From: Cryobacterium sinapicolor
GTDB taxonomy: Bacteria > Actinomycetota > Actinomycetes > Actinomycetales > Microbacteriaceae
Direction of reading: 5' to 3'
Length of the DNA stretch: 64,000 nucleotides
NCBI RefSeq assembly: GCF_004403465.1
Contig: NZ_SOGQ01000050.1
Span: forward strand, 1 to 64,000
Part shown: positions 1-64,000 of the stretch, piece by piece
Numbering within the stretch: position 1 is the stretch's first letter
Layout: every line of letters starts with the position of its first letter
Notes under the pieces: model-generated
What the model was told of the DNA's origin: nothing
What the model saw: the letters and a program-made list of their open reading frames with translations, nothing else
Database searches by the model: none
Made by a program: the position numbers and the translations under genes

Positions 1-578
1 GTGACGGGTATCGAAACGCCGAGCGGATGCCCTGTTCGCGCACGCCGCTCGAGATCGTACTCATCTAAGCGCGTCGACGACACGACCCAGTCCAATGCGG
101 CATCCGCCAGAATTCGCCAGCTCATAATCTCGCGCACCGACGGCGGGAAAACCTACCTTGCCTGCGCGCTGGCCATCGGCGCTTGCCAGAGCGAACATTC
201 GGTTCTTACTTCCGGATGGACGACCTCGCCCGCCGCCTCGTCATCGCCCGCGGCGACAGCATTGCCCACCAGAAGCTGTTGAACGAGCTCTCCAACATCG
301 ATTTGCTCATCATCGATGACTTCCTCACCGTCGGCGTCGACAGCGACGCCGCCAGCGACCTGTTCGCAATCCTCGCGATCTGCGAACACCGGCTGCCGAC
401 GATGATCGCCTCGCAGACCGGTCCGGCGCGCTGAGTTGCCGAGCTGCCCGACCGGGTCGCGGCGGACTCGATCGTGAACCGCTTCGCCAACAACGCCCGG
501 ATCATCAACCTTGGCCAGATCGATATGCGCCGGCACCGCAACGACCAAGCCCGCGCCCAGGACGGCTACTGGGAGTGA
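1..578 (+). pseudogene. istB: IS21-family helper ATPase (IstB) remnant
   Basis: IstB is the AAA+ helper of IS21-type transposition. Frame 1 carries a degenerate Walker A region (RTDGGKTYLACALA, about 140-180), then the reading passes to frame 3 near 203-212 (YFRMDDLARRLVIARGD), with the Walker B stretch LLIIDDF at about 300-325. A TGA at 432-434 sits where IstB proteins usually have Trp, after ASQTGPA; beyond it the frame continues as LPDRVAADSIVNRF and DMRRHRNDQARAQ to a stop at 576-578. One frameshift plus one nonsense codon, and no istA beside it, make it non-functional. The 5' end may run out of the window. Bases 579-750 hold no recognisable gene and may be the end of the same element. 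Confidence 0.8.
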
Positions 579-771
579 TGCTCAGCGGCCCAGGCACGAA
601 GCGCGGGCCGCTACCACCTCGTCAGAACCGTGCTATCACCTGCATGGACCACCTGCATGGACTGGCGCTACCATCAAGCGCTACTCGCAATCCGGCCATC
701 TGTGCGACCCGCCGCAGAGGACCCGAACCGTCGACGCCGGCGTGGCCTTGACCCCGGAGAGTGGACACGGG

Positions 772-962
772 TTAAGCGGCGAGTTGGATCTCTGCGGCCT
801 GTGACGAGTATTGCATCTCGAAGTCCACTGGGGTGACGTGCCCGATCGAGGAGTGCCGGCGGCGGCGGTTGTAGCGGTCCTCGATCCAGTCCGCGACGCC
901 TTGGATCGCGCGGGCTCGGGTGGGCCAAACCCGGCGGTAGTAGAACTCTTTCGACGACTGCG
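772..962 (-). pseudogene. IS3-family transposase, C-terminal remnant
   Basis: The minus strand encodes only the last ~60 residues of an IS3-type orfB transposase, including RYNRRRRHSSIGHVTPVDFE and the C-terminus AAEIQLAA, a signature common in actinobacterial IS3 elements. The stop is at 772-774. Just outside it, bases 750-770 (ccccggagagtggacac) look like an IS3 terminal repeat. The 5' side is cut at about 955-985, where the reading runs into a sugar-kinase fragment on the same strand, so a long open frame here is a chance fusion of two remnants. It differs in sequence from the IS at 1719-3170. Confidence 0.8.
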
Positions 963-1717
963 CCCGCGCTCTGAATTGCCTCAACATTGTGACGCACTTC
1001 AAAGGCTGTGGCCTCGAGTGCGGATCTATATATATCGCCACGCGTGTGTGACAGCGTGAGGCCAGCGAAGACCCCTCGGGCGTCTGGGTCCATGATGGGG
1101 GTTCGTTCACCGGCGAAGTACGGCAGCATGAGCAGACCGTGGGCGCCTGGTCCGGAAACCGCTGCTTCCCTAACAAGCACGGGGTAGTCCGGCGCTCCAA
1201 ACAAGTCTCGCAGCAACCCCGTTATTGCGCCCGACGTTGCCATCCCTCCTGCAAGGTTCCGCGTTCCCTTGAAGACGCCGACTGTTCCCCAGAGTCCCGG
1301 AACACTGATCCGTTCGCTGAGAGTGCTGATCAGGAACATTGTGGTGCCGTACATGAGCATGAGATCACCAGGCTTCTGGGCGCCGACGCTCACCGCTTCA
1401 GTCCAAGCATCAATCGAGCCGGCGATGACGGGGATGCCTCGTGGCAGACCTGTCACCGCCGCCGCCTCTGCCGTCACTGGCCCAACCACGTCGTCCGCCC
1501 AAACAAGGTCCGGCAGTTCGAGTTCTGGAGCGATGAGATCCGCCCACGGTTTGTACCATTTGTTTTCCACAGTGTCGTACAACGGCGTGCACTGACTGGC
1601 TGACTCATGGTCGAGCACGTAGCTTCCGGTCAGTGCCCTACGTGTCAGGGTGAGTTGAGGCCAGTAGCTCAGAGCAAGTCCGCCGTTTGACGTAGGGCGA
1701 GAATCAGGAAGTCCCAC
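963..1717 (-). pseudogene. FGGY-family carbohydrate kinase, central/C-terminal fragment
   Basis: This fragment encodes the second half of a FGGY sugar kinase (xylulokinase/ribulokinase group), which phosphorylates a pentulose or similar sugar with ATP. Recognisable pieces are LTGSYVLDHESASQ, the nucleotide-domain motif GSIDAWTEAVSVGAQKPGD followed by YGTTMFLI, YFAGERTPIMDPDARGVF and RSALEATAFEVRHN. The matching upstream part (residues of the type PEVFARAKRFFMPASW) lies on the same strand at about 3180-3310, so the IS3 element at 1719-3170 has split the gene. The C-terminus is lost at about 960 where an IS3 transposase tail is joined. The sugar substrate cannot be named. Confidence 0.72.
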
Positions 1718-1760
1718 TATGTCCAGCCCCTCGTTGATCGCCGTGCGCGACGATAGTTCC

Positions 1761-2159
1761 ATGAACAACAGCAGTCCCGGCCCCCGCGCGGGCGGCCCCA
1801 CGCCCTGGCGTTCGTTCACCCCGAAGCAGAAACTTGACCACCTCGCCGCCTACGAGGACGCCATCTCCCGCAACGGGGGCGGCGCGTATTTGCGGGAGCA
1901 GGGTATCTATTCCTCGCAGATCACGGAGTGGCGAAAACTGCGCGACGCCGGGGTACTGCAGGGCAAGAAACCCGGGGAGAAGATCGGCCGGCTCACGCCC
2001 GAACAGGCCGAGATCGCCCGCCTCCGCCGCCAACTGGAGGTGACGGAACGGCGGTTGGAAACGACGGGGGTGGCGTTGGAGATCATGTCAAAAATGCACG
2101 AGCTACTCGAAAATCTTTCGAAGAGCTCGCGGGACGAAACACCGCACACGAAACCGTGA
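1761..2159 (+). CDS. IS3-family transposase orfA (HTH protein)
   Basis: orfA of IS3 elements encodes the DNA-binding part of the transposase. The product begins MNNSSPGPRAGG, contains an HTH of the type FTPKQKLDHLAAYEDA with SQITEWRKLRDAGVL, and ends in a likely coiled-coil (EIARLRRQLEVTERRLET) as in IS3 OrfA proteins. ATG 1761 is the best start by similarity; the frame is open back to GTG/ATG-type codons near 1719. The stop overlaps the ATG of orfB at 2159. orfA itself looks intact. Confidence 0.7.
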   Translation: MNNSSPGPRAGGPTPWRSFTPKQKLDHLAAYEDAISRNGGGAYLREQGIYSSQITEWRKLRDAGVLQGKKPGEKIGRLTPEQAEIARLRRQLEVTERRLETTGVALEIMSKMHELLENLSKSSRDETPHTKP

Positions 2160-3159
2160 TGACCACCTACCGCGACCTCACCACCCGCGGTGTACCGACT
2201 CGGACGGCCGCCGCCCTGGTCGGGTTACCGCGGGCGACCGCGACCCGGACGGCTCGCACCAGGGTCACCCGGCCGGTATCGGTGCCGGCGCACCGCCTCG
2301 ACGTCCTCGAACGGGCCCGGATCCTGGCGGTGGTGAACTCGGCCCGGTTCGTGGACTTGCCGCCGATCCAGATCTACGCGCAGCTGCCCGACGAGGGTGT
2401 GTATTTGGCGTCGATCTCAACGATCTACCGGGTGTTGGGCGAGAACAAGCAGGTCAGGGAACGCCGCCGATTGGCCCGCCACCCGGCCAGGGCGATCTAG
2501 GAACTGGTCGCCACCGGCCCCGGCCAGGTCTATACGTGGGACATCACCAAACTGCCCGCCCGATCAAGGGCAAGTACTTCGACTGCTTCGTGATGATCGA
2601 TATCTACTCCCGCTATATCGTCGGCGTGAAGGTCCATCCGGCCGAGTCCGCCGTCCTCGCCGCGGAGATGATGAGAGAGACCTTCTCCATCCATGGCACC
2701 CCGCAGGTCGTCCACGCCGACCGGGGCACGTCGATGACGAGCAAGACCGTCGCCGCACTGCTCTCGGATCTCGAGGTCACGAAGTCGCACTCCCGACCCC
2801 GGGTCAGCAACGACAACCCCTACTCGGAGTCGTGGTTCAAGACGCTCAAGTTCGCCCCGGTGTTCCCTGAACGCTTCGGCAGCCTCGGCGATACCCGACG
2901 CTTCATGAATACCTTCGTCGAGGGTTACAACCACAACCACCGGCACACCGGGATCGGGCTCAACACCCCTGCCGACGTCCACTACGGCCTCGCCGCCGGC
3001 AAGGCCGCCGAACGGGCCGCGACCCTCGCCGCAGCACGCGCCCGGCACCCCGAGCGCTTCAGCACCAGCTGCGACCCGAAGATCCTCGCCGCCCCCGACG
3101 CGGCCTGGATCAACAAGCCCGCCGAAGCTCAAGAAGACGAGCCAAAACTAGCCGCTTGA
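2159..3159 (+). pseudogene. IS3-family transposase orfB, broken
   Basis: orfB encodes the integrase-type catalytic part. The DDE residues are visible as D in YTWDITKLP, D in VHADRGTSM and E in YSESWFKTLK, and the C-terminus has the usual NHNHRHTGIGLNTPADVHY. A TAG at 2498-2500 interrupts the frame just before ELVATGPGQVY, and the reading must then shift frame near 2550-2560 to continue as IKGKYFDCFVMIDIYSRY. Two independent lesions make this a pseudogene. Confidence 0.85.
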
Positions 3160-3179
3160 ACTCACGCTGGCCTCATTCA

Positions 3180-3310
3180 CCTTGACAAATTCCGCAGCTG
3201 CCATGCCAACCAAGAGGCAGGCATGAAGAACCGTTTTGCCCGCGCAAAAACCTCTGGTTCCAGCCACGGAGTGACGACGAGTGTTGCCTGTGTCGAGGTC
3301 AGCGAAGGTG
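3180..3310 (-). pseudogene. FGGY-family kinase, upstream fragment
   Basis: Read on the minus strand, bases of about 3260-3185 give PWLEPEVFARAKRFF then MPASWLAW, a sequence typical of the end of the first FGGY domain just before the RLTGEY-type motif. The RLTGSY-type continuation is found at about 1640 on the same strand, on the other side of the IS3 element. The reading ends in a stop at 3177-3179 created at the IS boundary. Further N-terminal sequence toward 3450 was not recovered in one frame, so that part is degenerate or deleted. Confidence 0.55.
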
Positions 3311-3449
3311 TTTGAATGCCGTTCCCGATCGTCCAACAACGATCGCCACTTCCGAACCAGGGCGAGGTCCTCCCGGACCCAGCGACGGCATCTCCACGAC
3401 CCGACCTCGTGACCCGGATGCTGCCTTTCCGTCTCGACGGAATCCTGGC

Positions 3450-4004
3450 TCAGCTCTGCCCGCCCTTCCGCTTGCGGAAGGCGATCATGTTCATGCGGCT
3501 GCCGCACCGGGCGCTGCAGAATCGTTTGGACCCGTTGCGGGAGAGATCCAGGATGAGGCCGGCGCAGTCATCCGCCCCACAGATCCGCAGCCGCTGCATC
3601 TCATCCATTCGGATGACGTCCGTCAGGGCAAGCGCGGCCTCCACGCGCATCCGTTCACCGAGCGGAGCGTCGGACGTCGTCGCGTGCAGGTGCCAGTCGG
3701 ACCCGTCGTGCCGGGCGAGATACGGCAGGGCGTGCGCGTCGGCCAGCATCTTATTGACCTGGACCACTGCAGCGTCCCGTTCGAGGCTCCAGACGAGCCG
3801 CACCTGATCGCGGGCGCTCAGCACATCCCGCCGCTCGTACTCGTCCCCGTCGATGCGGCCGGAAAAGGGATACCCCGCAAGGAAATCGGCCAGTTGCTCG
3901 AGCGTCGCGATCTCGTCGGTGCCGCTTCGGGAGGCCGCCGGGTCGGTATTTCCGAGCTCAGCGGCGAACTCCAGCGCCTCCTCGGTGTCATGGGCAAACT
4001 GCAT
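3450..4004 (-). CDS. CGNR zinc-finger transcriptional regulator
   Basis: The protein (about 184 aa from ATG 4004) has an N-terminal ABATE-type domain (ADFLAGYPFSGRIDGDEYER) and a C-terminal CGNR zinc finger with paired cysteines in RICGADDCAGL and KRFCSARCGSRMN. The family is made of stress- or ligand-responsive DNA-binding regulators. ATG 4004 was chosen because TAGGAG lies seven bases upstream; a start 15 codons earlier has no such site. It is divergent from an EamA exporter, with about 80 bp between starts, so it probably regulates that gene and itself. The ligand is unknown. Confidence 0.8.
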   Translation of the reverse strand: MQFAHDTEEALEFAAELGNTDPAASRSGTDEIATLEQLADFLAGYPFSGRIDGDEYERRDVLSARDQVRLVWSLERDAAVVQVNKMLADAHALPYLARHDGSDWHLHATTSDAPLGERMRVEAALALTDVIRMDEMQRLRICGADDCAGLILDLSRNGSKRFCSARCGSRMNMIAFRKRKGGQS

Positions 4005-4037
4005 GTTGACTCCTAACAGGACCTGGCGTATCGTTAT

Positions 4038-4058
4038 GGTCATTAACAATTGTAGACC
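4038..4058. promoter_or_regulatory. Candidate operator between cgnR-type gene and exporter
   Basis: In the 81-bp divergent spacer, GGTC at 4038-4041 and GACC at 4055-4058 flank a perfect 8-bp palindrome ACAATTGT. The symmetric layout between a regulator and its divergent neighbour suggests the regulator's binding site. This is inference from symmetry and position only. Confidence 0.3.
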
Positions 4059-4085
4059 GCAACACTGAACGCTGGAGGAGCAGTC

Positions 4086-5069
4086 ATGGTGAAGATCTCC
4101 TCAACGTCAGCCGGCCTGGCAGTAGCGGTCCTCGGGTCCGTCTCGTTCGGCACCTCCGGCGCGTTCATCAAGCCGCTCCTCGAGTCGGGCTGGTCCCCGA
4201 CCGCGGCCGTGACCGCCCGGGTGGCTATCGGCGGGCTCGTTCTGCTGCCGGTCGCCCTCGTCTCGCTGCGCGGACGCTGGCCCGCCCTGTGGCGGGCGCG
4301 TTGGCGGGTGATCGTGATGGCCATCGTCGGCGTCGTCATCACCCAGGTTTTTTACTTCGCCGCGATCCAGACCATTCCCGTCGCCACGGCACTGCTGATT
4401 GAACTTCTCGCGCCGCTGCTCTTGGTCGGCGTCGCGTGGGCGACGACCCGGCGCGTCCCGCGCGCCCTGGTTCTGATCGGCTCGGTTTTCGCCGTCGGCG
4501 GCCTGCTGCTCGTGATCGGCCCGGGGGCCGTTCGCGCCGTCGACCCGGTCGGCCTGATGTTCGCGTTCTGCGCCATGATCGGCTGCGCGACCTACTTCGT
4601 CGTGGCGGCCCGTCCCAGCGACGGGCTATCGCCGGTCGCGTTCGCGGCCTCGGGTCTCGTGCTGGGCGGCCTGGTCCTGGGTCTGCTCGGTGTCGCCGGC
4701 CTTCTGCCGCTCACCGCAACGTTCGGCGACCTGCCGCTCGCGGGTGTCGAACTGCCGTGGTGGGTGCCGTTGGGAATCGTAGCGGTGGTCAGCACCGCGA
4801 TCGCCTATGTCGCCGGCATCACCGCGGCCGAGGCCCTCGGGTCGCGGCTGGCCTCCTTCGTGTCCCTGCTCGAGGTCGTCTTCGCGGCTCTGTTCGCCTG
4901 GCTCCTGCTCGGCGAACAGCTCACGCCCCTGCAACTCCTTGGCGGCGCCTTGATCCTGGGCGGTATCGCGGCCGTTCGCGCCGCGGGCTCTACGGACGAA
5001 TTCCCCGCCACCTCCCTCGAGAAGCTGGAGTCACCAGCGTTCGGAGCACACGTTCTCGAGACCCGCTGA
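4086..5069 (+). CDS. EamA/DMT-family transporter
   Basis: This is a 327-aa integral membrane protein with about ten hydrophobic segments and two EamA repeats (first GTSGAFIKPLLESGW, second near IAYVAGITAAEALGSRLASF and LGGALILGGIAAV). EamA proteins export amino acids and other metabolites (RhtA/YdcZ-like group). GGAGGAG lies just upstream of ATG 4086. It is divergent from the CGNR regulator and followed 59 bp later by an agmatinase-family gene, so a role in export of a nitrogen metabolite is possible but not shown. Confidence 0.85.
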   Translation: MVKISSTSAGLAVAVLGSVSFGTSGAFIKPLLESGWSPTAAVTARVAIGGLVLLPVALVSLRGRWPALWRARWRVIVMAIVGVVITQVFYFAAIQTIPVATALLIELLAPLLLVGVAWATTRRVPRALVLIGSVFAVGGLLLVIGPGAVRAVDPVGLMFAFCAMIGCATYFVVAARPSDGLSPVAFAASGLVLGGLVLGLLGVAGLLPLTATFGDLPLAGVELPWWVPLGIVAVVSTAIAYVAGITAAEALGSRLASFVSLLEVVFAALFAWLLLGEQLTPLQLLGGALILGGIAAVRAAGSTDEFPATSLEKLESPAFGAHVLETR

Positions 5070-5128
5070 TCCGTTCGACGTTCGTCATGCGGCCGACGCC
5101 CCTGCCCTATTTTGATAACGTCGTCCCC

Positions 5129-6100
5129 ATGCCTGACTCAACGAAGAGCACGCCTATCGGCCAGCGCGATATCCTTGATTACCCGCGCTACGCGGGCCTC
5201 GCGACATTCGCCCTGCTTCCGCGGATCGAAGACGTTCCGCAAGCCGACGTGGCAGTCCTGGGCATCCCGTTCGACGCCGGCACCAGTTTTCGGCCCGGTG
5301 CGCGCTTCGGTCCGAATCACATTCGCGAAGCATCCCGGCAGCTTCACCCCTATCACCAGACTCACGACGTGTATCCGTTCAGGGTGAACCAGGTCGTTGA
5401 CGCCGGCGACCTCGGAGTCACCCCATACAGCATTGAGGCGGCGGTCGCCTCGATTGAGAAAGCGGCCAGCGGATACGCAGAGCAAGGGATCCGGCTGGTC
5501 ACGCTCGGCGGTGACCACACTATCGCTCTCCCCCTACTTCGAGCAGTTGCCAAGAAGAACGGACCACTCGGCGTCATTCACTTCGATGCCCACCTGGACA
5601 CCTGGGACACATATTTCGGCGCCCCGATTTGGCACGGGTCACCGTTCCGACGTGCCGCCGAGGAAGGCCTCCTGGATTCTCAACGATGCGTCCACGTCGG
5701 ACTCCGCGGTGGTGTCTACGACAAGACCGAACTTGAAGCCGACGGAGTACTGGGGTTCCAGATCATCCGCGCTGACGACTACGAGACGCACGGCGCGGCA
5801 AAAATCGTCGAGCGCATCCGCAATCGAATCGAGGGTGGGCCGGTCTACATCTCCATCGACATCGACGTGCTCGACCCAGCGCATGCGCCGGCCACCGGCA
5901 CACCGGAAGTCGCCGGACTCACCACCCGGGAGCTGTTCACCACCCTTCGCGGGCTGACCGGCATCGGGATCGTGGGCGCCGACATCGTGGAGGTGGCGCC
6001 AGCCTATGACCACGCGGCTTTGACGGGACTAGTGGCGGCTCACACCGCCTGGGAAGTCCTCTCACTCATGGCCTATGACAAGGAGCACTACGGCCTGTAG
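5129..6100 (+). CDS. speB: Agmatinase-family ureohydrolase
   Basis: The product (about 323 aa) belongs to the arginase/agmatinase superfamily, binuclear Mn enzymes that release urea from guanidino compounds. Metal-binding motifs are complete: GGDHTIAL, HFDAHLDTWD and SIDIDVLDPAHAPATGTPE. The HFDAHLDTWD form is typical of agmatinases and guanidinobutyrases rather than arginases, but the substrate cannot be decided by eye. ATG 5129 (MPDSTKSTPIG) fits homologue length; ATG 5087 is in frame and possible, and neither has a strong ribosome site. It probably shares a transcript with the upstream EamA gene. Confidence 0.85.
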   Translation: MPDSTKSTPIGQRDILDYPRYAGLATFALLPRIEDVPQADVAVLGIPFDAGTSFRPGARFGPNHIREASRQLHPYHQTHDVYPFRVNQVVDAGDLGVTPYSIEAAVASIEKAASGYAEQGIRLVTLGGDHTIALPLLRAVAKKNGPLGVIHFDAHLDTWDTYFGAPIWHGSPFRRAAEEGLLDSQRCVHVGLRGGVYDKTELEADGVLGFQIIRADDYETHGAAKIVERIRNRIEGGPVYISIDIDVLDPAHAPATGTPEVAGLTTRELFTTLRGLTGIGIVGADIVEVAPAYDHAALTGLVAAHTAWEVLSLMAYDKEHYGL

Positions 6101-6206
6101 CGAGTGGGCCGTGGGAGCGTGAGGAAATTTGAAGAAAGATCCCACAAGACGGATTCTGGGCTGTCCGGGTAGCACCCTCCGCAAGCAGTTCGCGTCGCGA
6201 CCCTTA

Positions 6207-6304
6207 AGACCCTAATGCCGTTTGCCGCAGCGTGGACCATGAAGGGCGGCACTCAGCAGTTCGATGAGGAGTGTTTTCGCGGACGTTGAGCGGAATTGAA
6301 TGAG
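6207..6304 (+). pseudogene. Orphan duplicate of a deaminase gene's 3' end
   Basis: Bases 6207-6304 closely match the last ~95 bases of the deaminase gene at 10638-11102 and its downstream flank (11026-11122). Translation gives LMPFAAAWTMKGGTQQF, ending at TGA 6287-6289, against LLPFAAAWTMEGGTQQF in the intact gene. The bases after the stop are also similar. Only the tail is present, so it is a relic of a second copy or of a recombination event. The rest of 6101-6435 shows no gene. Confidence 0.75.
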
Positions 6305-6435
6305 GTTTGGATATGTCAAATTCGGACCCGGGCGGTCTATAAAGGACCCGGTCGTGACACCCCTGTAGTGGGTCGTGCGGGACTGCCTTGGCCATGCGGG
6401 CAACAGCCACTCGCGCATGCGCTAGCTTTAGCCTC

Positions 6436-7119
6436 ATGTTGTGGCGGGGATTCCCTCACCGCGAGTCCTCTGAAGAACTGAGAGCACCGTTGACCAAGCT
6501 CATCGCTATAGTGCGTCTCGCGGCCGTCACGCTTGGGGTCGTGGCCATCATCGCCACTCTGGCTGACACCGCTACTAGGGCGACGATCAACCCGTTCAAC
6601 TTCTTCGGGTTCTTCACCATGCAGAGCAACATCATCTGGCTCGTAGTGATGGCAATCACGGGAGTCGGCGTGCTGCGCGGGAAGAAGCAATCAGACCTGC
6701 TCCCCCTCACCCGCGGCTGCGCGACGGCATACATGATCCTCGTCGGCGCCATTTACAACGTGCTCTTGGCTGGCCAAGAGGGCGGCGTTGCCCTCGAGTG
6801 GGCGAACAACGTCGTTCATATCATCCTCCCGATCTATGCCGTGCTCGACTGGATCCTTTTCGCTGACCGCCCGCCGCTGGCATGGAAGCGCCTTTGGGTT
6901 TCGTTGATCTATCCGATGGTTTGGGTGGTTGTCGTACTCATTCGGGGAGCCACCGATGGGTGGGTTCCCTACCCCTTCTTAAATTCTGACACTGGATACG
7001 GATCCGTGTTTGCCTACGTGATTGGTATTGCAGTGCTGACCGTCGTCACCGCCGCGGTCGTGTGGGGTCTCAGTCGAATGCAGCGTGTGAAACTTGCGCC
7101 CGCCAAGGCAATGGCCTAA
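6436..7119 (+). CDS. Pr6Pr-type six-TM integral membrane protein
   Basis: The protein has about six hydrophobic helices, with conserved pieces NFFGFFTMQSNIIWL, WANNVVHIILPIYAVLDWILF and IYPMVWVVVVLIRGATDGWVPYPF (split here), which fit the Pr6Pr (predicted 6-TM) family related to FAR-17a/AIG1 proteins. Function is not established. The start is uncertain: ATG 6436 has no clear ribosome site, and TTG 6490 (LTKLIAIVRLAAV) would place the first helix directly at the N-terminus. No partner genes; it stands between two pseudogene scars. Confidence 0.7.
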   Translation: MLWRGFPHRESSEELRAPLTKLIAIVRLAAVTLGVVAIIATLADTATRATINPFNFFGFFTMQSNIIWLVVMAITGVGVLRGKKQSDLLPLTRGCATAYMILVGAIYNVLLAGQEGGVALEWANNVVHIILPIYAVLDWILFADRPPLAWKRLWVSLIYPMVWVVVVLIRGATDGWVPYPFLNSDTGYGSVFAYVIGIAVLTVVTAAVVWGLSRMQRVKLAPAKAMA

Positions 7120-7151
7120 ACAACGAAGCCGGTCCCCCATCGGCCCAACTG

Positions 7152-7565
7152 TCATCTCCATAGTTGAGCGCGGGCGTGGGCGAGGCGGTGCGAGTCGGTT
7201 CCGGTTTCGATAATCGTGCCGTTGAAGGTGGGTCGGTCGACGATCGCGTCGCAGAGCCTCGGTCAAAGAAGGTCTTCGTCCATCCGGGGAAGGATCCGTT
7301 GGATGCGTTCCCGATGCTGTTGCTCTCTTCTCTTTCGGTGAAAGTTGAAGTCGAAGTCCCCCAACAACGTATCCCGCGGGAAGCCAGCGGCCTTTACCCG
7401 CCGCACCGAAGAGCGTCGGTCTCGGGCGTCACATTCCGCTACGAGGAGCTCGGCGAGATACCGTTGGGAGTTGAGTGGCTCCTTCTGCCCTGCGGTGGTC
7501 GACTCCTCGACCACCGCCCGGATCATGAGGAACCGGAGCCTGCGGCATGCCTGATCTATCGCAGC
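7152..7565 (-). pseudogene. istB: Second IstB (IS21 helper) remnant with internal deletion
   Basis: The minus strand carries the IstB N-terminal region (RYLAELLVAECDARDRR, VRRVKAAGFPR, LGDFDF) at about 7540-7330, and at 7245-7152, in another frame, its C-terminus DAIVDRPTFNGTIIETGTDS ending at TGA 7152-7154. The ATPase core between them is gone. It abuts the cut 3' end of a siderophore permease gene, so the IS21-type element or its remnant is probably what ended that gene. Orientation is opposite to the istB remnant at the window start. Confidence 0.72.
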
Positions 7566-7574
7566 CGCCGGCGA

Positions 7575-8259
7575 GTACCGCGGCCGGCAGCATCCGACGG
7601 TGGTCGCTGCCCACGAGAATCCGGCAGACGTGAGGGATGACGAGACCGACGAAACCGATGCCGCCGGCAACGGACAGGATGGTCCCGGTCAGAAGTGCCG
7701 TGGCCACCAGCAACCCTCCGCGCAGACGCTGCACAGAGACACCGAGCGAGGTCGCGGCTTCATCGCCCATCAGCAAAGCGTTGAGCGCGCGGCCCTGCAG
7801 GAGGGCAAGTAGGAGTACGGCGACCAGCACCACCGCCGGGGCGGCGAGCTGATTCATGGTCACTGCCGAGACGCTGCCAAGTAAGAAGAACAACACACTG
7901 AACACGTTTTGGGCATCGGTCGTGATGGTGAGGTAACTCGTGACCGCGCTGAACAGCGAGCCCAGAGCCACTCCGGAGAGAATCAGAACTCGAGGCAACC
8001 GGAATTGCCACACCGCCTGGTCCTGCAACACCGTGACGGACCCGTCGACCATCCACGGCATCCCGGGCACCAGGTGCCCGACGATAATGCGCAGAGAGTC
8101 TGCCGCCGACACCTGCACCGGTCCAGCGCTGCTCGAGACAAGAACGGTCAAAATGAGCAACCCGCCGAGCATCACACAGAGGCCCTGCGACCACAGTCCG
8201 CCTTTTCGGCGCAGAACCGTGACAGGTACCGCCTGCGGGGCGAGTAGGGGGCGGGTCAT
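7575..8259 (-). pseudogene. FecCD-family siderophore ABC permease, internally deleted and truncated
   Basis: FecCD permeases (about 340 aa) import ferric siderophores. Here the N-terminus is followed by AVWQFRLPRVLI and then directly by SGVALGSLFSAVTSYLTI, which in the family lies about 90-100 residues further on, so an in-frame block has been lost. The later parts VNQLAAP-type helix, GDEAATSLGVSVQRLR and GGIGFVGLVIPHVCRILVGSDHR are present, but after PAAVLAGG (about 7584) the sequence switches to an IstB remnant. With two deletions the protein cannot work. No ATPase or binding protein gene remains nearby. Confidence 0.78.
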
Positions 8260-8290
8260 CGGGTCGTAGCGGTCGGCGGCATCATTCCTT

Positions 8291-8303
8291 AATCATAATG
8301 ATT
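8291..8303. promoter_or_regulatory. Fur-like 6-1-6 palindrome upstream of the iron permease pseudogene
   Basis: AATCAT-A-ATGATT is a perfect 6-1-6 inverted repeat 31 bases upstream of the permease start. This geometry is that of Fur-family operators (6-1-6 repeats of the GATAAT type), and the gene behind it was an iron-siderophore permease, so an iron-dependent operator is a reasonable reading. Which regulator binds is not known. The stretch 8304-8575 shows no gene. Confidence 0.45.
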
Positions 8304-8575
8304 CTCAATAAGAAGTACGAACGCATCACCACCCACGGGTCAGCGGGCGAGCCTCGTGAGTTTGGGTCGCACTCGACATTCCTGCGGCTTTCGGGCATGC
8401 GTGAACCTCGCCGCCCGGAGAGGGGGCTGGAGTCTGCCCGCCACAGCCGTTCACACTGCACACATCGGCCAATGCATCGCGACCCGCAGAAGAACAGCAA
8501 ACCGAAATAATGTGTAGTATCAAATGCTTTATTGGGTTTAGTGTATATAATAATGAGCTTAAGGGAGGAGATCTA

Positions 8576-8908
8576 GTGGTCGAGAAACGAACAACACCCA
8601 TCCCGGTCCGGCGTGCTCTGCGTGAACTTGGTACAGACGTTCAGACATGGCGCAAACTTCTCGGGTTGACTGCTGCGCAGGTCGCGGACCGTGCCGGTAT
8701 GAGCCGGGCCACCCTCCACAAGCTTGAATCGGGGCAGGGAGGCGTCAGCCTCGAGACCGCGCTGCGTGTCTTCCGGGCACTGGGAATCATGGACACCGTC
8801 GTTGAAAGCGCCGACCCTTATCGCAGCGACATCGGCCGGCGGCGCTCGGAGGAAGTTCTCCCGCAGCGTGTGCGTCAGAGCCTGCCGAAGAAACAGGCCG
8901 ATGTCTGA
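8576..8908 (+). CDS. hipB: XRE-family regulator, HipB-like antitoxin
   Basis: The product is 110 aa with one helix-turn-helix of the Cro/CI type (TWRKLLGLTAAQVADRAGMS followed by RATLHKLESGQGGVSLETALRV). HipB proteins repress their own operon and neutralise the HipA kinase. GTG 8576 was chosen because GGGAGGAG is six bases upstream; a TATAAT-like -10 lies at 8546-8551. The last eight bases overlap the ATG of a hipA fragment at 8901, the usual hipBA layout. With the toxin truncated this is an orphan antitoxin that may still act as a DNA-binding protein. Confidence 0.8.
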   Translation: MVEKRTTPIPVRRALRELGTDVQTWRKLLGLTAAQVADRAGMSRATLHKLESGQGGVSLETALRVFRALGIMDTVVESADPYRSDIGRRRSEEVLPQRVRQSLPKKQADV

Positions 8909-9257
8909 CGCTGAAGTCTGGGTGCAAATAAGCGATGTCGACGTCCGCGCAGGCACGGTCTACGCGCATCGTCGACGCAACTCAGAGAGCGCCACGTTCA
9001 CCTACGACATCGATTATCTGGCCAGACCAGACGCGTACTCCCTCGATCCGGGACTGCCGCTCTCATCCGGGTCCTTCAACACTGCGGACGGGCGTCGCCT
9101 ATTCGGGGTGTTCACGGACTGCGCTCCCGACCGCTGGGGACGCAAACTCATTGAACGATCCGAACGTCACCGTGCTACCCAAGGCGGTGTCGCTGAACGC
9201 AGTTTCGGTGAACTGGACTACACGCTCGGTGTTCGCGACGACCTACGTCAAGGCGGA
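8901..9257 (+). pseudogene. hipA: HipA-family kinase, 5' fragment only
   Basis: HipA toxins are Ser/Thr kinases of about 400 aa. This fragment keeps ~118 residues: MSDAEVWVQISDVDVRAGTV, then FTYDIDYLARPDAYSLDPGL, FGVFTDCAPDRWGRKL and SFGELDYTLGVRDDLRQG, which is the HipA N-terminal subdomain. After about 9257 the sequence is that of a WS/DGAT acyltransferase in another frame, so the kinase domain with its catalytic Asp is missing. It starts with ATG inside the hipB stop region. Confidence 0.78.
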
Positions 9258-10473
9258 ACCATGCCCCTCCCCGGGAGGAGAGCCTGCGGTCCTCGAGGTC
9301 GCCGCGAGGATAATCGGCACGCGACTGCCCTTCGACCGGCCGCTCTGGTCAGCGACGCTCGTGACCGAGGCGAAGGCCCATGCCGGGGAGGAGGTCAGGG
9401 ATACTTCCAGTTCTGGTGCTGGGGATGCCGCCTCGGTGTCGGCTCTCATCATTGTGTTCCACCATGTGCTCGCCGACGGGATCGGTGGACTCGCCGTGCT
9501 CGCAAACCTCGTCGACGGGCCGGACCCAGCCGGTTCAACAGCACCCCGTGAGAGGCCCGGCGGAGGGAGTGGCGGCGGGTCCGCTCGCCCGATCTTCCCT
9601 CGGCCGGCGCCCTCTTCAGCCGCCCTCGTAGCCGATGCCCGTGCCGAACGCATCCGTTCGCTGCGTCGACTACCCACCGACCTGCGTCGCCTCGCCGGGG
9701 CAGCCGCCGTGCTCCGCACCGCAGTGCGCGTGCACGTGAAGCCGAGCTCGCTCAACCGGCACACAGGCACCCGGCGTCGGTTTGCGAGCATCCGCCTGGA
9801 CCTCGCCCGGGTACACGCAGCGGCCCGCGCCCACGACGCCACCGTAAACGATGTAGTGCTCACGGCCATCGCCGGCGCTCTAAATCGCCTACTTATCTCT
9901 CGCGGTGAGGTCCCCGGACAGCCCGCACCTCCCGGCGAATTTGGCACCGGCGGTACCGGCGACCCCGACCGCGGTCCCGGCACCATCGTCATTTCCGTCC
10001 CGTTCTCCGCTCGAACCCGCACAAACGCGGGGGACCTGGGAAACCAGAGCGGCGCGGTCCCACTCGCCCTGCCCGGCTCAGGCGACCCGTTCGACCGACT
10101 CGCCGTGGTCGCGGGGGTCACCCGCACCGTCAAGACGTCCCCGCCCGGTGCCTCGACAGCGCTGCTCGGCCCGTTCTTCCGGTTGCTCGCCCAGCTCGGC
10201 CTGTTCCAGTGGTTCATCGACTGGCAGCGTCTCATTCACACGTTCGCGACCAACCTGCGCGGCCCGCAGACTCCGATCACGCTCTTCGGGTGCCCCGTCA
10301 CCGACCTCGTGCCCCTCACCGTCCCGACCGGCAATGTCACGATCTCGTTCGCCGTGCTCTCCTACGCGGGCACCCTCCGCGTCACGATTACCGCCGATCC
10401 GGAGGCCTGCCCCGACCTCCCGACCCTCCGCCGCGCCCTCACAGCCGAGCTCGATGCCCTCGCCCCGGGCTGA
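9258..10473 (+). pseudogene. Wax ester synthase/diacylglycerol acyltransferase (WS/DGAT), 5'-truncated
   Basis: WS/DGAT enzymes esterify acyl-CoA with fatty alcohols or diacylglycerol to make storage lipid. The sequence retains about 400 of the usual 450-470 residues, beginning at PAVLEVAARIIGTRLPFDRP, with the catalytic HHxxxDG motif as FHHVLADGIGG, then TVNDVVLTAIAGALNRLL, VPFSARTRTNAGDLGNQ and the C-terminal VSFAVLSY-type segment (ISFAVLSYAGTLRVTITADP). The N-terminus and start codon are replaced by the hipA fragment. The catalytic residues survive but no proper start is visible. Confidence 0.75.
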
Positions 10474-10637
10474 CGCAGCGAGCTGGTTCGGTCAGCCCTC
10501 ACGCCCTGGGAATCCGGCTGGCAAGCACTCTTCGCGGCGGCCTGCGGCCCGCCCCGATCCGTTTGCTTCGCCGATCCTCCGGCTTGCGGGCAGGCAGGCC
10601 AAGAGTTGGATCCGGTTCGATCCGTAGGATTACCCTC

Positions 10638-11102
10638 ATGCTCCCAAACGCTGAACTCACAGTGCCGACGGCCCAAGACCTTGAGCTCGTTGAGCTCGCA
10701 AGGGAGGTCATCGACGCGAACACGGATGCCGGGGCCGACGAAGATGGTGCACAGACTATGGGCGCGGCAGTTCGAGACGCCGACGGCCGTATGTTCGCTG
10801 GGGTGAATCTGTTCCACTTCACCGGCGGTCCGTGCGCCGAGCTGGTTGCACTTGGCGCGGCGCGTGCACAGGGCGGGCGAGAAATCACGACAATCGTCGC
10901 TGTTGGCAATCACGGACGCGGTGTTGTCGGCCCATGCGGGCGTGACAGACAGGTCCTTTTCGATTACTACCCAGGCATCAGGGTGCTTCTTCCAACCGCC
11001 GAGGGCGTTCGCGTCGCCACCATTGAGACCCTGCTGCCGTTTGCCGCAGCATGGACCATGGAAGGCGGCACTCAACAGTTCGACGGGGAGCGCTTTCGCT
11101 GA
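10638..11102 (+). CDS. Cytidine/blasticidin-S-deaminase-like protein
   Basis: The 154-aa product aligns with zinc deaminases of the cytidine deaminase fold and most resembles blasticidin-S deaminase in layout: FTGGPCAELVALGAARAQGG, IVAVGNHGRGVVGPCG, VLFDYYPGIRVLLPT and LLPFAAAWT. The CAE motif with catalytic Glu is intact. In the second motif the usual PCGxC zinc pair is PCGRD, so the third cysteine ligand is Asp. The enzyme may use Asp as ligand or be impaired. ATG 10638 follows a weak GTAGGA site. A relic of its 3' end lies at 6207-6304. Bases 10474-10637 contain no recognisable gene. Confidence 0.75.
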   Translation: MLPNAELTVPTAQDLELVELAREVIDANTDAGADEDGAQTMGAAVRDADGRMFAGVNLFHFTGGPCAELVALGAARAQGGREITTIVAVGNHGRGVVGPCGRDRQVLFDYYPGIRVLLPTAEGVRVATIETLLPFAAAWTMEGGTQQFDGERFR

Positions 11103-11516
11103 CGTCGAGCGGGATTGAATGAGCTCCTCGTGCGTCCTTGTGTGCCTACCGCGGCGGATCGCGCCGCTGTGCAAGCATTTCGTATGCAGATCACCATGCG
11201 GCAGGCCACCTCCACCGATTACTCCTGCCTTTTAGATCTCCACGAGAGCGCGATGGCAGCCTGTGTCTCCCCGCCGATCTTGATAATCAGGCGCGCCGAA
11301 TCCCCGGCTTGGACGGCCTTCACCGTGAGGGCGTCAAAGACGACCGCCCCGTCTTCGCTGTCTTCACGGACGGAGCCCGCATTATCGGCCAGGTCCCAGC
11401 CTCAGCCCGGTCCGGTCCGGTCCGGTCGGGCTCAGTGGACTCATGCCTATCGTTACAATGGGCGTGTCGCTCGGGCGGTCCGTCCGACTGCTGACGTGGT
11501 CGGAGGGTCTTGTCCG
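11103..11516. other. Intergenic stretch without a convincing gene
   Basis: No intact gene is visible. Bases from ATG 11184 read MQITMRQATSTDY and LLDLHESAMAA, which resembles the first residues of a GNAT acetyltransferase, but the similarity stops after about 30 codons. A short TCCGG tandem repeat (period 5, about five units) sits near 11408-11430. Confidence 0.4.
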
Positions 11517-12164
11517 TTGAACACCGCTTCACTTGTGCTTCGCTTGCCATTCCGTGGTCGGTGGACAGCAGAGAACAGCCCGGCTAACCGTGTTCCCAGC
11601 CATGGAACTCATCTGTACGGCACGACATTCGCGATCGACTTCCTCGCCGTAGACGAACTCGGTCATTCAGCGAAACGCGGTTGGCGCTCGGTGTTGGCAA
11701 CGGAATCCCCGGGGGTCTTTGTCGGATTCGGCGCACCGATCCTGGCACCGGTATCGGGCATTGTCGTTGCCACGATCGACGGCGAGCGTGATCACGAAGC
11801 CCGCCGCTCGCAAGTGGCGCTGATTCCGTACGCGCTGTCCCAAGCTCGCCGGGTTCGAGAGGGCGTGCGCTCGATTGCGGGGAATCACGTGGTCATCGCG
11901 CTGGAGCCGACCGGGCCTTTCGTGCTCATCGCCCATCTCCAGCGCGGATCGGTGAGGGTGGAGATTGGATCAGTGGTCAAGGTCGGCGAGCCTATTGGAG
12001 CATGCGGCAATTCGGGCAATAGCACGCAGCCTCACGTACACGTGCAAGTCACTGACTCAACTATCTGGCCGACGGCGCGCGGCAGGCCAATCGTCTTTGA
12101 GCGCCCTCAGGTCGATGGTGGCAACTGGCTTCCGAGGAACGGGGAGACCTTCACCGCCTCCTGA
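11517..12164 (+). CDS. M23 (LytM-type) metallopeptidase domain protein
   Basis: The product (about 215 aa) is an M23 peptidase domain with little else: the H-x3-D zinc site region SHGTHLYGTTFAIDF, the core strands APVSGIVVATIDGERDHEA, AGNHVVIAL and FVLIAHLQRGSVRV, and the HxH motif in QPHVHVQVT. M23 enzymes cut glycine-containing peptide links of peptidoglycan. No signal peptide or membrane anchor is visible, so an exported role is uncertain. TTG 11517 is preferred because GGAGGG is nine bases upstream; GTG 11496 is in frame. Confidence 0.72.
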   Translation: MNTASLVLRLPFRGRWTAENSPANRVPSHGTHLYGTTFAIDFLAVDELGHSAKRGWRSVLATESPGVFVGFGAPILAPVSGIVVATIDGERDHEARRSQVALIPYALSQARRVREGVRSIAGNHVVIALEPTGPFVLIAHLQRGSVRVEIGSVVKVGEPIGACGNSGNSTQPHVHVQVTDSTIWPTARGRPIVFERPQVDGGNWLPRNGETFTAS

Positions 12165-12224
12165 ATTGCGCACGGACCCGTTCCCGGTGAGCACGTCATC
12201 ACGGCCGATAGTGGTGGTCGATGA

Positions 12225-12400
12225 CTAGCGAGCCTGCGCCGCCGTTGCGAACGTCTGCAGTCCGGCGACGCGGAGCACGTCGAGCGTACCGGCATCCGCT
12301 GAGCCCGGCTCTGCGGTGTGATGACGAGGCGCAGGTCGCTCCCGGGCACGGTGGGCACGTCGCAATCAAGGGTGATCTTGCCGACGAGAGCCGACGCGAT
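12225..12400 (-). pseudogene. MmyB-type XRE regulator, C-terminal remnant
   Basis: On the minus strand the sequence reads LVGKITLDCDV then VPGSDLRLV, and, after a one-base frame change near 12325, EPGSADAGTLDVLRVAGLQT ending at TAG 12225-12227. This is the last ~55 residues of the MmyB-like ligand-binding domain found behind an HTH in many actinobacterial regulators. The HTH half is absent and the frame is broken, so it is a relic. The remaining bases up to 12556 show nothing else. Confidence 0.6.
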
Positions 12401-12556
12401 CGTCTTACGCTCGGCGAGGGCGCAGGTGTCGGATTCGAGGCCGCCAGCCGCCTCGTGGCCCTCGGACCCACGGTCTACCTCGCGGCGCAACCCCGAGAAG
12501 GGCCGCGGCCGCTCGCCAGCCAGACCGACCGGTCGGTTCTCGGATAGGATGATTGC

Positions 12557-13090
12557 ATGGATCGTCGATCACTCATTCTCACAGCCGCCCGAAACCTCAC
12601 TCTCGAGCGTGGTGTCGTACCGTCGCTGAACAGCACCGCGAGTGCCGCGGGGGTGTCAAAGGGCGGACTGATCCACCATTTTCCTTCGCGCGCGGCTCTT
12701 GTTCAGGGCTTGGCCATCGAGGCGTTGGAGGAGCTCGACGCGGCGATGATTACGGCGTCGATGGACGGCCGGGCGGCGGAAGCCTGGCTCAGGCTTTCCG
12801 TGCCGACCGGTGAGGACGTGGCTCTGTTTCGCGCTTTGGCCGTCGCGCACCGGGCGGTCGAGTCTCCGGGTGATGACGTCGCCGCCGCCGCGCAGGAAGC
12901 CGTCTCTCAGTGGGAGGCGATGATTCAGAGGGAAACGGGTGACGCAACGCGCGCGAGGGTGATCCGCCTCGTCGGGGACGGGCTCGCCGCCAACGTGATC
13001 GCCGGCATAGAGCCTGCCCCCACCCCCGCACAACTCGACACCCTCATCGACGCCCTGATTCCTCGACCCGGAGGCGCGTCACGACAATGA
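12557..13090 (+). CDS. TetR-family transcriptional regulator
   Basis: The 177-aa protein begins with a TetR helix-turn-helix: RSLILTAARNLTLERG, then STASAAGVSKGGLIHHFPS and RAALVQGLAIEALEE. The C-terminal domain is the ligand-binding/dimer part and is not similar to a characterised subgroup that I recognise. Its stop overlaps the ATG of the next gene (ATGA at 13087-13090), so it is translationally coupled to a GAP/LysE-like membrane protein that it probably controls. Confidence 0.88.
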   Translation: MDRRSLILTAARNLTLERGVVPSLNSTASAAGVSKGGLIHHFPSRAALVQGLAIEALEELDAAMITASMDGRAAEAWLRLSVPTGEDVALFRALAVAHRAVESPGDDVAAAAQEAVSQWEAMIQRETGDATRARVIRLVGDGLAANVIAGIEPAPTPAQLDTLIDALIPRPGGASRQ

Positions 13091-13755
13091 GTGGAGCACT
13101 ACTGGGCGCCATTGCCGGCCTAGCGGCCCTCGACGCTTTCAACCCGGCAACCATCGTCGCCGTCACACTGATCCTGCTCGCTGCACCCAGCAGGCCCGGA
13201 CTGACGGCACTGGTGACTATCTTCGGCGCGGCCACAACCGTGTTCCTGGCAGGCGCAGCACTGTTTCTCGGTGCTAGCGCAGCCGCAGGCGCGGTCGGCG
13301 GCATCGTGCTCGCGCTGCGCTATGTCGCCTTCGGCGCAGCGGGAGCCGCGCTGGTTATCGCGGGCGTTCGACGCTTCCGAACCCGACCCCGCAAACCCAT
13401 CGAACTGCCCGCCTGGTTCACCCCGTGGACTGCATTCCCTTTCGGTGCACTCCTCACCGCCGCCGATCTGCCCAACGCATTCCCTTACTTCATCGCTATC
13501 GAAAGGCTCATCGACGCCCAAGCCAGCACCGGTGTAGCGCTCCTGGTGCTCGCCGGGTATACCGTCATCTATTGCTTACCCTGCCTGGTGCTTCTGGTCG
13601 TCGGACTGCTCTCTCGCCAACGAACCCGTGCGCTTCTGGCCCGCGTCACGAACCGTTTCGGAACCGGTGCCGTCCCTGCGTCACCGGCAGCGGCGATCGC
13701 GCTTATGACGCTTGGTCTCTTCGTCGGGACCGTGCCCTTCTGGGCTCTCGGCTAA
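13087..13755 (+). CDS. GAP/LysE-like integral membrane protein
   Basis: The 222-aa protein has about six hydrophobic segments and starts MSGALLGAIAGLAALDAFNP, with TAADLPNAFPYFIAIERLI in the middle. This pattern fits the GAP (Sap-like) family of actinobacterial membrane proteins related to LysE exporters; one member addresses glycopeptidolipid to the surface in mycobacteria. It is coupled to the preceding TetR gene by a 4-bp overlap, which suggests an inducible efflux or envelope function. Substrate unknown. Confidence 0.75.
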   Translation: MSGALLGAIAGLAALDAFNPATIVAVTLILLAAPSRPGLTALVTIFGAATTVFLAGAALFLGASAAAGAVGGIVLALRYVAFGAAGAALVIAGVRRFRTRPRKPIELPAWFTPWTAFPFGALLTAADLPNAFPYFIAIERLIDAQASTGVALLVLAGYTVIYCLPCLVLLVVGLLSRQRTRALLARVTNRFGTGAVPASPAAAIALMTLGLFVGTVPFWALG

Positions 13756-13899
13756 CATCGACCACCCGGCGTCAGGCGCACGGCAATTCGGTAGCTGCAC
13801 AGCGGGGCACGACCTCCATCAAGAAGGACGGCGAGAGCGGTTGGGGATCGACGTTTTCGTGGTCGCCGCCCAAACCTCCGAATGGGGAACCTGCCCCGC

Positions 13900-15519
13900 T
13901 CACGGTAGCGTCGCCGCACTCGTGCTTCGACGACGCCCAGAGACCTCCGTCGGAATCCCGCGCGAGAACACCAGGGAGAGCAGGGAGATCACGGTCAGAG
14001 CGAAGAAGGCCCTGCGGAGTGAGGCGACCTGCGATTCGGTGTAGATGCGGCTGAGCGTTTGCGCTTCAGCGGTCGTCAGACCCGTCTCTGTGGCGATGCC
14101 CTCGACGCTCGCGGCTGGCACGATGGCCACTCCTCCCTGCGTCGCCTCGTTCACCGCCGATTGAACCTTGGGTGAGAGGCCACTGCTTGCCACTCCCGAC
14201 GCAAATGACGTCGACAGTGCCGCGATGAGCACTGACCCGATCAGGGCCGTCCCCAGTGAGGACCCCAGATTCTGGAACACACCCTGCAGCCCGCCGACCT
14301 CGCTCGTCTCTTTCTCCGTAACGCTCGACATGTTGACGTTGCCCAGTTGCGACGCGAGCAGGCCCAGGGCCGCCCCTGCGCTGAACATTCCGAGGGCGAA
14401 GGCAACGCTCCTGAGGTCCAGCGACACCGACCCGAGCAGAAGGAGGGAACTGAGCACGAGGATGACTTGGCCCAACCGAACAGTACGGCGCGGTGACCAC
14501 AATCGCGACAGCCGGGTGCCGACGATGGAGAACAGGATAAGGGAGATAGAGAGCGGGAAAACCTTGAGCCCTGTCTGCAGGGCGTCGAGGCCGAGTGTCA
14601 TCTGCAGGTACACGGGCACCATGAAAAACAGGCCTGCCGTGAACGCATACTGTGCACCGAGCACGCTCAGCCCGCTGCGCAGCTGCGCGATCCGGAACAA
14701 CGCCACGTTCAGAAGCGGCGGCCTTCCCATTGCCGCGAGATGCTGCTGGCGACGCACAAAGGCGTAGAGAAGGACGCCTCCGACCAAGATCAACCAGGCT
14801 GTGAGGGAGATGCCAAGTGGAGCGATGGGCACGCCGCCGATTTCGGGCACCTGCAGGGGAGATATCCATCCCCACGTCTTGCTCTGCAGCATCCCGAACA
14901 CCACGCACACCAGGCCGGACGCAGAAAGCAACACACTCAGCACGTCCATGCGCAGGTGCTGCCGCGCTGTCGTGTCGGTCACGTAACGGGAGAGCATCAC
15001 GACACCGACCATGATCAGCACCTCGGCAACGAAGACATAGCGCCAGCTGAAGTATGTTGTGACGAAGCCGCCGATGAGGGGGCCCGCGGCAACCGCTGCC
15101 CCTGAGATCGCCCCGATCACGGCGAATGCGGTGATGCGGTCGCTGCCTTCGTAGTTGTCGGCGATAAGCGCCGCGATGGCCGGGATGACGAGCACCGCGC
15201 CGAGCCCCTCGATGATCGACCAGCCGAGGAACAGCATCTGGATGTTCGGGCTCAGCGAGGTGATCAGCGACCCGAACGCGTAGACGCAGGAACCGATCAC
15301 GAAGGCGCGTCGGCGGCCCCACACATCTCCGAGCTTGGCGCCAAGCAGCATCAGCGCGGCCATCGTCAACGTGTAGAAGGTGATGGCTGCCTGCATGGCG
15401 GCGACCGTGGTGTCGAGGTCAGAGACGACGGTAGAAATCGACACGTTCATAACTGTGCCATCGAGGACCATCACGAACTGGGCGCAGCCGAGAATCGTGA
15501 CGACTGACCACTTCTTCAT
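13900..15519 (-). CDS. EmrB/QacA-family 14-TM MFS drug exporter
   Basis: The product (about 539 aa) is a proton-coupled multidrug transporter of the DHA2 group: N-terminal FVMVLDGTVMNVSISTV (motif D1), motif A LGAKLGDVWGRRRAFVIG, motif C-like AISGAAVAAGPLIGGFVTT, and about 14 helices. ATG 15519 (MKKWSVVTILGC) is chosen because it starts directly before helix 1; a GTG at 15564 would add 15 polar residues. It stands alone, convergent with the GAP gene, and no regulator is adjacent. The substrate cannot be inferred. Confidence 0.85.
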   Translation of the reverse strand: MKKWSVVTILGCAQFVMVLDGTVMNVSISTVVSDLDTTVAAMQAAITFYTLTMAALMLLGAKLGDVWGRRRAFVIGSCVYAFGSLITSLSPNIQMLFLGWSIIEGLGAVLVIPAIAALIADNYEGSDRITAFAVIGAISGAAVAAGPLIGGFVTTYFSWRYVFVAEVLIMVGVVMLSRYVTDTTARQHLRMDVLSVLLSASGLVCVVFGMLQSKTWGWISPLQVPEIGGVPIAPLGISLTAWLILVGGVLLYAFVRRQQHLAAMGRPPLLNVALFRIAQLRSGLSVLGAQYAFTAGLFFMVPVYLQMTLGLDALQTGLKVFPLSISLILFSIVGTRLSRLWSPRRTVRLGQVILVLSSLLLLGSVSLDLRSVAFALGMFSAGAALGLLASQLGNVNMSSVTEKETSEVGGLQGVFQNLGSSLGTALIGSVLIAALSTSFASGVASSGLSPKVQSAVNEATQGGVAIVPAASVEGIATETGLTTAEAQTLSRIYTESQVASLRRAFFALTVISLLSLVFSRGIPTEVSGRRRSTSAATLP

Positions 15520-15634
15520 ACCCAGCCTCGCCTTCGGTTCACCACTGGGCAGTGTAGGCCGCACCGATTGCGCGCGCCACGAGTCGGCGAGCTCGGGCGA
15601 ATCGCCCGAGAGGACAATTCATCGCTCGGTGGCG

Positions 15635-15785
15635 ATGCGCGACGACGAGCTCGGTGCCGCGTTCGCGGACGCCTGGAACGCTCTCCCGAAGGTCGTCTTC
15701 AGCCGTACTCTCCACAGCGTTTTGCCAACGCCCGGCTCGCCGCGGCGTCAGTGGGTGAGGAGGTCGCTGCGTCGCTGGGGCCGTG
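15635..15785 (+). pseudogene. RibD/dihydrofolate-reductase-like fragment
   Basis: The plus strand reads FADAWNALPKVVFSRTLHSV and then, after a frame change near 15715, NARLAAASVGEEVAASLG. This combination is characteristic of the middle of dihydrofolate-reductase-family (RibD C-terminal) proteins, where KVVFSRTL-SVE-NARL is common. Only about 50 residues survive and the frame is broken. It lies between the MFS exporter and a VOC gene. Confidence 0.55.
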
Positions 15786-15787
15786 TG

Positions 15788-16192
15788 TCACTCCGGCCCA
15801 TTCTCGTAACCGATCAGCCACTGGAGTCCATGACGATCGATGACCTGGCCATCCGAAGCCCCCCAAGGCTTTAATGAAAGGTCGTCAATGACCGTTCCGC
15901 CGACAGAGAGTTTGTCGAACCACTCACGGAGAACGTCGGGTTCCGCGATGCCCAGCAACGCAAGCCTCACGCCTTCGAGCTGGACGCTGCCCTCGCCTAC
16001 TGCCGCATCAGATCCCATCAGGACGACGACGCCCTCGAGCAGCCCGTGAGCTATGGCATGTGGCGGTCCGTCGCTGCGACCGAAATCCTCGTAGGTGTGC
16101 AGGAGGAGCTCTCCACCGAAAACATCCGCATAGAAGCCGAGTGCTTCACGCGCTGTGCCGGGGAACGTGACATATATCTGTGGCGCCGTCAT
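15788..16192 (-). CDS. PhnB-like VOC-family protein
   Basis: The 134-aa protein has two VOC half-repeats: APQIYVTFPGTAREALGFYA, DVFGGELLLHTYEDFG and, at the C-terminus, DDLSLKPWGASDGQVIDRHG with WLIGYEN. PhnB-like (glyoxalase/3-demethylubiquinone-type) proteins bind a metal and have varied or unknown substrates. ATG 16192 is used; a GTG two codons earlier is possible. No strong ribosome site is seen. It is single-gene, downstream of malate synthase in the opposite sense of use but on the same strand. Confidence 0.78.
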   Translation of the reverse strand: MTAPQIYVTFPGTAREALGFYADVFGGELLLHTYEDFGRSDGPPHAIAHGLLEGVVVLMGSDAAVGEGSVQLEGVRLALLGIAEPDVLREWFDKLSVGGTVIDDLSLKPWGASDGQVIDRHGLQWLIGYENGPE

Positions 16193-16249
16193 GCGCACAT
16201 CATATAGAACGCTCTCCCGATGATATGAGATCCCAGCACTGGTCGGCTC

Positions 16250-18472
16250 TCAACGATCCACCGACACCTGAAGCTTCTTCGCCCTCCGCACCTGGTGCAG
16301 GATCGGTTCGGTGTATCCGTTGGGTGAGGATGCACCCTCAAGGATGAGTCGGCGTGCAGCCATGAACGCGAGACCGGGACCGGTCGACCCGATCAGTGCC
16401 TCGTAGGTCGGGTCATCGGCATTCTGCGCATCGACGACCGCAGCCAGACGCCCGAGGCTCGCGTCGACATCCGTCCTGCTGATCACACCGTGGGTAAGCC
16501 AGTTCGCGAGAAGCTGACTGGAGATTCGCAGCGTCGCCCGGTCCTCCATGAGTGCAACGCCATGGATGTCCGGAACCTTGGAACACCCAACTCCCTGATC
16601 GACCCATCGAACGACATAGCCGAGGATCGACTGAACGTTGTTGTTCAGCTCGGTCAGGCGCTCCTCGTCGCTGAGGTCTCGCTCGGCGAGTGGAAGGACG
16701 AGAATCGGGTCCAGCACCTGGCGAGTGCGCCCGGTCAGTTCTCGCTGACGGGCGGCCACGTCGACCTCGTGATAGTGGATGGCGTGCAGCGTCGCCGCTG
16801 TGGGCGACGGGACCCAGGCGGTGGTCGCCCCGGAACGGGGATGCGCGATCTTCTGCTCGAGCATGTCATGCATGAGATCGGGCATGGCCCACATGCCCTT
16901 GCCGATCTGGGCACGGCCTGGGAAACCCGTCGCGAGGCCGGCGTCGACGTTCGCATTCTCGTAGGCCGCCATGAAGGGCATGGAACGGATCGCGCTCTTG
17001 GTGTCCACCGGCCCGGCGTGCATGGAGGTGTGGATCTCGTCGCCCGTGCGATCGAGGAACCCCGTATTGATGAACGCGATGCGCTCCGCGGCAACGGCGA
17101 TGCAGGCCCGGAGATTCAGCGTCGTGCGCCGTTCTTCGTCCATGATCCCCATCTTCACGGTGAGTGGGGGCAGGCCGAGGAACTGCTCCACCCGGGCGAA
17201 CAGGTCGACTGCGAAGGCCACCTCGTCGGGGCCATGCATCTTCGGCTTGACGATGTACACCGAGCCGGTGCGTGAGTTGCCACCGCGGGCCTCGCCGACA
17301 AGGTCGGGGAAGGAACCGAGCACGGTCATCACCGCGTCGAGAATCCCTTCGAACACCTCGGCACCGGACGCGTCCCGAACTGTGTCGGTCTGCATCAGGT
17401 GCCCGACGTTGCGAACCAGCAGCAGGCTCCGGCCGTGCAGCGTCAAAGCGCCGCCGCCCGGTGCCGTGTAGCCGCGGTCGCGGTTCATGGTGCGCGTGAA
17501 GGCGCCGGCGCCCTTCCTGACGGTCTCACTCAGCGTGCTGCGCATGAGCTCGCGCCAGTTGCGGTAGCCGAGCACCTTGTCGTCGGCGTCGACTGCGGCA
17601 ACCGAGTCTTCGAGGTCCATGATCGTTGTCACCGCGGACTCGAGCACGATGTCCTGGATGCCCGCACTGTCCGTGGCCCCGATGGGTGCGGCCCGGTCAA
17701 TGATCACGTCGAGGTGCAGTCCGTGGTGGAGGAAGAGCACCGACGACGGCTCCGAGGGCTCTCCCACATAGCCGGCCAGCGCCGAGGGCTCAGCGAGAGC
17801 AGCGGATGTTCCGTCCCCCAGAACCACGACCAGCGCACCGTTTTCGACGCGGTAGGCGACGGCATCGGCGTGCGAACCCCTCTCAAGCGGGATGGCCTGG
17901 TCGAGCAGGGCTCGTCCGCGCGCGATCACCCGTGCGCCCCGCACCGGGTTGAAGGAGCCCGAGCGGGCCGCGCCGTCGTCATCCGCTATCGCATCGGTGC
18001 CGTAGAGCGCATCGTAGAGCGAGCCCCAGCGGGCGTTCGCCGCATTGACAGCGAACCGCGCGTTGAGCAGCGGAACGACGAGCTGCGGTCCAGCCTGCGA
18101 CGCGATCTCCGAATCGACGTTCGAGGTGGTGATCGTGAAGTCTCCGGGTTCGGGCCTGAGATACCCGATCTCGGTCAGGAACGCGCGGTACTCAACCGGG
18201 TCCGGCTGGCCGGGACGATCCAGGTGAAAGGCATCGATCTGGGCCTGCAGGTCATCCCGGAGGCCGAGCAGCTCAGTGTTCCTGGGGGTGAGGTCACTGA
18301 CCAGCGTGCTCAGCCCCAGCCAGAAGGCGTCCGCGGCAATGCCGGTGCCCTGCAACGCTTCGTTCTCAACGAAGGCGGCGAACGAGGCGGCGAGATCGAG
18401 ACCCGCTCGCTCGACGCGGGCGGACCGGCCGGGGCCAGGCGCAAAGACGGATGCTGTGATAAGCGTGTTCAT
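16250..18472 (-). CDS. glcB: Malate synthase G
   Basis: Malate synthase condenses glyoxylate with acetyl-CoA to malate in the glyoxylate bypass. The 740-aa length and the sequence are those of the G isoform: [71 protein letters not shown] with the catalytic Arg/Glu region, [16 protein letters not shown] and the active-site base region near [23 protein letters not shown] 18472 (MNTLITASV) has AAGGAG nine bases upstream; the frame is open further up but without support. It is divergent from an MFS symporter. No isocitrate lyase gene is in the window. Confidence 0.95.
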
Positions 18473-18659
18473 CGTTGAACTCCTTGGGCAGGCGCGGGGA
18501 CGCCCGCTCGGCCGACTGTGTCTGGCCAGTCTCTCACCCGGCACCACAGCTCCATGACGAGTACACGCCGGGATGGCCGCGTGCAATAGTGTTCATCTAT
18601 CCGGCGGACGCTTCACCCTCAGTTCACCGCACTGTCTCAATCGCTGAATTAGGAACCTG

Positions 18660-20012
18660 ATGGCTGAAGTTCGCGCACGTTCCAGTCGATCCGAACGATT
18701 GGATGCGCTCCCGTTCACCCGGGAGCACCGCAAGGTGCTCGTGGGTTCCGGGCTGGGCTGGGCTCTGGATGCGATGGATGTCGGACTGATTTCCTTCGTC
18801 CTCGCGCAATTGGCCGTTCAATGGCAGGCCACCGACGTCGAACTCTCCTGGATTGCCTCCGCTGGGTTCGTCGGCATGGCCATCGGGGCAGTTCTGGGTG
18901 GCCTGTTGGCCGATCGCATCGGTCGGCGCCAGGTTTTCGCACTCACCCTCCTCGTCTACGGACTCGCGACGGGAGCGTCGGCGTTGTCCGAGACCGTCGC
19001 CGTTCTCATCGCGTGGCGATTCCTCGTGGGGCTCGGTCTCGGCGGTGAACTTCCGGTCGCCTCGACGCTCGTGAGCGAGTTCGCGCCGCCACGAATTCGT
19101 GGCCGCATCATCGTCATCCTTGAGTCGTTCTGGGCCATCGGCTGGACCGTTTCCGCAGTCATCGGATATCTGGTCGTCCCGGCGTCGGACGACGGATGGC
19201 GCTGGGCACTGGCCATCGGAGCGGCTCCGGCCGTCTACGCGGTGGTCGTCCGACTCCGGCTGCCGGAATCGGTTCGCTTCCTCGAGTCGCGTGGCCGCCT
19301 CTCCGAGGCGGAGTCGACCGTGAGACGATTCGAAGAATCCGCCGGAGTCACCGCTGCACCCAGTGGTCCTGCGCTGCCCGCACCGACCGTTCAGAGGACG
19401 GCGCTTTCCGGTGCCCGGACACGCGTCTCCGCGCTGTGGTCGCAGGGCCTGCGGCGCCGAACGGGTGCGTTGTGGCTGGTCTGGTTCTGCGTGAACTTCT
19501 CCTACTACGGCGCCTTCATCTGGCTTCCGACCATCCTGGTCGCGTCGGGGTACTCGCTTGTTCGCTCCTTTGCCTACACGCTGATCATCACCGTGGCGCA
19601 ACTACCCGGCTATGCCGCTTCGGCGTACCTCATCGAGCGCTGGGGACGGCGCAGGACCCTCGCGGTGTTCCTTGTCGGCTCGGCACTCTCGGCGGCTTTT
19701 TTCGGGCTCGCCGGCAATACCACCCAGGTGATCGTTGCCGGCATGCTGCTCTCCTTCTTCAACCTCGGCGCCTGGGGGGCGCTCTACGCGGTGACCCCGG
19801 AGCTGTACCCCACGCGCATCCGTGCCACCGGGGCCGGCTGGGCCGCCGGAATCGGGCGGATCGCCGCGATCGTTGCTCCGCTGGCCGTACCGGTTCTGCG
19901 CGAGATGGGTGGGACGGCACTCCTGTTCACGGTCTTTGCACTGTTCTTCGTCGTCGCGGCTATCGGCGCTCTCGGGCTCCCCGAGATGCGGGGCGAAGCT
20001 TTGGAGGACTGA
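18660..20012 (+). CDS. MFS metabolite:H+ symporter
   Basis: The 450-aa, 12-TM protein belongs to the sugar/aromatic-acid porter type of MFS: ALDAMDVGLISFVLAQLA in helix 1, motif A LGGLLADRIGRRQVFALTL, RFLVGLGLGGELPVASTLVS in helix 4, and TPELYPTRIRATGAGWAAGI before helix 11. Such proteins import organic acids, sugars or aromatic acids. AGGAA precedes ATG 18660. It is divergent from malate synthase with a 187-bp spacer, which makes import of a C2/C4 acid or similar substrate conceivable, but that is only context. Confidence 0.85.
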   Translation: MAEVRARSSRSERLDALPFTREHRKVLVGSGLGWALDAMDVGLISFVLAQLAVQWQATDVELSWIASAGFVGMAIGAVLGGLLADRIGRRQVFALTLLVYGLATGASALSETVAVLIAWRFLVGLGLGGELPVASTLVSEFAPPRIRGRIIVILESFWAIGWTVSAVIGYLVVPASDDGWRWALAIGAAPAVYAVVVRLRLPESVRFLESRGRLSEAESTVRRFEESAGVTAAPSGPALPAPTVQRTALSGARTRVSALWSQGLRRRTGALWLVWFCVNFSYYGAFIWLPTILVASGYSLVRSFAYTLIITVAQLPGYAASAYLIERWGRRRTLAVFLVGSALSAAFFGLAGNTTQVIVAGMLLSFFNLGAWGALYAVTPELYPTRIRATGAGWAAGIGRIAAIVAPLAVPVLREMGGTALLFTVFALFFVVAAIGALGLPEMRGEALED

Positions 20013-20129
20013 CGCAGTAGCGAGACCGGGCAGCCGCGTTGACTCCGAGGTCGACGTGAGGCGGTCCAGATGACTGTGCCGACTGGTCAGAACCGAGACA
20101 GAGGATGCCGCGTGGTTCGCGATCGACGA

Positions 20130-20520
20130 CGCCCGCAAAGAGCACTGGAGTGTTCCTCGTCACTGATCGAGGAGCGCCAGCTCGCCCCGACGTCCAGGTC
20201 CACCACTGCATGAGGTCGCGCACGTCGACGGGACCACGCGTGCCGGCGAACACCAACGAGCCCCGTGCGAGATTCTCGATCGGTGCGCCCGGGAAGTCCG
20301 CCGGGCCCAGTTCTCGTTCCGCCACGGTCGTGTACCCGGTCGCGGTCACGAACGCAGCACGATCGGCGTTCGTGACCTGGCGACGGTCGATCAACACGGC
20401 GCTGGCCGTCACCAGGTGCGCGGGCGCCTCCTCCGCGTAATGATCGTCCGAGCCCATGCGGAAAGTCCCACCGGGCACGAACACCATGCCATCCGACAGC
20501 GGCGACGTCTCCTGCCCCAC
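20130..20520 (-). pseudogene. Formylglycine-generating enzyme (sulfatase-modifying factor) N-terminal remnant
   Basis: FGE oxidises a sulfatase Cys to formylglycine. The minus strand gives MVFVPGGTFRMGSDDHYAEE, then APAHLVTASAVLIDRRQVTN, AAFVTATGYTTVAERELGPA and FAGTRGPVDVRDLMQWWTWT, the standard FGE N-terminus. After WTWT the frame shifts (GASWR continues in another frame) and the catalytic C-terminal half is missing. The gene directly upstream on the same strand is the tail of an arylsulfatase, the expected partner. Bases 20013-20129 show nothing. Confidence 0.75.
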
Positions 20521-20522
20521 GT

Positions 20523-20645
20523 CTAGTGCAGCGCGCCATTGGTAGCGTCATCCAGCTGGCGCATGACAGCATCCAAATTGACAGCGGCCGGCTTCTGGTG
20601 CGGCGGGAATTGTGCGAAGGCCGGGATCTGCTCAGCCACCGTGCG
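20523..20645 (-). pseudogene. Arylsulfatase C-terminal remnant
   Basis: The last ~39 residues of a sulfatase are readable: EQIPAFAQFPPHQKPAAVNL then DAVMRQLDDATNGALH, ending at TAG 20523-20525. The FPPRQKAASFNLD-type ending is common to bacterial arylsulfatases. An in-frame stop lies directly upstream, so nothing larger remains. The FGE start follows within a few bases, as expected for a former sulfatase-FGE operon. Bases 20646-20792 show no gene. Confidence 0.6.
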
Positions 20646-20792
20646 TCAAGCAAGCGCAACCGCCGATCAACACCCAGCGCGCTCGCCGAGCCCAACACTG
20701 CAAATCGAGACAATCCGAAGTGCCTCGTTTCAACCGTCGTCTCCGCGTGCGCGCGCTTCGCTAAAGCCTGTAGACACTGGCACTCTTGAACG

Positions 20793-21690
20793 ATGAAGAA
20801 CGTGATGACGGCAGCCGTACTGACCAAATTCGGTGGCCCCGAAGTGCTGGAACTGCACCACGATTGGCCGCGGCCTCAACCTCGGGACCACCAGGTACTG
20901 GTCAAAGTCACGGCGGCCGCGGTCAACAACACGGATATTCGGACGCGCCAGGGAGCATACGGGCTCCCTGAAGATCCCGCGGCGAAGGCCGGCTGGCTGG
21001 CTGGGCTCCTTTGATTTTCCTCGCATCCAGGGTGGGGATATCACCGGCGTTGTCGTCGAAGTAGGTCCGGGCGTGACCGAAGAACTGTTGGGTCGCCGGG
21101 TGCTCGTGGATCCGGCTCTCTACGGCTGCGATGACGAGAACGCTTCGCCGGTGGGGTACCTGGGCAGCGAGGCCGATGGTGGGTTCGCAGAGTACGTCGC
21201 CGTGGATGCCTCGCATGCCCATGACGTGCAGGACTCCCCGCTGTCAGACGAGCAGCTGGCGTGCCTGCCAGTGGCGTTCGGCACCGCGATCGGAATGCTG
21301 GAACGTGCGCACGTGCAGGGCGGCGAGACCGTGCTCGTGACGGGGGCATCCGGGGGTGTCGGTCTCGCCCTCGTTCAGCTGGCGGCCGCTCGAGGCGCAC
21401 GGGTGCTGGCGATCACGAGCGGGTCTAAAGGAGATGCTGTGCTCGTGAACGGGGCAGCCCAGATCTTCAGCCGGGACTCCCCCGACCTGTTGACCGAGAT
21501 TGCCGCCGCCGCTCCCTCAGGACTGGATGTGGTTGCCGACATCGCCGGCGGACCGGGACTCTCGGCCATGATGCCGCTGCTTCGGGACGATGGTCGCTGG
21601 GTGATTGCGGGTGCTGTGGCCGGGCCGGTGATCGAATTCGACCTCCGTCGCCTCTACCTCCATAACGTGCAGTTGATCGGATCCTCCACT
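20793..21690 (+). pseudogene. MDR-family quinone oxidoreductase/zinc-type alcohol dehydrogenase, frameshifted and 3'-truncated
   Basis: The protein starts MTAAVLTKFGGPEVLELHHD (after MKNV), with VLVKVTAAAVNNTDIRTRQG, and after a frameshift near 21000 continues FDFPRIQGGDITGVVVEVGP, the cofactor-binding ETVLVTGASGGVGLALVQLA and GLDVVADIAGGPGLSAMMPL. The shift is explained by three tandem GGCT units where two would keep frame. After LYLHNVQLIGSS (about 21690) the expected last 40-50 residues are missing and unrelated sequence follows. The start has no strong ribosome site. Two lesions point to a pseudogene; the GGCT run could also be a sequencing error, but the truncation would remain. Confidence 0.75.
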
Positions 21691-21871
21691 TCAACTTCGA
21701 CGCCGTCAGGGTGCCCGCCGCCCGCAGCACCTCCGCCTCGAACGCGGGCCTCGACGCCTCGACCAACTCCGCCCGCCTCGCGAACGCCGCAGCGACGGCC
21801 CGTTCGGCCTCCGCGATCGCCTCGAAATACTCCCCGAGTGCCTCGTGCTCTTCAATGAATGAGGGCTTCAT
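21690..21871 (-). pseudogene. N-terminal fragment of an unidentified helical protein
   Basis: From ATG 21871 on the minus strand about 60 residues read MKPSFIEEHEALGEYFEAIA, EAERAVAAAFARRAELVEAS and FEAEVLRAAGTLTASKLKW, rich in Ala/Glu helices. The style resembles the N-terminus of DUF222/HNH-endonuclease proteins that are abundant in this family, but I do not recognise a specific match. It ends where the oxidoreductase sequence begins, so it is a truncated gene start. Confidence 0.4.
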
Positions 21872-21979
21872 GACGCACACGCTACGGACACCCACCGACA
21901 TTCGAGGCGGCATCCGCTCACCCCGGAACACCCTGTGGATAACACGATCAGACCCACGTTGTGGAGGGAAAGGCGCTGA

Positions 21980-22642
21980 TCAGTGATCGCGCCCCGTCAG
22001 GCCGAGGAACGTGCGGAGCCGGAGTGCGCCTTCGACTTCCACGGGCTCAGCGCGGATCAGGGTGCCGGCAGTCAGAACCAGTCTCTGATTCAAGGCCATC
22101 TCGCCATCGCGCCTCTTCAGCCGACCGACCCCGTTCTCCCGATACCCGACTTTTCTGGACACGGCGAGCGAGGCAGGATTGTCAACGAATGCCGCTGAGG
22201 TGACCTCGGCGGCGTCCAGGTGATCGAACATGAAGGCGCAGAGAGCCTGTCGCATGACGGTACCGATCCCTCGGCCGTGGTGCGTCATGCCGAGCCACGA
22301 GCCCGTCTCCCCGGTCCTCGTGACGAGGTAGTCCCTGGTTGAGATGCTCTGGCAACCGACGATTTCACCGTCGACGCGAACCGTGGTTTCGAGCGTCCAA
22401 GCCGTCGGCGACATCTCGGCTCGCTTGGCCCAGTGGTACTGCATGAGCCTCAACCGCACCTCGTCAGGGGAACCGACGGTCCACGGGAAGTAGAACGGCA
22501 TCTCCGTCGGCGCATGGATACCGGCCAGGGCGAGCGCGGCGAGCCCAGGTAGGTCGGCGTCGCTGACAGGAGACAGCGTCAGGGGCCCGCAGGTGATTTT
22601 CAGCCCGAAGGGTGGCCATAGCTCGTCAATCGGTTTGGACAT
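21980..22642 (-). CDS. GNAT-family N-acetyltransferase (RimJ/RimL-like)
   Basis: The 220-aa protein has the GNAT acetyl-CoA signature in TGSWLGMTHHGRGIGTVMRQ followed by ALCAFMFDHLDAAEVTSAAF and NPASLAVSRKVGYRENGVGR, and a RimJ/RimL-type N-terminus (GPLTLSPVSDADLPGLAALA). Such enzymes acetylate protein N-termini, amino acids or antibiotics; the substrate is not apparent. ATG 22642 is used. It stands alone, divergent from the PTS gene. The spacer 22643-22863 contains a candidate operator. Confidence 0.85.
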   Translation of the reverse strand: MSKPIDELWPPFGLKITCGPLTLSPVSDADLPGLAALALAGIHAPTEMPFYFPWTVGSPDEVRLRLMQYHWAKRAEMSPTAWTLETTVRVDGEIVGCQSISTRDYLVTRTGETGSWLGMTHHGRGIGTVMRQALCAFMFDHLDAAEVTSAAFVDNPASLAVSRKVGYRENGVGRLKRRDGEMALNQRLVLTAGTLIRAEPVEVEGALRLRTFLGLTGRDH

Positions 22643-22743
22643 GTGACCAATCTAGGTGCGCCATCGGCGGCTGATCCGGCTGCGACACAATCCGGTCCAC
22701 TGACACCGGCGAGGACCCGGTGCTCGGGAGTGGGCCGATAAAC

Positions 22744-22760
22744 CGTTATCATTGCTAACG
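22744..22760. promoter_or_regulatory. Candidate sugar-responsive operator of the PTS gene
   Basis: CGTTAtCATTGcTAACG is a 17-bp inverted repeat with one mismatched pair, 104 bases upstream of the PTS start. On the other strand the neighbouring TGATAACGGTTTATC resembles LacI/CcpA-type half sites. Binding by a LacI- or GntR-type sugar regulator is a guess from symmetry and position. Confidence 0.35.
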
Positions 22761-22863
22761 ATACGTTTAGACAAGTACGTTCATCGGCCGGCCAACGCGC
22801 TTCGCGCTGCGCTGTAACAAGCGGAAATATCACGTTCCGCATCAACACCAGAAGGAGTCCAAG

Positions 22864-24936
22864 GTGGCATCGAAACCCGCTGCAGACATTATTGAAAGTA
22901 TCGGAGGGGCCGAAAACGTCGTCGGCCTCACCCACTGTGCCACCCGGCTGCGCTTCACGTTAAAGGATGCATCGGGGATCGACCAGGCAGCCGTCGAGGC
23001 GTTGCCTTTGGTTCTCGGCGCCGTTCCGCAGTCCGGCGATCGGTACCAGATCGTCATTGGCGGAGCGGTAGAGACCGTCTACAACGACATTATGGCGCTG
23101 CCCGCGATGAAGAAGCACGCGGGCGACCACCACACCGGTGACAGCATCGACGAGGTCAAGGCCGCGGAACGTTCGAAGGGCCCGCGCGGGAAGTTCTCCG
23201 GGCTGGACACGTTCTTCGAGGTGCTGTCCGACTCCTTCCGCCCGATCCTTGGGGCGCTCCTCGGAGCATCCTTGTTCATCACGTTCATGGCCCTGATGGC
23301 GACCCTTGGGGTCATCCCCTCATGGAACGCACCGGGCGTCACCCTCGACCCGTCCTGGGCATTCATCAACCTGATGTGGCAGGGCGTTTTCGTCTTCCTG
23401 CCTTTGATGGTCGCCTACAACGCCTCCAAGCGGCTCGGCGCTGACCCCTGGGTCGGCTTCGGCATCATGGCCGTCGTCATGCTCCCCGGCTTCAACGCGC
23501 TGGGACTCACCGACGGAGCAGAGACCGTCTTCGGCGGCAAGGCAGCAGTCGTGCAGATCTTCGGGCTGCCGCTGACCGTCACCGACTACAGCTCCCAGGT
23601 GTTCCCGCCGCTGCTCATGGCGGTCGTCCTCGGCCTGCTGACGAAGTACCTGAAGAAGATCATTCCGTCCAGCGTTCAGCTGATCTTCGTGCCGTTCCTC
23701 AGCATGCTCATCATGATCCCGCTGACCGCCTTCCTGATCGGTCCGATGGGCGTGTACGGCGGTGCCGGTCTTGGTAACTTCCTGAAGTCGATCAACGACT
23801 TCTCGCCGTTCATCTTCGCGGTCGTCATCCCGCTCGCCTACCCGTTCATGGTTCCTCTCGGCCTGCACTGGCCGCTGAACGCGATCATGCTGCTCAACAT
23901 CCAGTCCCTCGGCTATGACTTCATCCAGGGCCCCATGGGCGCCTGGAACTTCGCGTGCTTCGGCGCGACCGCCGGCGTGCTGTTCCTGTCGATCCGCGAA
24001 AAGGACCGCCTGATGAAGCAGACGGCGACGGGTGCACTCGCGGCCGGCCTCCTGGGTGGTATCTCTGAACCGTCGCTGTACGGCATCCACCTGCGGTTCA
24101 AGCGCATCTACCCACGGATGCTCGTGGGCTGCCTCGTCGGTGGCGTCATCATCGGCCTCGGCGGCGGCGTGAAGACCAGCGCCTTCGTCTTCACCTCGCT
24201 GTTGACCATCCCCGCGTTCGACAACATCCCGCTGTACGCGGGCGCTGTCGCCGCGTCGTTCTTCACCGCGATGATCCTCGTGATCCTCTCCGGCTACAAG
24301 ACGCCCGAGCAGAAGGCGGAATTCGCCGCGGCTCTCTCCGCCGAAACCGCTGTGAGCGACGAGGCAGCACCTGCCTCTGACATCGCGGCGCCGGGCGTTG
24401 CCGGTGCGTCAAGCACGGGCACGGGCACGGGAACAGCGACCGCAGTCGCGACCGCAACGTCGACCGCAACCGCGACGGTTCTGGCCACGATCGGCTCACC
24501 CGTCGCCGGCATCGTCGTTCCGCTCGCCGACGTGCCGGACCCCGTGTTCAGCAAGGGAATTGTCGGGCTCGGCGTCGGAATCGATCCGACCGAGGACACC
24601 GTGTACGCACCTGGAGCCGGCAAGGTGCTAGTCGCTCAGGCGACCGGCCACGCCTTCGGTCTGCGCCTCGACAACGGTGTTGAAATGCTCATTCACGTGG
24701 GCATCGACACCGTGAACCTCGCGGGCAAGGGCTTCGAGGTCAAGGTGGCCGCGGGCGACCGGGTGGAGGCAGGCACTCCCCTGGTGACCTTCGACCGCAA
24801 GGTGATCGAGGATGCCGGCTACTCGCTGGTCACCCCGGTGCTCGTGACGAACCCCAAGAAGTTCGGATCGGTCGACCAGGCGGCGTCTGGCCAGGTAGAG
24901 GTCGGAAGCCCTCTGATCACGGTCTCCGCCAAGTAG
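22864..24936 (+). CDS. bglF: PTS beta-glucoside-type EIIBCA
   Basis: This 690-aa membrane permease imports and phosphorylates a sugar with phosphoenolpyruvate. Order: EIIB (residues 1-85, phospho-Cys in GLTHCATRLRFTLKDASGID), EIIC (about 105-480, ten or so helices, with GGISEPSLYGIHLRFKRIYP), an Ala/Thr/Gly-repeat linker (about 500-540) and EIIA (IGSPVAGIVVPL to the end, phospho-His in MLIHVGIDTVNL). The B-C-A order is that of beta-glucoside/sucrose/trehalose enzymes; the exact sugar is uncertain. GTG 22864 has AAGGAG at proper distance. A strong terminator follows directly, so it is monocistronic, and no glycosidase gene is adjacent. Confidence 0.88.
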   Translation: MASKPAADIIESIGGAENVVGLTHCATRLRFTLKDASGIDQAAVEALPLVLGAVPQSGDRYQIVIGGAVETVYNDIMALPAMKKHAGDHHTGDSIDEVKAAERSKGPRGKFSGLDTFFEVLSDSFRPILGALLGASLFITFMALMATLGVIPSWNAPGVTLDPSWAFINLMWQGVFVFLPLMVAYNASKRLGADPWVGFGIMAVVMLPGFNALGLTDGAETVFGGKAAVVQIFGLPLTVTDYSSQVFPPLLMAVVLGLLTKYLKKIIPSSVQLIFVPFLSMLIMIPLTAFLIGPMGVYGGAGLGNFLKSINDFSPFIFAVVIPLAYPFMVPLGLHWPLNAIMLLNIQSLGYDFIQGPMGAWNFACFGATAGVLFLSIREKDRLMKQTATGALAAGLLGGISEPSLYGIHLRFKRIYPRMLVGCLVGGVIIGLGGGVKTSAFVFTSLLTIPAFDNIPLYAGAVAASFFTAMILVILSGYKTPEQKAEFAAALSAETAVSDEAAPASDIAAPGVAGASSTGTGTGTATAVATATSTATATVLATIGSPVAGIVVPLADVPDPVFSKGIVGLGVGIDPTEDTVYAPGAGKVLVAQATGHAFGLRLDNGVEMLIHVGIDTVNLAGKGFEVKVAAGDRVEAGTPLVTFDRKVIEDAGYSLVTPVLVTNPKKFGSVDQAASGQVEVGSPLITVSAK

Positions 24937-24950
24937 GACACCCAAGTCAA

Positions 24951-24983
24951 AAGGTGGGCAGAGATTCTCTGCCCACCTTTTTT
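24951..24983 (+). terminator. Rho-independent terminator of the PTS gene
   Basis: AAGGTGGGCAGAGA pairs with TCTCTGCCCACCTT around a short TT loop and is followed by a T run (24976-24983). It starts 15 bases after the PTS stop codon. The mirror A run upstream could also serve the minus strand. Confidence 0.9.
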
Positions 24984-24995
24984 CTGCGTGCACTT

Positions 24996-25011
24996 ATACT
25001 CCAGGGGGTAT
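24996..25011. promoter_or_regulatory. CsoR-type palindrome
   Basis: ATACTCCA-GGGGGTAT is an inverted repeat matching at 6 of 8 pairs, of the ATACCCC..GGGGTAT type bound by CsoR/CstR-family copper or persulfide sensors in actinobacteria and firmicutes. It lies 40 bases upstream of a small Cys-rich gene. Identification is by motif resemblance only. Confidence 0.4.
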
Positions 25012-25051
25012 GTTCTCATCGATTAGATAGATCAGCAAAGAGGATCACCCT

Positions 25052-25171
25052 GTGCTGATCACGTGTTCACACTGCACGATGGCAACTTGGGACGGTTGTG
25101 GCCAGCACATCGTGAACGCGCTTTACGGAGTGGCGGAGTCCGATCGTTGCACGTGCCGTAACGGCGGCTGA
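25052..25171 (+). CDS. 39-residue Cys-rich small protein
   Basis: GTG 25052 opens a 39-codon frame that reads MLITCSHCTMATWDGCGQHI, then VNALYGVAESDRCTC and RNGG, ending at TGA 25169-25171. AGAGGA lies seven to twelve bases upstream. A CxxC pair, a CGxH and a CxC give a possible zinc- or copper-binding site; proteins of this pattern (TWxGCGxH, C-terminal CxC) occur in many actinobacteria, as far as I recall without an assigned function. The CsoR-like palindrome upstream suggests a metal or sulfur stress role. It is short, so chance is not excluded, but the Cys/His pattern is far from random. Confidence 0.62.
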   Translation: MLITCSHCTMATWDGCGQHIVNALYGVAESDRCTCRNGG

Positions 25172-25278
25172 CGAGCCCGCGGACCTGCACTGGACATCCG
25201 TTCTGAGCGCCAGAACCCAACAGGCCTTGGAACAGCCGGTGATCGGTGAGCCCTTCGACGGAATCGACGTTCCCGTGG

Positions 25279-25725
25279 TCAACGAACGGGCGGTTCCCCG
25301 GTGAGAGGTCGTCGCCCGAGCGGGCTTTGAAACCGAATCAGGTAGCCGTCCGGATCGGTGACCAGGAACTGACGCACACCGACTTCCTCGTCGTCGACGC
25401 GGTACCACTTCGACTCGGGCTGCATGAACAGAGAGTCGCCGGCCGCTCGCAATGCCGACAGGATCGAATCGACGTCGGACACGGCCACCTGGAAGTTCAC
25501 TCCGCGGCCGTATGGGGTATCGAGTGGCGCCGTGATCCAGTTCCTACCGGTGCCCGCCTGTTCCAGCATCACGTGCGCGGATCCCCGTGTGATGTACGCG
25601 AAGCCGTCATCCGGACGATCGTAGCGAATCGTGAATCCACACAGGTCGCACCAAAACGCAATGCTGTCGGCGAGATTCCGCACCAGAAGTTCGGGCACCA
25701 GCGCTGGATCTGTTCCCGTTGTCAT
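25279..25725 (-). CDS. Bleomycin-resistance/glyoxalase-type VOC protein
   Basis: The 148-aa protein has the bleomycin-resistance-like VOC layout: PALVPELLVRNLADSIAFWC, DLCGFTIRYDRPDDGFAYIT, the DTPYGRGVNFQVAVSDVDSI repeat start and the ending VRQFLVTDPDGYLIRFQSPL. Members bind drugs or act as metal-dependent lyases/dioxygenases; the substrate here is unknown. ATG 25725 is used. Its 3' end overlaps by 26 bases a plus-strand coding relic (25167-25304). Confidence 0.8.
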   Translation of the reverse strand: MTTGTDPALVPELLVRNLADSIAFWCDLCGFTIRYDRPDDGFAYITRGSAHVMLEQAGTGRNWITAPLDTPYGRGVNFQVAVSDVDSILSALRAAGDSLFMQPESKWYRVDDEEVGVRQFLVTDPDGYLIRFQSPLGRRPLTGEPPVR

Positions 25726-25847
25726 GCACTCATGCTGTCATGCCGGGGTCACCGGGTCTGGACAGGCTCGTCCACCGGACGGGCGCAGCGCCGGGTCGTG
25801 ACACGCTCGACCACCGCACGGGCACTGACAGGTCGCGGAACGGAGGC

Positions 25848-26477
25848 CTACCGGGTGAGGGAACTGCACTCCGGTGCGGCGTCGAAGGCCTGACCGACCG
25901 TGCTCGTGCCGTCAGCGGCGGCCGCACCGATCGCCGTCACCGTGGAAGCGAGCGCCGTCAGGGACGCGCCGGCATCGCCGGCGACCGACCCGAGGGCCAC
26001 AACCAGGCCCGTGCCGGTGGCGCCTTCCACCGAGGCGACGCTCGCCTCGAGGTCGGAGATCGCCGAGCCGAGGTTATCCGATGATTGCCTGACGGCGGAC
26101 ACCTCGGGATCGTCTTCACTGCCCCTCGGCACGGCCTTGATCGTGGCCGCGAGGGCGGCCGCCGAATCCTTGATCGTCTCCATCTGGGTGTTCAGCCGGG
26201 CCGAGACATCATCGCCGCCCGCGGCGACTGTCGACACCAGGCCCTGCACGTCTGTCTTCAGGGTGGACGTCGACGAGCAGACGTCACCGGCCCAGGCGGT
26301 CTGCTCCTCAGTGGGCGGCGTGCCGGTGGCCGGCGAGCCGGTGGCAGCCTCCGACGACGTGGCGGATGGCATGGGTGACGCCGACGGCTCCGACTGGGCG
26401 CACCCAGTGAGAAGAGCGGCCGCGGCGAGGATGCCGATCAGGGCGCGAAGGTGCTGTTGGCTGGCCGATTTCGTCAT
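25848..26477 (-). CDS. Secreted lipoprotein, unknown function
   Basis: From ATG 26477 the ~209-aa product has a lipoprotein signal peptide (LIGILAAAALLTGCAQS, lipobox LTGC) followed by a Ser/Pro/Thr-rich linker and a mostly helical Ala/Ser/Val-rich domain with two cysteines (DVCSSTSTLKTDV near residue 65 and ECSSL at the end) that may form a disulfide. It should be anchored outside the membrane. The frame extends to 26546 but the added residues spoil the signal peptide. No family was recognised. Confidence 0.75.
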   Translation of the reverse strand: MTKSASQQHLRALIGILAAAALLTGCAQSEPSASPMPSATSSEAATGSPATGTPPTEEQTAWAGDVCSSTSTLKTDVQGLVSTVAAGGDDVSARLNTQMETIKDSAAALAATIKAVPRGSEDDPEVSAVRQSSDNLGSAISDLEASVASVEGATGTGLVVALGSVAGDAGASLTALASTVTAIGAAAADGTSTVGQAFDAAPECSSLTR

Positions 26478-26610
26478 GGGGACTCTCTCATTTCGGTGGC
26501 TATCAGCATCCGGCCCGCTCCCCCGAGGGTGAGACGGGCCGGACACCCTGGACCGGTGTTCCTGTAGCTACCCTTACCGCGTGACCACCGCTATGGCTAG
26601 TCGCTCTGGT

Positions 26611-26900
26611 CTATTCGGTGTCTTCCGAGGTCAACTGGATCGCCAGACCGAGGGCCTCGGCGATCTTCCCCACGGCGGCCGCGGTGCGCGGAGTGCCGAT
26701 GATCGGGGCCACGGCGACGAGCACGTCCTCGACGTCGTCGACGGTCAGACCTGCTTCCTCGGCCGGCCCGATGTGCACCAGATAGGACATCATCGGGGCC
26801 TCGACCGGCGAGTGCCGCGATGCGCACGAGCATCAGCGACCGACTGTCCAGTTCGGTGTGGGACAGGGATACGGCGTGGACCGAGGCCGTGCGTGTGGCC
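26611..26900 (-). pseudogene. Carboxymuconolactone-decarboxylase-like gene with frameshift
   Basis: The minus strand reads LDSRSLMLVRIAALA, then after a one-base loss near 26800 VEAPMMSYLVHIGPAEEAGL, VDDVEDVLVAVAPIIGTPRT and AVGKIAEALGLAI. This is the short CMD/AhpD-like fold used for peroxide defence or lactone decarboxylation. The catalytic CxxC of AhpD types is not present, as in many CMD relatives. A single lesion could be a sequencing error. Bases 26901-27197 show no gene. Confidence 0.6.
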
Positions 26901-27197
26901 AACTCAGGACATCCGTCGCCCGGGCTGTCCGGCCGTCACGGACCAGTGCGGAACCGGCGCCGATACCCGGTGCGGCCGGACGGATCTCCTGAGTTAGCCA
27001 CCACACGCGCCGGAACCACAGCCGCGCTTGTGTGGTCCGGCACCCGCTACGCGCCCCGCAGGGCGAACCAGTTCGACGGAGATTCTGCCGAAGATGGACC
27101 AGAATGGCTCAAAAACCGGCTTCTTCCCGAGAATTTCCGTCGAGTTGGTGCGACGACGACGCCCAGAACGAGCGAACTCGGCTCGGGCGCGCGGGGG

Positions 27198-29267
27198 TTA
27201 CTCCTTGGCGACCAGGGTGAGAACGTCGTAGGTGGCGACGATCTCATCGTTCTGGTTGTGCAGCACGGCGTCCCAGCAGACCTCGCCGTACTCGTCGGTC
27301 TCCCGCGGGGTGATCCGCTTGGCCGTCAGGGTGACCCGGATGCTGTCACCGGGCGACACCGGGGTGACGAACCGCAGCTTTTCCAGTCCGGAGTTCGCGA
27401 GCACCGGCCCGGGAGCCGCGTCCACGAACAGCCCGGCCGCCCAGGACACCAGCAGGTAGCCGTGCGCGACGATCCCGGGGAAGAACGGGTTCGCCGCGGC
27501 CGCCTCGGCGTCGGTGTGCGCGTAGAACTTGTCACCGGTGGCCTCGGCGAACGCCGTGATGTCAGCCAGGGTGACCACGCGCGGCCCGCCCTGCGTCTGG
27601 TCGCCCACCCGTAACTCGGCCAGGGACTTACGGAACGGGTGGATGCCCGTGCGCACCGCGGCGCCGGTGTGCCACTCCCCCGTGATGGCGGTCAGCATGT
27701 CGGGCGAGCCCTGGATCGCCGTGCGCTGCATGTGGTGCAGCACCGAACGGATGCCGCCGAGTTCCTCGCTACCGCCGGCCCGCCCGGGTCCGCCGTGCAC
27801 GAGGTGCGGAACGGGAGAGCCGTGGCCCGTGCTGCTGCGCGCGTCGACCCGGTCGAGCATCAGCACCCGGCCGTGGTGCGCGGCGATCCCAAGCACAAGC
27901 GTGCGCGCGACATCCGGGTGGTGGGTGGCCACCGTCGTCACCAGTGAGCCGCCGCCGCGCGCGGCCAGCGCGACGGCGTGGTCCAGATCGGTGTATTCGA
28001 TGATGGAGGCCACTGGGCCGAAGGCTTCGATCTCGTGCACGGCCGGGCTCTCCGGGTCGTGGAAGGCCAGCAGGATGGGGGCCACGAAGGCGCCTTCCGG
28101 GTCGGTTCCGGCCGGGGCGTCGACCGAGCCCATCACGATGCGTCCGCCGCCGTCGACCAGCCGGGCGACGCTGGCGAGCACCTCGTCGCGCTGCCCGGTG
28201 CTGGCGAGGGGCCCCATGGTGACCCCCTCGGCGCGTGGGTCGCCGATGGTGACGCGGCGGACCATCCGTTCGGACACGGCCGCGACCACCTGGTCGCGAC
28301 GACCCGCCGGCACGATCAGCCGGCGGATGCTCGTGCACTTCTGGCCGGCCTTGCTGGTCATCTCGGCCACCACGGAGGCGACGTAGGCGTCGAACTCGGC
28401 CGTACCGGCCGCAGCGTCTGGGCCCAGAATCGCGGCGTTGAGCGAGTCGGTCTCGCTGGTGAAGCGCACGCCGCCCTCGACCACGTTCGGGTGGGCCTTG
28501 AGGGAGCGGGCGGTGCCGGCCGACCCGGTGAACGCCACCAGGTCCCGGTAGTCGAGGTGGTCGATCAGGTCGCGGGCGCTGCCGGAGATCAGCTGCAGGG
28601 ACCCGGCGGGCAGGATGCCGGACGCCAGAATGTGGCGCACGACCGCCTCGGTCAGGTAGCCGGTGGGGGTCGCGGGCTTCACGATCGTCGGCACGCCGGC
28701 GATGAACGCCGGGGCCAGCTTCTCGAGCATGCCCCAGACCGGGAAGTTGAAGGCGTTGATCTGGCAGGCGACGCCGGGGATGCGGGTGTAGATGTGCTGA
28801 CCGCTGAAGGAGCCGTCCCGGGACAGCGCCTCGACGTCGCCGTCGATGTAGACCTGGCTGTTGGGCATCTCGCGCCGGCCTTTGGAGGACAGCGTGAACA
28901 GAACGCCGATGCCGCCGTCGATGTCGACCATCGAGTCGTAGCGGGTGGCGCCGGTGCGGGCGGAGAGCTCATAGAGCTCCTCTTTGACCCCGCCCAAGTA
29001 CTGTCCCAGCTGCTTCAGCAGGATGGCGCGCTGATGGAAGGTCAGTTCGCCCAGCGAAGCCTGACCGATCGTGCGGGCGTGTTCGACCACGGCGGCCAGG
29101 TCGAGTCCGTCGCTGCTGACCCGGGCGACCTCGACGCCGGTGCTCGCGTCGAGGACGCGCTGGGTGCGCGCGTCGGCACCCGGGGTCCACCAGGAGTCGA
29201 GGACGTAGCTGGGAACGACCGTGTCAGAGCTCGTGTCAGTGCTGGTGCCATTGCTGAGGAGTGTCAT
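27198..29267 (-). CDS. paaZ: Bifunctional PaaZ: oxepin-CoA hydrolase/3-oxo-5,6-dehydrosuberyl-CoA semialdehyde dehydrogenase
   Basis: PaaZ opens the oxepin-CoA ring and oxidises the resulting aldehyde in aerobic phenylacetate degradation. The 689-aa protein has an aldehyde dehydrogenase domain (about 1-520: QINAFNFPVWGMLEKLAPAF, VAFTGSAGTA, ETDSLNAAI with the active Glu, SKAGQKCTSIRRLIVP with the active Cys) and a MaoC hydratase domain (about 540-689: FAEATGDKFYAHTDAEAAAA, FFPGIVAHGYLLVSWAAGLF with the Asp/His pair). ATG 29267 overlaps the paaH stop (ATGA) and has GGAAGGA upstream. Last gene of a four-gene operon. Confidence 0.93.
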   Translation of the reverse strand: MTLLSNGTSTDTSSDTVVPSYVLDSWWTPGADARTQRVLDASTGVEVARVSSDGLDLAAVVEHARTIGQASLGELTFHQRAILLKQLGQYLGGVKEELYELSARTGATRYDSMVDIDGGIGVLFTLSSKGRREMPNSQVYIDGDVEALSRDGSFSGQHIYTRIPGVACQINAFNFPVWGMLEKLAPAFIAGVPTIVKPATPTGYLTEAVVRHILASGILPAGSLQLISGSARDLIDHLDYRDLVAFTGSAGTARSLKAHPNVVEGGVRFTSETDSLNAAILGPDAAAGTAEFDAYVASVVAEMTSKAGQKCTSIRRLIVPAGRRDQVVAAVSERMVRRVTIGDPRAEGVTMGPLASTGQRDEVLASVARLVDGGGRIVMGSVDAPAGTDPEGAFVAPILLAFHDPESPAVHEIEAFGPVASIIEYTDLDHAVALAARGGGSLVTTVATHHPDVARTLVLGIAAHHGRVLMLDRVDARSSTGHGSPVPHLVHGGPGRAGGSEELGGIRSVLHHMQRTAIQGSPDMLTAITGEWHTGAAVRTGIHPFRKSLAELRVGDQTQGGPRVVTLADITAFAEATGDKFYAHTDAEAAAANPFFPGIVAHGYLLVSWAAGLFVDAAPGPVLANSGLEKLRFVTPVSPGDSIRVTLTAKRITPRETDEYGEVCWDAVLHNQNDEIVATYDVLTLVAKE

Positions 29268-30211
29268 GATGCGTCCTTCCAATCGAAGAAGCCGCGGCCG
29301 CTCTTGCGTCCGAGGTCACCGCGCGCGACGAGGTCGCGCAGCAGTTGCGGCGGGGTGAACCGGTCGCCGAGGGTGTCGTGCAGGTGCTCGGCTATGCCGA
29401 GGCGAACGTCGAGACCGACGATGTCGGTGGTGCGGAGAGGCCCGACCGGATGCTTGTAGCCGAGCACCATGGCCGTGTCGATGTCCTCGGGACTGGCGAC
29501 GCCCTCCTCGACCATGCGGATCGCCTCGAGCGCGATCGCGACGCCGAGGCGGGAACTGGCGAACCCGGGCGAGTCCCGCACCAGGATGGGCGTCTTCCCG
29601 AGCGCCGACACCCACGACCGGGCGAGCCGGGCGAGTTCAGGGTCGGTGCGCTCCCCGGTGACGACCTCGATCAGGGTCGAGACCGGCACCGGGTTGAAGA
29701 AGTGCAGTCCGATGAACCGGCCCGGGCGGTCCAGCGCCTCGGCCAGATCGGTGATCGACAGCGAAGAGGTGTTGGACGCCAGCCAGGCTGTAGGGGCGAG
29801 GTGCGCCTCCACCAAGCGGAGCGCCTGCGTCTTCAGCGCCACGTTCTCGGGAACGGCCTCGACGACGAGGCCGGAGCCGGCGAACGCGGCGGCATCCGTT
29901 GCCACGGTCAGGCGGTCGCTGAGCTCGGCACGGCTCGCGGTCACGCTGCCGCGACCGAGGGACCTGTCGACGGCCGCCAGAACCCGGTCGCGAGCGGCGG
30001 CTGCCGCGGCGTCTCCCTGCTCGACGACGGTGACGTGGGCGCCGGCCATCAGGAATGCGTGGGCGATGCCGGCGCCCATGCGGCCGCCGCCGAGCACGCC
30101 GACCTGGGCGGGCACCTGCTCGGAGACGGGCTGGGTCGCCTCGGTGGCCTGAGTAGCCTCGGTGACCTCGGTGGCCTCGGTGGCCTCGGTGGCCTCGGTG
30201 CTGAGCGTCAT
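29264..30211 (-). CDS. paaH: 3-hydroxyacyl-CoA dehydrogenase (PaaH-like)
   Basis: The 315-aa NAD-dependent enzyme oxidises 3-hydroxyacyl-CoA, in this setting 3-hydroxyadipyl-CoA. The Rossmann motif is VGVLGGGRMGAGIAHAFLMA, the catalytic His lies in IGLHFFNPVPVSTLIEVVTG and the C-terminal domain has DSPGFASSRLGVAIALEAIR. The N-terminus carries an unusual 30-residue extension of Thr-Glu-Ala repeats encoded by a 9-bp tandem repeat (about 30134-30200). ATG 30211 overlaps the stop of the enoyl-CoA hydratase gene, and its own stop overlaps paaZ. Fatty-acid substrates are possible too. Confidence 0.9.
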   Translation of the reverse strand: MTLSTEATEATEATEVTEATQATEATQPVSEQVPAQVGVLGGGRMGAGIAHAFLMAGAHVTVVEQGDAAAAAARDRVLAAVDRSLGRGSVTASRAELSDRLTVATDAAAFAGSGLVVEAVPENVALKTQALRLVEAHLAPTAWLASNTSSLSITDLAEALDRPGRFIGLHFFNPVPVSTLIEVVTGERTDPELARLARSWVSALGKTPILVRDSPGFASSRLGVAIALEAIRMVEEGVASPEDIDTAMVLGYKHPVGPLRTTDIVGLDVRLGIAEHLHDTLGDRFTPPQLLRDLVARGDLGRKSGRGFFDWKDAS

Positions 30212-30954
30212 CGCTTCTTCCTCTCCAGGAATGCGGTCATGCGGGCGAATTTCTCCTCGGACTCGAAGAGCCGGGCCTGGGCTTCGTTGTCGGCCAACGG
30301 ATGCGCGGCCGCCGGGACATGGAAGACCTCTTTGGCCAGCTGGGTGGCCAGGGGGTCCTGTCTGGCGATCCGGTCGGCCAGCGCGTGTGCGGCCGCCAGC
30401 AGGGCGCCCGGTTCGTGCACCTCGGTGACCAGGTGCACGGCCAGCGCCTCGGCGGCGGTCAGGATACGACCGGCCAGGATGATCTCCTTGGCCACGGGTT
30501 CGCCGACCAGTGCGGCCAGCCGCCAGAGCGCACCGGCCGCCGGGATGATGCCGAGGGCGGTCTCCGGGTTGCCGAGCCGAGCCGTCGTCGAGGCGAGCCG
30601 GAAGTCGGCGGCGTAGGCCAGTTCGGCACCTCCGCCGAGCGCCCAACCGTCGATGGCGGCGATCACCGGCAGCGGCAGCCTGGCGATCCGGCCGAACAGG
30701 CCGGAGTTGATGCCCTTCAGGGCGTCCTCGGCCCGGCGGTCCCGCAGCTGCGCGATGTCGGCCCCGGAGGCGAAGACGCCGTTCGTGCCGGAGAGGATCA
30801 GGATGCGCGGCCCGCGTTCGAGTTCGCCGCAGACCAGGTGCAGCTCGTCGATCATGGTCTGGTCGATCGCGTTGCGCACATCCGGACGGTTGAGCTGCAC
30901 GTGCACGCGGTCCGGCCGGTACTCGACGAGCAGGGTCGAGAACTCACGCGACAT
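30208..30954 (-). CDS. Enoyl-CoA hydratase/isomerase (PaaF/PaaG-like)
   Basis: The 248-aa crotonase-fold protein contains LNRPDVRNAIDQTMIDEL, the oxyanion-hole region LILSGTNGVFASGADIAQL, GWALGGGAELAYAADFRLAS and the catalytic-Glu region LGNPETALGIIPAAGALWRL. In the phenylacetate pathway two crotonases act (PaaG isomerase, PaaF hydratase); sequence by eye does not decide which. ATG 30954 directly abuts the thiolase stop, and its stop overlaps paaH, so it is translated as part of the operon. Confidence 0.9.
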   Translation of the reverse strand: MSREFSTLLVEYRPDRVHVQLNRPDVRNAIDQTMIDELHLVCGELERGPRILILSGTNGVFASGADIAQLRDRRAEDALKGINSGLFGRIARLPLPVIAAIDGWALGGGAELAYAADFRLASTTARLGNPETALGIIPAAGALWRLAALVGEPVAKEIILAGRILTAAEALAVHLVTEVHEPGALLAAAHALADRIARQDPLATQLAKEVFHVPAAAHPLADNEAQARLFESEEKFARMTAFLERKKR

Positions 30955-32139
<1,185 letters not shown>

Positions 32140-32169
32140 GGCTTCATCACCTTTGATCGCCGTGTTACT

Positions 32170-32184
32170 AACTGACCGTTCGTT
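32170..32184. promoter_or_regulatory. TetR-type operator candidate of the thiolase-paaZ operon
   Basis: AACTGAC-C-GTTCGTT is an inverted repeat matching at 5 of 7 pairs with an ACCGTTCG core, the kind of site bound by PaaR/FadR-like TetR repressors of acyl-CoA operons. It lies just upstream of the thiolase ATG on the minus strand. No tetR gene is adjacent, so the regulator would be encoded elsewhere. Confidence 0.4.
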
Positions 32185-32280
32185 TTGTAAAGAATGTCAT
32201 AGAAAGTCCTTGCAGGGCAAGAAAAGGAAGCCGCCACGCCGCCCTCCCCCACATCGGCTCGACTGAGGCACACTGGATGG

Positions 32281-33531
32281 GTGAACGCAACGCCCAGCAC
32301 CGTCCCATCCGCCCCCGGCACCGGTCGCCGCCCCGCCGGCCGCCTCGGTCTCCGCCGCAATCTGTTACGCCCGGACCGGTCGGACCAGGCAGACCGGGTC
32401 ACCTTCATCGAGTTGTTCTTCGACCTGATCTTCGTTTTCGCGCTGACCCAACTGTCGAACCATCTCTATGAGAACCAGTCCTGGCAGGGCGCCGCGGAGT
32501 CCGTCGTCCTGGTGCTCGCCCTGTGGTGGATCTGGGTGCACACCACCTGGGTGACCAACGTGCTCGACCCGGCGCGCCTGCCCGTGCGCGGGGTCGTGAT
32601 CGGCCTCTCCCTCATCGGGCTCGTGGTCAGCGTCTCGATCTTCGAATCGTTCGGCGACCGGGGACTCATCTTCGCCGTGGCCTATGTCACCCTGCAGCTC
32701 GGCCGCACGGCCTTCATGGCCCTCGCGCTCGCGCGCCACGACCCTGCCCTCTTCCGCGCCTTCGTGCGAATCTTCGTCTGGCTGGCCGTGGCCGGGCTGT
32801 TCTGGATTCTCGGCGGTCTGCTCCCGGCCGACTACCGGCTGCTGCTCTGGGCGTCAGCGTTGGGGATCGAATTCGTGTCGGCCTCGCTCGGTTTCCCGGT
32901 TCCGGGCCTCGGCCGGGCCACCCCCGGCAATGGCGAGCTGTCCGGCCCGCACATCGCGGAGCGCAGCGCCCTGTTCGTCATCATCGCGCTCGGAGAATCC
33001 TTCCTGGTGACCGGCTTCGCCTTCGTCGACCAGGACGTCTCGGTGCCGGGCGTGCTCGGCCTCCTGTTGGCCTTCGTGAGCGGAGCGGCCATGTGGTGGC
33101 TGTATTTCGACCACGGGGAGCACGCCGGCAGCAAGGCACTCACCGAGGCAGCCAACCCCGGCCGTCTCGCCCGCCTCGCCTATACCTATGTGCACGCCCT
33201 GATCATCGCGGGCGTGGTGCTGACCTCGGTCGGCGACAAAGAGATCCTGGCGCATCCGGATGGCCCGGTCACGTTCTCGACGGCCGTCGCGATCACCGGC
33301 GGGCCGCTGCTGTACCTGCTAGGGCTGGCGCTGTTCCGGTTCCTCGTCGCCGGGGAAGTTCTGGTCTCCCACCTGAGCGGTATCGCGGTGCTGTTGCTGG
33401 CGCTGCCTCTCGCCTCCGCCCTGCCACCGCTCGCCGTGGGAGCGGCGGGAGCGTTCGTGCTGGCCACCGTCGCCTGCTGGGACACCATCGTGCGCGTGCG
33501 GAACGGCACCGCCGAGGAAAAGGCCGGCTAG
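32281..33531 (+). CDS. ltrA: Low temperature requirement A (LtrA) family membrane protein
   Basis: The 416-aa protein has about ten to twelve hydrophobic helices. The LtrA signature is at the N-terminus: VTFIELFFDLIFVFALTQLS, followed by WWIWVHTTWVTNVLDP and, later, HIAERSALFVIIALGESFLV and AMWWLYFDHGEHAG. The family was named from a Listeria mutant that could not grow in the cold; its biochemical function is unknown. GTG 32281 is the start. The gene is divergent from the thiolase operon and ends in a long stem-loop shared with the convergent neighbour. Confidence 0.9.
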   Translation: MNATPSTVPSAPGTGRRPAGRLGLRRNLLRPDRSDQADRVTFIELFFDLIFVFALTQLSNHLYENQSWQGAAESVVLVLALWWIWVHTTWVTNVLDPARLPVRGVVIGLSLIGLVVSVSIFESFGDRGLIFAVAYVTLQLGRTAFMALALARHDPALFRAFVRIFVWLAVAGLFWILGGLLPADYRLLLWASALGIEFVSASLGFPVPGLGRATPGNGELSGPHIAERSALFVIIALGESFLVTGFAFVDQDVSVPGVLGLLLAFVSGAAMWWLYFDHGEHAGSKALTEAANPGRLARLAYTYVHALIIAGVVLTSVGDKEILAHPDGPVTFSTAVAITGGPLLYLLGLALFRFLVAGEVLVSHLSGIAVLLLALPLASALPPLAVGAAGAFVLATVACWDTIVRVRNGTAEEKAG

Positions 33532-33549
33532 CCGAGACGGGGCAGCGAA

Positions 33550-33599
33550 ACGACAGGAACACGGGGTGCGCCCAATGCGATACCCCTCATTCCTGTCGT
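33550..33599. terminator. Bidirectional stem-loop between ltrA and a convergent gene
   Basis: ACGACAGGAA at 33550-33559 pairs perfectly with TTCCTGTCGT at 33590-33599, with an inner GGGGT/ACCCC pair. The hairpin lies between two converging genes (stops at 33531 and 33620), which fits a shared terminator although no long T run follows. Confidence 0.7.
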
Positions 33600-33619
33600 G
33601 TCAGATGATCGAACCGCGG

Positions 33620-34138
33620 TTAGAAGAATCCGTCGGGGGTTCCGGCGGCCTTCGTCACCGACTCGGTGCCGATGCGGGCGGCGGTGAGCTGGGCCATCGC
33701 GACGCGCAGGCCGGACTCCATCTGGGCGGCCCAAACCTCGGTTTCGCGGCTGGCGGCGTCTGCGGCATCCGCTCGGGCGATGGCCTTCTCCTTTTCGGCG
33801 CGTTCGCTGCGCACCTGCTGAATGCTCAGGGTGATGCCGTAGTAGGCGGCCACCATCGAGGCGATGGGCGTGGCGAAGACGGCCAGGGCGTTGATGCTCT
33901 CGCTCGACACCCCGACCAGCAGCATCACGATGAAGGCCACCGCGAGCGCGGCGATGCCGACCAGGACGACGAGTGCGGTGCGCTGGCCGGGCGTGGTCGT
34001 GAATCGTGGTGTCGACGCTGGAGCGGGAGCCGGCTGGGCCGCGGCCGGCTGCGGGTCTTCGACGGGCTCGAGCGTCTCGGTCTGATCGTTCAGGGGCAGC
34101 GCCCGGGTGGACGTGCCGGTCGAGGAGAAATCAGTCAT
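33620..34138 (-). CDS. Single- or double-spanning membrane protein with coiled coil, unknown
   Basis: From ATG 34138 (GGAG ten bases upstream) the ~172-aa product has a Pro/Ala/Thr-rich cytoplasmic N-terminus, two hydrophobic stretches (ALVVLVGIAALAVAFIVMLL and ALAVFATPIASMVAAYYGIT) and a charged heptad-like helix (RSERAEKEKAIARADAADAA) reaching the C-terminus. I do not recognise a family. It starts 16 bases after the stop of an HTH protein on the same strand, so the two are probably co-transcribed and may work together. Confidence 0.65.
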   Translation of the reverse strand: MTDFSSTGTSTRALPLNDQTETLEPVEDPQPAAAQPAPAPASTPRFTTTPGQRTALVVLVGIAALAVAFIVMLLVGVSSESINALAVFATPIASMVAAYYGITLSIQQVRSERAEKEKAIARADAADAASRETEVWAAQMESGLRVAMAQLTAARIGTESVTKAAGTPDGFF

Positions 34139-34154
34139 TGTTCGGGCTCCGTCG

Positions 34155-34724
34155 TCAGGGTGCATCGGGGGAAGAGGCGGTTGGGTCATTGTCTTCTACC
34201 GACTGGGCAGGGTCAAGGCGGGCAGGGTCACGGCGGGCGTCCCCGCGGGCATTCGGGTCGTCGTTGAGGAAGACCCGCTTGTAGCTGCGGCCGTCGGCGA
34301 GTTCGACGGTCCGGCCGGCGAGCTTGCCGCGGCTCAGCTTCAGGTAGATCGCCTGGGCAGTGACGCCCAACTGCGCTGCGGCCTCGGACACGGACAGCCC
34401 GGGCAGATCCGTGGGCACGGCGCTGGGGCGCGCGGCCCGCTTGCGTCCGGCCTCCTGGCGGGCGGCGATCTCGGCGTCGGTGCCGTTCCAACGCCACTTC
34501 GCGGCGGCCGGCTTCAGCCCCGCGGCATCGGCGATCTCGTCCCAGTCCGCGCCCCCGCGGAGAGCGTCGCGCACCCCCACGAGGGTGGCCGGGTCGGCGT
34601 CAAGTTCGAGGAGCAGGGAGCGGATGGCCCGCAGCCGCTCGAGCGGCGCCGAACCGGGGGCGGCGTCCAGGGCGGCCAGGCGCGACAGGGCCGCGCTGGT
34701 CGATGGTGCGAGAAAATATCCCAT
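34155..34724 (-). CDS. HTH (excisionase/MerR-like) DNA-binding protein, unknown
   Basis: From ATG 34724 the ~189-aa protein has a helical first half with a possible first HTH (GADWDEIADAAGLKPAAAKW) and a winged-helix segment LSVSEAAAQLGVTAQAIYLK followed by RGKLAGRTVELADGRSYKRV, as in excisionase or MerR-type DNA-binding domains. The C-terminus is Asp/Pro-rich and likely disordered. It sits between the GntR gene (stop at 34741) and a membrane protein on the same strand. No family name can be given with confidence. Confidence 0.6.
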   Translation of the reverse strand: MGYFLAPSTSAALSRLAALDAAPGSAPLERLRAIRSLLLELDADPATLVGVRDALRGGADWDEIADAAGLKPAAAKWRWNGTDAEIAARQEAGRKRAARPSAVPTDLPGLSVSEAAAQLGVTAQAIYLKLSRGKLAGRTVELADGRSYKRVFLNDDPNARGDARRDPARLDPAQSVEDNDPTASSPDAP

Positions 34725-34740
34725 TGTGTGCCGCAGGCAC

Positions 34741-35448
34741 TCAGGACGAGTGCAGGGAGGACGGGTGCAGGGACGACGGGTGGTGGGCCTCCGGGCCGGC
34801 TTCACCGCCGATGGCGGCCGCGAGGCGCTCGCGGGCACGGGAGAGGTGCTCATCGAGCAGCTGGGCGGCCCCGGGGCCGTCACCCTCGGCGATGAGCTCC
34901 AGGATGCGCTGGTGTTCGGCCTGGATCAGCGCCGTGTCGAGCAGATTGAGGGACTGCACCCGGACCATGCACAGACGTACCTCACTGACCAGCGAACGGT
35001 ACATCTTGCTGAGTCGCTCGTTGCCGACGGCGTCGATCAGACTGGTGTGGAAGCGCATATCGGGCTCCACCACGTCGAGCGCGGAGCCGCCGGCCACGGC
35101 CGCGATGTCACGGTTCGCCTGCACGGCCCCCTCCGGGACGGTGCGAGTCACGGCCAGGCGGCGCAGCACCTCGCTCTCGAGGTAGGCGCGGGCCCGGTAG
35201 ATGTCGCGCACAGAGTCCGGGCCGAGCTCGGCGACACGGGCACTCTTGTGCGCCCCGCGCACGAGCAGCCCCTCGGACACCAGCTTCTCGATCGCCGCCT
35301 TCGCCGTGGGGCGGGCTACGTCGTAGCTCGCGGCCATCTCGGTCTCGGTCAGGGCCAGATCGGAGGTTAATTCACCCTCGAGGATCCGGGTTCTCAGATC
35401 GTTTGAAATGGCATCCACGATCGACGTTGCCGTTACGCGCGCTGCCAC
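34741..35448 (-). CDS. GntR/FCD-family regulator of lactate genes
   Basis: The 235-aa protein has a GntR winged helix (ISNDLRTRILEGELTSDLAL then TETEMAASYDVARPTAKAAI) and an FCD effector domain with metal-site residues in EPDMRFHTSLIDAVGNERLS, EHQRILELIAEG and LDEHLSRARERL. FCD proteins of the LldR type sense lactate or related acids. GTG 35448 is preceded by AGGCAGG. It is divergent from a lactate permease-dehydrogenase operon, which it very probably controls. The C-terminus carries a small repeat (HPSSLHPSSLH). Confidence 0.85.
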   Translation of the reverse strand: MAARVTATSIVDAISNDLRTRILEGELTSDLALTETEMAASYDVARPTAKAAIEKLVSEGLLVRGAHKSARVAELGPDSVRDIYRARAYLESEVLRRLAVTRTVPEGAVQANRDIAAVAGGSALDVVEPDMRFHTSLIDAVGNERLSKMYRSLVSEVRLCMVRVQSLNLLDTALIQAEHQRILELIAEGDGPGAAQLLDEHLSRARERLAAAIGGEAGPEAHHPSSLHPSSLHSS

Positions 35449-35507
35449 GGGAGCCTGCCTTTCCTAAACGAGTGTTCTCATCTTGACAGACAAAATCACA
35501 AATATTG

Positions 35508-35536
35508 TTGACTTACTTGCATACTTGCTAGACAAT
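35508..35536 (+). promoter_or_regulatory. Promoter of the lactate permease operon with direct repeats
   Basis: TTGACT (35508) and GACAAT (35531) are spaced 17 bases apart, a fair sigma-70-type promoter. Two direct copies of TACTTGC (35514 and 35522) lie between the hexamers, and a second TTGACA occurs at 35483. The repeats are candidate contacts for the divergent GntR regulator. Confidence 0.45.
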
Positions 35537-35584
35537 CGTGGAGGTGTCACGACGGCGTGACCATGACCTCAGTGTGGAGACCCC

Positions 35585-37312
35585 ATCTTTCAACAGATAC
35601 TCGATCCGATTCTTGGATCCCTCGTCCTGTCGGCCATTTGTGCCGCTTTGCCACTCATTCTCCTCTTCGTCCTACTCGGCGTGTTCCGGGTCAAGGCGCA
35701 CAAGGCGGCCCTCGCCAGTCTGCTCCTCTCCGTCGTGCTCGCCGTTGTCGGTTGGCAGATGCCCGTCGGCCAGGCGCTGAGCGCAACGGCGGCCGGCATT
35801 TTCTACGGCCTCTTCCCGATCCTCTGGATCCTGGTCAACGCGTTGTGGATCTACAAGCTCACCGTGGCCACCCCCTGGTTCGAGGTGCTGGGCCGCACCA
35901 TCCGTTCCATTTCCAACGACCTGCGTATTCTCGCCATCCTGATCGCGTTCTGCTTCGGCGCGCTGCTCGAGTCGCTCGCCGGATTCGGCGCCCCGGTCGC
36001 CATCTCCGCCGCCATGCTGATGGCCGCGGGAATGAAGCCGCTCAAGTCCGCCATGGTCTCGCTGCTGGCCAACACGGCTCCGGTGGCCTTCGGCGCCATG
36101 GCCGCCCCGATCATCGCCCTCAACGGCGTGACCGGCCTGCCGATCCAGGACCTCGCCTCCATGGCCGGTCGCCAGACGCCGTTCATCGCCGTGATCGTGC
36201 CGCTGATCCTCGTCTTCATCGTCGACGGCAAGCGCGGCATCAAGCAGACCTGGCCGGTGGCCGTGGTCGCCGGTCTCGTCTTCGGGCTGGCCCAGTTCGT
36301 CACGGCCAACTACTTCGCCGTCGAACTGACGGATGTCGTGGCCGCCGTCGCCACCGTTGCTGCCGTCCTGATCATGCTGCGCTTCTGGCAGCCGTCCGAA
36401 TCCATGGGCCTGAACGACGACGTCGAACTGTCCGGTGCCGAGAACCTGGTGAGCACGACCGTGGGTGCCGCGGTTCCCGAATCCGCCATGCGCAGCACCC
36501 CCACCACCGCGCTCAAGTCGGCCCGACGCTCCGCCGACAGCCCCGACCTGACCGACAACACCCGCCCGGAGCCCCGCCAGGTCTGGAAGGCCGTCGCCCC
36601 ATACCTGATCATCATGGGCATCTTCTCGATCGCGCAGATCCCGGCCGTCAAGGCCTGGCTCGGCGTCGTGGGCAGCGTCACCTTCCCCTGGCCCGGACTG
36701 GACGTGGTCGACGCGGCCGGCAACCCAGTCCCGGCGACCACCTTCAAGCTCGACCACATCAAGGCCACCGGCACCCTGCTGCTCTTCTCCGGCTTGATCA
36801 CCATGGCCCTCTACAAGGTCTCGTTCCGCCAGGGCCTCAAGATCTACGGTGACACCCTCGTGCAGCTGCGCTGGACCATCGTCACCGTCACCGCCGTGCT
36901 GGCCCTCTCGTTCGTCATGAACCTGTCTGGCCAGACCGCCTCCCTCGGCGCCTGGCTCGCCACCGCGGGTGTGTTCTTTGCCGTGATCTCCCCTCTAATC
37001 GGCTGGATCGGCGTGGCCCTGACGGGTTCCGACACCTCGTCCAACGCACTCTTCGGACAGTTGCAGGTCACCGCCGCCAACGCGACCGGCCTGTCGCCGG
37101 TGCTGATGGCCGCCGCCAACTCCTCGGCCGGAGTGCTCGGCAAGATGCTCTCGCTGCAGAACCTGGCTGTGGCCGCCGCCGCGGTCGGATTGGTGGGAGC
37201 GGAGAGCCTGCTCTTCCGCAAGCTGGTCGGCTGGAGCCTCGGGCTCCTCGTGCTGATCACCATCCTGATCGTGCTGCAGTCCACCCCGGTCCTCGGCTGG
37301 ATGGTGCCGTAA
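35585..37312 (+). CDS. lctP: L-lactate permease (LctP family)
   Basis: LctP imports L- or D-lactate and glycolate with protons. The ~575-aa product has about 14 helices with family motifs FGALLESLAGFGAPVAISAA, LLANTAPVAFGAMAAPIIAL, SPLIGWIGVALTGSDTSSNA and LFGQLQVTAANATGLSPVL. Homologues begin MFQQ-LDP; here FQQILDPILGSLVLSAICAA is in frame from 35588 but is preceded by ATC, not ATG, with GGAG six bases before that ATC. The first standard start is TTG 35648, which would cut off the first helix. I therefore mark ATC 35585 as the likely start. The stop overlaps the next gene's ATG by one base. Confidence 0.85.
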   Translation: MFQQILDPILGSLVLSAICAALPLILLFVLLGVFRVKAHKAALASLLLSVVLAVVGWQMPVGQALSATAAGIFYGLFPILWILVNALWIYKLTVATPWFEVLGRTIRSISNDLRILAILIAFCFGALLESLAGFGAPVAISAAMLMAAGMKPLKSAMVSLLANTAPVAFGAMAAPIIALNGVTGLPIQDLASMAGRQTPFIAVIVPLILVFIVDGKRGIKQTWPVAVVAGLVFGLAQFVTANYFAVELTDVVAAVATVAAVLIMLRFWQPSESMGLNDDVELSGAENLVSTTVGAAVPESAMRSTPTTALKSARRSADSPDLTDNTRPEPRQVWKAVAPYLIIMGIFSIAQIPAVKAWLGVVGSVTFPWPGLDVVDAAGNPVPATTFKLDHIKATGTLLLFSGLITMALYKVSFRQGLKIYGDTLVQLRWTIVTVTAVLALSFVMNLSGQTASLGAWLATAGVFFAVISPLIGWIGVALTGSDTSSNALFGQLQVTAANATGLSPVLMAAANSSAGVLGKMLSLQNLAVAAAAVGLVGAESLLFRKLVGWSLGLLVLITILIVLQSTPVLGWMVP

Positions 37313-40236
37313 TGGCCCGCCGCGGCACGGTGGACACCCCCTCGACGACCCTCTCGGGTCCCGAATCGGTACCTGCATCCGCCGGGATGCTGGGTGCCCT
37401 CCGCGCCGCGGTGTCCGACCCGGCCCAGGTCAAGACCCGGGCCATCGACCTGCACGCCAACGCCCACGACGCCTCGCACTTCCTGCTCGTCCCCCAGGCC
37501 CTGGTCGTGGCCGGAAACGCCGACGAGGTCGGCAAGCTGCTGCGCGCCAGCCGGGCTCAGGGCGTTCCGCTCACGTTCCGCTCCGGCGGCACCAGCCTGA
37601 GCGGCCAGGCACTCACCGACGGCGTGCTGGTCGACGTGCGGCGCAACTTCAAGCAGATCGAGGTGCTCGAGGGCGGCGCCCGGGTGCGGGTTCAGCCCGG
37701 CGTCACCGTGCGCGCACTGAATGCCCGCCTGGCGAAGTACGGCCGCAAGTTCGGTCCGGACCCGGCGAGCGAATCCGCCTGCACCATCGGCGGAGTCGTG
37801 GCCAACAACTCCTCCGGGATGGCCTGCGGCACCGTCGACAACGCCTACCAGACCCTGGAATCGGTCACTGTGGTGCTGCCCAGCGGCACCGTCGTCGACA
37901 CCGGCGCGACGGATGCCGACGCCCGCCTCCGCACCCTCGAACCCGAGCTGCACGAGGGTCTGCTACGCCTCGCCAAGCGGGTTCAGCGGAACCCCTCCTC
38001 CGTGGCCACCATCCGGCACCAGTTCTCGATGAAGAACACCATGGGTTACGGCCTGAACTCCCTACTGGACTTCGACCGGCCCGTGGACATCCTGGCGCAC
38101 TTGATCGTGGGCAGCGAGGGCACCCTCGGCTTCGTCGCGGAGGCGGTCTTTCGCACCGTGCCCCGACCGACCCACACCGTCACCGGCCTGCTGGTCTTCC
38201 CCGACCTGGAGACCGCCAACGCGGCCCTGCCTGCCCTGGTGGGAACCGGGGCGGCCACCCTCGAGCTGATGGACGCCCTGTCGCTCAAGGTGGGTCAGGG
38301 CCTGGACAACGTTCCCCCGGTCGTGCGCGACCTCGCGGTGCGGGACCACGCGGCACTCCTGATGGAGTACCAGACCGACAACCCCGAGCGACTACAGGAG
38401 CTGCAACACGCGGGCCTGGGCATCCTGCCGGGGCTCGGGCTCAGCGCCCCGGTCGAGTTCAGCGCGGACTCCGCGACCCGGGCCCAGCTGTGGCACCTGC
38501 GGAAGGGGCTCTACGCATCCGTCGCCGGCGCCCGCCCGCAGGGCACCACGGCCCTGCTCGAGGATGTCGTCGTGCCGGTGGCCGCGCTGGGTCGCACCTG
38601 CGTGGAGCTGATCCGCCTGTTCGACAAGTACAGCTACCGCAACAGCGTGATCTTCGGTCACGCCAAGGACGGCAACATCCACTTCATGCTCACCGACGGT
38701 TTCACCGGCAAGACCGAGCTGGAGCGCTACAGCGCCTTCACCGAGGACATGGTGGACCTGGTGCTCGGTGAGGGCGGCTCGCTGAAGGCCGAGCACGGCA
38801 CCGGGCGGGTGATGGCACCGTATGTGCGGCGCCAGTACGGCGACGAGCTCTACGACGTCATGCGGCAGCTCAAGGTGCTCTTCGACCCCGCCGGGATGCT
38901 CAACCCCGGCGTGCTGATGAACGACGACCCGGAGGTGCACCTGCGCGACATCAAGCTGGTGCCGCCGGTGGCGGAGGTCGTCGACAGCTGCGTCTCGTGC
39001 GGCTACTGCGAGCCCGTCTGCCCCAGCCGGGACCTGACCCTGACACCTCGCCAGCGGATCGTCACCCTGCGCGCAATCGAACAGGCCCGCCGGGGCGGCA
39101 ACCTGGCCCTGGCAACGGAATTGGAGAAGGACTACGTCTACGACGGCGTGGAGACCTGCGCGGTCGACGGCATGTGCCAGACCGCGTGCCCGGTCAACAT
39201 CAACACCGGCACCATGATGAAGCAGATCCGGCGCGGTGAGGCCGGACCGCTGATCAACGGCGTCTGGAACACCGCGGCCAAGAATTGGGGTGCGGTCACC
39301 CGCGGCGCCGGACTGGCTCTGACCGTGGTGCGCAAGATCCCGACCCCGGTGCTGATGGTGCCCAACAAGCTCGGCCGGGCCGTTCTCGGCACCGACACCC
39401 TGCCGCTCTATTCGAGTGAGCTGCCCGGCGGCGGCGGCGGACGCTCCCGCCCGACGCCGGCCCTGGCGCCGGAAGCCGTCTACTTCCCGGCCTGCGTGCA
39501 GACCATGTTCGGTCCGGCGACCGCCGGCACGCCGGGGGTGCAGGTCAGCTTCGAGCAGCTCTGCGACCGGGCCGGCATCACCCTGGTGGTGCCGGAGGGC
39601 ATCGACGGGCTCTGCTGCGGCACGCCGTGGTCGTCGAAGGGTCTGAAGACCGGCGAGGCGACCATGCGGGCCAAGACCCTCGCGGCGCTGCGCACGGCGA
39701 CCCGGAATGGGGAGCTCGCGATCATCTGCGACGCCTCCTCCTGCACCGAGGGCCTGCGCACGACGATCGAGGGTGACCACGACGAGCCGCGCCTGCGGGT
39801 GGTGGACGCCGTGCAGTTCGCCGCCGAACGCATCCTGCCGTCACTGCCCGAGTACCAGAAGATCGACAAGCTCGCGCTGCACCCCACGTGCTCGTCCACC
39901 CGGATGGGCATCAACGACTCCCTGCAGACCCTTGCGGGCGGCGTCGCCGAGACGGTGCAGGTGCCGGACAACTGGGGCTGCTGCGGCTTCGCCGGGGACC
40001 GCGGCATGCTGCATCCCGAGCTGACCGAATCGGCCACCCGGGCGCAGGCAGCCGACGTCGCGACGATGGACGCCACGGCGTTCGTGTCGTGCAACCGCAC
40101 CTGCGAGCTCGGGCTGACCCGGGCCACGGGCAAGGAGTACCGCCACGTACTCGAGCTGCTGGAAGAGGTGACCCGGCCCGACACCGACGATCCGGATGCC
40201 GCCGCTCCCCGTCTGGCAGAGTCGGGCGCCGTCTAG
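37312..40236 (+). CDS. dld: FAD-binding D-lactate dehydrogenase fused to Fe-S (CCG) domain
   Basis: The 974-aa flavoenzyme oxidises D-lactate (or a similar 2-hydroxy acid) and passes electrons to the quinone pool. N-terminal FAD_binding_4 domain (about 50-260: VPLTFRSGGTSLSGQALTDG, IGGVVANNSSGMACGT), FAD-oxidase C domain (to about 545: IFGHAKDGNIHFMLTDGF, EHGTGRVMAPYVRRQYGDEL), a ferredoxin-like pair of clusters (CVSCGYCEPVCPS near 560 and CAVDGMCQTACPVN near 620) and two cysteine-rich CCG domains (GLCCGTPWSSKG, WGCCGFAGDRGM). Length and order match the Dld-II type. ATG 37312 overlaps the lctP stop, so permease and enzyme are coupled. Confidence 0.9.
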   Translation: MARRGTVDTPSTTLSGPESVPASAGMLGALRAAVSDPAQVKTRAIDLHANAHDASHFLLVPQALVVAGNADEVGKLLRASRAQGVPLTFRSGGTSLSGQALTDGVLVDVRRNFKQIEVLEGGARVRVQPGVTVRALNARLAKYGRKFGPDPASESACTIGGVVANNSSGMACGTVDNAYQTLESVTVVLPSGTVVDTGATDADARLRTLEPELHEGLLRLAKRVQRNPSSVATIRHQFSMKNTMGYGLNSLLDFDRPVDILAHLIVGSEGTLGFVAEAVFRTVPRPTHTVTGLLVFPDLETANAALPALVGTGAATLELMDALSLKVGQGLDNVPPVVRDLAVRDHAALLMEYQTDNPERLQELQHAGLGILPGLGLSAPVEFSADSATRAQLWHLRKGLYASVAGARPQGTTALLEDVVVPVAALGRTCVELIRLFDKYSYRNSVIFGHAKDGNIHFMLTDGFTGKTELERYSAFTEDMVDLVLGEGGSLKAEHGTGRVMAPYVRRQYGDELYDVMRQLKVLFDPAGMLNPGVLMNDDPEVHLRDIKLVPPVAEVVDSCVSCGYCEPVCPSRDLTLTPRQRIVTLRAIEQARRGGNLALATELEKDYVYDGVETCAVDGMCQTACPVNINTGTMMKQIRRGEAGPLINGVWNTAAKNWGAVTRGAGLALTVVRKIPTPVLMVPNKLGRAVLGTDTLPLYSSELPGGGGGRSRPTPALAPEAVYFPACVQTMFGPATAGTPGVQVSFEQLCDRAGITLVVPEGIDGLCCGTPWSSKGLKTGEATMRAKTLAALRTATRNGELAIICDASSCTEGLRTTIEGDHDEPRLRVVDAVQFAAERILPSLPEYQKIDKLALHPTCSSTRMGINDSLQTLAGGVAETVQVPDNWGCCGFAGDRGMLHPELTESATRAQAADVATMDATAFVSCNRTCELGLTRATGKEYRHVLELLEEVTRPDTDDPDAAAPRLAESGAV

Positions 40237-40260
40237 CCCCAGGTGAGCCGCACCCTCCGG

Positions 40261-40291
40261 AAGCAGGCGAAGGTAGAACCTGCGCCTGCTT
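40261..40291. terminator. Stem-loop between dld and convergent treZ
   Basis: AAGCAGGCG (40261-40269) pairs perfectly with CGCCTGCTT (40283-40291), with an inner AGGT/ACCT pair and a three-base loop. It lies 25 bases after the dld stop and 57 bases beyond the treZ stop on the other strand, so it can serve both. T runs are short. Confidence 0.65.
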
Positions 40292-40347
40292 GCGTCGGGT
40301 GCGCCGCGAGCCGGGCCGCGCCGAGAGGCGCGAGCCGGGGCGGCGGG

Positions 40348-42108
40348 CTACTCGGGGGCGCCGAAGACGGCCACAGAGTGCGGCGCGAGGAGCACGGCGG
40401 TCGGGGTACGGCCCTGGACCGCGTCACCGGTGGCGGCGAAGGATGCCAGCAGCGCCGGGGCATCCGTCGGCACCTCACGGGGCTCCGTGCCCAGGTTGAC
40501 CAGGATCTCGGTGTCGCCGCGGCGAAGCCTCAACCACCGCTCGTTCTCGTCGACGTCGACCGCGACCCGGCCGAAGCGCGGGTCGGTGATGTCCGGACAG
40601 GACCGGCGCAGCCGGCCCAGGGCCTGGTAGAAACCGAGCAGGCGCGCGTGGGCCGGTTCGGACAGCTCGTCCCAGTCCAGCACCGACCGCTCGAACGTGG
40701 CCGGGTCCTGCGGGTCGGGCACTAGGGCCGGGTCCCAGCCCATGCGCGCGAACTCGCCGATCCGGCCGGTGCGCACGGCCTCGCCGAGTTCGGGTTCCGG
40801 ATGCGACGTGAAGAACTGCCAGGGCGTGCTCGCTCCCCACTCCTCGCCCATGAACAGCATGGGCGTGAACGGTCCGAGCAGGGTCAGCGTGGCTGCGATC
40901 GCCAGCTGCCCGGTGTCGAGGGTCGCGCTGAGGCGGTCGCCCGTGGCCCGGTTGCCGATCTGGTCGTGGTTCTGGTTGGCGACGACGAGGCGCCAGGCCG
41001 GCATCCGCGCCGTGTCGATCGGGCGCCCGTGGGTGCGCCCGCGGAAGCTGGAGAAAGTGCCGTCGTGGAAGAACCCATGGGTGAGTACCTTCGCGAGGGC
41101 GCCGAGCAGCTCGAAGTCGGCGTAGTAGCCGGTGGTCTCGCCGGTCACCGCCACGTGCACGGCGTGGTGGAAGTCGTCGCTCCACTGGCCGGTGAGCCCG
41201 TAGCCGCCGCTGTCCCGCGGCGTGATCAGCCGGGGGTCGTTGAGGTCGGACTCGGCGATCAGGCTGAGCGGACGCCCGGTGGTGGCGATCAGCACATCGA
41301 CCTCGGTGGCGAGCTCCTCGAGCAGGTGCAGCGCGTGATCGTCCCGCAGGGCGTGCACCGCATCCAGGCGGAGCCCGTCGACGTGGTAGTCGCCCAGCCA
41401 CATCAGGGCGTTGTCGATGATGTAGCGGCGCACCGGGTCGGAGTCGGGGCCGTCGAGGTTGAGCGAGGAACCCCAGCCGGTGTCGCCTGCCTCGTTCAGA
41501 TAGGGGCCGAACTGCGGCAGGTAGTTGCCGCTCGGGCCGAGGTGGTTGTAGACCACGTCCTGGATGACGCCGATGCCGGCCTGGTGGCAGGCGTCCACGA
41601 ACCGCTGGTAGGCGGCCGGTCCGCCGTAGCCCTCGTGCACGGCGTACCAGAGCACGCCGTCGTAGCCCCAGTTGTGGGTGCCGTTGAAGGCGTTGACCGG
41701 GAGCAGCTCCACGAAGTCGACACCGATCGAGGCCAGGTGCGCCAGCCGGCCCGCCGCGGCGTCGAGGGTGCCCTCCGAGGTGAAGGTGCCCAGGTGCAGC
41801 TCGTAGATGGTGCTGCCGGCCAGCTGGCGGCCGGTCCAGTCGCCGTCCTGCCAGACGTGAGCGCCGGGATCGAACGTGCGGCTCTTCGCGTGCACGCCAT
41901 TCGGCTGGTGCCGGGAGCAGGGGTCAGGGAAGGGTCCCTGGCCGTCGATCAGGAACCCGTAGTCGACGCCGCGCGCGGCCGGCTCGGCCGGCGGGCGGGG
42001 TGCGTGCCACCATCCGTCGCCCCGCGCGGTCATCGCCAGCGTCTGGTCGGCGAGTTCGACCGCCACGGCCGAGGCGTGGGGAGCCCAAACTTCGAATTCA
42101 GTGGGCAT
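40348..42108 (-). CDS. treZ: Malto-oligosyltrehalose trehalohydrolase
   Basis: TreZ cuts trehalose from the maltooligosyl-trehalose made by TreY. The 586-aa protein is a GH13 enzyme: N-terminal beta domain ([20 protein letters not shown]), [20 protein letters not shown] (region II), [13 protein letters not shown] with the nucleophile Asp, [15 protein letters not shown] with the acid Glu, and [23 protein letters not shown] 42108 (MPTEFEV) overlaps the treY 3' end by 11 bases. It is the last gene of glgX-treY-treZ. A long antisense open frame over this gene is a composition artefact. Confidence 0.93.
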
Positions 42109-44524
42109 GGTCGGCGCTTTCCAGGTCGTTCGTGCGGGCGGGCTCGGCGCTGTCCTGGCCGTCGGCGGTGTCGGCGCTGTCCTGGCCGTCGGCGGGCACC
42201 AGCAGGGCCACCGGGTATCGTCGCAGCAGGGCGGCCACGCTGACGGTTCCGCCGGGGTGGCGTTCACCGGTCAGCAAGTCGACGACCGGGCGGCCGGACA
42301 GGACCACGGTCGTGTCGTCCCAGCCGCCCCCGGCCGCGAGCCCGAGCGGCAGCCGGGTGGCGACGGTGACCGCGCCGCCGCGGTCGAAGGCGATCACGTG
42401 GGCGGCGGCGGTGCCGAACGCGGCGACCGGGCTGTGCCGGAAGAAACGTTCGGGATGGTCGCGGCGCAGCCGGAGGGCACGCGTGGTGACCAGCAGTTTC
42501 GCGGCGCCGGTCTCGTCGACGGGCGGCAACCAGCCGTCGTTCACCCGGGTCAGGTAGCCGCGCCGCAGGTCGTAGTCGACCGGGCGGCGGTTGTCGGGGT
42601 CGACGAGGGACGTGTCCCACAGCTCGGTGCCCTGATATACGTCGGGCACGCCCGGGGCCGTCAGCTGAACGAGCTTGTTGGAGAGAGCGTTGCTCCAGCC
42701 GGCGGCGCGCACCCGGTCGACGAACGCGGAAAGCGTCTGCGTGACCGCGGGGTCGTCGAAGGAGGCGGTCACGAGGCCCCGCATCGCCGCCTCGAACTCC
42801 GCGTTCCGGCTGGTCCAGGTGGTCGAGGTTCCGGCCTCCCGTGCCGCCTTCTCCGCGTAGGCGATGAGGCGTTCCGGTGTGGCCGGCCAGGATCCGACGA
42901 TGGCCTGCCAGAGCAGGTTCTCGAAGGGGGCGTCACCGAGGGGGGCGGCCGCGCGCAGGGTGCGCAGGGTGTTCTCCCATTCCACGGGAATCTCGGCCAG
43001 GACCGAGATGCGGGCGCGGACATCCTCGCTGCGTTTGGTGTCGTGGGTGGAGAGGGTCGTCATCGAGGCCGGGAATGTGGCCAGGCGGATCTGCTGGCGC
43101 CGGTGGAACTCGTCCGCATCGACCGCGAACTCCCCCGGGTCGGCGCCGACCTCGTTGAGCGAGGTGAGCCGGCTGAAGCGGTAGTAGGCGGTGTCTTCGA
43201 CGCCCTTGGCCATCACCATGCCCGAGGTCTGCTGGAAGCGCACGGCCAGCGGATGCCCGGGGTCGCCAAGAAGCGGAAGGAGACCCGAGATCGCGCTCAC
43301 GAGGTCGGGCCGGTGGCGGGCAGCTTCGGCGGCGGCGTGGCTCAGCTCGTCGATGCCCACCGGGAGATAGGAGCGGTAGACCGGGAAGCAGGCCAGGAGC
43401 TCGGCCAAGGCGTCGACGGTGGCAGGATCGACGGCCGCGGTGGTGGCGGGCACGAGTCGGGCCAGCCGTACGACCTCCGCCTGGAGGGTGTGGTCGGCGA
43501 TGACGCGCTTCCGTGCGTGCACCAGGTCGGCCCAGTTCGCCGGCGGCGCATCACCGGTCGGCGCGGCGGCCTCGGCCTGAAGCCGGGCCTCGAGCGCGTC
43601 GAGCGCGCGCTGTCCGGCCGGGTCGACGAGCAGCCGGTCGAAGTCGGCGAGGGCGTCGTAGCCGGTCGTGCCGGCGGTGGCCCAACCGGTCGGCAGCTGC
43701 TCGTCACCCTCGAGGATCTTCTCGACGAGCACGTAGGCCCCGTCGGTGGCATCCCGCAACCGGTCGAGGTAGCCGCCCGGATCGGCGAGGCCGTCGGGGT
43801 GGTCGACCCGCAGCCCCTGAACGAGGCCGTCCTGCACCCAGCGCACGATCTCCCGATGGGATTCGTCGAAGACCCACGGCACCTCCACCCGGAGCCCGGC
43901 CAGGGTGTTCACGGAGAAGAAGCGCCGGTAGTTCAGCTGCGCGTCCGCGCGGCGCCAGTTGACGAGTTCGTAGTGCTGGCGGGAGTGCACAGCCCTGCCG
44001 TCCGCGCCGTCATCGGCGGTGCCGGGAGCCAGCGGGAACCGGTTGTCGTAGTAGTGCAGCTCGTCGCCGACCACCTCGAGGCGGTCGAGCTCGCTCCGGC
44101 CGTCCGCGTCGTCGCCGAGCACGGGCAGCAGGATCCGGTCGCCGTTCGCGGCCCAGTCCACGTCGAAGGCCTCCACGTAGCGCGACGCGGGGCCGTTTTG
44201 GAGCAGGTTCCACCACCAGTGGTTCCGGTGCGGGGTCGCGACGCCCATGTGATTGGGCACGATGTCCACCAGGATGCCGCGCCCGGCATCCGTCGCGGCC
44301 GCCGCCAGTCGGGTGAGCGCCTCGGCACCGCCACGAACCGGGTCGATCCGGGAGTGGTCGACCACGTCGTAGCCGTGGTCGGAGCCCTCCTCCGCGGCGA
44401 GGAGCGGGGACAGGTAGAGCCAGTCCGCGCCCAGCTCGTTCACATAGTCGAGCACTCCCTCGGCGGCGGCCAGGTCGAAGGCGGCCGTGATCTGAAGGCG
44501 ATAGGTGCTGAGCGGAATCCTCAC
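42098..44524 (-). CDS. treY: Malto-oligosyltrehalose synthase
   Basis: TreY isomerises the terminal alpha-1,4 bond of maltodextrin to alpha,alpha-1,1. The 808-aa GH13 protein begins [20 protein letters not shown], with [40 protein letters not shown] (nucleophile region), [15 protein letters not shown] (acid Glu), and [23 protein letters not shown] 44524 was chosen because it gives the standard N-terminus [11 protein letters not shown] and overlaps the glgX stop by four bases (GTGA). The C-terminus has a small repeat, [17 protein letters not shown]. It works between GlgX, which supplies linear dextrins, and TreZ. Confidence 0.93.
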
Positions 44525-46725
44525 GGCTGGACCAGGTGCGCCGGGTCGACCACGGAGATGGACCCCGTCATCAGTCCGGATAGGGAAGCCGCGACGGAGT
44601 GGTCCGGCGCGGTTTCCGGGGAATGGTACGCCCGCAGCACCACGAGCGACCGCGACGTGACCGTGTGCAACGACCCGGCGGGCCGCGGAATCGCGTCGGC
44701 GCCCTCCCCAGCCGTGTCGACGACGATCTCCCACGCCGGGGCGTATTCGGCCGAGGGCAGGGTGAACTCGACATCCTCGGCGTCCGCGTTGAAGCAGACC
44801 AGGAAGTTGACGTCGGTCACCGGCTGCCCGCGCGCGTCGCGCTCACGGATGCCGTCGCCGCTGAGGAACATGGCGACCGTGCGGGTGAGGTGCTCGTCCC
44901 AGTCCTGGGACTGCATCTCCTTCCCGTCGGGGGTCAGCCAGACGAGATCGCTCATCGGGTCGCCCACGGTGCGGTGGCCGGGGTGGCCGTTGAAGAAGCT
45001 GCTGCGGCGGAAGGTCGGGTGTTCACGGCGCAACCGGGATACGGCGGCCGTGAACTCGATCAGCGGGTTGTCCGCGTCCGACCAGTGGATCCAGCTCAGG
45101 TCGTTGTCCTGGGCATAGGTGTTGTTGTTGCCCTTCTGCGTGCGGCCGAGCTCGTCACCGTGGAGGATCATCGGCACGCCCTGCGACAGGAGCAGGGTGG
45201 CCACGTAGTTGCGCTGCTGGCGGGCCCGCAGTTCCAGGACCTCCGGGTCATCCGTCGGCCCCTCGACCCCGGAGTTCCAGGACCGGTTGTGCGATTCGCC
45301 GTCCTGGCCGTTCTCACCGTTGGCGTCGTTGTGCTTCTCGTTGTAGGAGACCAGGTCGGAGAGGGTGAACCCGTCGTGCGCGGTGACGAAGTTGATCGAC
45401 GCGACCGGGCGGCGGCCGGAGTGCTCGTAGAGGTCCGCGGAGCCGGTGATGCGCGAGGCGAACTCGCCCAGCGTCGACGGTTCTCCGCGCCAGAAGTCAC
45501 GCACGGTGTCGCGGTACTTCCCGTTCCATTCCGTCCACTGGGCCGGGAAGTTGCCGACCTGGTAACCGCCGGGGCCGACGTCCCACGGCTCGGCGATGAG
45601 CTTCACCTGGGAGACCACCGGGTCCTGCTGCACGAGTTCGAAAAAGGTGGAGAGCTTGTCGACGTCGTAGAGGTCGCGGGCCAGGGCCGAGGCCAGGTCG
45701 AATCGGAAACCGTCCACGTGCATTTCGAGAACCCAGTAGCGCAGCGAGTCCATGATCAGCTGCAGCGAGTGCGGGTGGCGCACGTTCAGGGTGTTGCCGG
45801 TGCCCGTGTAGTCCATGTAGTAGCGCTTGTCGTCGTCCATAAGGCGGTAGTACGCCTCATTGTCGATGCCCTTGAACGAGATCGTCGGACCGAGGTGGTT
45901 ACCCTCCGCGGTGTGGTTGTAGACCACGTCGAGGATGACCTCGATGCCCGCGTCGTGCAGAGAACGCACCATCCCCTTGAATTCCTGCACCTGGTTGCCC
46001 AGGTCGCCGGTCGAGGAATACGCGTTGTGCGGGGCGAAGAACCCGATGGTGTTGTAGCCCCAGTAGTTGTTCAGGCCCTTTTCCTCGAGGGTGCCGTCGT
46101 TGACGAACTGGTGCACCGGCATCAGTTCGATCGCGGTCACGCCGAGTTTCTGCAGGTGGTCGATGACCGACGGATGCGCCACGCCGGCATACGTGCCGCG
46201 CTGGCCCTCCGGCACCGCGTCCTGCAGCTTGGTGAGGCCCTTCACGTGGGCCTCGTAGATCAGGGAGGCGCTGTAGGGCGTGCGCAGGGGTCGGTCGCCC
46301 ACCCAGTCGAAGAACGGGTTGACGACGACGCCGAGCATCATGTGCGGGGCGGAGTCCTCGTCGTTGCGCGAATCCGGGTCGCCGAAGTTGTAGGAGAACA
46401 GGGACTGGTCCCAGTCGATGGTGCCGCAGGTGGCCTTGGCATAGGGGTCGAGCAGGAGCTTGTTGGGGTTAGCCCTGCTGCCCGCGGCGGGGTTGTAGTC
46501 GCCGTGCACGCGATAGCCGTAGCGCTGTCCCGGCTGGATCAGCGGCAGGTAGCAGTGCCAGATGAACGCGCTGGACTCGACCACTTCGATGCGGGTCTCA
46601 ACGCCCTGTTCGTCGAAGAGGCAAAGTTCAACGCGGTGGGCGGCTTCGCTGAACAAGGCAAAGTTCGTGCCGCTGCCGTCATACGTTGCGCCGAGCGGGT
46701 ACGCAGTACCGGGCCAGGTTTCCAA
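44521..46725 (-). CDS. glgX: Glycogen debranching enzyme (GlgX/TreX)
   Basis: This isoamylase-type GH13 enzyme removes alpha-1,6 side chains from glycogen, giving linear chains for TreY. The ~734-aa product has an N-terminal CBM48 (GTAYPLGATYDGSGTNFALF), GIEVILDVVYNHTAEGNHLG (region I), HVDGFRFDLASALARDL with nucleophile Asp, LIAEPWDVGPGGYQVGNFP with acid Glu, and NFVTAHDGFTLSDLVSYNEK. TTG 46725 (LETWPGTAYPLG) has GAGGAG six bases upstream and fits homologues; ATG 46764 is in frame but less supported. First gene of the trehalose operon; 46726-46968 is its upstream region. Confidence 0.92.
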   Translation of the reverse strand: METWPGTAYPLGATYDGSGTNFALFSEAAHRVELCLFDEQGVETRIEVVESSAFIWHCYLPLIQPGQRYGYRVHGDYNPAAGSRANPNKLLLDPYAKATCGTIDWDQSLFSYNFGDPDSRNDEDSAPHMMLGVVVNPFFDWVGDRPLRTPYSASLIYEAHVKGLTKLQDAVPEGQRGTYAGVAHPSVIDHLQKLGVTAIELMPVHQFVNDGTLEEKGLNNYWGYNTIGFFAPHNAYSSTGDLGNQVQEFKGMVRSLHDAGIEVILDVVYNHTAEGNHLGPTISFKGIDNEAYYRLMDDDKRYYMDYTGTGNTLNVRHPHSLQLIMDSLRYWVLEMHVDGFRFDLASALARDLYDVDKLSTFFELVQQDPVVSQVKLIAEPWDVGPGGYQVGNFPAQWTEWNGKYRDTVRDFWRGEPSTLGEFASRITGSADLYEHSGRRPVASINFVTAHDGFTLSDLVSYNEKHNDANGENGQDGESHNRSWNSGVEGPTDDPEVLELRARQQRNYVATLLLSQGVPMILHGDELGRTQKGNNNTYAQDNDLSWIHWSDADNPLIEFTAAVSRLRREHPTFRRSSFFNGHPGHRTVGDPMSDLVWLTPDGKEMQSQDWDEHLTRTVAMFLSGDGIRERDARGQPVTDVNFLVCFNADAEDVEFTLPSAEYAPAWEIVVDTAGEGADAIPRPAGSLHTVTSRSLVVLRAYHSPETAPDHSVAASLSGLMTGSISVVDPAHLVQP

Positions 46726-46968
46726 AGAGTGCTCCTCGTGCTGTGGGTCTGGTCTTGTCGGCACACCGACCGCGCCGGTATGCCCACAAGTACGCTACAG
46801 TCTGCCGGGCCCCCCTGACGCCCGATCGGGTGTCACGGGCGCCCGATCGGGGTATCGTGCCGCGGTGAATGCGGTCGTGATCTTCGCTCCGTCCCCGGTT
46901 CTCACGGCGGCCCTCCGCGGCCGGGTCAGAGTCGTCAGCGAGCGCCGGGGTCATGTCAGGAGGTCGGG

Positions 46969-48030
46969 TCACTTCACGAGGTCGGCGGCGCGATCGGCGG
47001 CCACCAGCTCGCGCACGAGCGGCGCCACCTCGGTGCCGTAGAGCTCGATGCTGGTCATCAGCTTCTCGTGGGAGAGCGTGCCGAGGCTGTACTTGAGGTC
47101 GAAGCGGGAGAGCCCCAGACCGATCGCGGTGGCGGCGATTTTGGTGGCCACGGTCTGAGGTGAGCCCACGAAGAGGGCGCCGTCCGGGCCGGCGTCGTGT
47201 TCGAAGCGTTCCCGGGTGACCGGACCCCAACCGCGCTCTCGGCCGATCCGGTTCTGCATGGCGGCGTAGTGCGGCCACATTTCCTCGCGCGCCTGGACAT
47301 CCGTCGCGGCGACATAGCCCGGCGAGTGTTCGCCGATCGGCCGGGTCGGCTTCTCGAACTGAGCCAGGGCACGGTGGTAGAGCTCGACCAGAGGCACGAA
47401 GGCCAGGGGCGAGCCGCCGATGATGGCCAGCATCAGCGGCAGGCCGTAGTGCGCCGCACGCACGACGGACTGCGGGCTTCCGCCCACGCCGATCCAGGTG
47501 GTGAGGGCTCCGGAGTCCGTCGGCGGGAACACCCTCTGGTTTCGCAGACCACCCCGGGTCTCGCCCGACCAGGTGACGGGCTCCTCCGTGAGCAGCTCGG
47601 TGAATAGGTTGAGCTTTTCCTCGAACAGCAGCTCGTACTGGTCCGACTCCAGGCCGAACAGCGGGAACGACTCAGTGAAGGAGCCGCGGCCCAGGATAAC
47701 CTCTGCGCGTCCGTTCGAGACCGCATCGAGGGTGGAGAAGCGCTGGAAGACGCGCACCGGGTCGTCCGAGCTGAGGACGGTGACGGCGGACCCAAGACGG
47801 ATGCCGGTGGTCTGCCCGGCGATCGCGGCGAGCACCACCTCGGGGGCGGAGACGGCGAAATCTTCCCGGTGGTGCTCACCGATCCCGAAGAAGTCGAGGC
47901 CCACCTGATCGGCCAGCACCCCCTCGGCCACCACGTTGCGCAGCGTCGCCGCCTGGGACAACCGGGCCCCAGAGGCGTCGAAGGTGACGTCGCCGAAGGT
48001 GTCCAGCCCGAGTTCGAACTTTTCTGTCAT
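46969..48030 (-). CDS. LLM-class flavin-dependent oxidoreductase
   Basis: The 353-aa protein is a luciferase-like monooxygenase: FELGLDTFGDVTFDASGARL at the start, LADQVGLDFFGIGEHHREDF, IRLGSAVTVLSSDDPVRVFQ, VILGRGSFTESFPLFGLESD, and IGVGGSPQSVVRAAHYGLPL in the flavin-binding part. It uses FMN (or F420 in some relatives) and an unknown substrate. ATG 48030 is supported by GAGGAGC 12 bases upstream; the longer frame lacks support. It stands alone between the trehalose operon and a divergent small membrane protein. Confidence 0.85.
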   Translation of the reverse strand: MTEKFELGLDTFGDVTFDASGARLSQAATLRNVVAEGVLADQVGLDFFGIGEHHREDFAVSAPEVVLAAIAGQTTGIRLGSAVTVLSSDDPVRVFQRFSTLDAVSNGRAEVILGRGSFTESFPLFGLESDQYELLFEEKLNLFTELLTEEPVTWSGETRGGLRNQRVFPPTDSGALTTWIGVGGSPQSVVRAAHYGLPLMLAIIGGSPLAFVPLVELYHRALAQFEKPTRPIGEHSPGYVAATDVQAREEMWPHYAAMQNRIGRERGWGPVTRERFEHDAGPDGALFVGSPQTVATKIAATAIGLGLSRFDLKYSLGTLSHEKLMTSIELYGTEVAPLVRELVAADRAADLVK

Positions 48031-48301
48031 CTGGTGCGTGCTCCTCGCGAAGGTCCGTACATTCGCCACAAAGTCTATGCAAATGCATTCAAAGACGAAA
48101 CCGCGGCCCGCCCCTGAATATTCCGGGCCCGTGCGAAGGTTCGCGGCGCAGGTGGTGGACGCGGGCGCACTGTAGAACGTACGCCGGCTGTTACACGGTG
48201 CGCGACGACGGAGGTGGGGGGCGCCGCGGGCGCGCCGTCGCGAGGGGGGCAGAATGGGGTCAGGCGCCATCACCGGTCGCCCCGGCGACAGGAGATCCCC
48301 C

Positions 48302-48682
48302 ATGACCGAACACGAATTGATTGCGCTCTGGACCAAGGCCCGCTGGCACATCATCGTGTCCCAGCTCGCACCGACTTTCCTGCTCACGGCCCTCGTGGCC
48401 TTCCTGTCCCTCGGTCTGGCGGAGTCAGCGCTGAGTGTGCGCATCGCGGCCGCGGGCATCCTGCTGGCCTCGGGCATTCTCGGTGCGCTCGCTCAGATCG
48501 CGTCGGCGAACGAGGGCCTCTTCATCGTCGCGGATCTGCGCGCGCTGCCCGCCAGCAGCGCCCTCGGCCGCGGCGTCGTCGCCTCCGCGCCCTGGATCAA
48601 CGTCGTGCGCTTCGTGACCCCGGCGGTCTTCGTGGTCGTCTACATCGCGCTCCTGGCCGCCCTGTTCCTGCCGTTCGCTTAG
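48302..48682 (+). CDS. Small membrane protein, unknown
   Basis: The 126-aa protein (ATG 48302, CAGGAG eight bases upstream) has three to four hydrophobic helices: IIVSQLAPTFLLTALVAFLS, AAAGILLASGILGALAQIAS and FVTPAVFVVVYIALLAALFL. No known family is apparent. It is divergent from the LLM gene (271-bp spacer without other features that I can see) and lies upstream of the NrdR boxes, but is not obviously part of the nrd operon. Confidence 0.65.
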   Translation: MTEHELIALWTKARWHIIVSQLAPTFLLTALVAFLSLGLAESALSVRIAAAGILLASGILGALAQIASANEGLFIVADLRALPASSALGRGVVASAPWINVVRFVTPAVFVVVYIALLAALFLPFA

Positions 48683-48688
48683 CTAATT

Positions 48689-48735
48689 ACCACTACATCT
48701 AGGCATGGTCGGCATGTCGACCACAAGATGTGGTG
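48689..48735 (+). promoter_or_regulatory. Pair of NrdR boxes upstream of nrdD
   Basis: ACCACTACATCTAGGC (48689-48704) and ACCACAAGATGTGGTG (48720-48735) are imperfect copies of the 16-bp NrdR palindrome, with starts 31 bp apart (three helical turns), the arrangement NrdR needs for cooperative binding. They lie 80 bases upstream of nrdD. Repression by NrdR in response to dATP/ATP is therefore expected. Confidence 0.8.
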
Positions 48736-48815
48736 GAGTCGAGGCGTAGGGTGGGCTCGAACGGACAGACTCGAATCCTTGAGTCTGCCGCGGAAGCCAC
48801 CAAGGACGAACACGC

Positions 48816-50912
48816 ATGACACCGCAACACCACGCACCGCTCGGCATCATCAAGCGCACCGGCGCCACTGCTCCCTTCGACGCAGAGCGGATCCGGGCCG
48901 CCGTCTCCGGCGCCGCCGCCGCCGCGGGTGAGATGACCGGCGACGACGCAGGCCTGGTAACCGACACGGTGATCGCGGCGCTAGCCGAGCTCGGCCGGGA
49001 ATACCCGACCGTGGAACAGGTGCAGGATCTCGTGGAGCAGACCCTGCTCGCGAAGAAGTATGCGGCGACGGCCCGGGCCTACATCGCCTACCGCGACCAG
49101 CACGCCCGGGACCGCGACGTCACGCGCACCACCGTGGATGTGAGCACGTCCATTAATGAGTACCTCGACCGCTCCGACTGGCGCGTCAACGCGAACGCGA
49201 ACCAGGGCTACTCCCTCGGCGGGCTGATTCTGAACACGGCAGGGAAGGTCGTCGCGAATTACTGGCTCGCGAACGTCTACAGCGCCGAGATCGGCAAGGC
49301 GCACCGTGAGGGCGAACTGCACATCCACGACCTCGACATGCTGGCCGGCTATTGCGCCGGCTGGTCGCTGCGGGTGCTCCTCGAAGAGGGTCTGAACGGT
49401 GTTCCGGACAAGGTCGAGTCCACTCCCCCGAAGCACTTCTCCTCGGCGATCGGCCAGATCGTCAACTTCCTCGGCACCATGCAGAACGAGTGGGCCGGCG
49501 CGCAGGCATTCAGCTCCTTCGACACCTACATGGCGCCGTTCGTGCGCCTCGACAAGCTGAGCTATGCCGAGGTGCGCCAGGGCATCCAGGAACTCATCTA
49601 CAACCTCAACGTGCCCTCCCGCTGGGGCACCCAGACGCCGTTCACCAACCTCACCTTCGACTGGGTCTGCCCAGAGGACCTGCGCGAGCAGGTGCCCGTG
49701 ATCGGTGGGGTGGAGCAGGACTTCGCCTACGGCGACCTGGCAGAGGAGATGGCCGTGATCAACCGGGCGTACATCGACGTGATGACCGCGGGCGACGCCA
49801 GCGGCCGGGTGTTCACCTTCCCCATCCCGACCTACAACATCACCGAGGACTTTGACTGGGAGTCGGAGAACGCCGACCGTCTCTTCGAGATGACCGCCAA
49901 GTACGGCACACCCTACTTTCAGAACTTCATCAACTCGGAACTCAAGCCCAACCAGATCCGCTCGATGTGCTGCCGCCTGCAGCTCGACCTGCGCGAGCTG
50001 CAGAAGCGCGGCAACGGCCTGTTCGGGTCCGCCGAGCAGACCGGCTCGCTCGGCGTCGTGACCGTCAACTGCGCCCGCCTCGGCTACACCCACCGCGGCA
50101 ACGAGGCCGGGCTGCTCGCCGATCTCGACCGCCTGCTCGACCTGGCGAAGGACTCCCTGGAGCAGAAGCGCACCGTGATCGACCAGCTGATCGTCGATGG
50201 TCTGTTCCCGTACACGAAGCGTTACCTCGGCGCCGGTCTCCGCAACCACTTCTCCACCATCGGGGTCAATGGCATCAACGAAATGGTGCGCAACCTGACC
50301 GAGGACCTGCACGACATCACCTCCGACGAGGGCCACGCCATCGCCGTGCGGCTACTCGACCACGTGCGCACGCGCATGGTCGAGTTCCAGGAGGCCACCG
50401 GCAACATGTACAACCTGGAGGCCACCCCGGCCGAGGGAACCACCTACCGGTTCGCGAAGGAAGACCGGAAGCGATTCCCGGACATCCTGCAGGCCGGCAC
50501 CGACGCGAACCCGTACTACACCAACTCGTCCCAGCTGCCGGTGGGCTTCACCGACGACCCGTTCGAGGCCCTCGACCGCCAGGACGAGTTGCAGATCAAG
50601 TACACCGGCGGCACCGTGCTGCACCTGTACATGTCGGAGAAGCTCTCCACGGCCGCGGCCTGCCGCGAGCTCGTCAAGCGCTCCCTGTCGACGCACCGGC
50701 TGCCCTACATCACGGTCACGCCGACGTTCTCGATCTGCCCCGACCACGGCTACCTGGCCGGCGAGCACCCGAGTTGCACGGTCTGCGGCGGCGTCTGCGA
50801 GGTCTGGACCCGGGTGATGGGCTACTTCCGTCCGGTCAGCTCGTTCAACATCGGCAAGAAGGGCGAGCACGCCGAGCGCACGCACTTCGTCGAAGCGGCG
50901 ATGTCCCGGTGA
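48816..50912 (+). CDS. nrdD: Anaerobic ribonucleoside-triphosphate reductase (class III)
   Basis: NrdD reduces ribonucleotides without oxygen using a glycyl radical. The 698-aa protein has an ATP-cone (GIIKRTGATAPFDAERIRAA, residues 8-95), the catalytic barrel with MCCRLQLDLRELQKRGNGLF and SLGVVTVNCARLGY, a C-terminal zinc site (ICPDHGYLAGEHPSCTVCGG) and the glycyl-radical loop RVMGYFRPVSSFNIGKKGEH. The ATP cone implies allosteric activity control. ATG 48816 is used. NrdR boxes precede it and nrdG overlaps its stop, so it is a complete class III operon, useful in microaerobic or anoxic cold habitats. Confidence 0.95.
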   Translation: MTPQHHAPLGIIKRTGATAPFDAERIRAAVSGAAAAAGEMTGDDAGLVTDTVIAALAELGREYPTVEQVQDLVEQTLLAKKYAATARAYIAYRDQHARDRDVTRTTVDVSTSINEYLDRSDWRVNANANQGYSLGGLILNTAGKVVANYWLANVYSAEIGKAHREGELHIHDLDMLAGYCAGWSLRVLLEEGLNGVPDKVESTPPKHFSSAIGQIVNFLGTMQNEWAGAQAFSSFDTYMAPFVRLDKLSYAEVRQGIQELIYNLNVPSRWGTQTPFTNLTFDWVCPEDLREQVPVIGGVEQDFAYGDLAEEMAVINRAYIDVMTAGDASGRVFTFPIPTYNITEDFDWESENADRLFEMTAKYGTPYFQNFINSELKPNQIRSMCCRLQLDLRELQKRGNGLFGSAEQTGSLGVVTVNCARLGYTHRGNEAGLLADLDRLLDLAKDSLEQKRTVIDQLIVDGLFPYTKRYLGAGLRNHFSTIGVNGINEMVRNLTEDLHDITSDEGHAIAVRLLDHVRTRMVEFQEATGNMYNLEATPAEGTTYRFAKEDRKRFPDILQAGTDANPYYTNSSQLPVGFTDDPFEALDRQDELQIKYTGGTVLHLYMSEKLSTAAACRELVKRSLSTHRLPYITVTPTFSICPDHGYLAGEHPSCTVCGGVCEVWTRVMGYFRPVSSFNIGKKGEHAERTHFVEAAMSR

Positions 50913-51571
50913 GCACCCCGGCGAGCGCGGACGACCTGCAGATCGCGGGACTCGTGGCCCTGTCCACCTGCGACTGGCCCGGCAAGCTCGTGGCGACCGT
51001 GTTCCTCCAGGGCTGCCCCCTGGCGTGCACGTACTGCCACAACCCGGACCTGCTGGACCCGCGCGCGCCGGGAAGCATCCGTTGGCAGGAGGTGCGCGAG
51101 CTGCTGGCCAAGCGGCACGGCCTACTGGACGGAGTGGTCTTCTCGGGTGGGGAGCCCACCCGTCAGGCCGGTCTGGCCAGCGCCATGCGGGAGGTCAGAA
51201 CCCTCGGCTTCGGTGTGGGCCTGCACACCGCGGGACCGTACCCGACCCGGTTCCGCGAGGTGCTGCCGCTCTGCGACTGGGTGGGCTTGGACATCAAGGC
51301 ACCGGAGGAGCTGTACGGGGCGGTGACCGGGGTGCCATCGGCGGCCGAGAAGGCATTCGCCTGCCTGCGGGTGGCGCTCGACGCACAGGTGGACCTGCAG
51401 GTACGCACAACCGTCGACCCGATGGTCATGTCCCCGGGCGACGTGGCGGGGCTCGGCGCCACGCTGACCGCCCTGGGCGTGCGGGAGCACGTGCTGCAGA
51501 CCGTGCGGTCCGAGGGTGCCCGCCCCGAGTTTGCGGCCCGGCTGAAGGCCCACCTGGAGCGTCTCGGCTAG
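50909..51571 (+). CDS. nrdG: Anaerobic RNR activating protein (radical SAM)
   Basis: NrdG uses a 4Fe-4S cluster and S-adenosylmethionine to install the glycyl radical in NrdD. The 220-aa product has the Cx3CxxC motif in FLQGCPLACTYCHNPDLLDP, the GGE motif in VVFSGGEPTRQ, and DWVGLDIKAPEELYGAVTG later. GTG 50909 overlaps the nrdD stop by four bases (GTGA). The layout with nrdD directly upstream settles its target. Confidence 0.93.
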   Translation: MSTPASADDLQIAGLVALSTCDWPGKLVATVFLQGCPLACTYCHNPDLLDPRAPGSIRWQEVRELLAKRHGLLDGVVFSGGEPTRQAGLASAMREVRTLGFGVGLHTAGPYPTRFREVLPLCDWVGLDIKAPEELYGAVTGVPSAAEKAFACLRVALDAQVDLQVRTTVDPMVMSPGDVAGLGATLTALGVREHVLQTVRSEGARPEFAARLKAHLERLG

Positions 51572-51594
51572 CCTGCGTCGGCACGTCGACGAGG

Positions 51595-52005
51595 CTATAC
51601 CGCGTCGAGGTAGAGCCAGCGCCGGTCCAGGCGGACGAACCGGCTGACCTCGTGCTGTTGCGAGGTGGCGCCGCCGGACCTGCTGTACGCGATGAACTCC
51701 ACCACCCCCTCGGTGTCGAACGGACCGCCCTGCGCGGTGCGCACGATCTCGAGGCGGAGCCAGCGCGCGTCGGCGTCGAGTTCCAGCGCCTCCGGACGGG
51801 TGCGCGGATGCCACGTCGCGAGCAGGTAGTCCGGCTCCCCCACCGCGAAGGCCGCGTACCGGGAGCGCATCAGAGCCTCAGCGGTGGGCGCCAGCGCCTC
51901 CCCGCGGTGGAACCGGCCGCAGCACTCGGAATACGGGTTGCCGCTCAGGCAGGGGCACGGCCGGGGTCGGGGCGGGCGCTCTACGGGGGTCGAAGTCTCT
52001 GGCAC
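51595..52005 (-). CDS. YchJ-like SEC-C motif protein
   Basis: The 136-aa protein has a Cys-rich N-terminal zinc motif (PCPCLSGNPYSECCGRFHRG) and a YchJ-type body: ALMRSRYAAFAVGEPDYLLA, TWHPRTRPEALELD and RWLRLEIVRTAQGGPFDTEG. This is the UPF0225/YchJ arrangement; function is unknown, though SEC-C motifs bind zinc and often contact other proteins. GTG 52005 was chosen by homologue length and the adjacent GGAGG; upstream sequence is low-complexity. Bases 52006-52222 show no gene. Confidence 0.8.
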   Translation of the reverse strand: MPETSTPVERPPRPRPCPCLSGNPYSECCGRFHRGEALAPTAEALMRSRYAAFAVGEPDYLLATWHPRTRPEALELDADARWLRLEIVRTAQGGPFDTEGVVEFIAYSRSGGATSQQHEVSRFVRLDRRWLYLDAV

Positions 52006-52222
52006 CCCTCCAGTATCGGGCAGTCCCGGTCTCGCAGCGCCGCCAGCGGACGCTAGGACCCGGTCAGTTCGGTCTCGTACTCCTGTTCCGTCGGCTGGGA
52101 CTCGTGGTTCAGCCGGCGGCTGAGTTCGCCCCACCAGCGGTGGAGGCAGATCGAGAGACCCGCCCCGCCGGGGAGACGGCGGTTTAGGAATGCCGGTCGA
52201 AGGAGCCTAGAGTCGGCGCACC

Positions 52223-52453
52223 ATGAATGACATTGCGATCGGCAGATACAGACATTACAAAGGCAACCCCTACGAGGTTCTGGGAGTGGCCCGGCACTCC
52301 GAGACCGATGAAGACTTGGTGGTCTACACCGCCCTGTACGGGGAACGAGGGCTGTGGGTGCGCCCACTGGCCATGTTTCTGGAGTCCATCACCATCGACG
52401 GCGCGGACGTTCCCCGCTTCGCCCTGGTCGAGAGCGAAGAGCAGCGTTCGTAA
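52223..52453 (+). CDS. DUF1653 family protein
   Basis: The 76-aa protein matches the DUF1653 pattern: IGRYRHYKGNPYEVLGVARH, SETDEDLVVYTALYGERGLW and VRPLAMFLESITIDGADVPR. Members are short, widespread beta proteins of unknown function. ATG 52223 is the start. It is convergent with the tRNA-Ala gene, separated by a strong hairpin. Confidence 0.88.
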   Translation: MNDIAIGRYRHYKGNPYEVLGVARHSETDEDLVVYTALYGERGLWVRPLAMFLESITIDGADVPRFALVESEEQRS

Positions 52454-52482
52454 TCACCGGAGACCGGAAAAAGCAGACCTGC

Positions 52483-52530
52483 GTCACACAGAACAGGCCC
52501 CGACCGAAGTCGGGGCCTGTTCTGTGTGAC
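52483..52530. terminator. 22-bp perfect hairpin between DUF1653 gene and tRNA-Ala
   Basis: GTCACACAGAACAGG plus CCCCGAC (52483-52504) pairs perfectly with 52509-52530 around a CGAA loop, which is UUCG on the minus strand. On that strand GCAGGTCTGC and a T5 run follow (to about 52468), so it is most likely the tRNA-Ala terminator, and it also caps the convergent DUF1653 transcript. Confidence 0.85.
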
Positions 52531-52549
52531 ACTGTTTCACACTGATTGG

Positions 52550-52622
52550 TGGATCCGAGGGGATTCGAACCCCTGACCCCCTGCATGCCATGCAGGTGCG
52601 CTACCAGCTGCGCCACGGACCC
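52550..52622 (-). tRNA. tRNA-Ala (anticodon GGC)
   Basis: Minus strand: acceptor GGGTCCG/CGGATCC, D arm GCGC..GCGC, anticodon stem CCTGC/GCAGG with loop ATGGCAT (anticodon GGC), T arm AGGGG-TTCGAAT-CCCCT. Discriminator A and CC are encoded. Length 73. It lies 72 bases downstream of rsfS on the same strand, a common position in this family. Confidence 0.95.
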
Positions 52623-52694
52623 AGATTGTGTTTCGGAACTTCCCCGAAACAACTTCTCTAGGCTACTACACGATTCGCCTGCTGCGTACCACCG

Positions 52695-53072
52695 CTATTC
52701 GGCAGCGTTGTGAGCTGGCAGCTCGATGGGGATGATCGGGCAGTCTTTCCAGAGCCGCTCGAGCGAGTAGTACACGCGCTCTTCCTCGTGGAAGATGTGC
52801 ACGACGAGGTCGCCGAAGTCGACGAGGACCCAGCGACCCTCGGCACGTCCTTCGCGACGAAGCGGCTTATGCCCGGCCTCAGTCATCTTGTCTTCGATCT
52901 CACCGGCGATGGCCACCACGTTGCGCTCGGAACGCCCTGTGACGATCAGGAAGATATCGGTGAGAGGAAGGGGATTGGACACGTCGATTGCGACAAGGTC
53001 CTCCCCCGCTTTCGAGTCTGCGGCGGCGGCGGCCACCTGGAGGAGCTCGAGAGCATGGGCAGAAGCGGTCAT
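52695..53072 (-). CDS. rsfS: Ribosome silencing factor RsfS
   Basis: RsfS binds ribosomal protein L14 and blocks subunit joining when nutrients are scarce. The 125-aa product is typical: DLVAIDVSNPLPLTDIFLIV, RSERNVVAIAGEIEDKMTEA, GHKPLRREGRAEGRWVLVDF and DLVVHIFHEEERVYYSLERL. ATG 53072 is used. It follows the uncharacterised membrane protein gene by 40 bases and ends the nadD cluster. Confidence 0.95.
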   Translation of the reverse strand: MTASAHALELLQVAAAAADSKAGEDLVAIDVSNPLPLTDIFLIVTGRSERNVVAIAGEIEDKMTEAGHKPLRREGRAEGRWVLVDFGDLVVHIFHEEERVYYSLERLWKDCPIIPIELPAHNAAE

Positions 53073-53112
53073 CGAATGAATCCCTGAGTTAGTAAGAGCG
53101 AAACGGATGGCA

Positions 53113-54165
53113 TTAGAAAATATTGAGGACGTAGCCGGCCACGATCAGGGCCAACACGCCGAAGGCAAGGACGCCGGCAGTGACAGTCAGGACGGCCGGA
53201 ACGGTCAGGCCCGGCTTTTTCGGCGGAGCCATGACGCCGCGGGTCGACGCGTGCGTGCTGACGGCTCGGCTCGCACTGACGGGGGCGACGTCGCTGTGGT
53301 GTCCACCCTCGTCGAGCTGGTCGAGCATCTGGTCCATGTCGGACGAGTCGAAGACGTTCGGGAGAGATCCGGTGGAACCGAGGCTGCGGGGCAGGTCGAT
53401 CGACCCGGTGACCATGATCTCGCCGGTACTCGAGAGCGGACCCGACGTGGATCCCTGGTGCGGGATCGATGGCAAGATCAGGGCGTTGGTCGTGGTGGGG
53501 ATGCCGCCGGCGCTGATGCCGCGCGCCACGATCTGATCGAACGGCTCAAGCTGCGTCACACCGGGAACGTGGTCGTCGACCTCGTCGCGGGCCAGCGACC
53601 AGTGCCCGACGGGCGGGTGCAGCACGCCGGGACGGGACTTGACCTTGGTGCGTGGGGAAGCCTCAACCAGGAACTCGACGGGCGGCGCCACCTTGGCAGG
53701 GGCGACCGGAACGTGCAACGCATCAATGGCGAACGGGTACGACGTCGCCTCGGGAGCGGACACGGTGGAGATCGTGGCCGGGGCCGGGCTGACGACGCTC
53801 TCGGTATGGACGTCGTGTTTCAGCTGGTGTGCGCCGGAATCATCGACCCGAGCGGCCTGGAGTGCGCGCAACTCACGTCGGGTGAGGGTGCTGTGGTCCT
53901 GCGTCTGGACAGTGCGCGGCGGGACGTCAACCACGCGGGGTGCGAACGCGGACGGCCGGGCCGAGGGGACATCCGTCGACTGGGCGGATTCGAGGGGCGC
54001 TGGTTCGAGAGGCGCGGGTTCGAGAGGCGCGGGTTCGAGGGGCGCGGGTTCGAGGGGAGCCGGCGCCGAGGGAAGAGCCGATTCAACGGTGAACTGCTCG
54101 TTCCGACTTGCCAACTCGCGCGCTTGCCGACGCGTCAGTGGCTGCGGGTCATTACCCAACGTCAT
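53113..54165 (-). CDS. Uncharacterised membrane-anchored protein with PLEPA repeats
   Basis: The 350-aa protein is mostly polar and probably disordered, with one transmembrane helix near the C-terminus ([20 protein letters not shown]). Basic Arg-rich motifs ([32 protein letters not shown]) flank a five-unit Pro-Leu-Glu-Pro-Ala repeat encoded by a 15-bp tandem repeat at about 53989-54064. A gene of this kind between nadD and rsfS is usual in the family, but its function is unknown. ATG 54165 overlaps the nadD stop by four bases. Confidence 0.8.
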
Positions 54166-54854
54166 GCCACACTCCGATACAGATGGTGCTTTGAGATGTA
54201 CTGGACAACCCCATCGGGGACCAGATACCAGACCGGGAATCCCCGATTCACACGTTCCCGGCAGTCCGTGGACGAGATGGCCAGAGCCGGAACCTCCAGT
54301 AAGCTTACGTCCTGGTTGGGCAATCCCGAAATAGTGAGCTCGTGTCCCGGACGACTCACAGCCACGAAATGGGCCAGGTCCCAGAGTTCCTGGACGTCTT
54401 TCCAGCCCAGGATCTGTCCCATGGCATCGGCGCCCGTAATGAAGAAAAGCTCCGCTTCGGGGCGTTCGGCGTGCAGGTCACGCAGGGTGTCGATCGTGTA
54501 CGTGGGCCCGGTGCGGTCAATGTCGACCCGGCTCACGGTAAACCGGGGATTGGATGCGGTGGCGATGACCGTCATGAGGTACCGGTGCTCGCTTTCGGTC
54601 ACATCCGCCTTCTGCCACGGCTGCCCGGTGGGCACGAAGACGACCTCGTCGAGGTCGAAGCTCTGCGCCACCTCGCTGGCGGCCACGAGGTGCCCGTGGT
54701 GGATGGGGTCGAACGTGCCGCCCATCACGCCGATGCGCGGTGGGCGTGCCCCGGGGGTATCGATGCTCGAAGCTTTACGTCTAGTGGTCGCTGCGCGCGC
54801 CGCCGTGGGCGTCGGCGTAGGCCTTCGCCTTGGCCTGGTGCCGGTTGGCGACAT
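54162..54854 (-). CDS. nadD: Nicotinate-nucleotide adenylyltransferase
   Basis: NadD makes deamido-NAD from nicotinate mononucleotide and ATP. Motifs: [20 protein letters not shown] near the N-terminus, [40 protein letters not shown] and [20 protein letters not shown]. Only ATG 54854 keeps strand RIGV, because no other start exists in the Arg/Thr-rich leader; this puts 74 bases of nadD inside the preceding membrane-protein gene in another frame. It is coupled to the next gene by ATGA. Confidence 0.92.
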
Positions 54855-54981
54855 CCCGGTAGGACCAGACGACGAAGCCGAGCGCGGCGAAGACCACGAG
54901 CCCGATCACACCGTAGAGGAAGATGGGCATCGGCAAAGCGACGTGCCCGGTCTCAGCCAGCACAACGGTCAGGAACGACAT
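54781..54981 (-). CDS. Small single-pass membrane protein
   Basis: The 66-aa protein (ATG 54981, GGAGA seven bases upstream) reads [20 protein letters not shown], then [20 protein letters not shown] (one transmembrane helix) and a charged tail [15 protein letters not shown]. Small proteins like this recur next to nadD in related actinobacteria. Its last 74 bases overlap the start of nadD, so expression of the two is likely linked. Function unknown. Confidence 0.75.
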
Positions 54982-55046
54982 GGGGTTCTCCATTCAGGGA
55001 CACACAAGGCAAGAGGATGCGCCGCGGCCAACAGTCTAGCGGGGGC

Positions 55047-56309
55047 CTATGCGCGCACCTGGCCGGAGCCGCGCACGATCCACTTGGTGCTGGTGAGTTC
55101 GGGCAGACCCATCGGCCCGCGCGCGTGCAATTTCTGGGTGGAGATGCCCACTTCGGCTCCGAAACCGAACTCTCCGCCGTCGGTGAACCGAGTCGAGGCG
55201 TTGACCATGACCGCCGCGGAATCCACTTCTCCGAGGAACCGGTCGGCATTGACGATGTCGTTGGTGATGATCGACTCGGTGTGCCCGGTCGAGTAGCGGC
55301 GGATGTGCGCGATGGCGTCATCGAGGGAGTCGACGACCGCGACGGCCAATTCCAGGCCCATGTACTCGGTGGACCAGTCCTCCTCCGTGGCCGGCACAGC
55401 CGCGGGGTAGATCTTCCGCACGCGCTCGTCTCCGTGCAGGGTGACCCCGGACTCTGTCAGCTTCGCCAGCACGGCCGGCAGGAGCCGGGCGGCCGCGGCC
55501 TCATGCACGAGCAGGGTCTCGAGGGCGTTGCAGACACTGGGACGCTGCACCTTTGAGTTGTGCACGATGTCGACGGCCCATTCCAGGTTCGCCGACTCGT
55601 CGAGGAAGATGTGCACGACACCGGCCCCGGTCTCGATCACGGGCACGGTCGACTGGGTGACGACGGCCTGAATCAGGCCGGCACTCCCGCGCGGGATCAG
55701 CACGTCGACGTGGCCACGGGCCTGCATCAGCTCGGTGGCGCCGGCGCGGCCGAACGGATCGATGGTCTGCACGCACGCTGCCGGCAGGCCCACCTGCGAG
55801 AGTGCGGCCTGGAGCAGTCCGACCAGCACCCGGTTGGTGTTCTCGGCAGCGGATCCGCCCCGCAGGACGACGGCGTTGCCGCTCTTCAGAGCGATGGCTG
55901 CGATGTCGACGGTGACGTTCGGGCGCGCCTCGTAAATGACGCCGACGACGCCGAAAGGCACGCGCACCTGGCTGATCCGCACGCCGTTCGGCAGACTGGA
56001 CCCACGCACCACCTCACCGGCGGGATCGGTGAGCAGGCTGATCTCGAGCACGGCGTCGGCGAGGGCGTCGATGCGCGCGGCGTCGAGGGTGAGCCGGTCG
56101 AGCAGGCCCGCGGAGAGGCCGTTCTCTGTGCCGGCGGCGAGATCCTGGGCGTTGGCGGCCAGAATCTCGGACGCGCTCCCCCGCAGGGCGGCGGCGATTC
56201 CGTGCAATGCCTTGTTCTTCAGCCCGGTCGGCGTCGTGGCCAGGGTGCGGGCGGCGGCACGGGCGGCTTCGAGGATCGGGGTGATCTGGGGTGACTCGGT
56301 CTGCGGCAT
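55047..56309 (-). CDS. proA: Glutamate-5-semialdehyde dehydrogenase
   Basis: ProA reduces glutamyl 5-phosphate to the semialdehyde in proline synthesis. The 420-aa protein has VPFGVVGVIYEARPNVTVDI, AVVLRGGSAAENTNRVLVGL, the catalytic Cys in VQRPSVCNALETLLVHEAAA, and SIITNDIVNADRFLGEVDSA plus FGFGAEVGISTQKLHARGPM at the end. ATG 56309 is nine bases after the stop of the second proB gene, so it belongs to the obg-proB-proB-proA transcript. Confidence 0.95.
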   Translation of the reverse strand: MPQTESPQITPILEAARAAARTLATTPTGLKNKALHGIAAALRGSASEILAANAQDLAAGTENGLSAGLLDRLTLDAARIDALADAVLEISLLTDPAGEVVRGSSLPNGVRISQVRVPFGVVGVIYEARPNVTVDIAAIALKSGNAVVLRGGSAAENTNRVLVGLLQAALSQVGLPAACVQTIDPFGRAGATELMQARGHVDVLIPRGSAGLIQAVVTQSTVPVIETGAGVVHIFLDESANLEWAVDIVHNSKVQRPSVCNALETLLVHEAAAARLLPAVLAKLTESGVTLHGDERVRKIYPAAVPATEEDWSTEYMGLELAVAVVDSLDDAIAHIRRYSTGHTESIITNDIVNADRFLGEVDSAAVMVNASTRFTDGGEFGFGAEVGISTQKLHARGPMGLPELTSTKWIVRGSGQVRA

Positions 56310-56318
56310 GCCGGTAGT

Positions 56319-57097
56319 TTACGGCAGCGCGGGTGCGAACCAGGTTCCGACCGGGTCGCCGCGAAGCGCCTCGGCCACCAGACCGGTGGAGGTGAGCAGC
56401 ACTGCGGTGCCGGCCTCGGCTGCGATTCGTGCGGCCGACACCTTGGTGTCGGCGCCCCCGGTGCCCACGCCCGAGCGGCTGCCGCTGAGTTCGACACCGA
56501 GCATCGGGTCTCCGAACGGAACAGTGTCGATGCGCTCCGCACCGGGCAGGTGCGGCGCGCGGGTGTAGAGGGCGTCGACATCGCTGAGCAGCACCAGCAG
56601 GTCGGCAGCGATGAGCGTGGCGACCAGAGCGGCCAGCCGGTCATTGTCGCCGAAGCGGATCTCATGGGTCGCCACCGTGTCGTTCTCGTTGACGATCGGC
56701 AGGATACGCAGGCCGAGCAGGCGGTCCATCGCCCGGTGGGCATTGCCACGGTGCGAGGGGTTCTCCAGATCGCCGGCAGTGAGGAGCACCTGGCCGGCGA
56801 CGATGTCGTACCGGTCGAGGCTGTCCTGGTAGCGGAAGATGAGGAGGTTCTGGCCCACGGATGCCGCAGCCTGCTGGGTGGCCAGGTCGGTCGGCCGCTC
56901 GTCGAGCTGCAGGTAGGGCATGCCCGTGGCGATGGCCCCCGAGGAGACGAGGACGATCTCCGCGCCGCGCCCGTGCGCGTCGGCCAAAGCATCGACGAGC
57001 GGAGTGATCTGTGCGACGTTCGCGCCGCTGATCGACGACGAACCGACCTTCACGACGATGCGCGCGGCCGACGCGACCTCGTGCCGGCCGAGTGCGT

Positions 57098-57101
<4 letters not shown>
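56319..57101 (-). CDS. proB: Glutamate 5-kinase, second tandem copy
   Basis: Glutamate 5-kinase phosphorylates glutamate, the first and feedback-controlled step of proline synthesis. This 260-aa copy has the amino-acid-kinase core only: RIVVKVGSSSISGANVAQIT, EIVLVSSGAIATGMPYLQLD, LPIVNENDTVATHEIRFGDN, LLSDVDALYTRAPHLPGAER and GTGGADTKVSAARIA. No PUA domain. About 70 percent of core residues match the upstream copy by eye. GTG 57101 overlaps the first copy's stop by four bases; ATG 57152 lies in frame inside it. It keeps all catalytic motifs, so it may be active or act as a partner subunit. Confidence 0.9.
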
Positions 57102-59622
<2,521 letters not shown>

Positions 59623-59880
59623 CTAAGCGGCAGCCACCACGATGTTGACGACCTTGCGGCCGCCCTTGGCGCCGAACTCAACCGAGCCGGGCTCGAGAGC
59701 GAAGAGCGTGTCGTCGCCACCACGGCCGACGTTCACGCCGGGGTGGAAGTGGGTTCCACGCTGACGGACGATGATCTCGCCCGCGCTGACAACCTGACCG
59801 CCGAAGCGCTTCACGCCGAGGCGCTGGGCGTTGGAGTCGCGACCGTTGCGAGTGGAACTCGCGCCTTTTTTATGTGCCAT
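59623..59880 (-). CDS. rpmA: 50S ribosomal protein L27
   Basis: The 85-aa protein has the L27 sequence: [40 protein letters not shown] and [20 protein letters not shown]. The N-terminal tail reaches the peptidyl transferase centre. There is no firmicute-type cleavable extension. It lies 19 bases after rplU and is followed by a hairpin terminator before obg. Confidence 0.97.
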
Positions 59881-59899
59881 CTGTTCTGCTCCTCAGGGC

Positions 59900-60208
59900 C
59901 TAGGCGATGCCGGTAACCTGAACGCGAGTGAGCTCCTGACGGTGCCCCTGACGCTTCTTGTACCCGGTCTTGTTCTTGAACTTCTGGATGACGATCTTCG
60001 GACCACGGAGGTCGTTCAAGACCTCGGCGGTAACCGTGATCTTTGCCAGTGACTGCGAGTCAGAGGTGATCGTGTCGCCGTCGACGAGAAGCACAGCGGC
60101 CAGCTCGACGTTGCCGTCCTTGTTGGCTTTGATTCGGTCCATCGTGACAATGGTTCCGACCTCTACCTTTTCCTGCCGCCCACCGGCGCGCACAACTGCG
60201 TAAACCAC
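59900..60208 (-). CDS. rplU: 50S ribosomal protein L21
   Basis: The 102-aa product matches L21: [20 protein letters not shown], then [20 protein letters not shown] and [20 protein letters not shown] at the RNA-binding end. The start is GTG 60208. It heads the rplU-rpmA unit. Upstream bases 60209-60396 are a leader without other genes; no known riboswitch or L21-leader structure could be confirmed by eye. Confidence 0.97.
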
Positions 60209-60399
60209 GTTACGTACCTATCTCTGGGGAGCCGTGAGGCCCCGTGATGGAAAGTTACTGCTTTGAACAGGCCAAGTCGGCCGGTCGCTTTCAGAAAACT
60301 TCGGTGATCGCGGGGGCAAAGGCCCATCGCACACCAAGAGCCAACGTTAGCCGATCCTGCCGCAACGGTCAAACCGAGGCCGGATCATAGACTCGGGTG

Positions 60400-60690
60400 A
60401 TGACCGTGCTGATCGACTCGCCCATGTGGCCCGCGCATGGCACCGTCTGGTCCCATCTTGTCAGTGATTCGTCCCTGGCCGAATTGCACGCGTTCGCCGC
60501 CCGGAACGGCATCCCCCGCCGTGGCTTCGACCTGGACCACTACGACGTGCCGGCTCACCGCTACGACGCGCTGGTGGCCGCGGGGGCGCATCCGGTGGGC
60601 AATCGGGAACTGGTGCTGCGGCTGCGTGCCAGCGGCCTGCGCGTGAGCGGGCGGGACCGCCCGATTCACCGCCTTCCCCCGGAGTCCTGA
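60400..60690 (+). CDS. DUF4031 family protein
   Basis: The 96-aa protein matches the DUF4031 pattern: MTVLIDSPMWPAHGTVWSHL, SLAELHAFAARNGIPRRGFD, LDHYDVPAHRYDALVAAGAH and VGNRELVLRLRASGLRVSGR. Function unknown; common in actinobacteria. ATG 60400 is preferred over GTG 60397. It is on the opposite strand to rne and rplU, an insertion into the otherwise one-directional rne-rplU block. Bases 60691-60856 show no gene. Confidence 0.85.
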   Translation: MTVLIDSPMWPAHGTVWSHLVSDSSLAELHAFAARNGIPRRGFDLDHYDVPAHRYDALVAAGAHPVGNRELVLRLRASGLRVSGRDRPIHRLPPES

Positions 60691-60856
60691 GCTGCCCCTG
60701 GGGCGTCCCGGACTGCTCGCGGAGGCCGCACCTCGGGGCTTCCCGAAGGACGTCCCGGAGGGCCTGACGAGATGGGGCGACCGGCGGCGCCCTGACCCGT
60801 GGGCCATGCACTGCCGGTCGCCCGGTCGACTCGATTCGTCCCTGCGGGGACTCTCG

Positions 60857-63676
60857 TTACTGCTGGGAATCCGGCGACGCCGTCACGATCGGCTGGGCCG
60901 ATCCGGTGGATCCGCCTGCCGTCGTCACCCGACGGCTGCGCGAACGACCCTGTCCGGGCTGCTTGGGCTCGGGCAGGGCGTCCAGCACCGAGTCCAGCAG
61001 CTGGTCGGTGACCTGCTTGCTGACCGTGCGGCGGCTCCGCGAGGACTTCTTGACCGGGATGTCCAGGATGGCGACGGACTCGTCGTCGTCGGGCCGGACC
61101 ACCTTGGACGTGGCCGGCACCTCGACCGGAGTCTGCTGCACCGGCACCACCGGGGCCTGCGGCGTCTCCGTGACAACGGGCTCTGCGACCCGCTGGCGGG
61201 GCGTGGAGGAGGCCCTACGGCTGCGGCGTGCCGGCGGGGACGACGTCTCGGCCGCTGCCGCATCGTTCACGGCCGCCTCGATCGGGTTGGTCGGGGCGGA
61301 CGACGCCTCAACGGATGCCGCCGGGGCGGCCGTCGTCGCCACGGCAGCCGAATCCGGCTGCGCCTCGGGCAGGGTGATGATCGGGATCGAGCCGGTGAGG
61401 GCGCGCGGGATGGTGCGCGCGGCGATCAGCGCGAGAGCGTTCTTGGCGTCCTCGGTGATGCCGTGGGTGCCGTTGGCGCCGTGGGTGGACCTGCCGGCGT
61501 CGACCTGCGGCGCACTCGCTGTGCCGGAGCTGCCGGAGCTGCCGGAGTTGCCTGAGTTGCCGGAGTTGCCGCCGCGGTGCCCGTTGTCCCCGCCGGAATT
61601 GTTGCCAGTCTTGTTGCGCGGGCGACGCTCCATGGCCGGCTGAGCCGTCTGGCGGTGCTTGAGCACCGGGTCGTGGTGGATGACGATGCCGCGACCGGCA
61701 CAGGCTTCACAGTTTTCGCTGAACGATTCCAGCAGGCCCAGGCCCAGCTTCTTACGGGTCATCTGCACGAGTCCGAGCGAGGTGACCTCGGCGACCTGGT
61801 GCTTGGTGCGGTCCCGGCTCAGGCATTCGAGCATGCGGCGCAGCACGAGGTCACGATTGGTTTCGAGGACCATGTCGATGAAGTCGACGACGATGATGCC
61901 GCCGATGTCGCGCAGGCGGAGCTGGCGCACGATTTCTTCGGCCGCCTCGAGGTTGTTCTTCGTGACGGTCTCTTCGAGGTTTCCACCCGAGCCGACGAAC
62001 TTGCCGGTGTTGACGTCGACGACGGTCATGGCCTCGGTGCGGTCGATCACGAGGGAACCGCCGGACGGCAGCCAGACCTTGCGGTCGAGGGCCTTTTCGA
62101 TCTGCTCTGAGATGCGGTACTCGTCGAAGGCGTCGACCTCGCCCTGGTAGCGCTCCACGCGCTCCACCAGGTCCGGTGCGACCTGACGCAGGTAGGCCTC
62201 GATGACCTCACGGGATTCCTCGCCCGAGATGACCATCTTCTGGAAGTCCTCGTTGAAGACATCCCGCACGATCTTGATCAGGAGGTCCGGTTCGCTGTGC
62301 AGCAGGGCTGGAGCCTGCACCGTGTCGACCTGCTTGGCGATGGATGCCCACTGCGCGGTGAGCCGGTTGACGTCGAGTGTCAGCTGCTCATCGGTGGCCC
62401 CCTCGGCCGCGGTGCGCACGATGACGCCCACGTTCTCGGGCAGAACCTCCTTGAGGATCTTCTTCAGGCGGGCCCGCTCGGTGTCGGGCAGCTTGCGGCT
62501 GATCCCGTTCATCGAGCCGTTCGGCACGTACACGAGGTAGCGCCCCGGCAGGGACACTTGACTGGTGAGGCGCGCGCCCTTGTGGCCGATCGGGTCCTTG
62601 GTGACCTGCACGAGCACCTTGTCGCCCGGCTTGAGTGCGAGCTCGATGCGACGGGTCTGGCTGCTGTTGCCGGAGTTCCCGGCGGCGGCCTCCCAGTCGA
62701 CTTCACCGGAGTAGAGCACAGCGTTGCGGCCGCGTCCGATGTCGACGAAGGCGGCTTCCATGCTCGGCAGTACGTTCTGCACCTTGCCGAGGTAGACGTT
62801 GCCGATCAGCGAGGCATCCTGGTTCTTGGCGACGTAGTGCTCGACCAGCACGCCGTCTTCCAGCACACCGATCTGGATCTTGTTGTGCTTGGCCCGCACG
62901 ACCATGACCCGGTCGACGGATTCGCGCCGGGCGAGGAACTCGGCCTCGGTGATCACCGGGCGGCGACGACCGGCATCGCGGCCGTCACGGCGGCGCTGCT
63001 TCTTGGCCTCGAGGCGGGTCGATCCCTTGATGCGCTGGGGTTCGGTGATGAGTTCGGGTTCGCGGGGCGGACGAACGCGAACGACTGTGTTCGCCGGGTC
63101 GTCGGATCCGGATCGGCTTTCGTCGCCGGTGCGGCGGCGGGCGCGACGGCGAACGGTCGACGACTCGTCGCCCTCGTCGGCGTGGTCCTGGCGCTGGTCG
63201 GGCCGGTTGTCCTGGCGTTGGTCCTGGCGCTGGTCCTGACGGGTGTCCTGACGGGTGTCCTGACGAGTGTCCTGACGAGTGTCCTGGCGAGTGTCCTGGC
63301 GAGTGTCCTGGCGCACGGTGTCGCGCCGCACTCCGGCACGCGCCGGCAGCGGCACGATGACCGGAGCCTGGAACACCAACGAGGTGGACGGGCGGCGAAC
63401 CACTTCGGCGGTCGGGGTGGGCGGCGGCGTCGGTTCCACGGCAGCGTCCTGTTCTGAGTCGGGGGTTCCACCGAACAGAGCGGCGGCTGCCTGCTCGGTC
63501 ACGGCATCGTCGGTGTGGACGGGGGTTGTCAGCGGTGCTGCAACGGGCTCGCTCGTCGCCGAGGCGACAGGCACGTTCTCCGGAACAGTCACCGGGGTGG
63601 CAGCCCTGCGGGAGGTGCGGCGGGCGCCGAACAATCCCTTGCGTTTCTTGATGTTTTCGTTGTCTTCCACCATCAC
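60857..63676 (-). CDS. rne: Ribonuclease E/G
   Basis: RNase E/G is the central mRNA-decay and rRNA-processing endonuclease. In this 939-aa protein the catalytic part is in the middle (about 250-680): S1 domain SLIGNVYLGKVQNVLPSMEA, AAFVDIGRGRNAVLYSGEVD, the Mg-binding AMTVVDVNTGKFVGSGGNLE and GGIIVVDFIDMVLETNRDLV, and the zinc-link ENCEACAGRGIVIHHDPV. Long disordered arms lie on both sides: the N-terminal arm has an RQDT tetrapeptide repeat (12-bp tandem repeat, 63183-63314), the C-terminal one has Gly-Asn/Ser repeats (about 61519-61575). GTG 63676 is spaced seven bases from AAGGAG; ATG 63673 is equally possible. Bases 63677-63952 are its upstream region. Confidence 0.95.
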   Translation of the reverse strand: MMVEDNENIKKRKGLFGARRTSRRAATPVTVPENVPVASATSEPVAAPLTTPVHTDDAVTEQAAAALFGGTPDSEQDAAVEPTPPPTPTAEVVRRPSTSLVFQAPVIVPLPARAGVRRDTVRQDTRQDTRQDTRQDTRQDTRQDTRQDQRQDQRQDNRPDQRQDHADEGDESSTVRRRARRRTGDESRSGSDDPANTVVRVRPPREPELITEPQRIKGSTRLEAKKQRRRDGRDAGRRRPVITEAEFLARRESVDRVMVVRAKHNKIQIGVLEDGVLVEHYVAKNQDASLIGNVYLGKVQNVLPSMEAAFVDIGRGRNAVLYSGEVDWEAAAGNSGNSSQTRRIELALKPGDKVLVQVTKDPIGHKGARLTSQVSLPGRYLVYVPNGSMNGISRKLPDTERARLKKILKEVLPENVGVIVRTAAEGATDEQLTLDVNRLTAQWASIAKQVDTVQAPALLHSEPDLLIKIVRDVFNEDFQKMVISGEESREVIEAYLRQVAPDLVERVERYQGEVDAFDEYRISEQIEKALDRKVWLPSGGSLVIDRTEAMTVVDVNTGKFVGSGGNLEETVTKNNLEAAEEIVRQLRLRDIGGIIVVDFIDMVLETNRDLVLRRMLECLSRDRTKHQVAEVTSLGLVQMTRKKLGLGLLESFSENCEACAGRGIVIHHDPVLKHRQTAQPAMERRPRNKTGNNSGGDNGHRGGNSGNSGNSGSSGSSGTASAPQVDAGRSTHGANGTHGITEDAKNALALIAARTIPRALTGSIPIITLPEAQPDSAAVATTAAPAASVEASSAPTNPIEAAVNDAAAAETSSPPARRSRRASSTPRQRVAEPVVTETPQAPVVPVQQTPVEVPATSKVVRPDDDESVAILDIPVKKSSRSRRTVSKQVTDQLLDSVLDALPEPKQPGQGRSRSRRVTTAGGSTGSAQPIVTASPDSQQ

Positions 63677-63952
63677 TGGTGCGCTCCTTGACCGGTTTGG
63701 GCGACCGCGCCACCCATCCGGCTACTCTCTCGTGCGAGGATCACGCTTGCGCGAAACCCTCGGGAATCCTCATCGTTCGCAACCGGCTCTTGGCTCTGGC
63801 TGCTAATACCTTTGGTCGTGGGACCAATGAATCTGGGCTTTTACGGCCCATAAAGACTTCTTTGGCGTCAACTTAAGCGCGGCTCAAGCAACTGTTTCGA
63901 TTATCGCATGCATTCTCAGGAACACGCGCGAGGCACATGACATAATCCGGGG

Positions 63953-64000
63953 GTGTCCTTCACCCCGCCCGTCAAGCGCCCCGTCGGGCTCGCCATCTTC
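63953..64000 (+). CDS. Start of an unidentified gene, cut by the window end
   Basis: GTG 63953 opens an uninterrupted frame of 16 codons to the last base (MSFTPPVKRPVGLAIF), preceded by a G-rich stretch (CCGGGG) that could act as ribosome site. It is divergent from rne. Too short to identify a family. Confidence 0.35.
   Translation, partial: MSFTPPVKRPVGLAIF

Follow-up and report, generated by a model that had tools for sequence, protein, structure and literature searches.

A small Cys/His protein gene in a predicted CstR-type sulfane-sulfur regulon of Cryobacterium sinapicolor

The 39-residue gene and its surroundings

The window, that is, the whole stretch of 64,000 nucleotides of Cryobacterium sinapicolor DNA analysed here, contains a short frame that begins with GTG, ends with TGA (25169-25171) and, according to its ORF translation, encodes the 39-residue protein MLITCSHCTMATWDGCGQHIVNALYGVAESDRCTCRNGG. 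Its motifs are C5xxC8, C16-G-x-H19 and C34xC36. An initial annotation, made from the letters of the DNA, had pointed to this frame with its ribosome site and motifs and to a palindrome ahead of it resembling CsoR/CstR operators, and both are in place (Table 1); sites of the same class precede all three paralogues of the gene in this genome. The palindrome lies 40 nt from the GTG codon. In the window, the Cys/His pattern occurs in 1 of the 626 ORFs of at least 30 aa, namely the 39-aa frame, and it is absent from 20 mononucleotide shuffles.

Table 1. Features of the 39-residue gene and its flanks in the window
Feature	Position	Strand	Remarks
Terminator-like hairpin and U-run	24949..24981	+	3′ of the upstream gene (22864-24936), PTS permease-like by eye
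CstR-type operator ATACTCCAGGGGGTAT	24996..25011		Predicted site; 1 mismatch from ATACCCC-NN-GGGGTAT
Probable -10 element TATGTT	25009..25014	+	Made by the 3′ arm of the operator
RBS-like AAGAGGA	25038..25044	+	7 nt 5′ of the GTG; orthologues purine-rich at the same place
Ancestral-start relic CTG TGC TGA	25050..25058	+	ATG/GTG TGC TAC in five orthologues, by eye
39-aa Cys/His gene	25052..25171	+	GTG start in the rescued frame, without the family's Cys2
DUF4395 remnant EQPVIGEPFDGIDVPVVNERAVPR, then stop	25230..25304	+	By-eye likeness to intact DUF4395 N-termini (L042, L187)
Glyoxalase-domain gene	25279..25725	-	

The RNA of positions 24945-24990 is predicted to fold with -26.9 kcal/mol (z -7.0), and none of 200 shuffles folds as well; the hairpin is absent from the list of a simple terminator scan. 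Since this strong hairpin closes the upstream gene, the 39-aa gene should need a promoter of its own. A consensus promoter scan found none at this site. Throughout, the names PTS, CoA-disulfide reductase, persulfide dioxygenase (PDO) and SQR were given by eye or from domains, with no functional model behind them.

The simplest alternative is that a chance ORF happens to stand beside a chance palindrome. When the window alone was searched with up to three mismatches, an uninformative setting, one palindrome match was found versus 1.16 expected in shuffles, which is no more than chance provides. Nevertheless, the gene has homologues with a conserved spacing, and the same operator stands before all three paralogues, so that coincidence is vanishingly improbable for this locus and is refuted for the family. 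The 39-residue gene is real and is a member of a widespread, mostly unannotated family.

A widespread family with a fixed Cys/His spacing

A lack of conserved homologues had been named as a ground for rejecting the initial reading, but homologues are abundant. In a set of 60 genomes (the C. sinapicolor genome and 59 relatives), 44 contain family matches at E <= 0.01, in 82 places, three of them in C. sinapicolor itself; two of the 82 (G013:C45 and G012:C9, E 0.004-0.009) are spurious frames, left out of the counts where so indicated. Across the phylum, 36 of 296 genomes match the family profile, while a scan of named genomes confirmed at least 582 of at least 593 stretches. The best 80 of these latter stretches come from Cryobacterium, Microbacterium, Leucobacter, Demequina, Arthrobacter, freshwater actinobacteria and others. 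C. cheniae is the closest named relative among the matches listed. A few of the best 80 loci are on metagenome-assembled genomes (MAGs) with unchecked labels of Chloroflexi or Acidobacteria; for instance, members L215, L216, L260 and L259 are on MAG contigs labelled Chloroflexi/Candidatus Limnocylindrus, and Acidobacteria. Pairwise dN/dS values among six orthologues range from about 0.01 to 0.54, as expected under purifying selection.

The gene had also been expected to escape gene callers, and its relatives commonly do: of the 78 plasmid records that match the family, 40 were listed, and 37 of these have no annotated feature under the match, in a gene table that is incomplete. Domain models do not describe the family either. 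No match of weight to Pfam or NCBIfam was obtained for 41 members; a hit to Pfam DUF5651 (E 0.015, below the cut-off of that model) was discarded as noise. The search for similar sequences in the PDB gave no match of weight, the only one (E 0.045) being to a short stretch of an unrelated protein. In the open-licence literature searched, including searches for its peptide motifs, the small family is undescribed.

The proteins share a strict architecture. In 151 of 153 distinct proteins, a Met-Cys start is followed by the exact spacing M-C-x4-C-x2-C-x7-C-G-x-H-x13-C, and all these 151 have Cys or His as their final ligand: CxC in 97, CxxH in 49, CxxxH in 4 and CxxC/CxxxC in 1. The Met-Cys start is to be read with the manner in which starts were chosen, as the start picker used for the relatives favoured starts followed by Cys, while in the 80 named loci the start was taken from the tblastn match; of the 590 other genes called in the named loci, 11 have Cys directly after Met. 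C5, C8, C16, H19, C34 and C36 of the window protein align with the core C-x2-C-x7-C-G-x-H-x13-C-x1-3-[C/H], to which it thus conforms. A TWxGCGxH motif is strongly conserved as well. In addition, 52 of the 153 proteins, 46 of which are not of the CxC type, have a GGFFARLFGR-like tail; the short FFARLFGR-like C-terminus of CxxH-type members (e.g., L037:6677-6841) is hydrophobic and basic. No export signal was seen by eye in the product.

Interchange of Cys and His at one position is typical of a metal ligand, and Met-Cys starts normally lose their Met. Cys2 would thus be a free N-terminal cysteine in most members. A fold model of the C. cheniae orthologue, built from 77 sequences, places the CxxC between two strands (residues 3-6 and 13-16) and starts a short helix (22-25) just after the CGxH (pLDDT 79.5, pTM 0.48). 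Foldseek gave no match at E <= 0.001 with this model, and none of 40 chains reached Z >= 2. The family is probably a one-zinc beta-hairpin/helix finger with C7, C10, C18 and H21 (family numbering) as ligands, an assignment that is a reading of spacing and predicted secondary structure because the pTM is 0.48 and the PDB holds no match of weight. Such a site would leave C2, C35 and C/H37 free, which would suit a role in carrying sulfur. As far as the initial annotation proposed metal binding by the peptide, this is possible, and the metal would likely be a structural zinc.

The copy in the window departs from this architecture at its N-terminus, which the initial annotation had no means of noticing. 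Met-Cys is missing from only two of the 153 distinct proteins, the window copy and that on G018:C48; the latter (L116) is a second worn paralogue, with an operator site 46 nt upstream. In the window, the start codon has been changed and 4 nt have been lost, so that the ancestral frame stops at once, and a GTG two bases further on restores the frame without Cys2. Downstream, the sole partner-like neighbour is the DUF4395 remnant, which, as a 44-residue piece, gave no match to Pfam. DUF4395 genes are intact in L042 (2007-2582) and L187 (6247-6813) and appear by eye to be shortened in L044 and L047, which suggests repeated erosion of the operon within this clade.

These changes raise the question of whether this copy is a pseudogene, with a frame that stayed open by chance after the loss of the start and the 4-nt deletion. 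Besides the relic of the start, the missing Met-Cys and the DUF4395 remnant, an excess of replacements favours this reading: by a hand partition of pairwise counts, with small numbers, about 6 replacement and 6 silent changes fall on the window branch, compared with 1 and 12 for two sister branches (p 0.03). By contrast, the frame, the ribosome site, the operator and the remaining Cys/His positions are all intact, and the replacements are still fewer than the neutral expectation (p 0.03). The chances of a pseudogene are therefore judged to be nearly even, though slightly short of it. More broadly, as Cys2 has been lost and the downstream partner gene is a remnant, the window copy is probably a paralogue that is diverging or decaying. 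Of the three in this genome it is the least suitable for study, because its N-terminal Cys is missing and it may be decaying; intact paralogues are on G000:C85 and C16.

Operators, regulators and neighbouring genes

In contrast to the search of the window alone, searches at the level of genomes with at most one mismatch separate the operator from its background. The 3.53-Mb genome of C. sinapicolor has 7 sites versus 1 for a reversed control pattern, and the 60 genomes have 264 versus 6. Three of the seven sites stand 35-40 nt 5′ of the three family paralogues, a coincidence of about 3e-11 under a simple uniform expectation. Others precede a Pyr_redox-rhodanese fusion, an MFS gene and a thioredoxin gene, whereas the seventh, on C65, falls within a long reading frame and is probably due to chance. 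Among the 60 genomes, 66 of the 82 family places, a total that includes the two spurious frames, have the operator (at most one mismatch) no more than 150 nt away. Half of the 14 true members without an operator lie, by coordinates, behind a co-directional gene that has one (L050, L051, L052, L054, L106, L118 and L140). In the named genomes, the operator is adjacent in only 23 of 80 loci, these being the best 80 of at least 593 stretches.

The operator is placed where it could control transcription. Its median position is 37 nt 5′ of the family start, and 67 of the 87 distinct operators ahead of family members read TAxxxT across their last three bases and the next three (p 2e-19 versus a rate of 0.3, with relatedness ignored; the relatives are mostly of one genus, and hence p values are not independent). 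The operator thus overlaps the likely -10 element.

The genes around these operators belong chiefly to sulfur metabolism. In C. sinapicolor, an operator precedes a CoA-disulfide-reductase-like Pyr_redox-rhodanese fusion that is followed by the C-A-C regulator gene described below, and a rhodanese lipoprotein-like gene is found directly 3′ of one of the small genes, with a TauE gene nearby. In other loci, 136 distinct operator contexts were collected, 66 of them before family members; by eye, the remaining 70 include regulators, Pyr_redox-rhodanese fusions, rhodanese lipoproteins, thioredoxins, PDO-like metallo-beta-lactamases and an SQR-like gene, with some unassigned. Neighbours of the kind that had been suggested for a search, rhodaneses and csoR-type genes among them, were likewise recovered with Pfam. 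Rhodanese domains are present in 12 of 91, 5 of 99 and 27 of 106 near genes in three sets, proportions that are biased, as 91 of 119 and 99 of 127 frames were submitted for the first two sets and the third was taken from the 150 nearest (at least 80 aa) of 239 frames, with others dropped by eye. The set of 106 also has Pyr_redox_2 in 15, Lactamase_B in 8, PF02583 in 7 and DUF4395 in 5. In 106 far genes from these loci there is at most one occurrence each of rhodanese, Lactamase_B, PF02583 and DUF4395, as these families are absent from the 25 shown, and Pyr_redox_2 occurs twice; the control genes were drawn at random (106 of 191) and encode shorter proteins (mean 231 versus 332 aa). All these counts come from a simple ORF picker, whose spurious frames dilute them, and fusion proteins are scored under both Rhodanese and Pyr_redox.

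The regulators linked to the family point in the same direction. In the CsoR family (PF02583), CsoR binds copper through a His at the middle position of a triad, and CstR is recognised by the lack of this His. PF02583 genes are found in 59 of the 60 genomes, and one lies within 12 kb of 26 family places (within 5 kb of 24 of the 82). The 20 nearest linked genes within 12 kb comprise 17 with a C-A-C triad, 2 with C-G-C and 1 with C-T-C, but none with C-H-C; the 27 C-H-C genes classed by sequence are all at unlinked loci. A similar trend is observed in the named genomes, where 33 linked ORFs detected by pattern, some on near-duplicate contigs, have 16 C-A-C, 9 C-G-C, 7 C-S-C and 1 C-N-C triads. 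The C. sinapicolor genome has one C-A-C regulator gene (C67), on another contig than the window, and its product has two cysteines spaced by 29 and lacks His at the metal position between them.

The co-occurrence of operator and family is also close. Operator sites are present in 43 of the 44 genomes with the family and absent from 12 of the 16 without it, although most of these genomes belong to one genus and do not count as independent cases. The ten family-less genomes that have a high-scoring regulator only, or none, are all devoid of operators; the regulator class per genome is a score rank in this comparison, not assigned by sequence in each case, and those high-scoring regulators that were classed by sequence are C-H-C. 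Two genomes fit less well: in G052, the family and two operator sites occur without a low-scoring (CstR-class) regulator, and G049 has the family, yet neither an operator site nor such a regulator. The members L115 (G052:C103) and L053 (G049:C19) are those that the regulon model leaves unexplained. Overall, the linkage of regulator and family is partial, with operators at 23 of 80 loci in the named set and regulators within 5 kb of 24 of 82 places.

An alternative that has to be weighed here is a metallothionein-like peptide that buffers copper or another soft metal under a copper-responsive repressor of the CsoR/RicR type. The product is Cys-rich, and copper CsoR/RicR sites are similar palindromes, a likeness noted in the part of the Streptomyces coelicolor report considered (PMC7533328). 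Moreover, in the set of 99 near genes, multicopper oxidase domains are found in up to 3 and CueP in 1, and C. sinapicolor has a C-H-H regulator gene (C56) with ATACCCC-TTG-GGGGTAT upstream, that is, the operator arms with one more spacer base. Because only this base separates the two sites, cross-control is possible. The commonest neighbour families listed include no copper exporter or chaperone. Against copper stand the absence of C-H-C from the 20 nearest linked regulators, the lack of operators in the ten family-less genomes just described and the predominance of sulfur enzymes among the neighbours. In addition, no metallothionein model was listed for the 41 members at E <= 1, and a single fixed ligand spacing is, from general knowledge, more finger- than metallothionein-like. 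The copper/CsoR reading was dropped on the regulator triads, the neighbours and the genome co-occurrence, and is now considered quite unlikely. Thus, of the metal- or persulfide-handling module proposed initially, the persulfide half is supported by the CstR-type regulators and the sulfur-enzyme neighbours, and a copper/CsoR module is not supported. Judged from sequence, the family appears to be induced by reactive (persulfide) sulfur and not by copper. The C-H-H gene itself, at about 5469-5787 of L120 (G000:C56:145000-156000), may be a copper regulator.

Proposed role and known systems

The reading we favour, and hold to be moderately likely, is that the small Cys/His gene, one of three paralogues in its genome, is part of a CstR-type sulfane-sulfur regulon and that its product is a sulfur carrier or buffer. 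In its reduced state, the CstR-type repressor would sit on the palindrome, cover the -10 element and block transcription. By analogy with the published case, persulfide or polysulfide would then modify the two cysteines of the repressor and free the promoter. The product would be a zinc-finger-like scaffold presenting the thiols of Cys2 and of a C-terminal Cys-X-Cys or Cys-X-X-His, and may take up, carry or buffer sulfane sulfur as it moves between rhodanese, CoA-disulfide reductase, persulfide dioxygenase and thioredoxin.

Perhaps the product does not handle sulfur itself, and is instead a structural zinc-finger accessory subunit or a regulator of a partner enzyme, such as the CoA-disulfide-reductase-rhodanese. 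The fixed Cys/His spacing, with Cys and His interchanging at the last ligand, and the conserved TWxGCGxH motif would fit such a role, and Pyr_redox-rhodanese genes adjoin the small gene in many loci. Nevertheless, some members, such as the window copy and G000:C16, are solitary genes with an operator of their own, the neighbours vary, and C2 and C35 are conserved beyond the needs of one four-ligand zinc site. An accessory role is therefore regarded as rather unlikely, and a carrier or buffer is preferred.

A bolder form of the carrier reading is that these proteins are a new class of sulfane-sulfur carrier: zinc-finger proteins of about 37-60 residues in which a processed N-terminal cysteine and a C-terminal Cys-X-Cys or Cys-X-X-His shuttle persulfide sulfur within the CstR regulon of hundreds of Actinomycetota. 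Such a class, which would have been overlooked because its members are too short for annotation, is put forward tentatively, as a speculative possibility. It would not stand in for TusA, which is found in 31 of the 60 genomes (27 over the cut-off), that of C. sinapicolor included; the idea of the family as a TusA replacement is thus not supported. DsrE_2 gave no match in the C. sinapicolor genome. In four places (G008:C31, G026:C80, G045:C5 and G048:C251), TusA domains are part of frames of 826-909 codons about 1.8-2.0 kb from an operator site, which suggests that large TusA-containing fusions belong to the same regulon.

Persulfide homeostasis is known through few enzymes and sensors. If the carrier reading is true, a tiny, widespread and mostly unannotated co-regulated protein would be a missing part of the persulfide circuit, although the value of the window copy itself is lower because it is probably degenerate. 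The case also illustrates how operators can expose small genes skipped by annotation.

Very small Cys-rich products behind the operator of a CsoR paralogue have a precedent in mycobacterial MymT, and other prokaryotic metallothioneins are of the same kind. These, however, are copper-controlled and differently spaced, and no metallothionein model is listed for the family. In treble-clef and CCCH zinc fingers, a CxxC is at the turn of a beta-hairpin and a CxxH at the start of a helix, as predicted here, but they have no sequence or fold match of weight to the family.

The regulon is of a known kind, and it is the small protein that is undescribed in the open-licence literature searched. CstR of Staphylococcus aureus, a CsoR-family repressor that senses sulfane sulfur, governs a regulon of the same type. 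YrkD of Bacillus licheniformis is, according to the part of its report considered, another such repressor and controls genes for rhodanese, PDO, TauE and thioredoxin, as here (PMC9918477). In these CstR regulons, TusA/DsrE-type proteins are the proposed sulfur carriers, whereas the recurrent small product here is the Cys/His family.

The closest parallel is the S. coelicolor circuit of ScCsoR (SCO0620), ScPDO, a rhodanese and a sulfite transporter. In the part of that report considered (PMC7533328), ScCsoR binds the 16-bp ATACC-N6-GGTAT sites of its own circuit, which are of the same class as those described here, and is released by polysulfide; its cysteines, Cys37 and Cys66, are 29 apart, as in the regulators here. 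That part of the report does not mention a small Cys/His protein. Eight listed genomes of family f21 (presumed Streptomyces), which is of the same class as C. sinapicolor, gave no match in the profile search, which may explain why the Streptomyces circuit was described without one. Targets of the persulfide dioxygenase, rhodanese and TauE types are common to both regulons, and to these the regulon described here adds the small protein, the Pyr_redox-rhodanese fusion, thioredoxin, MFS and DUF4395.
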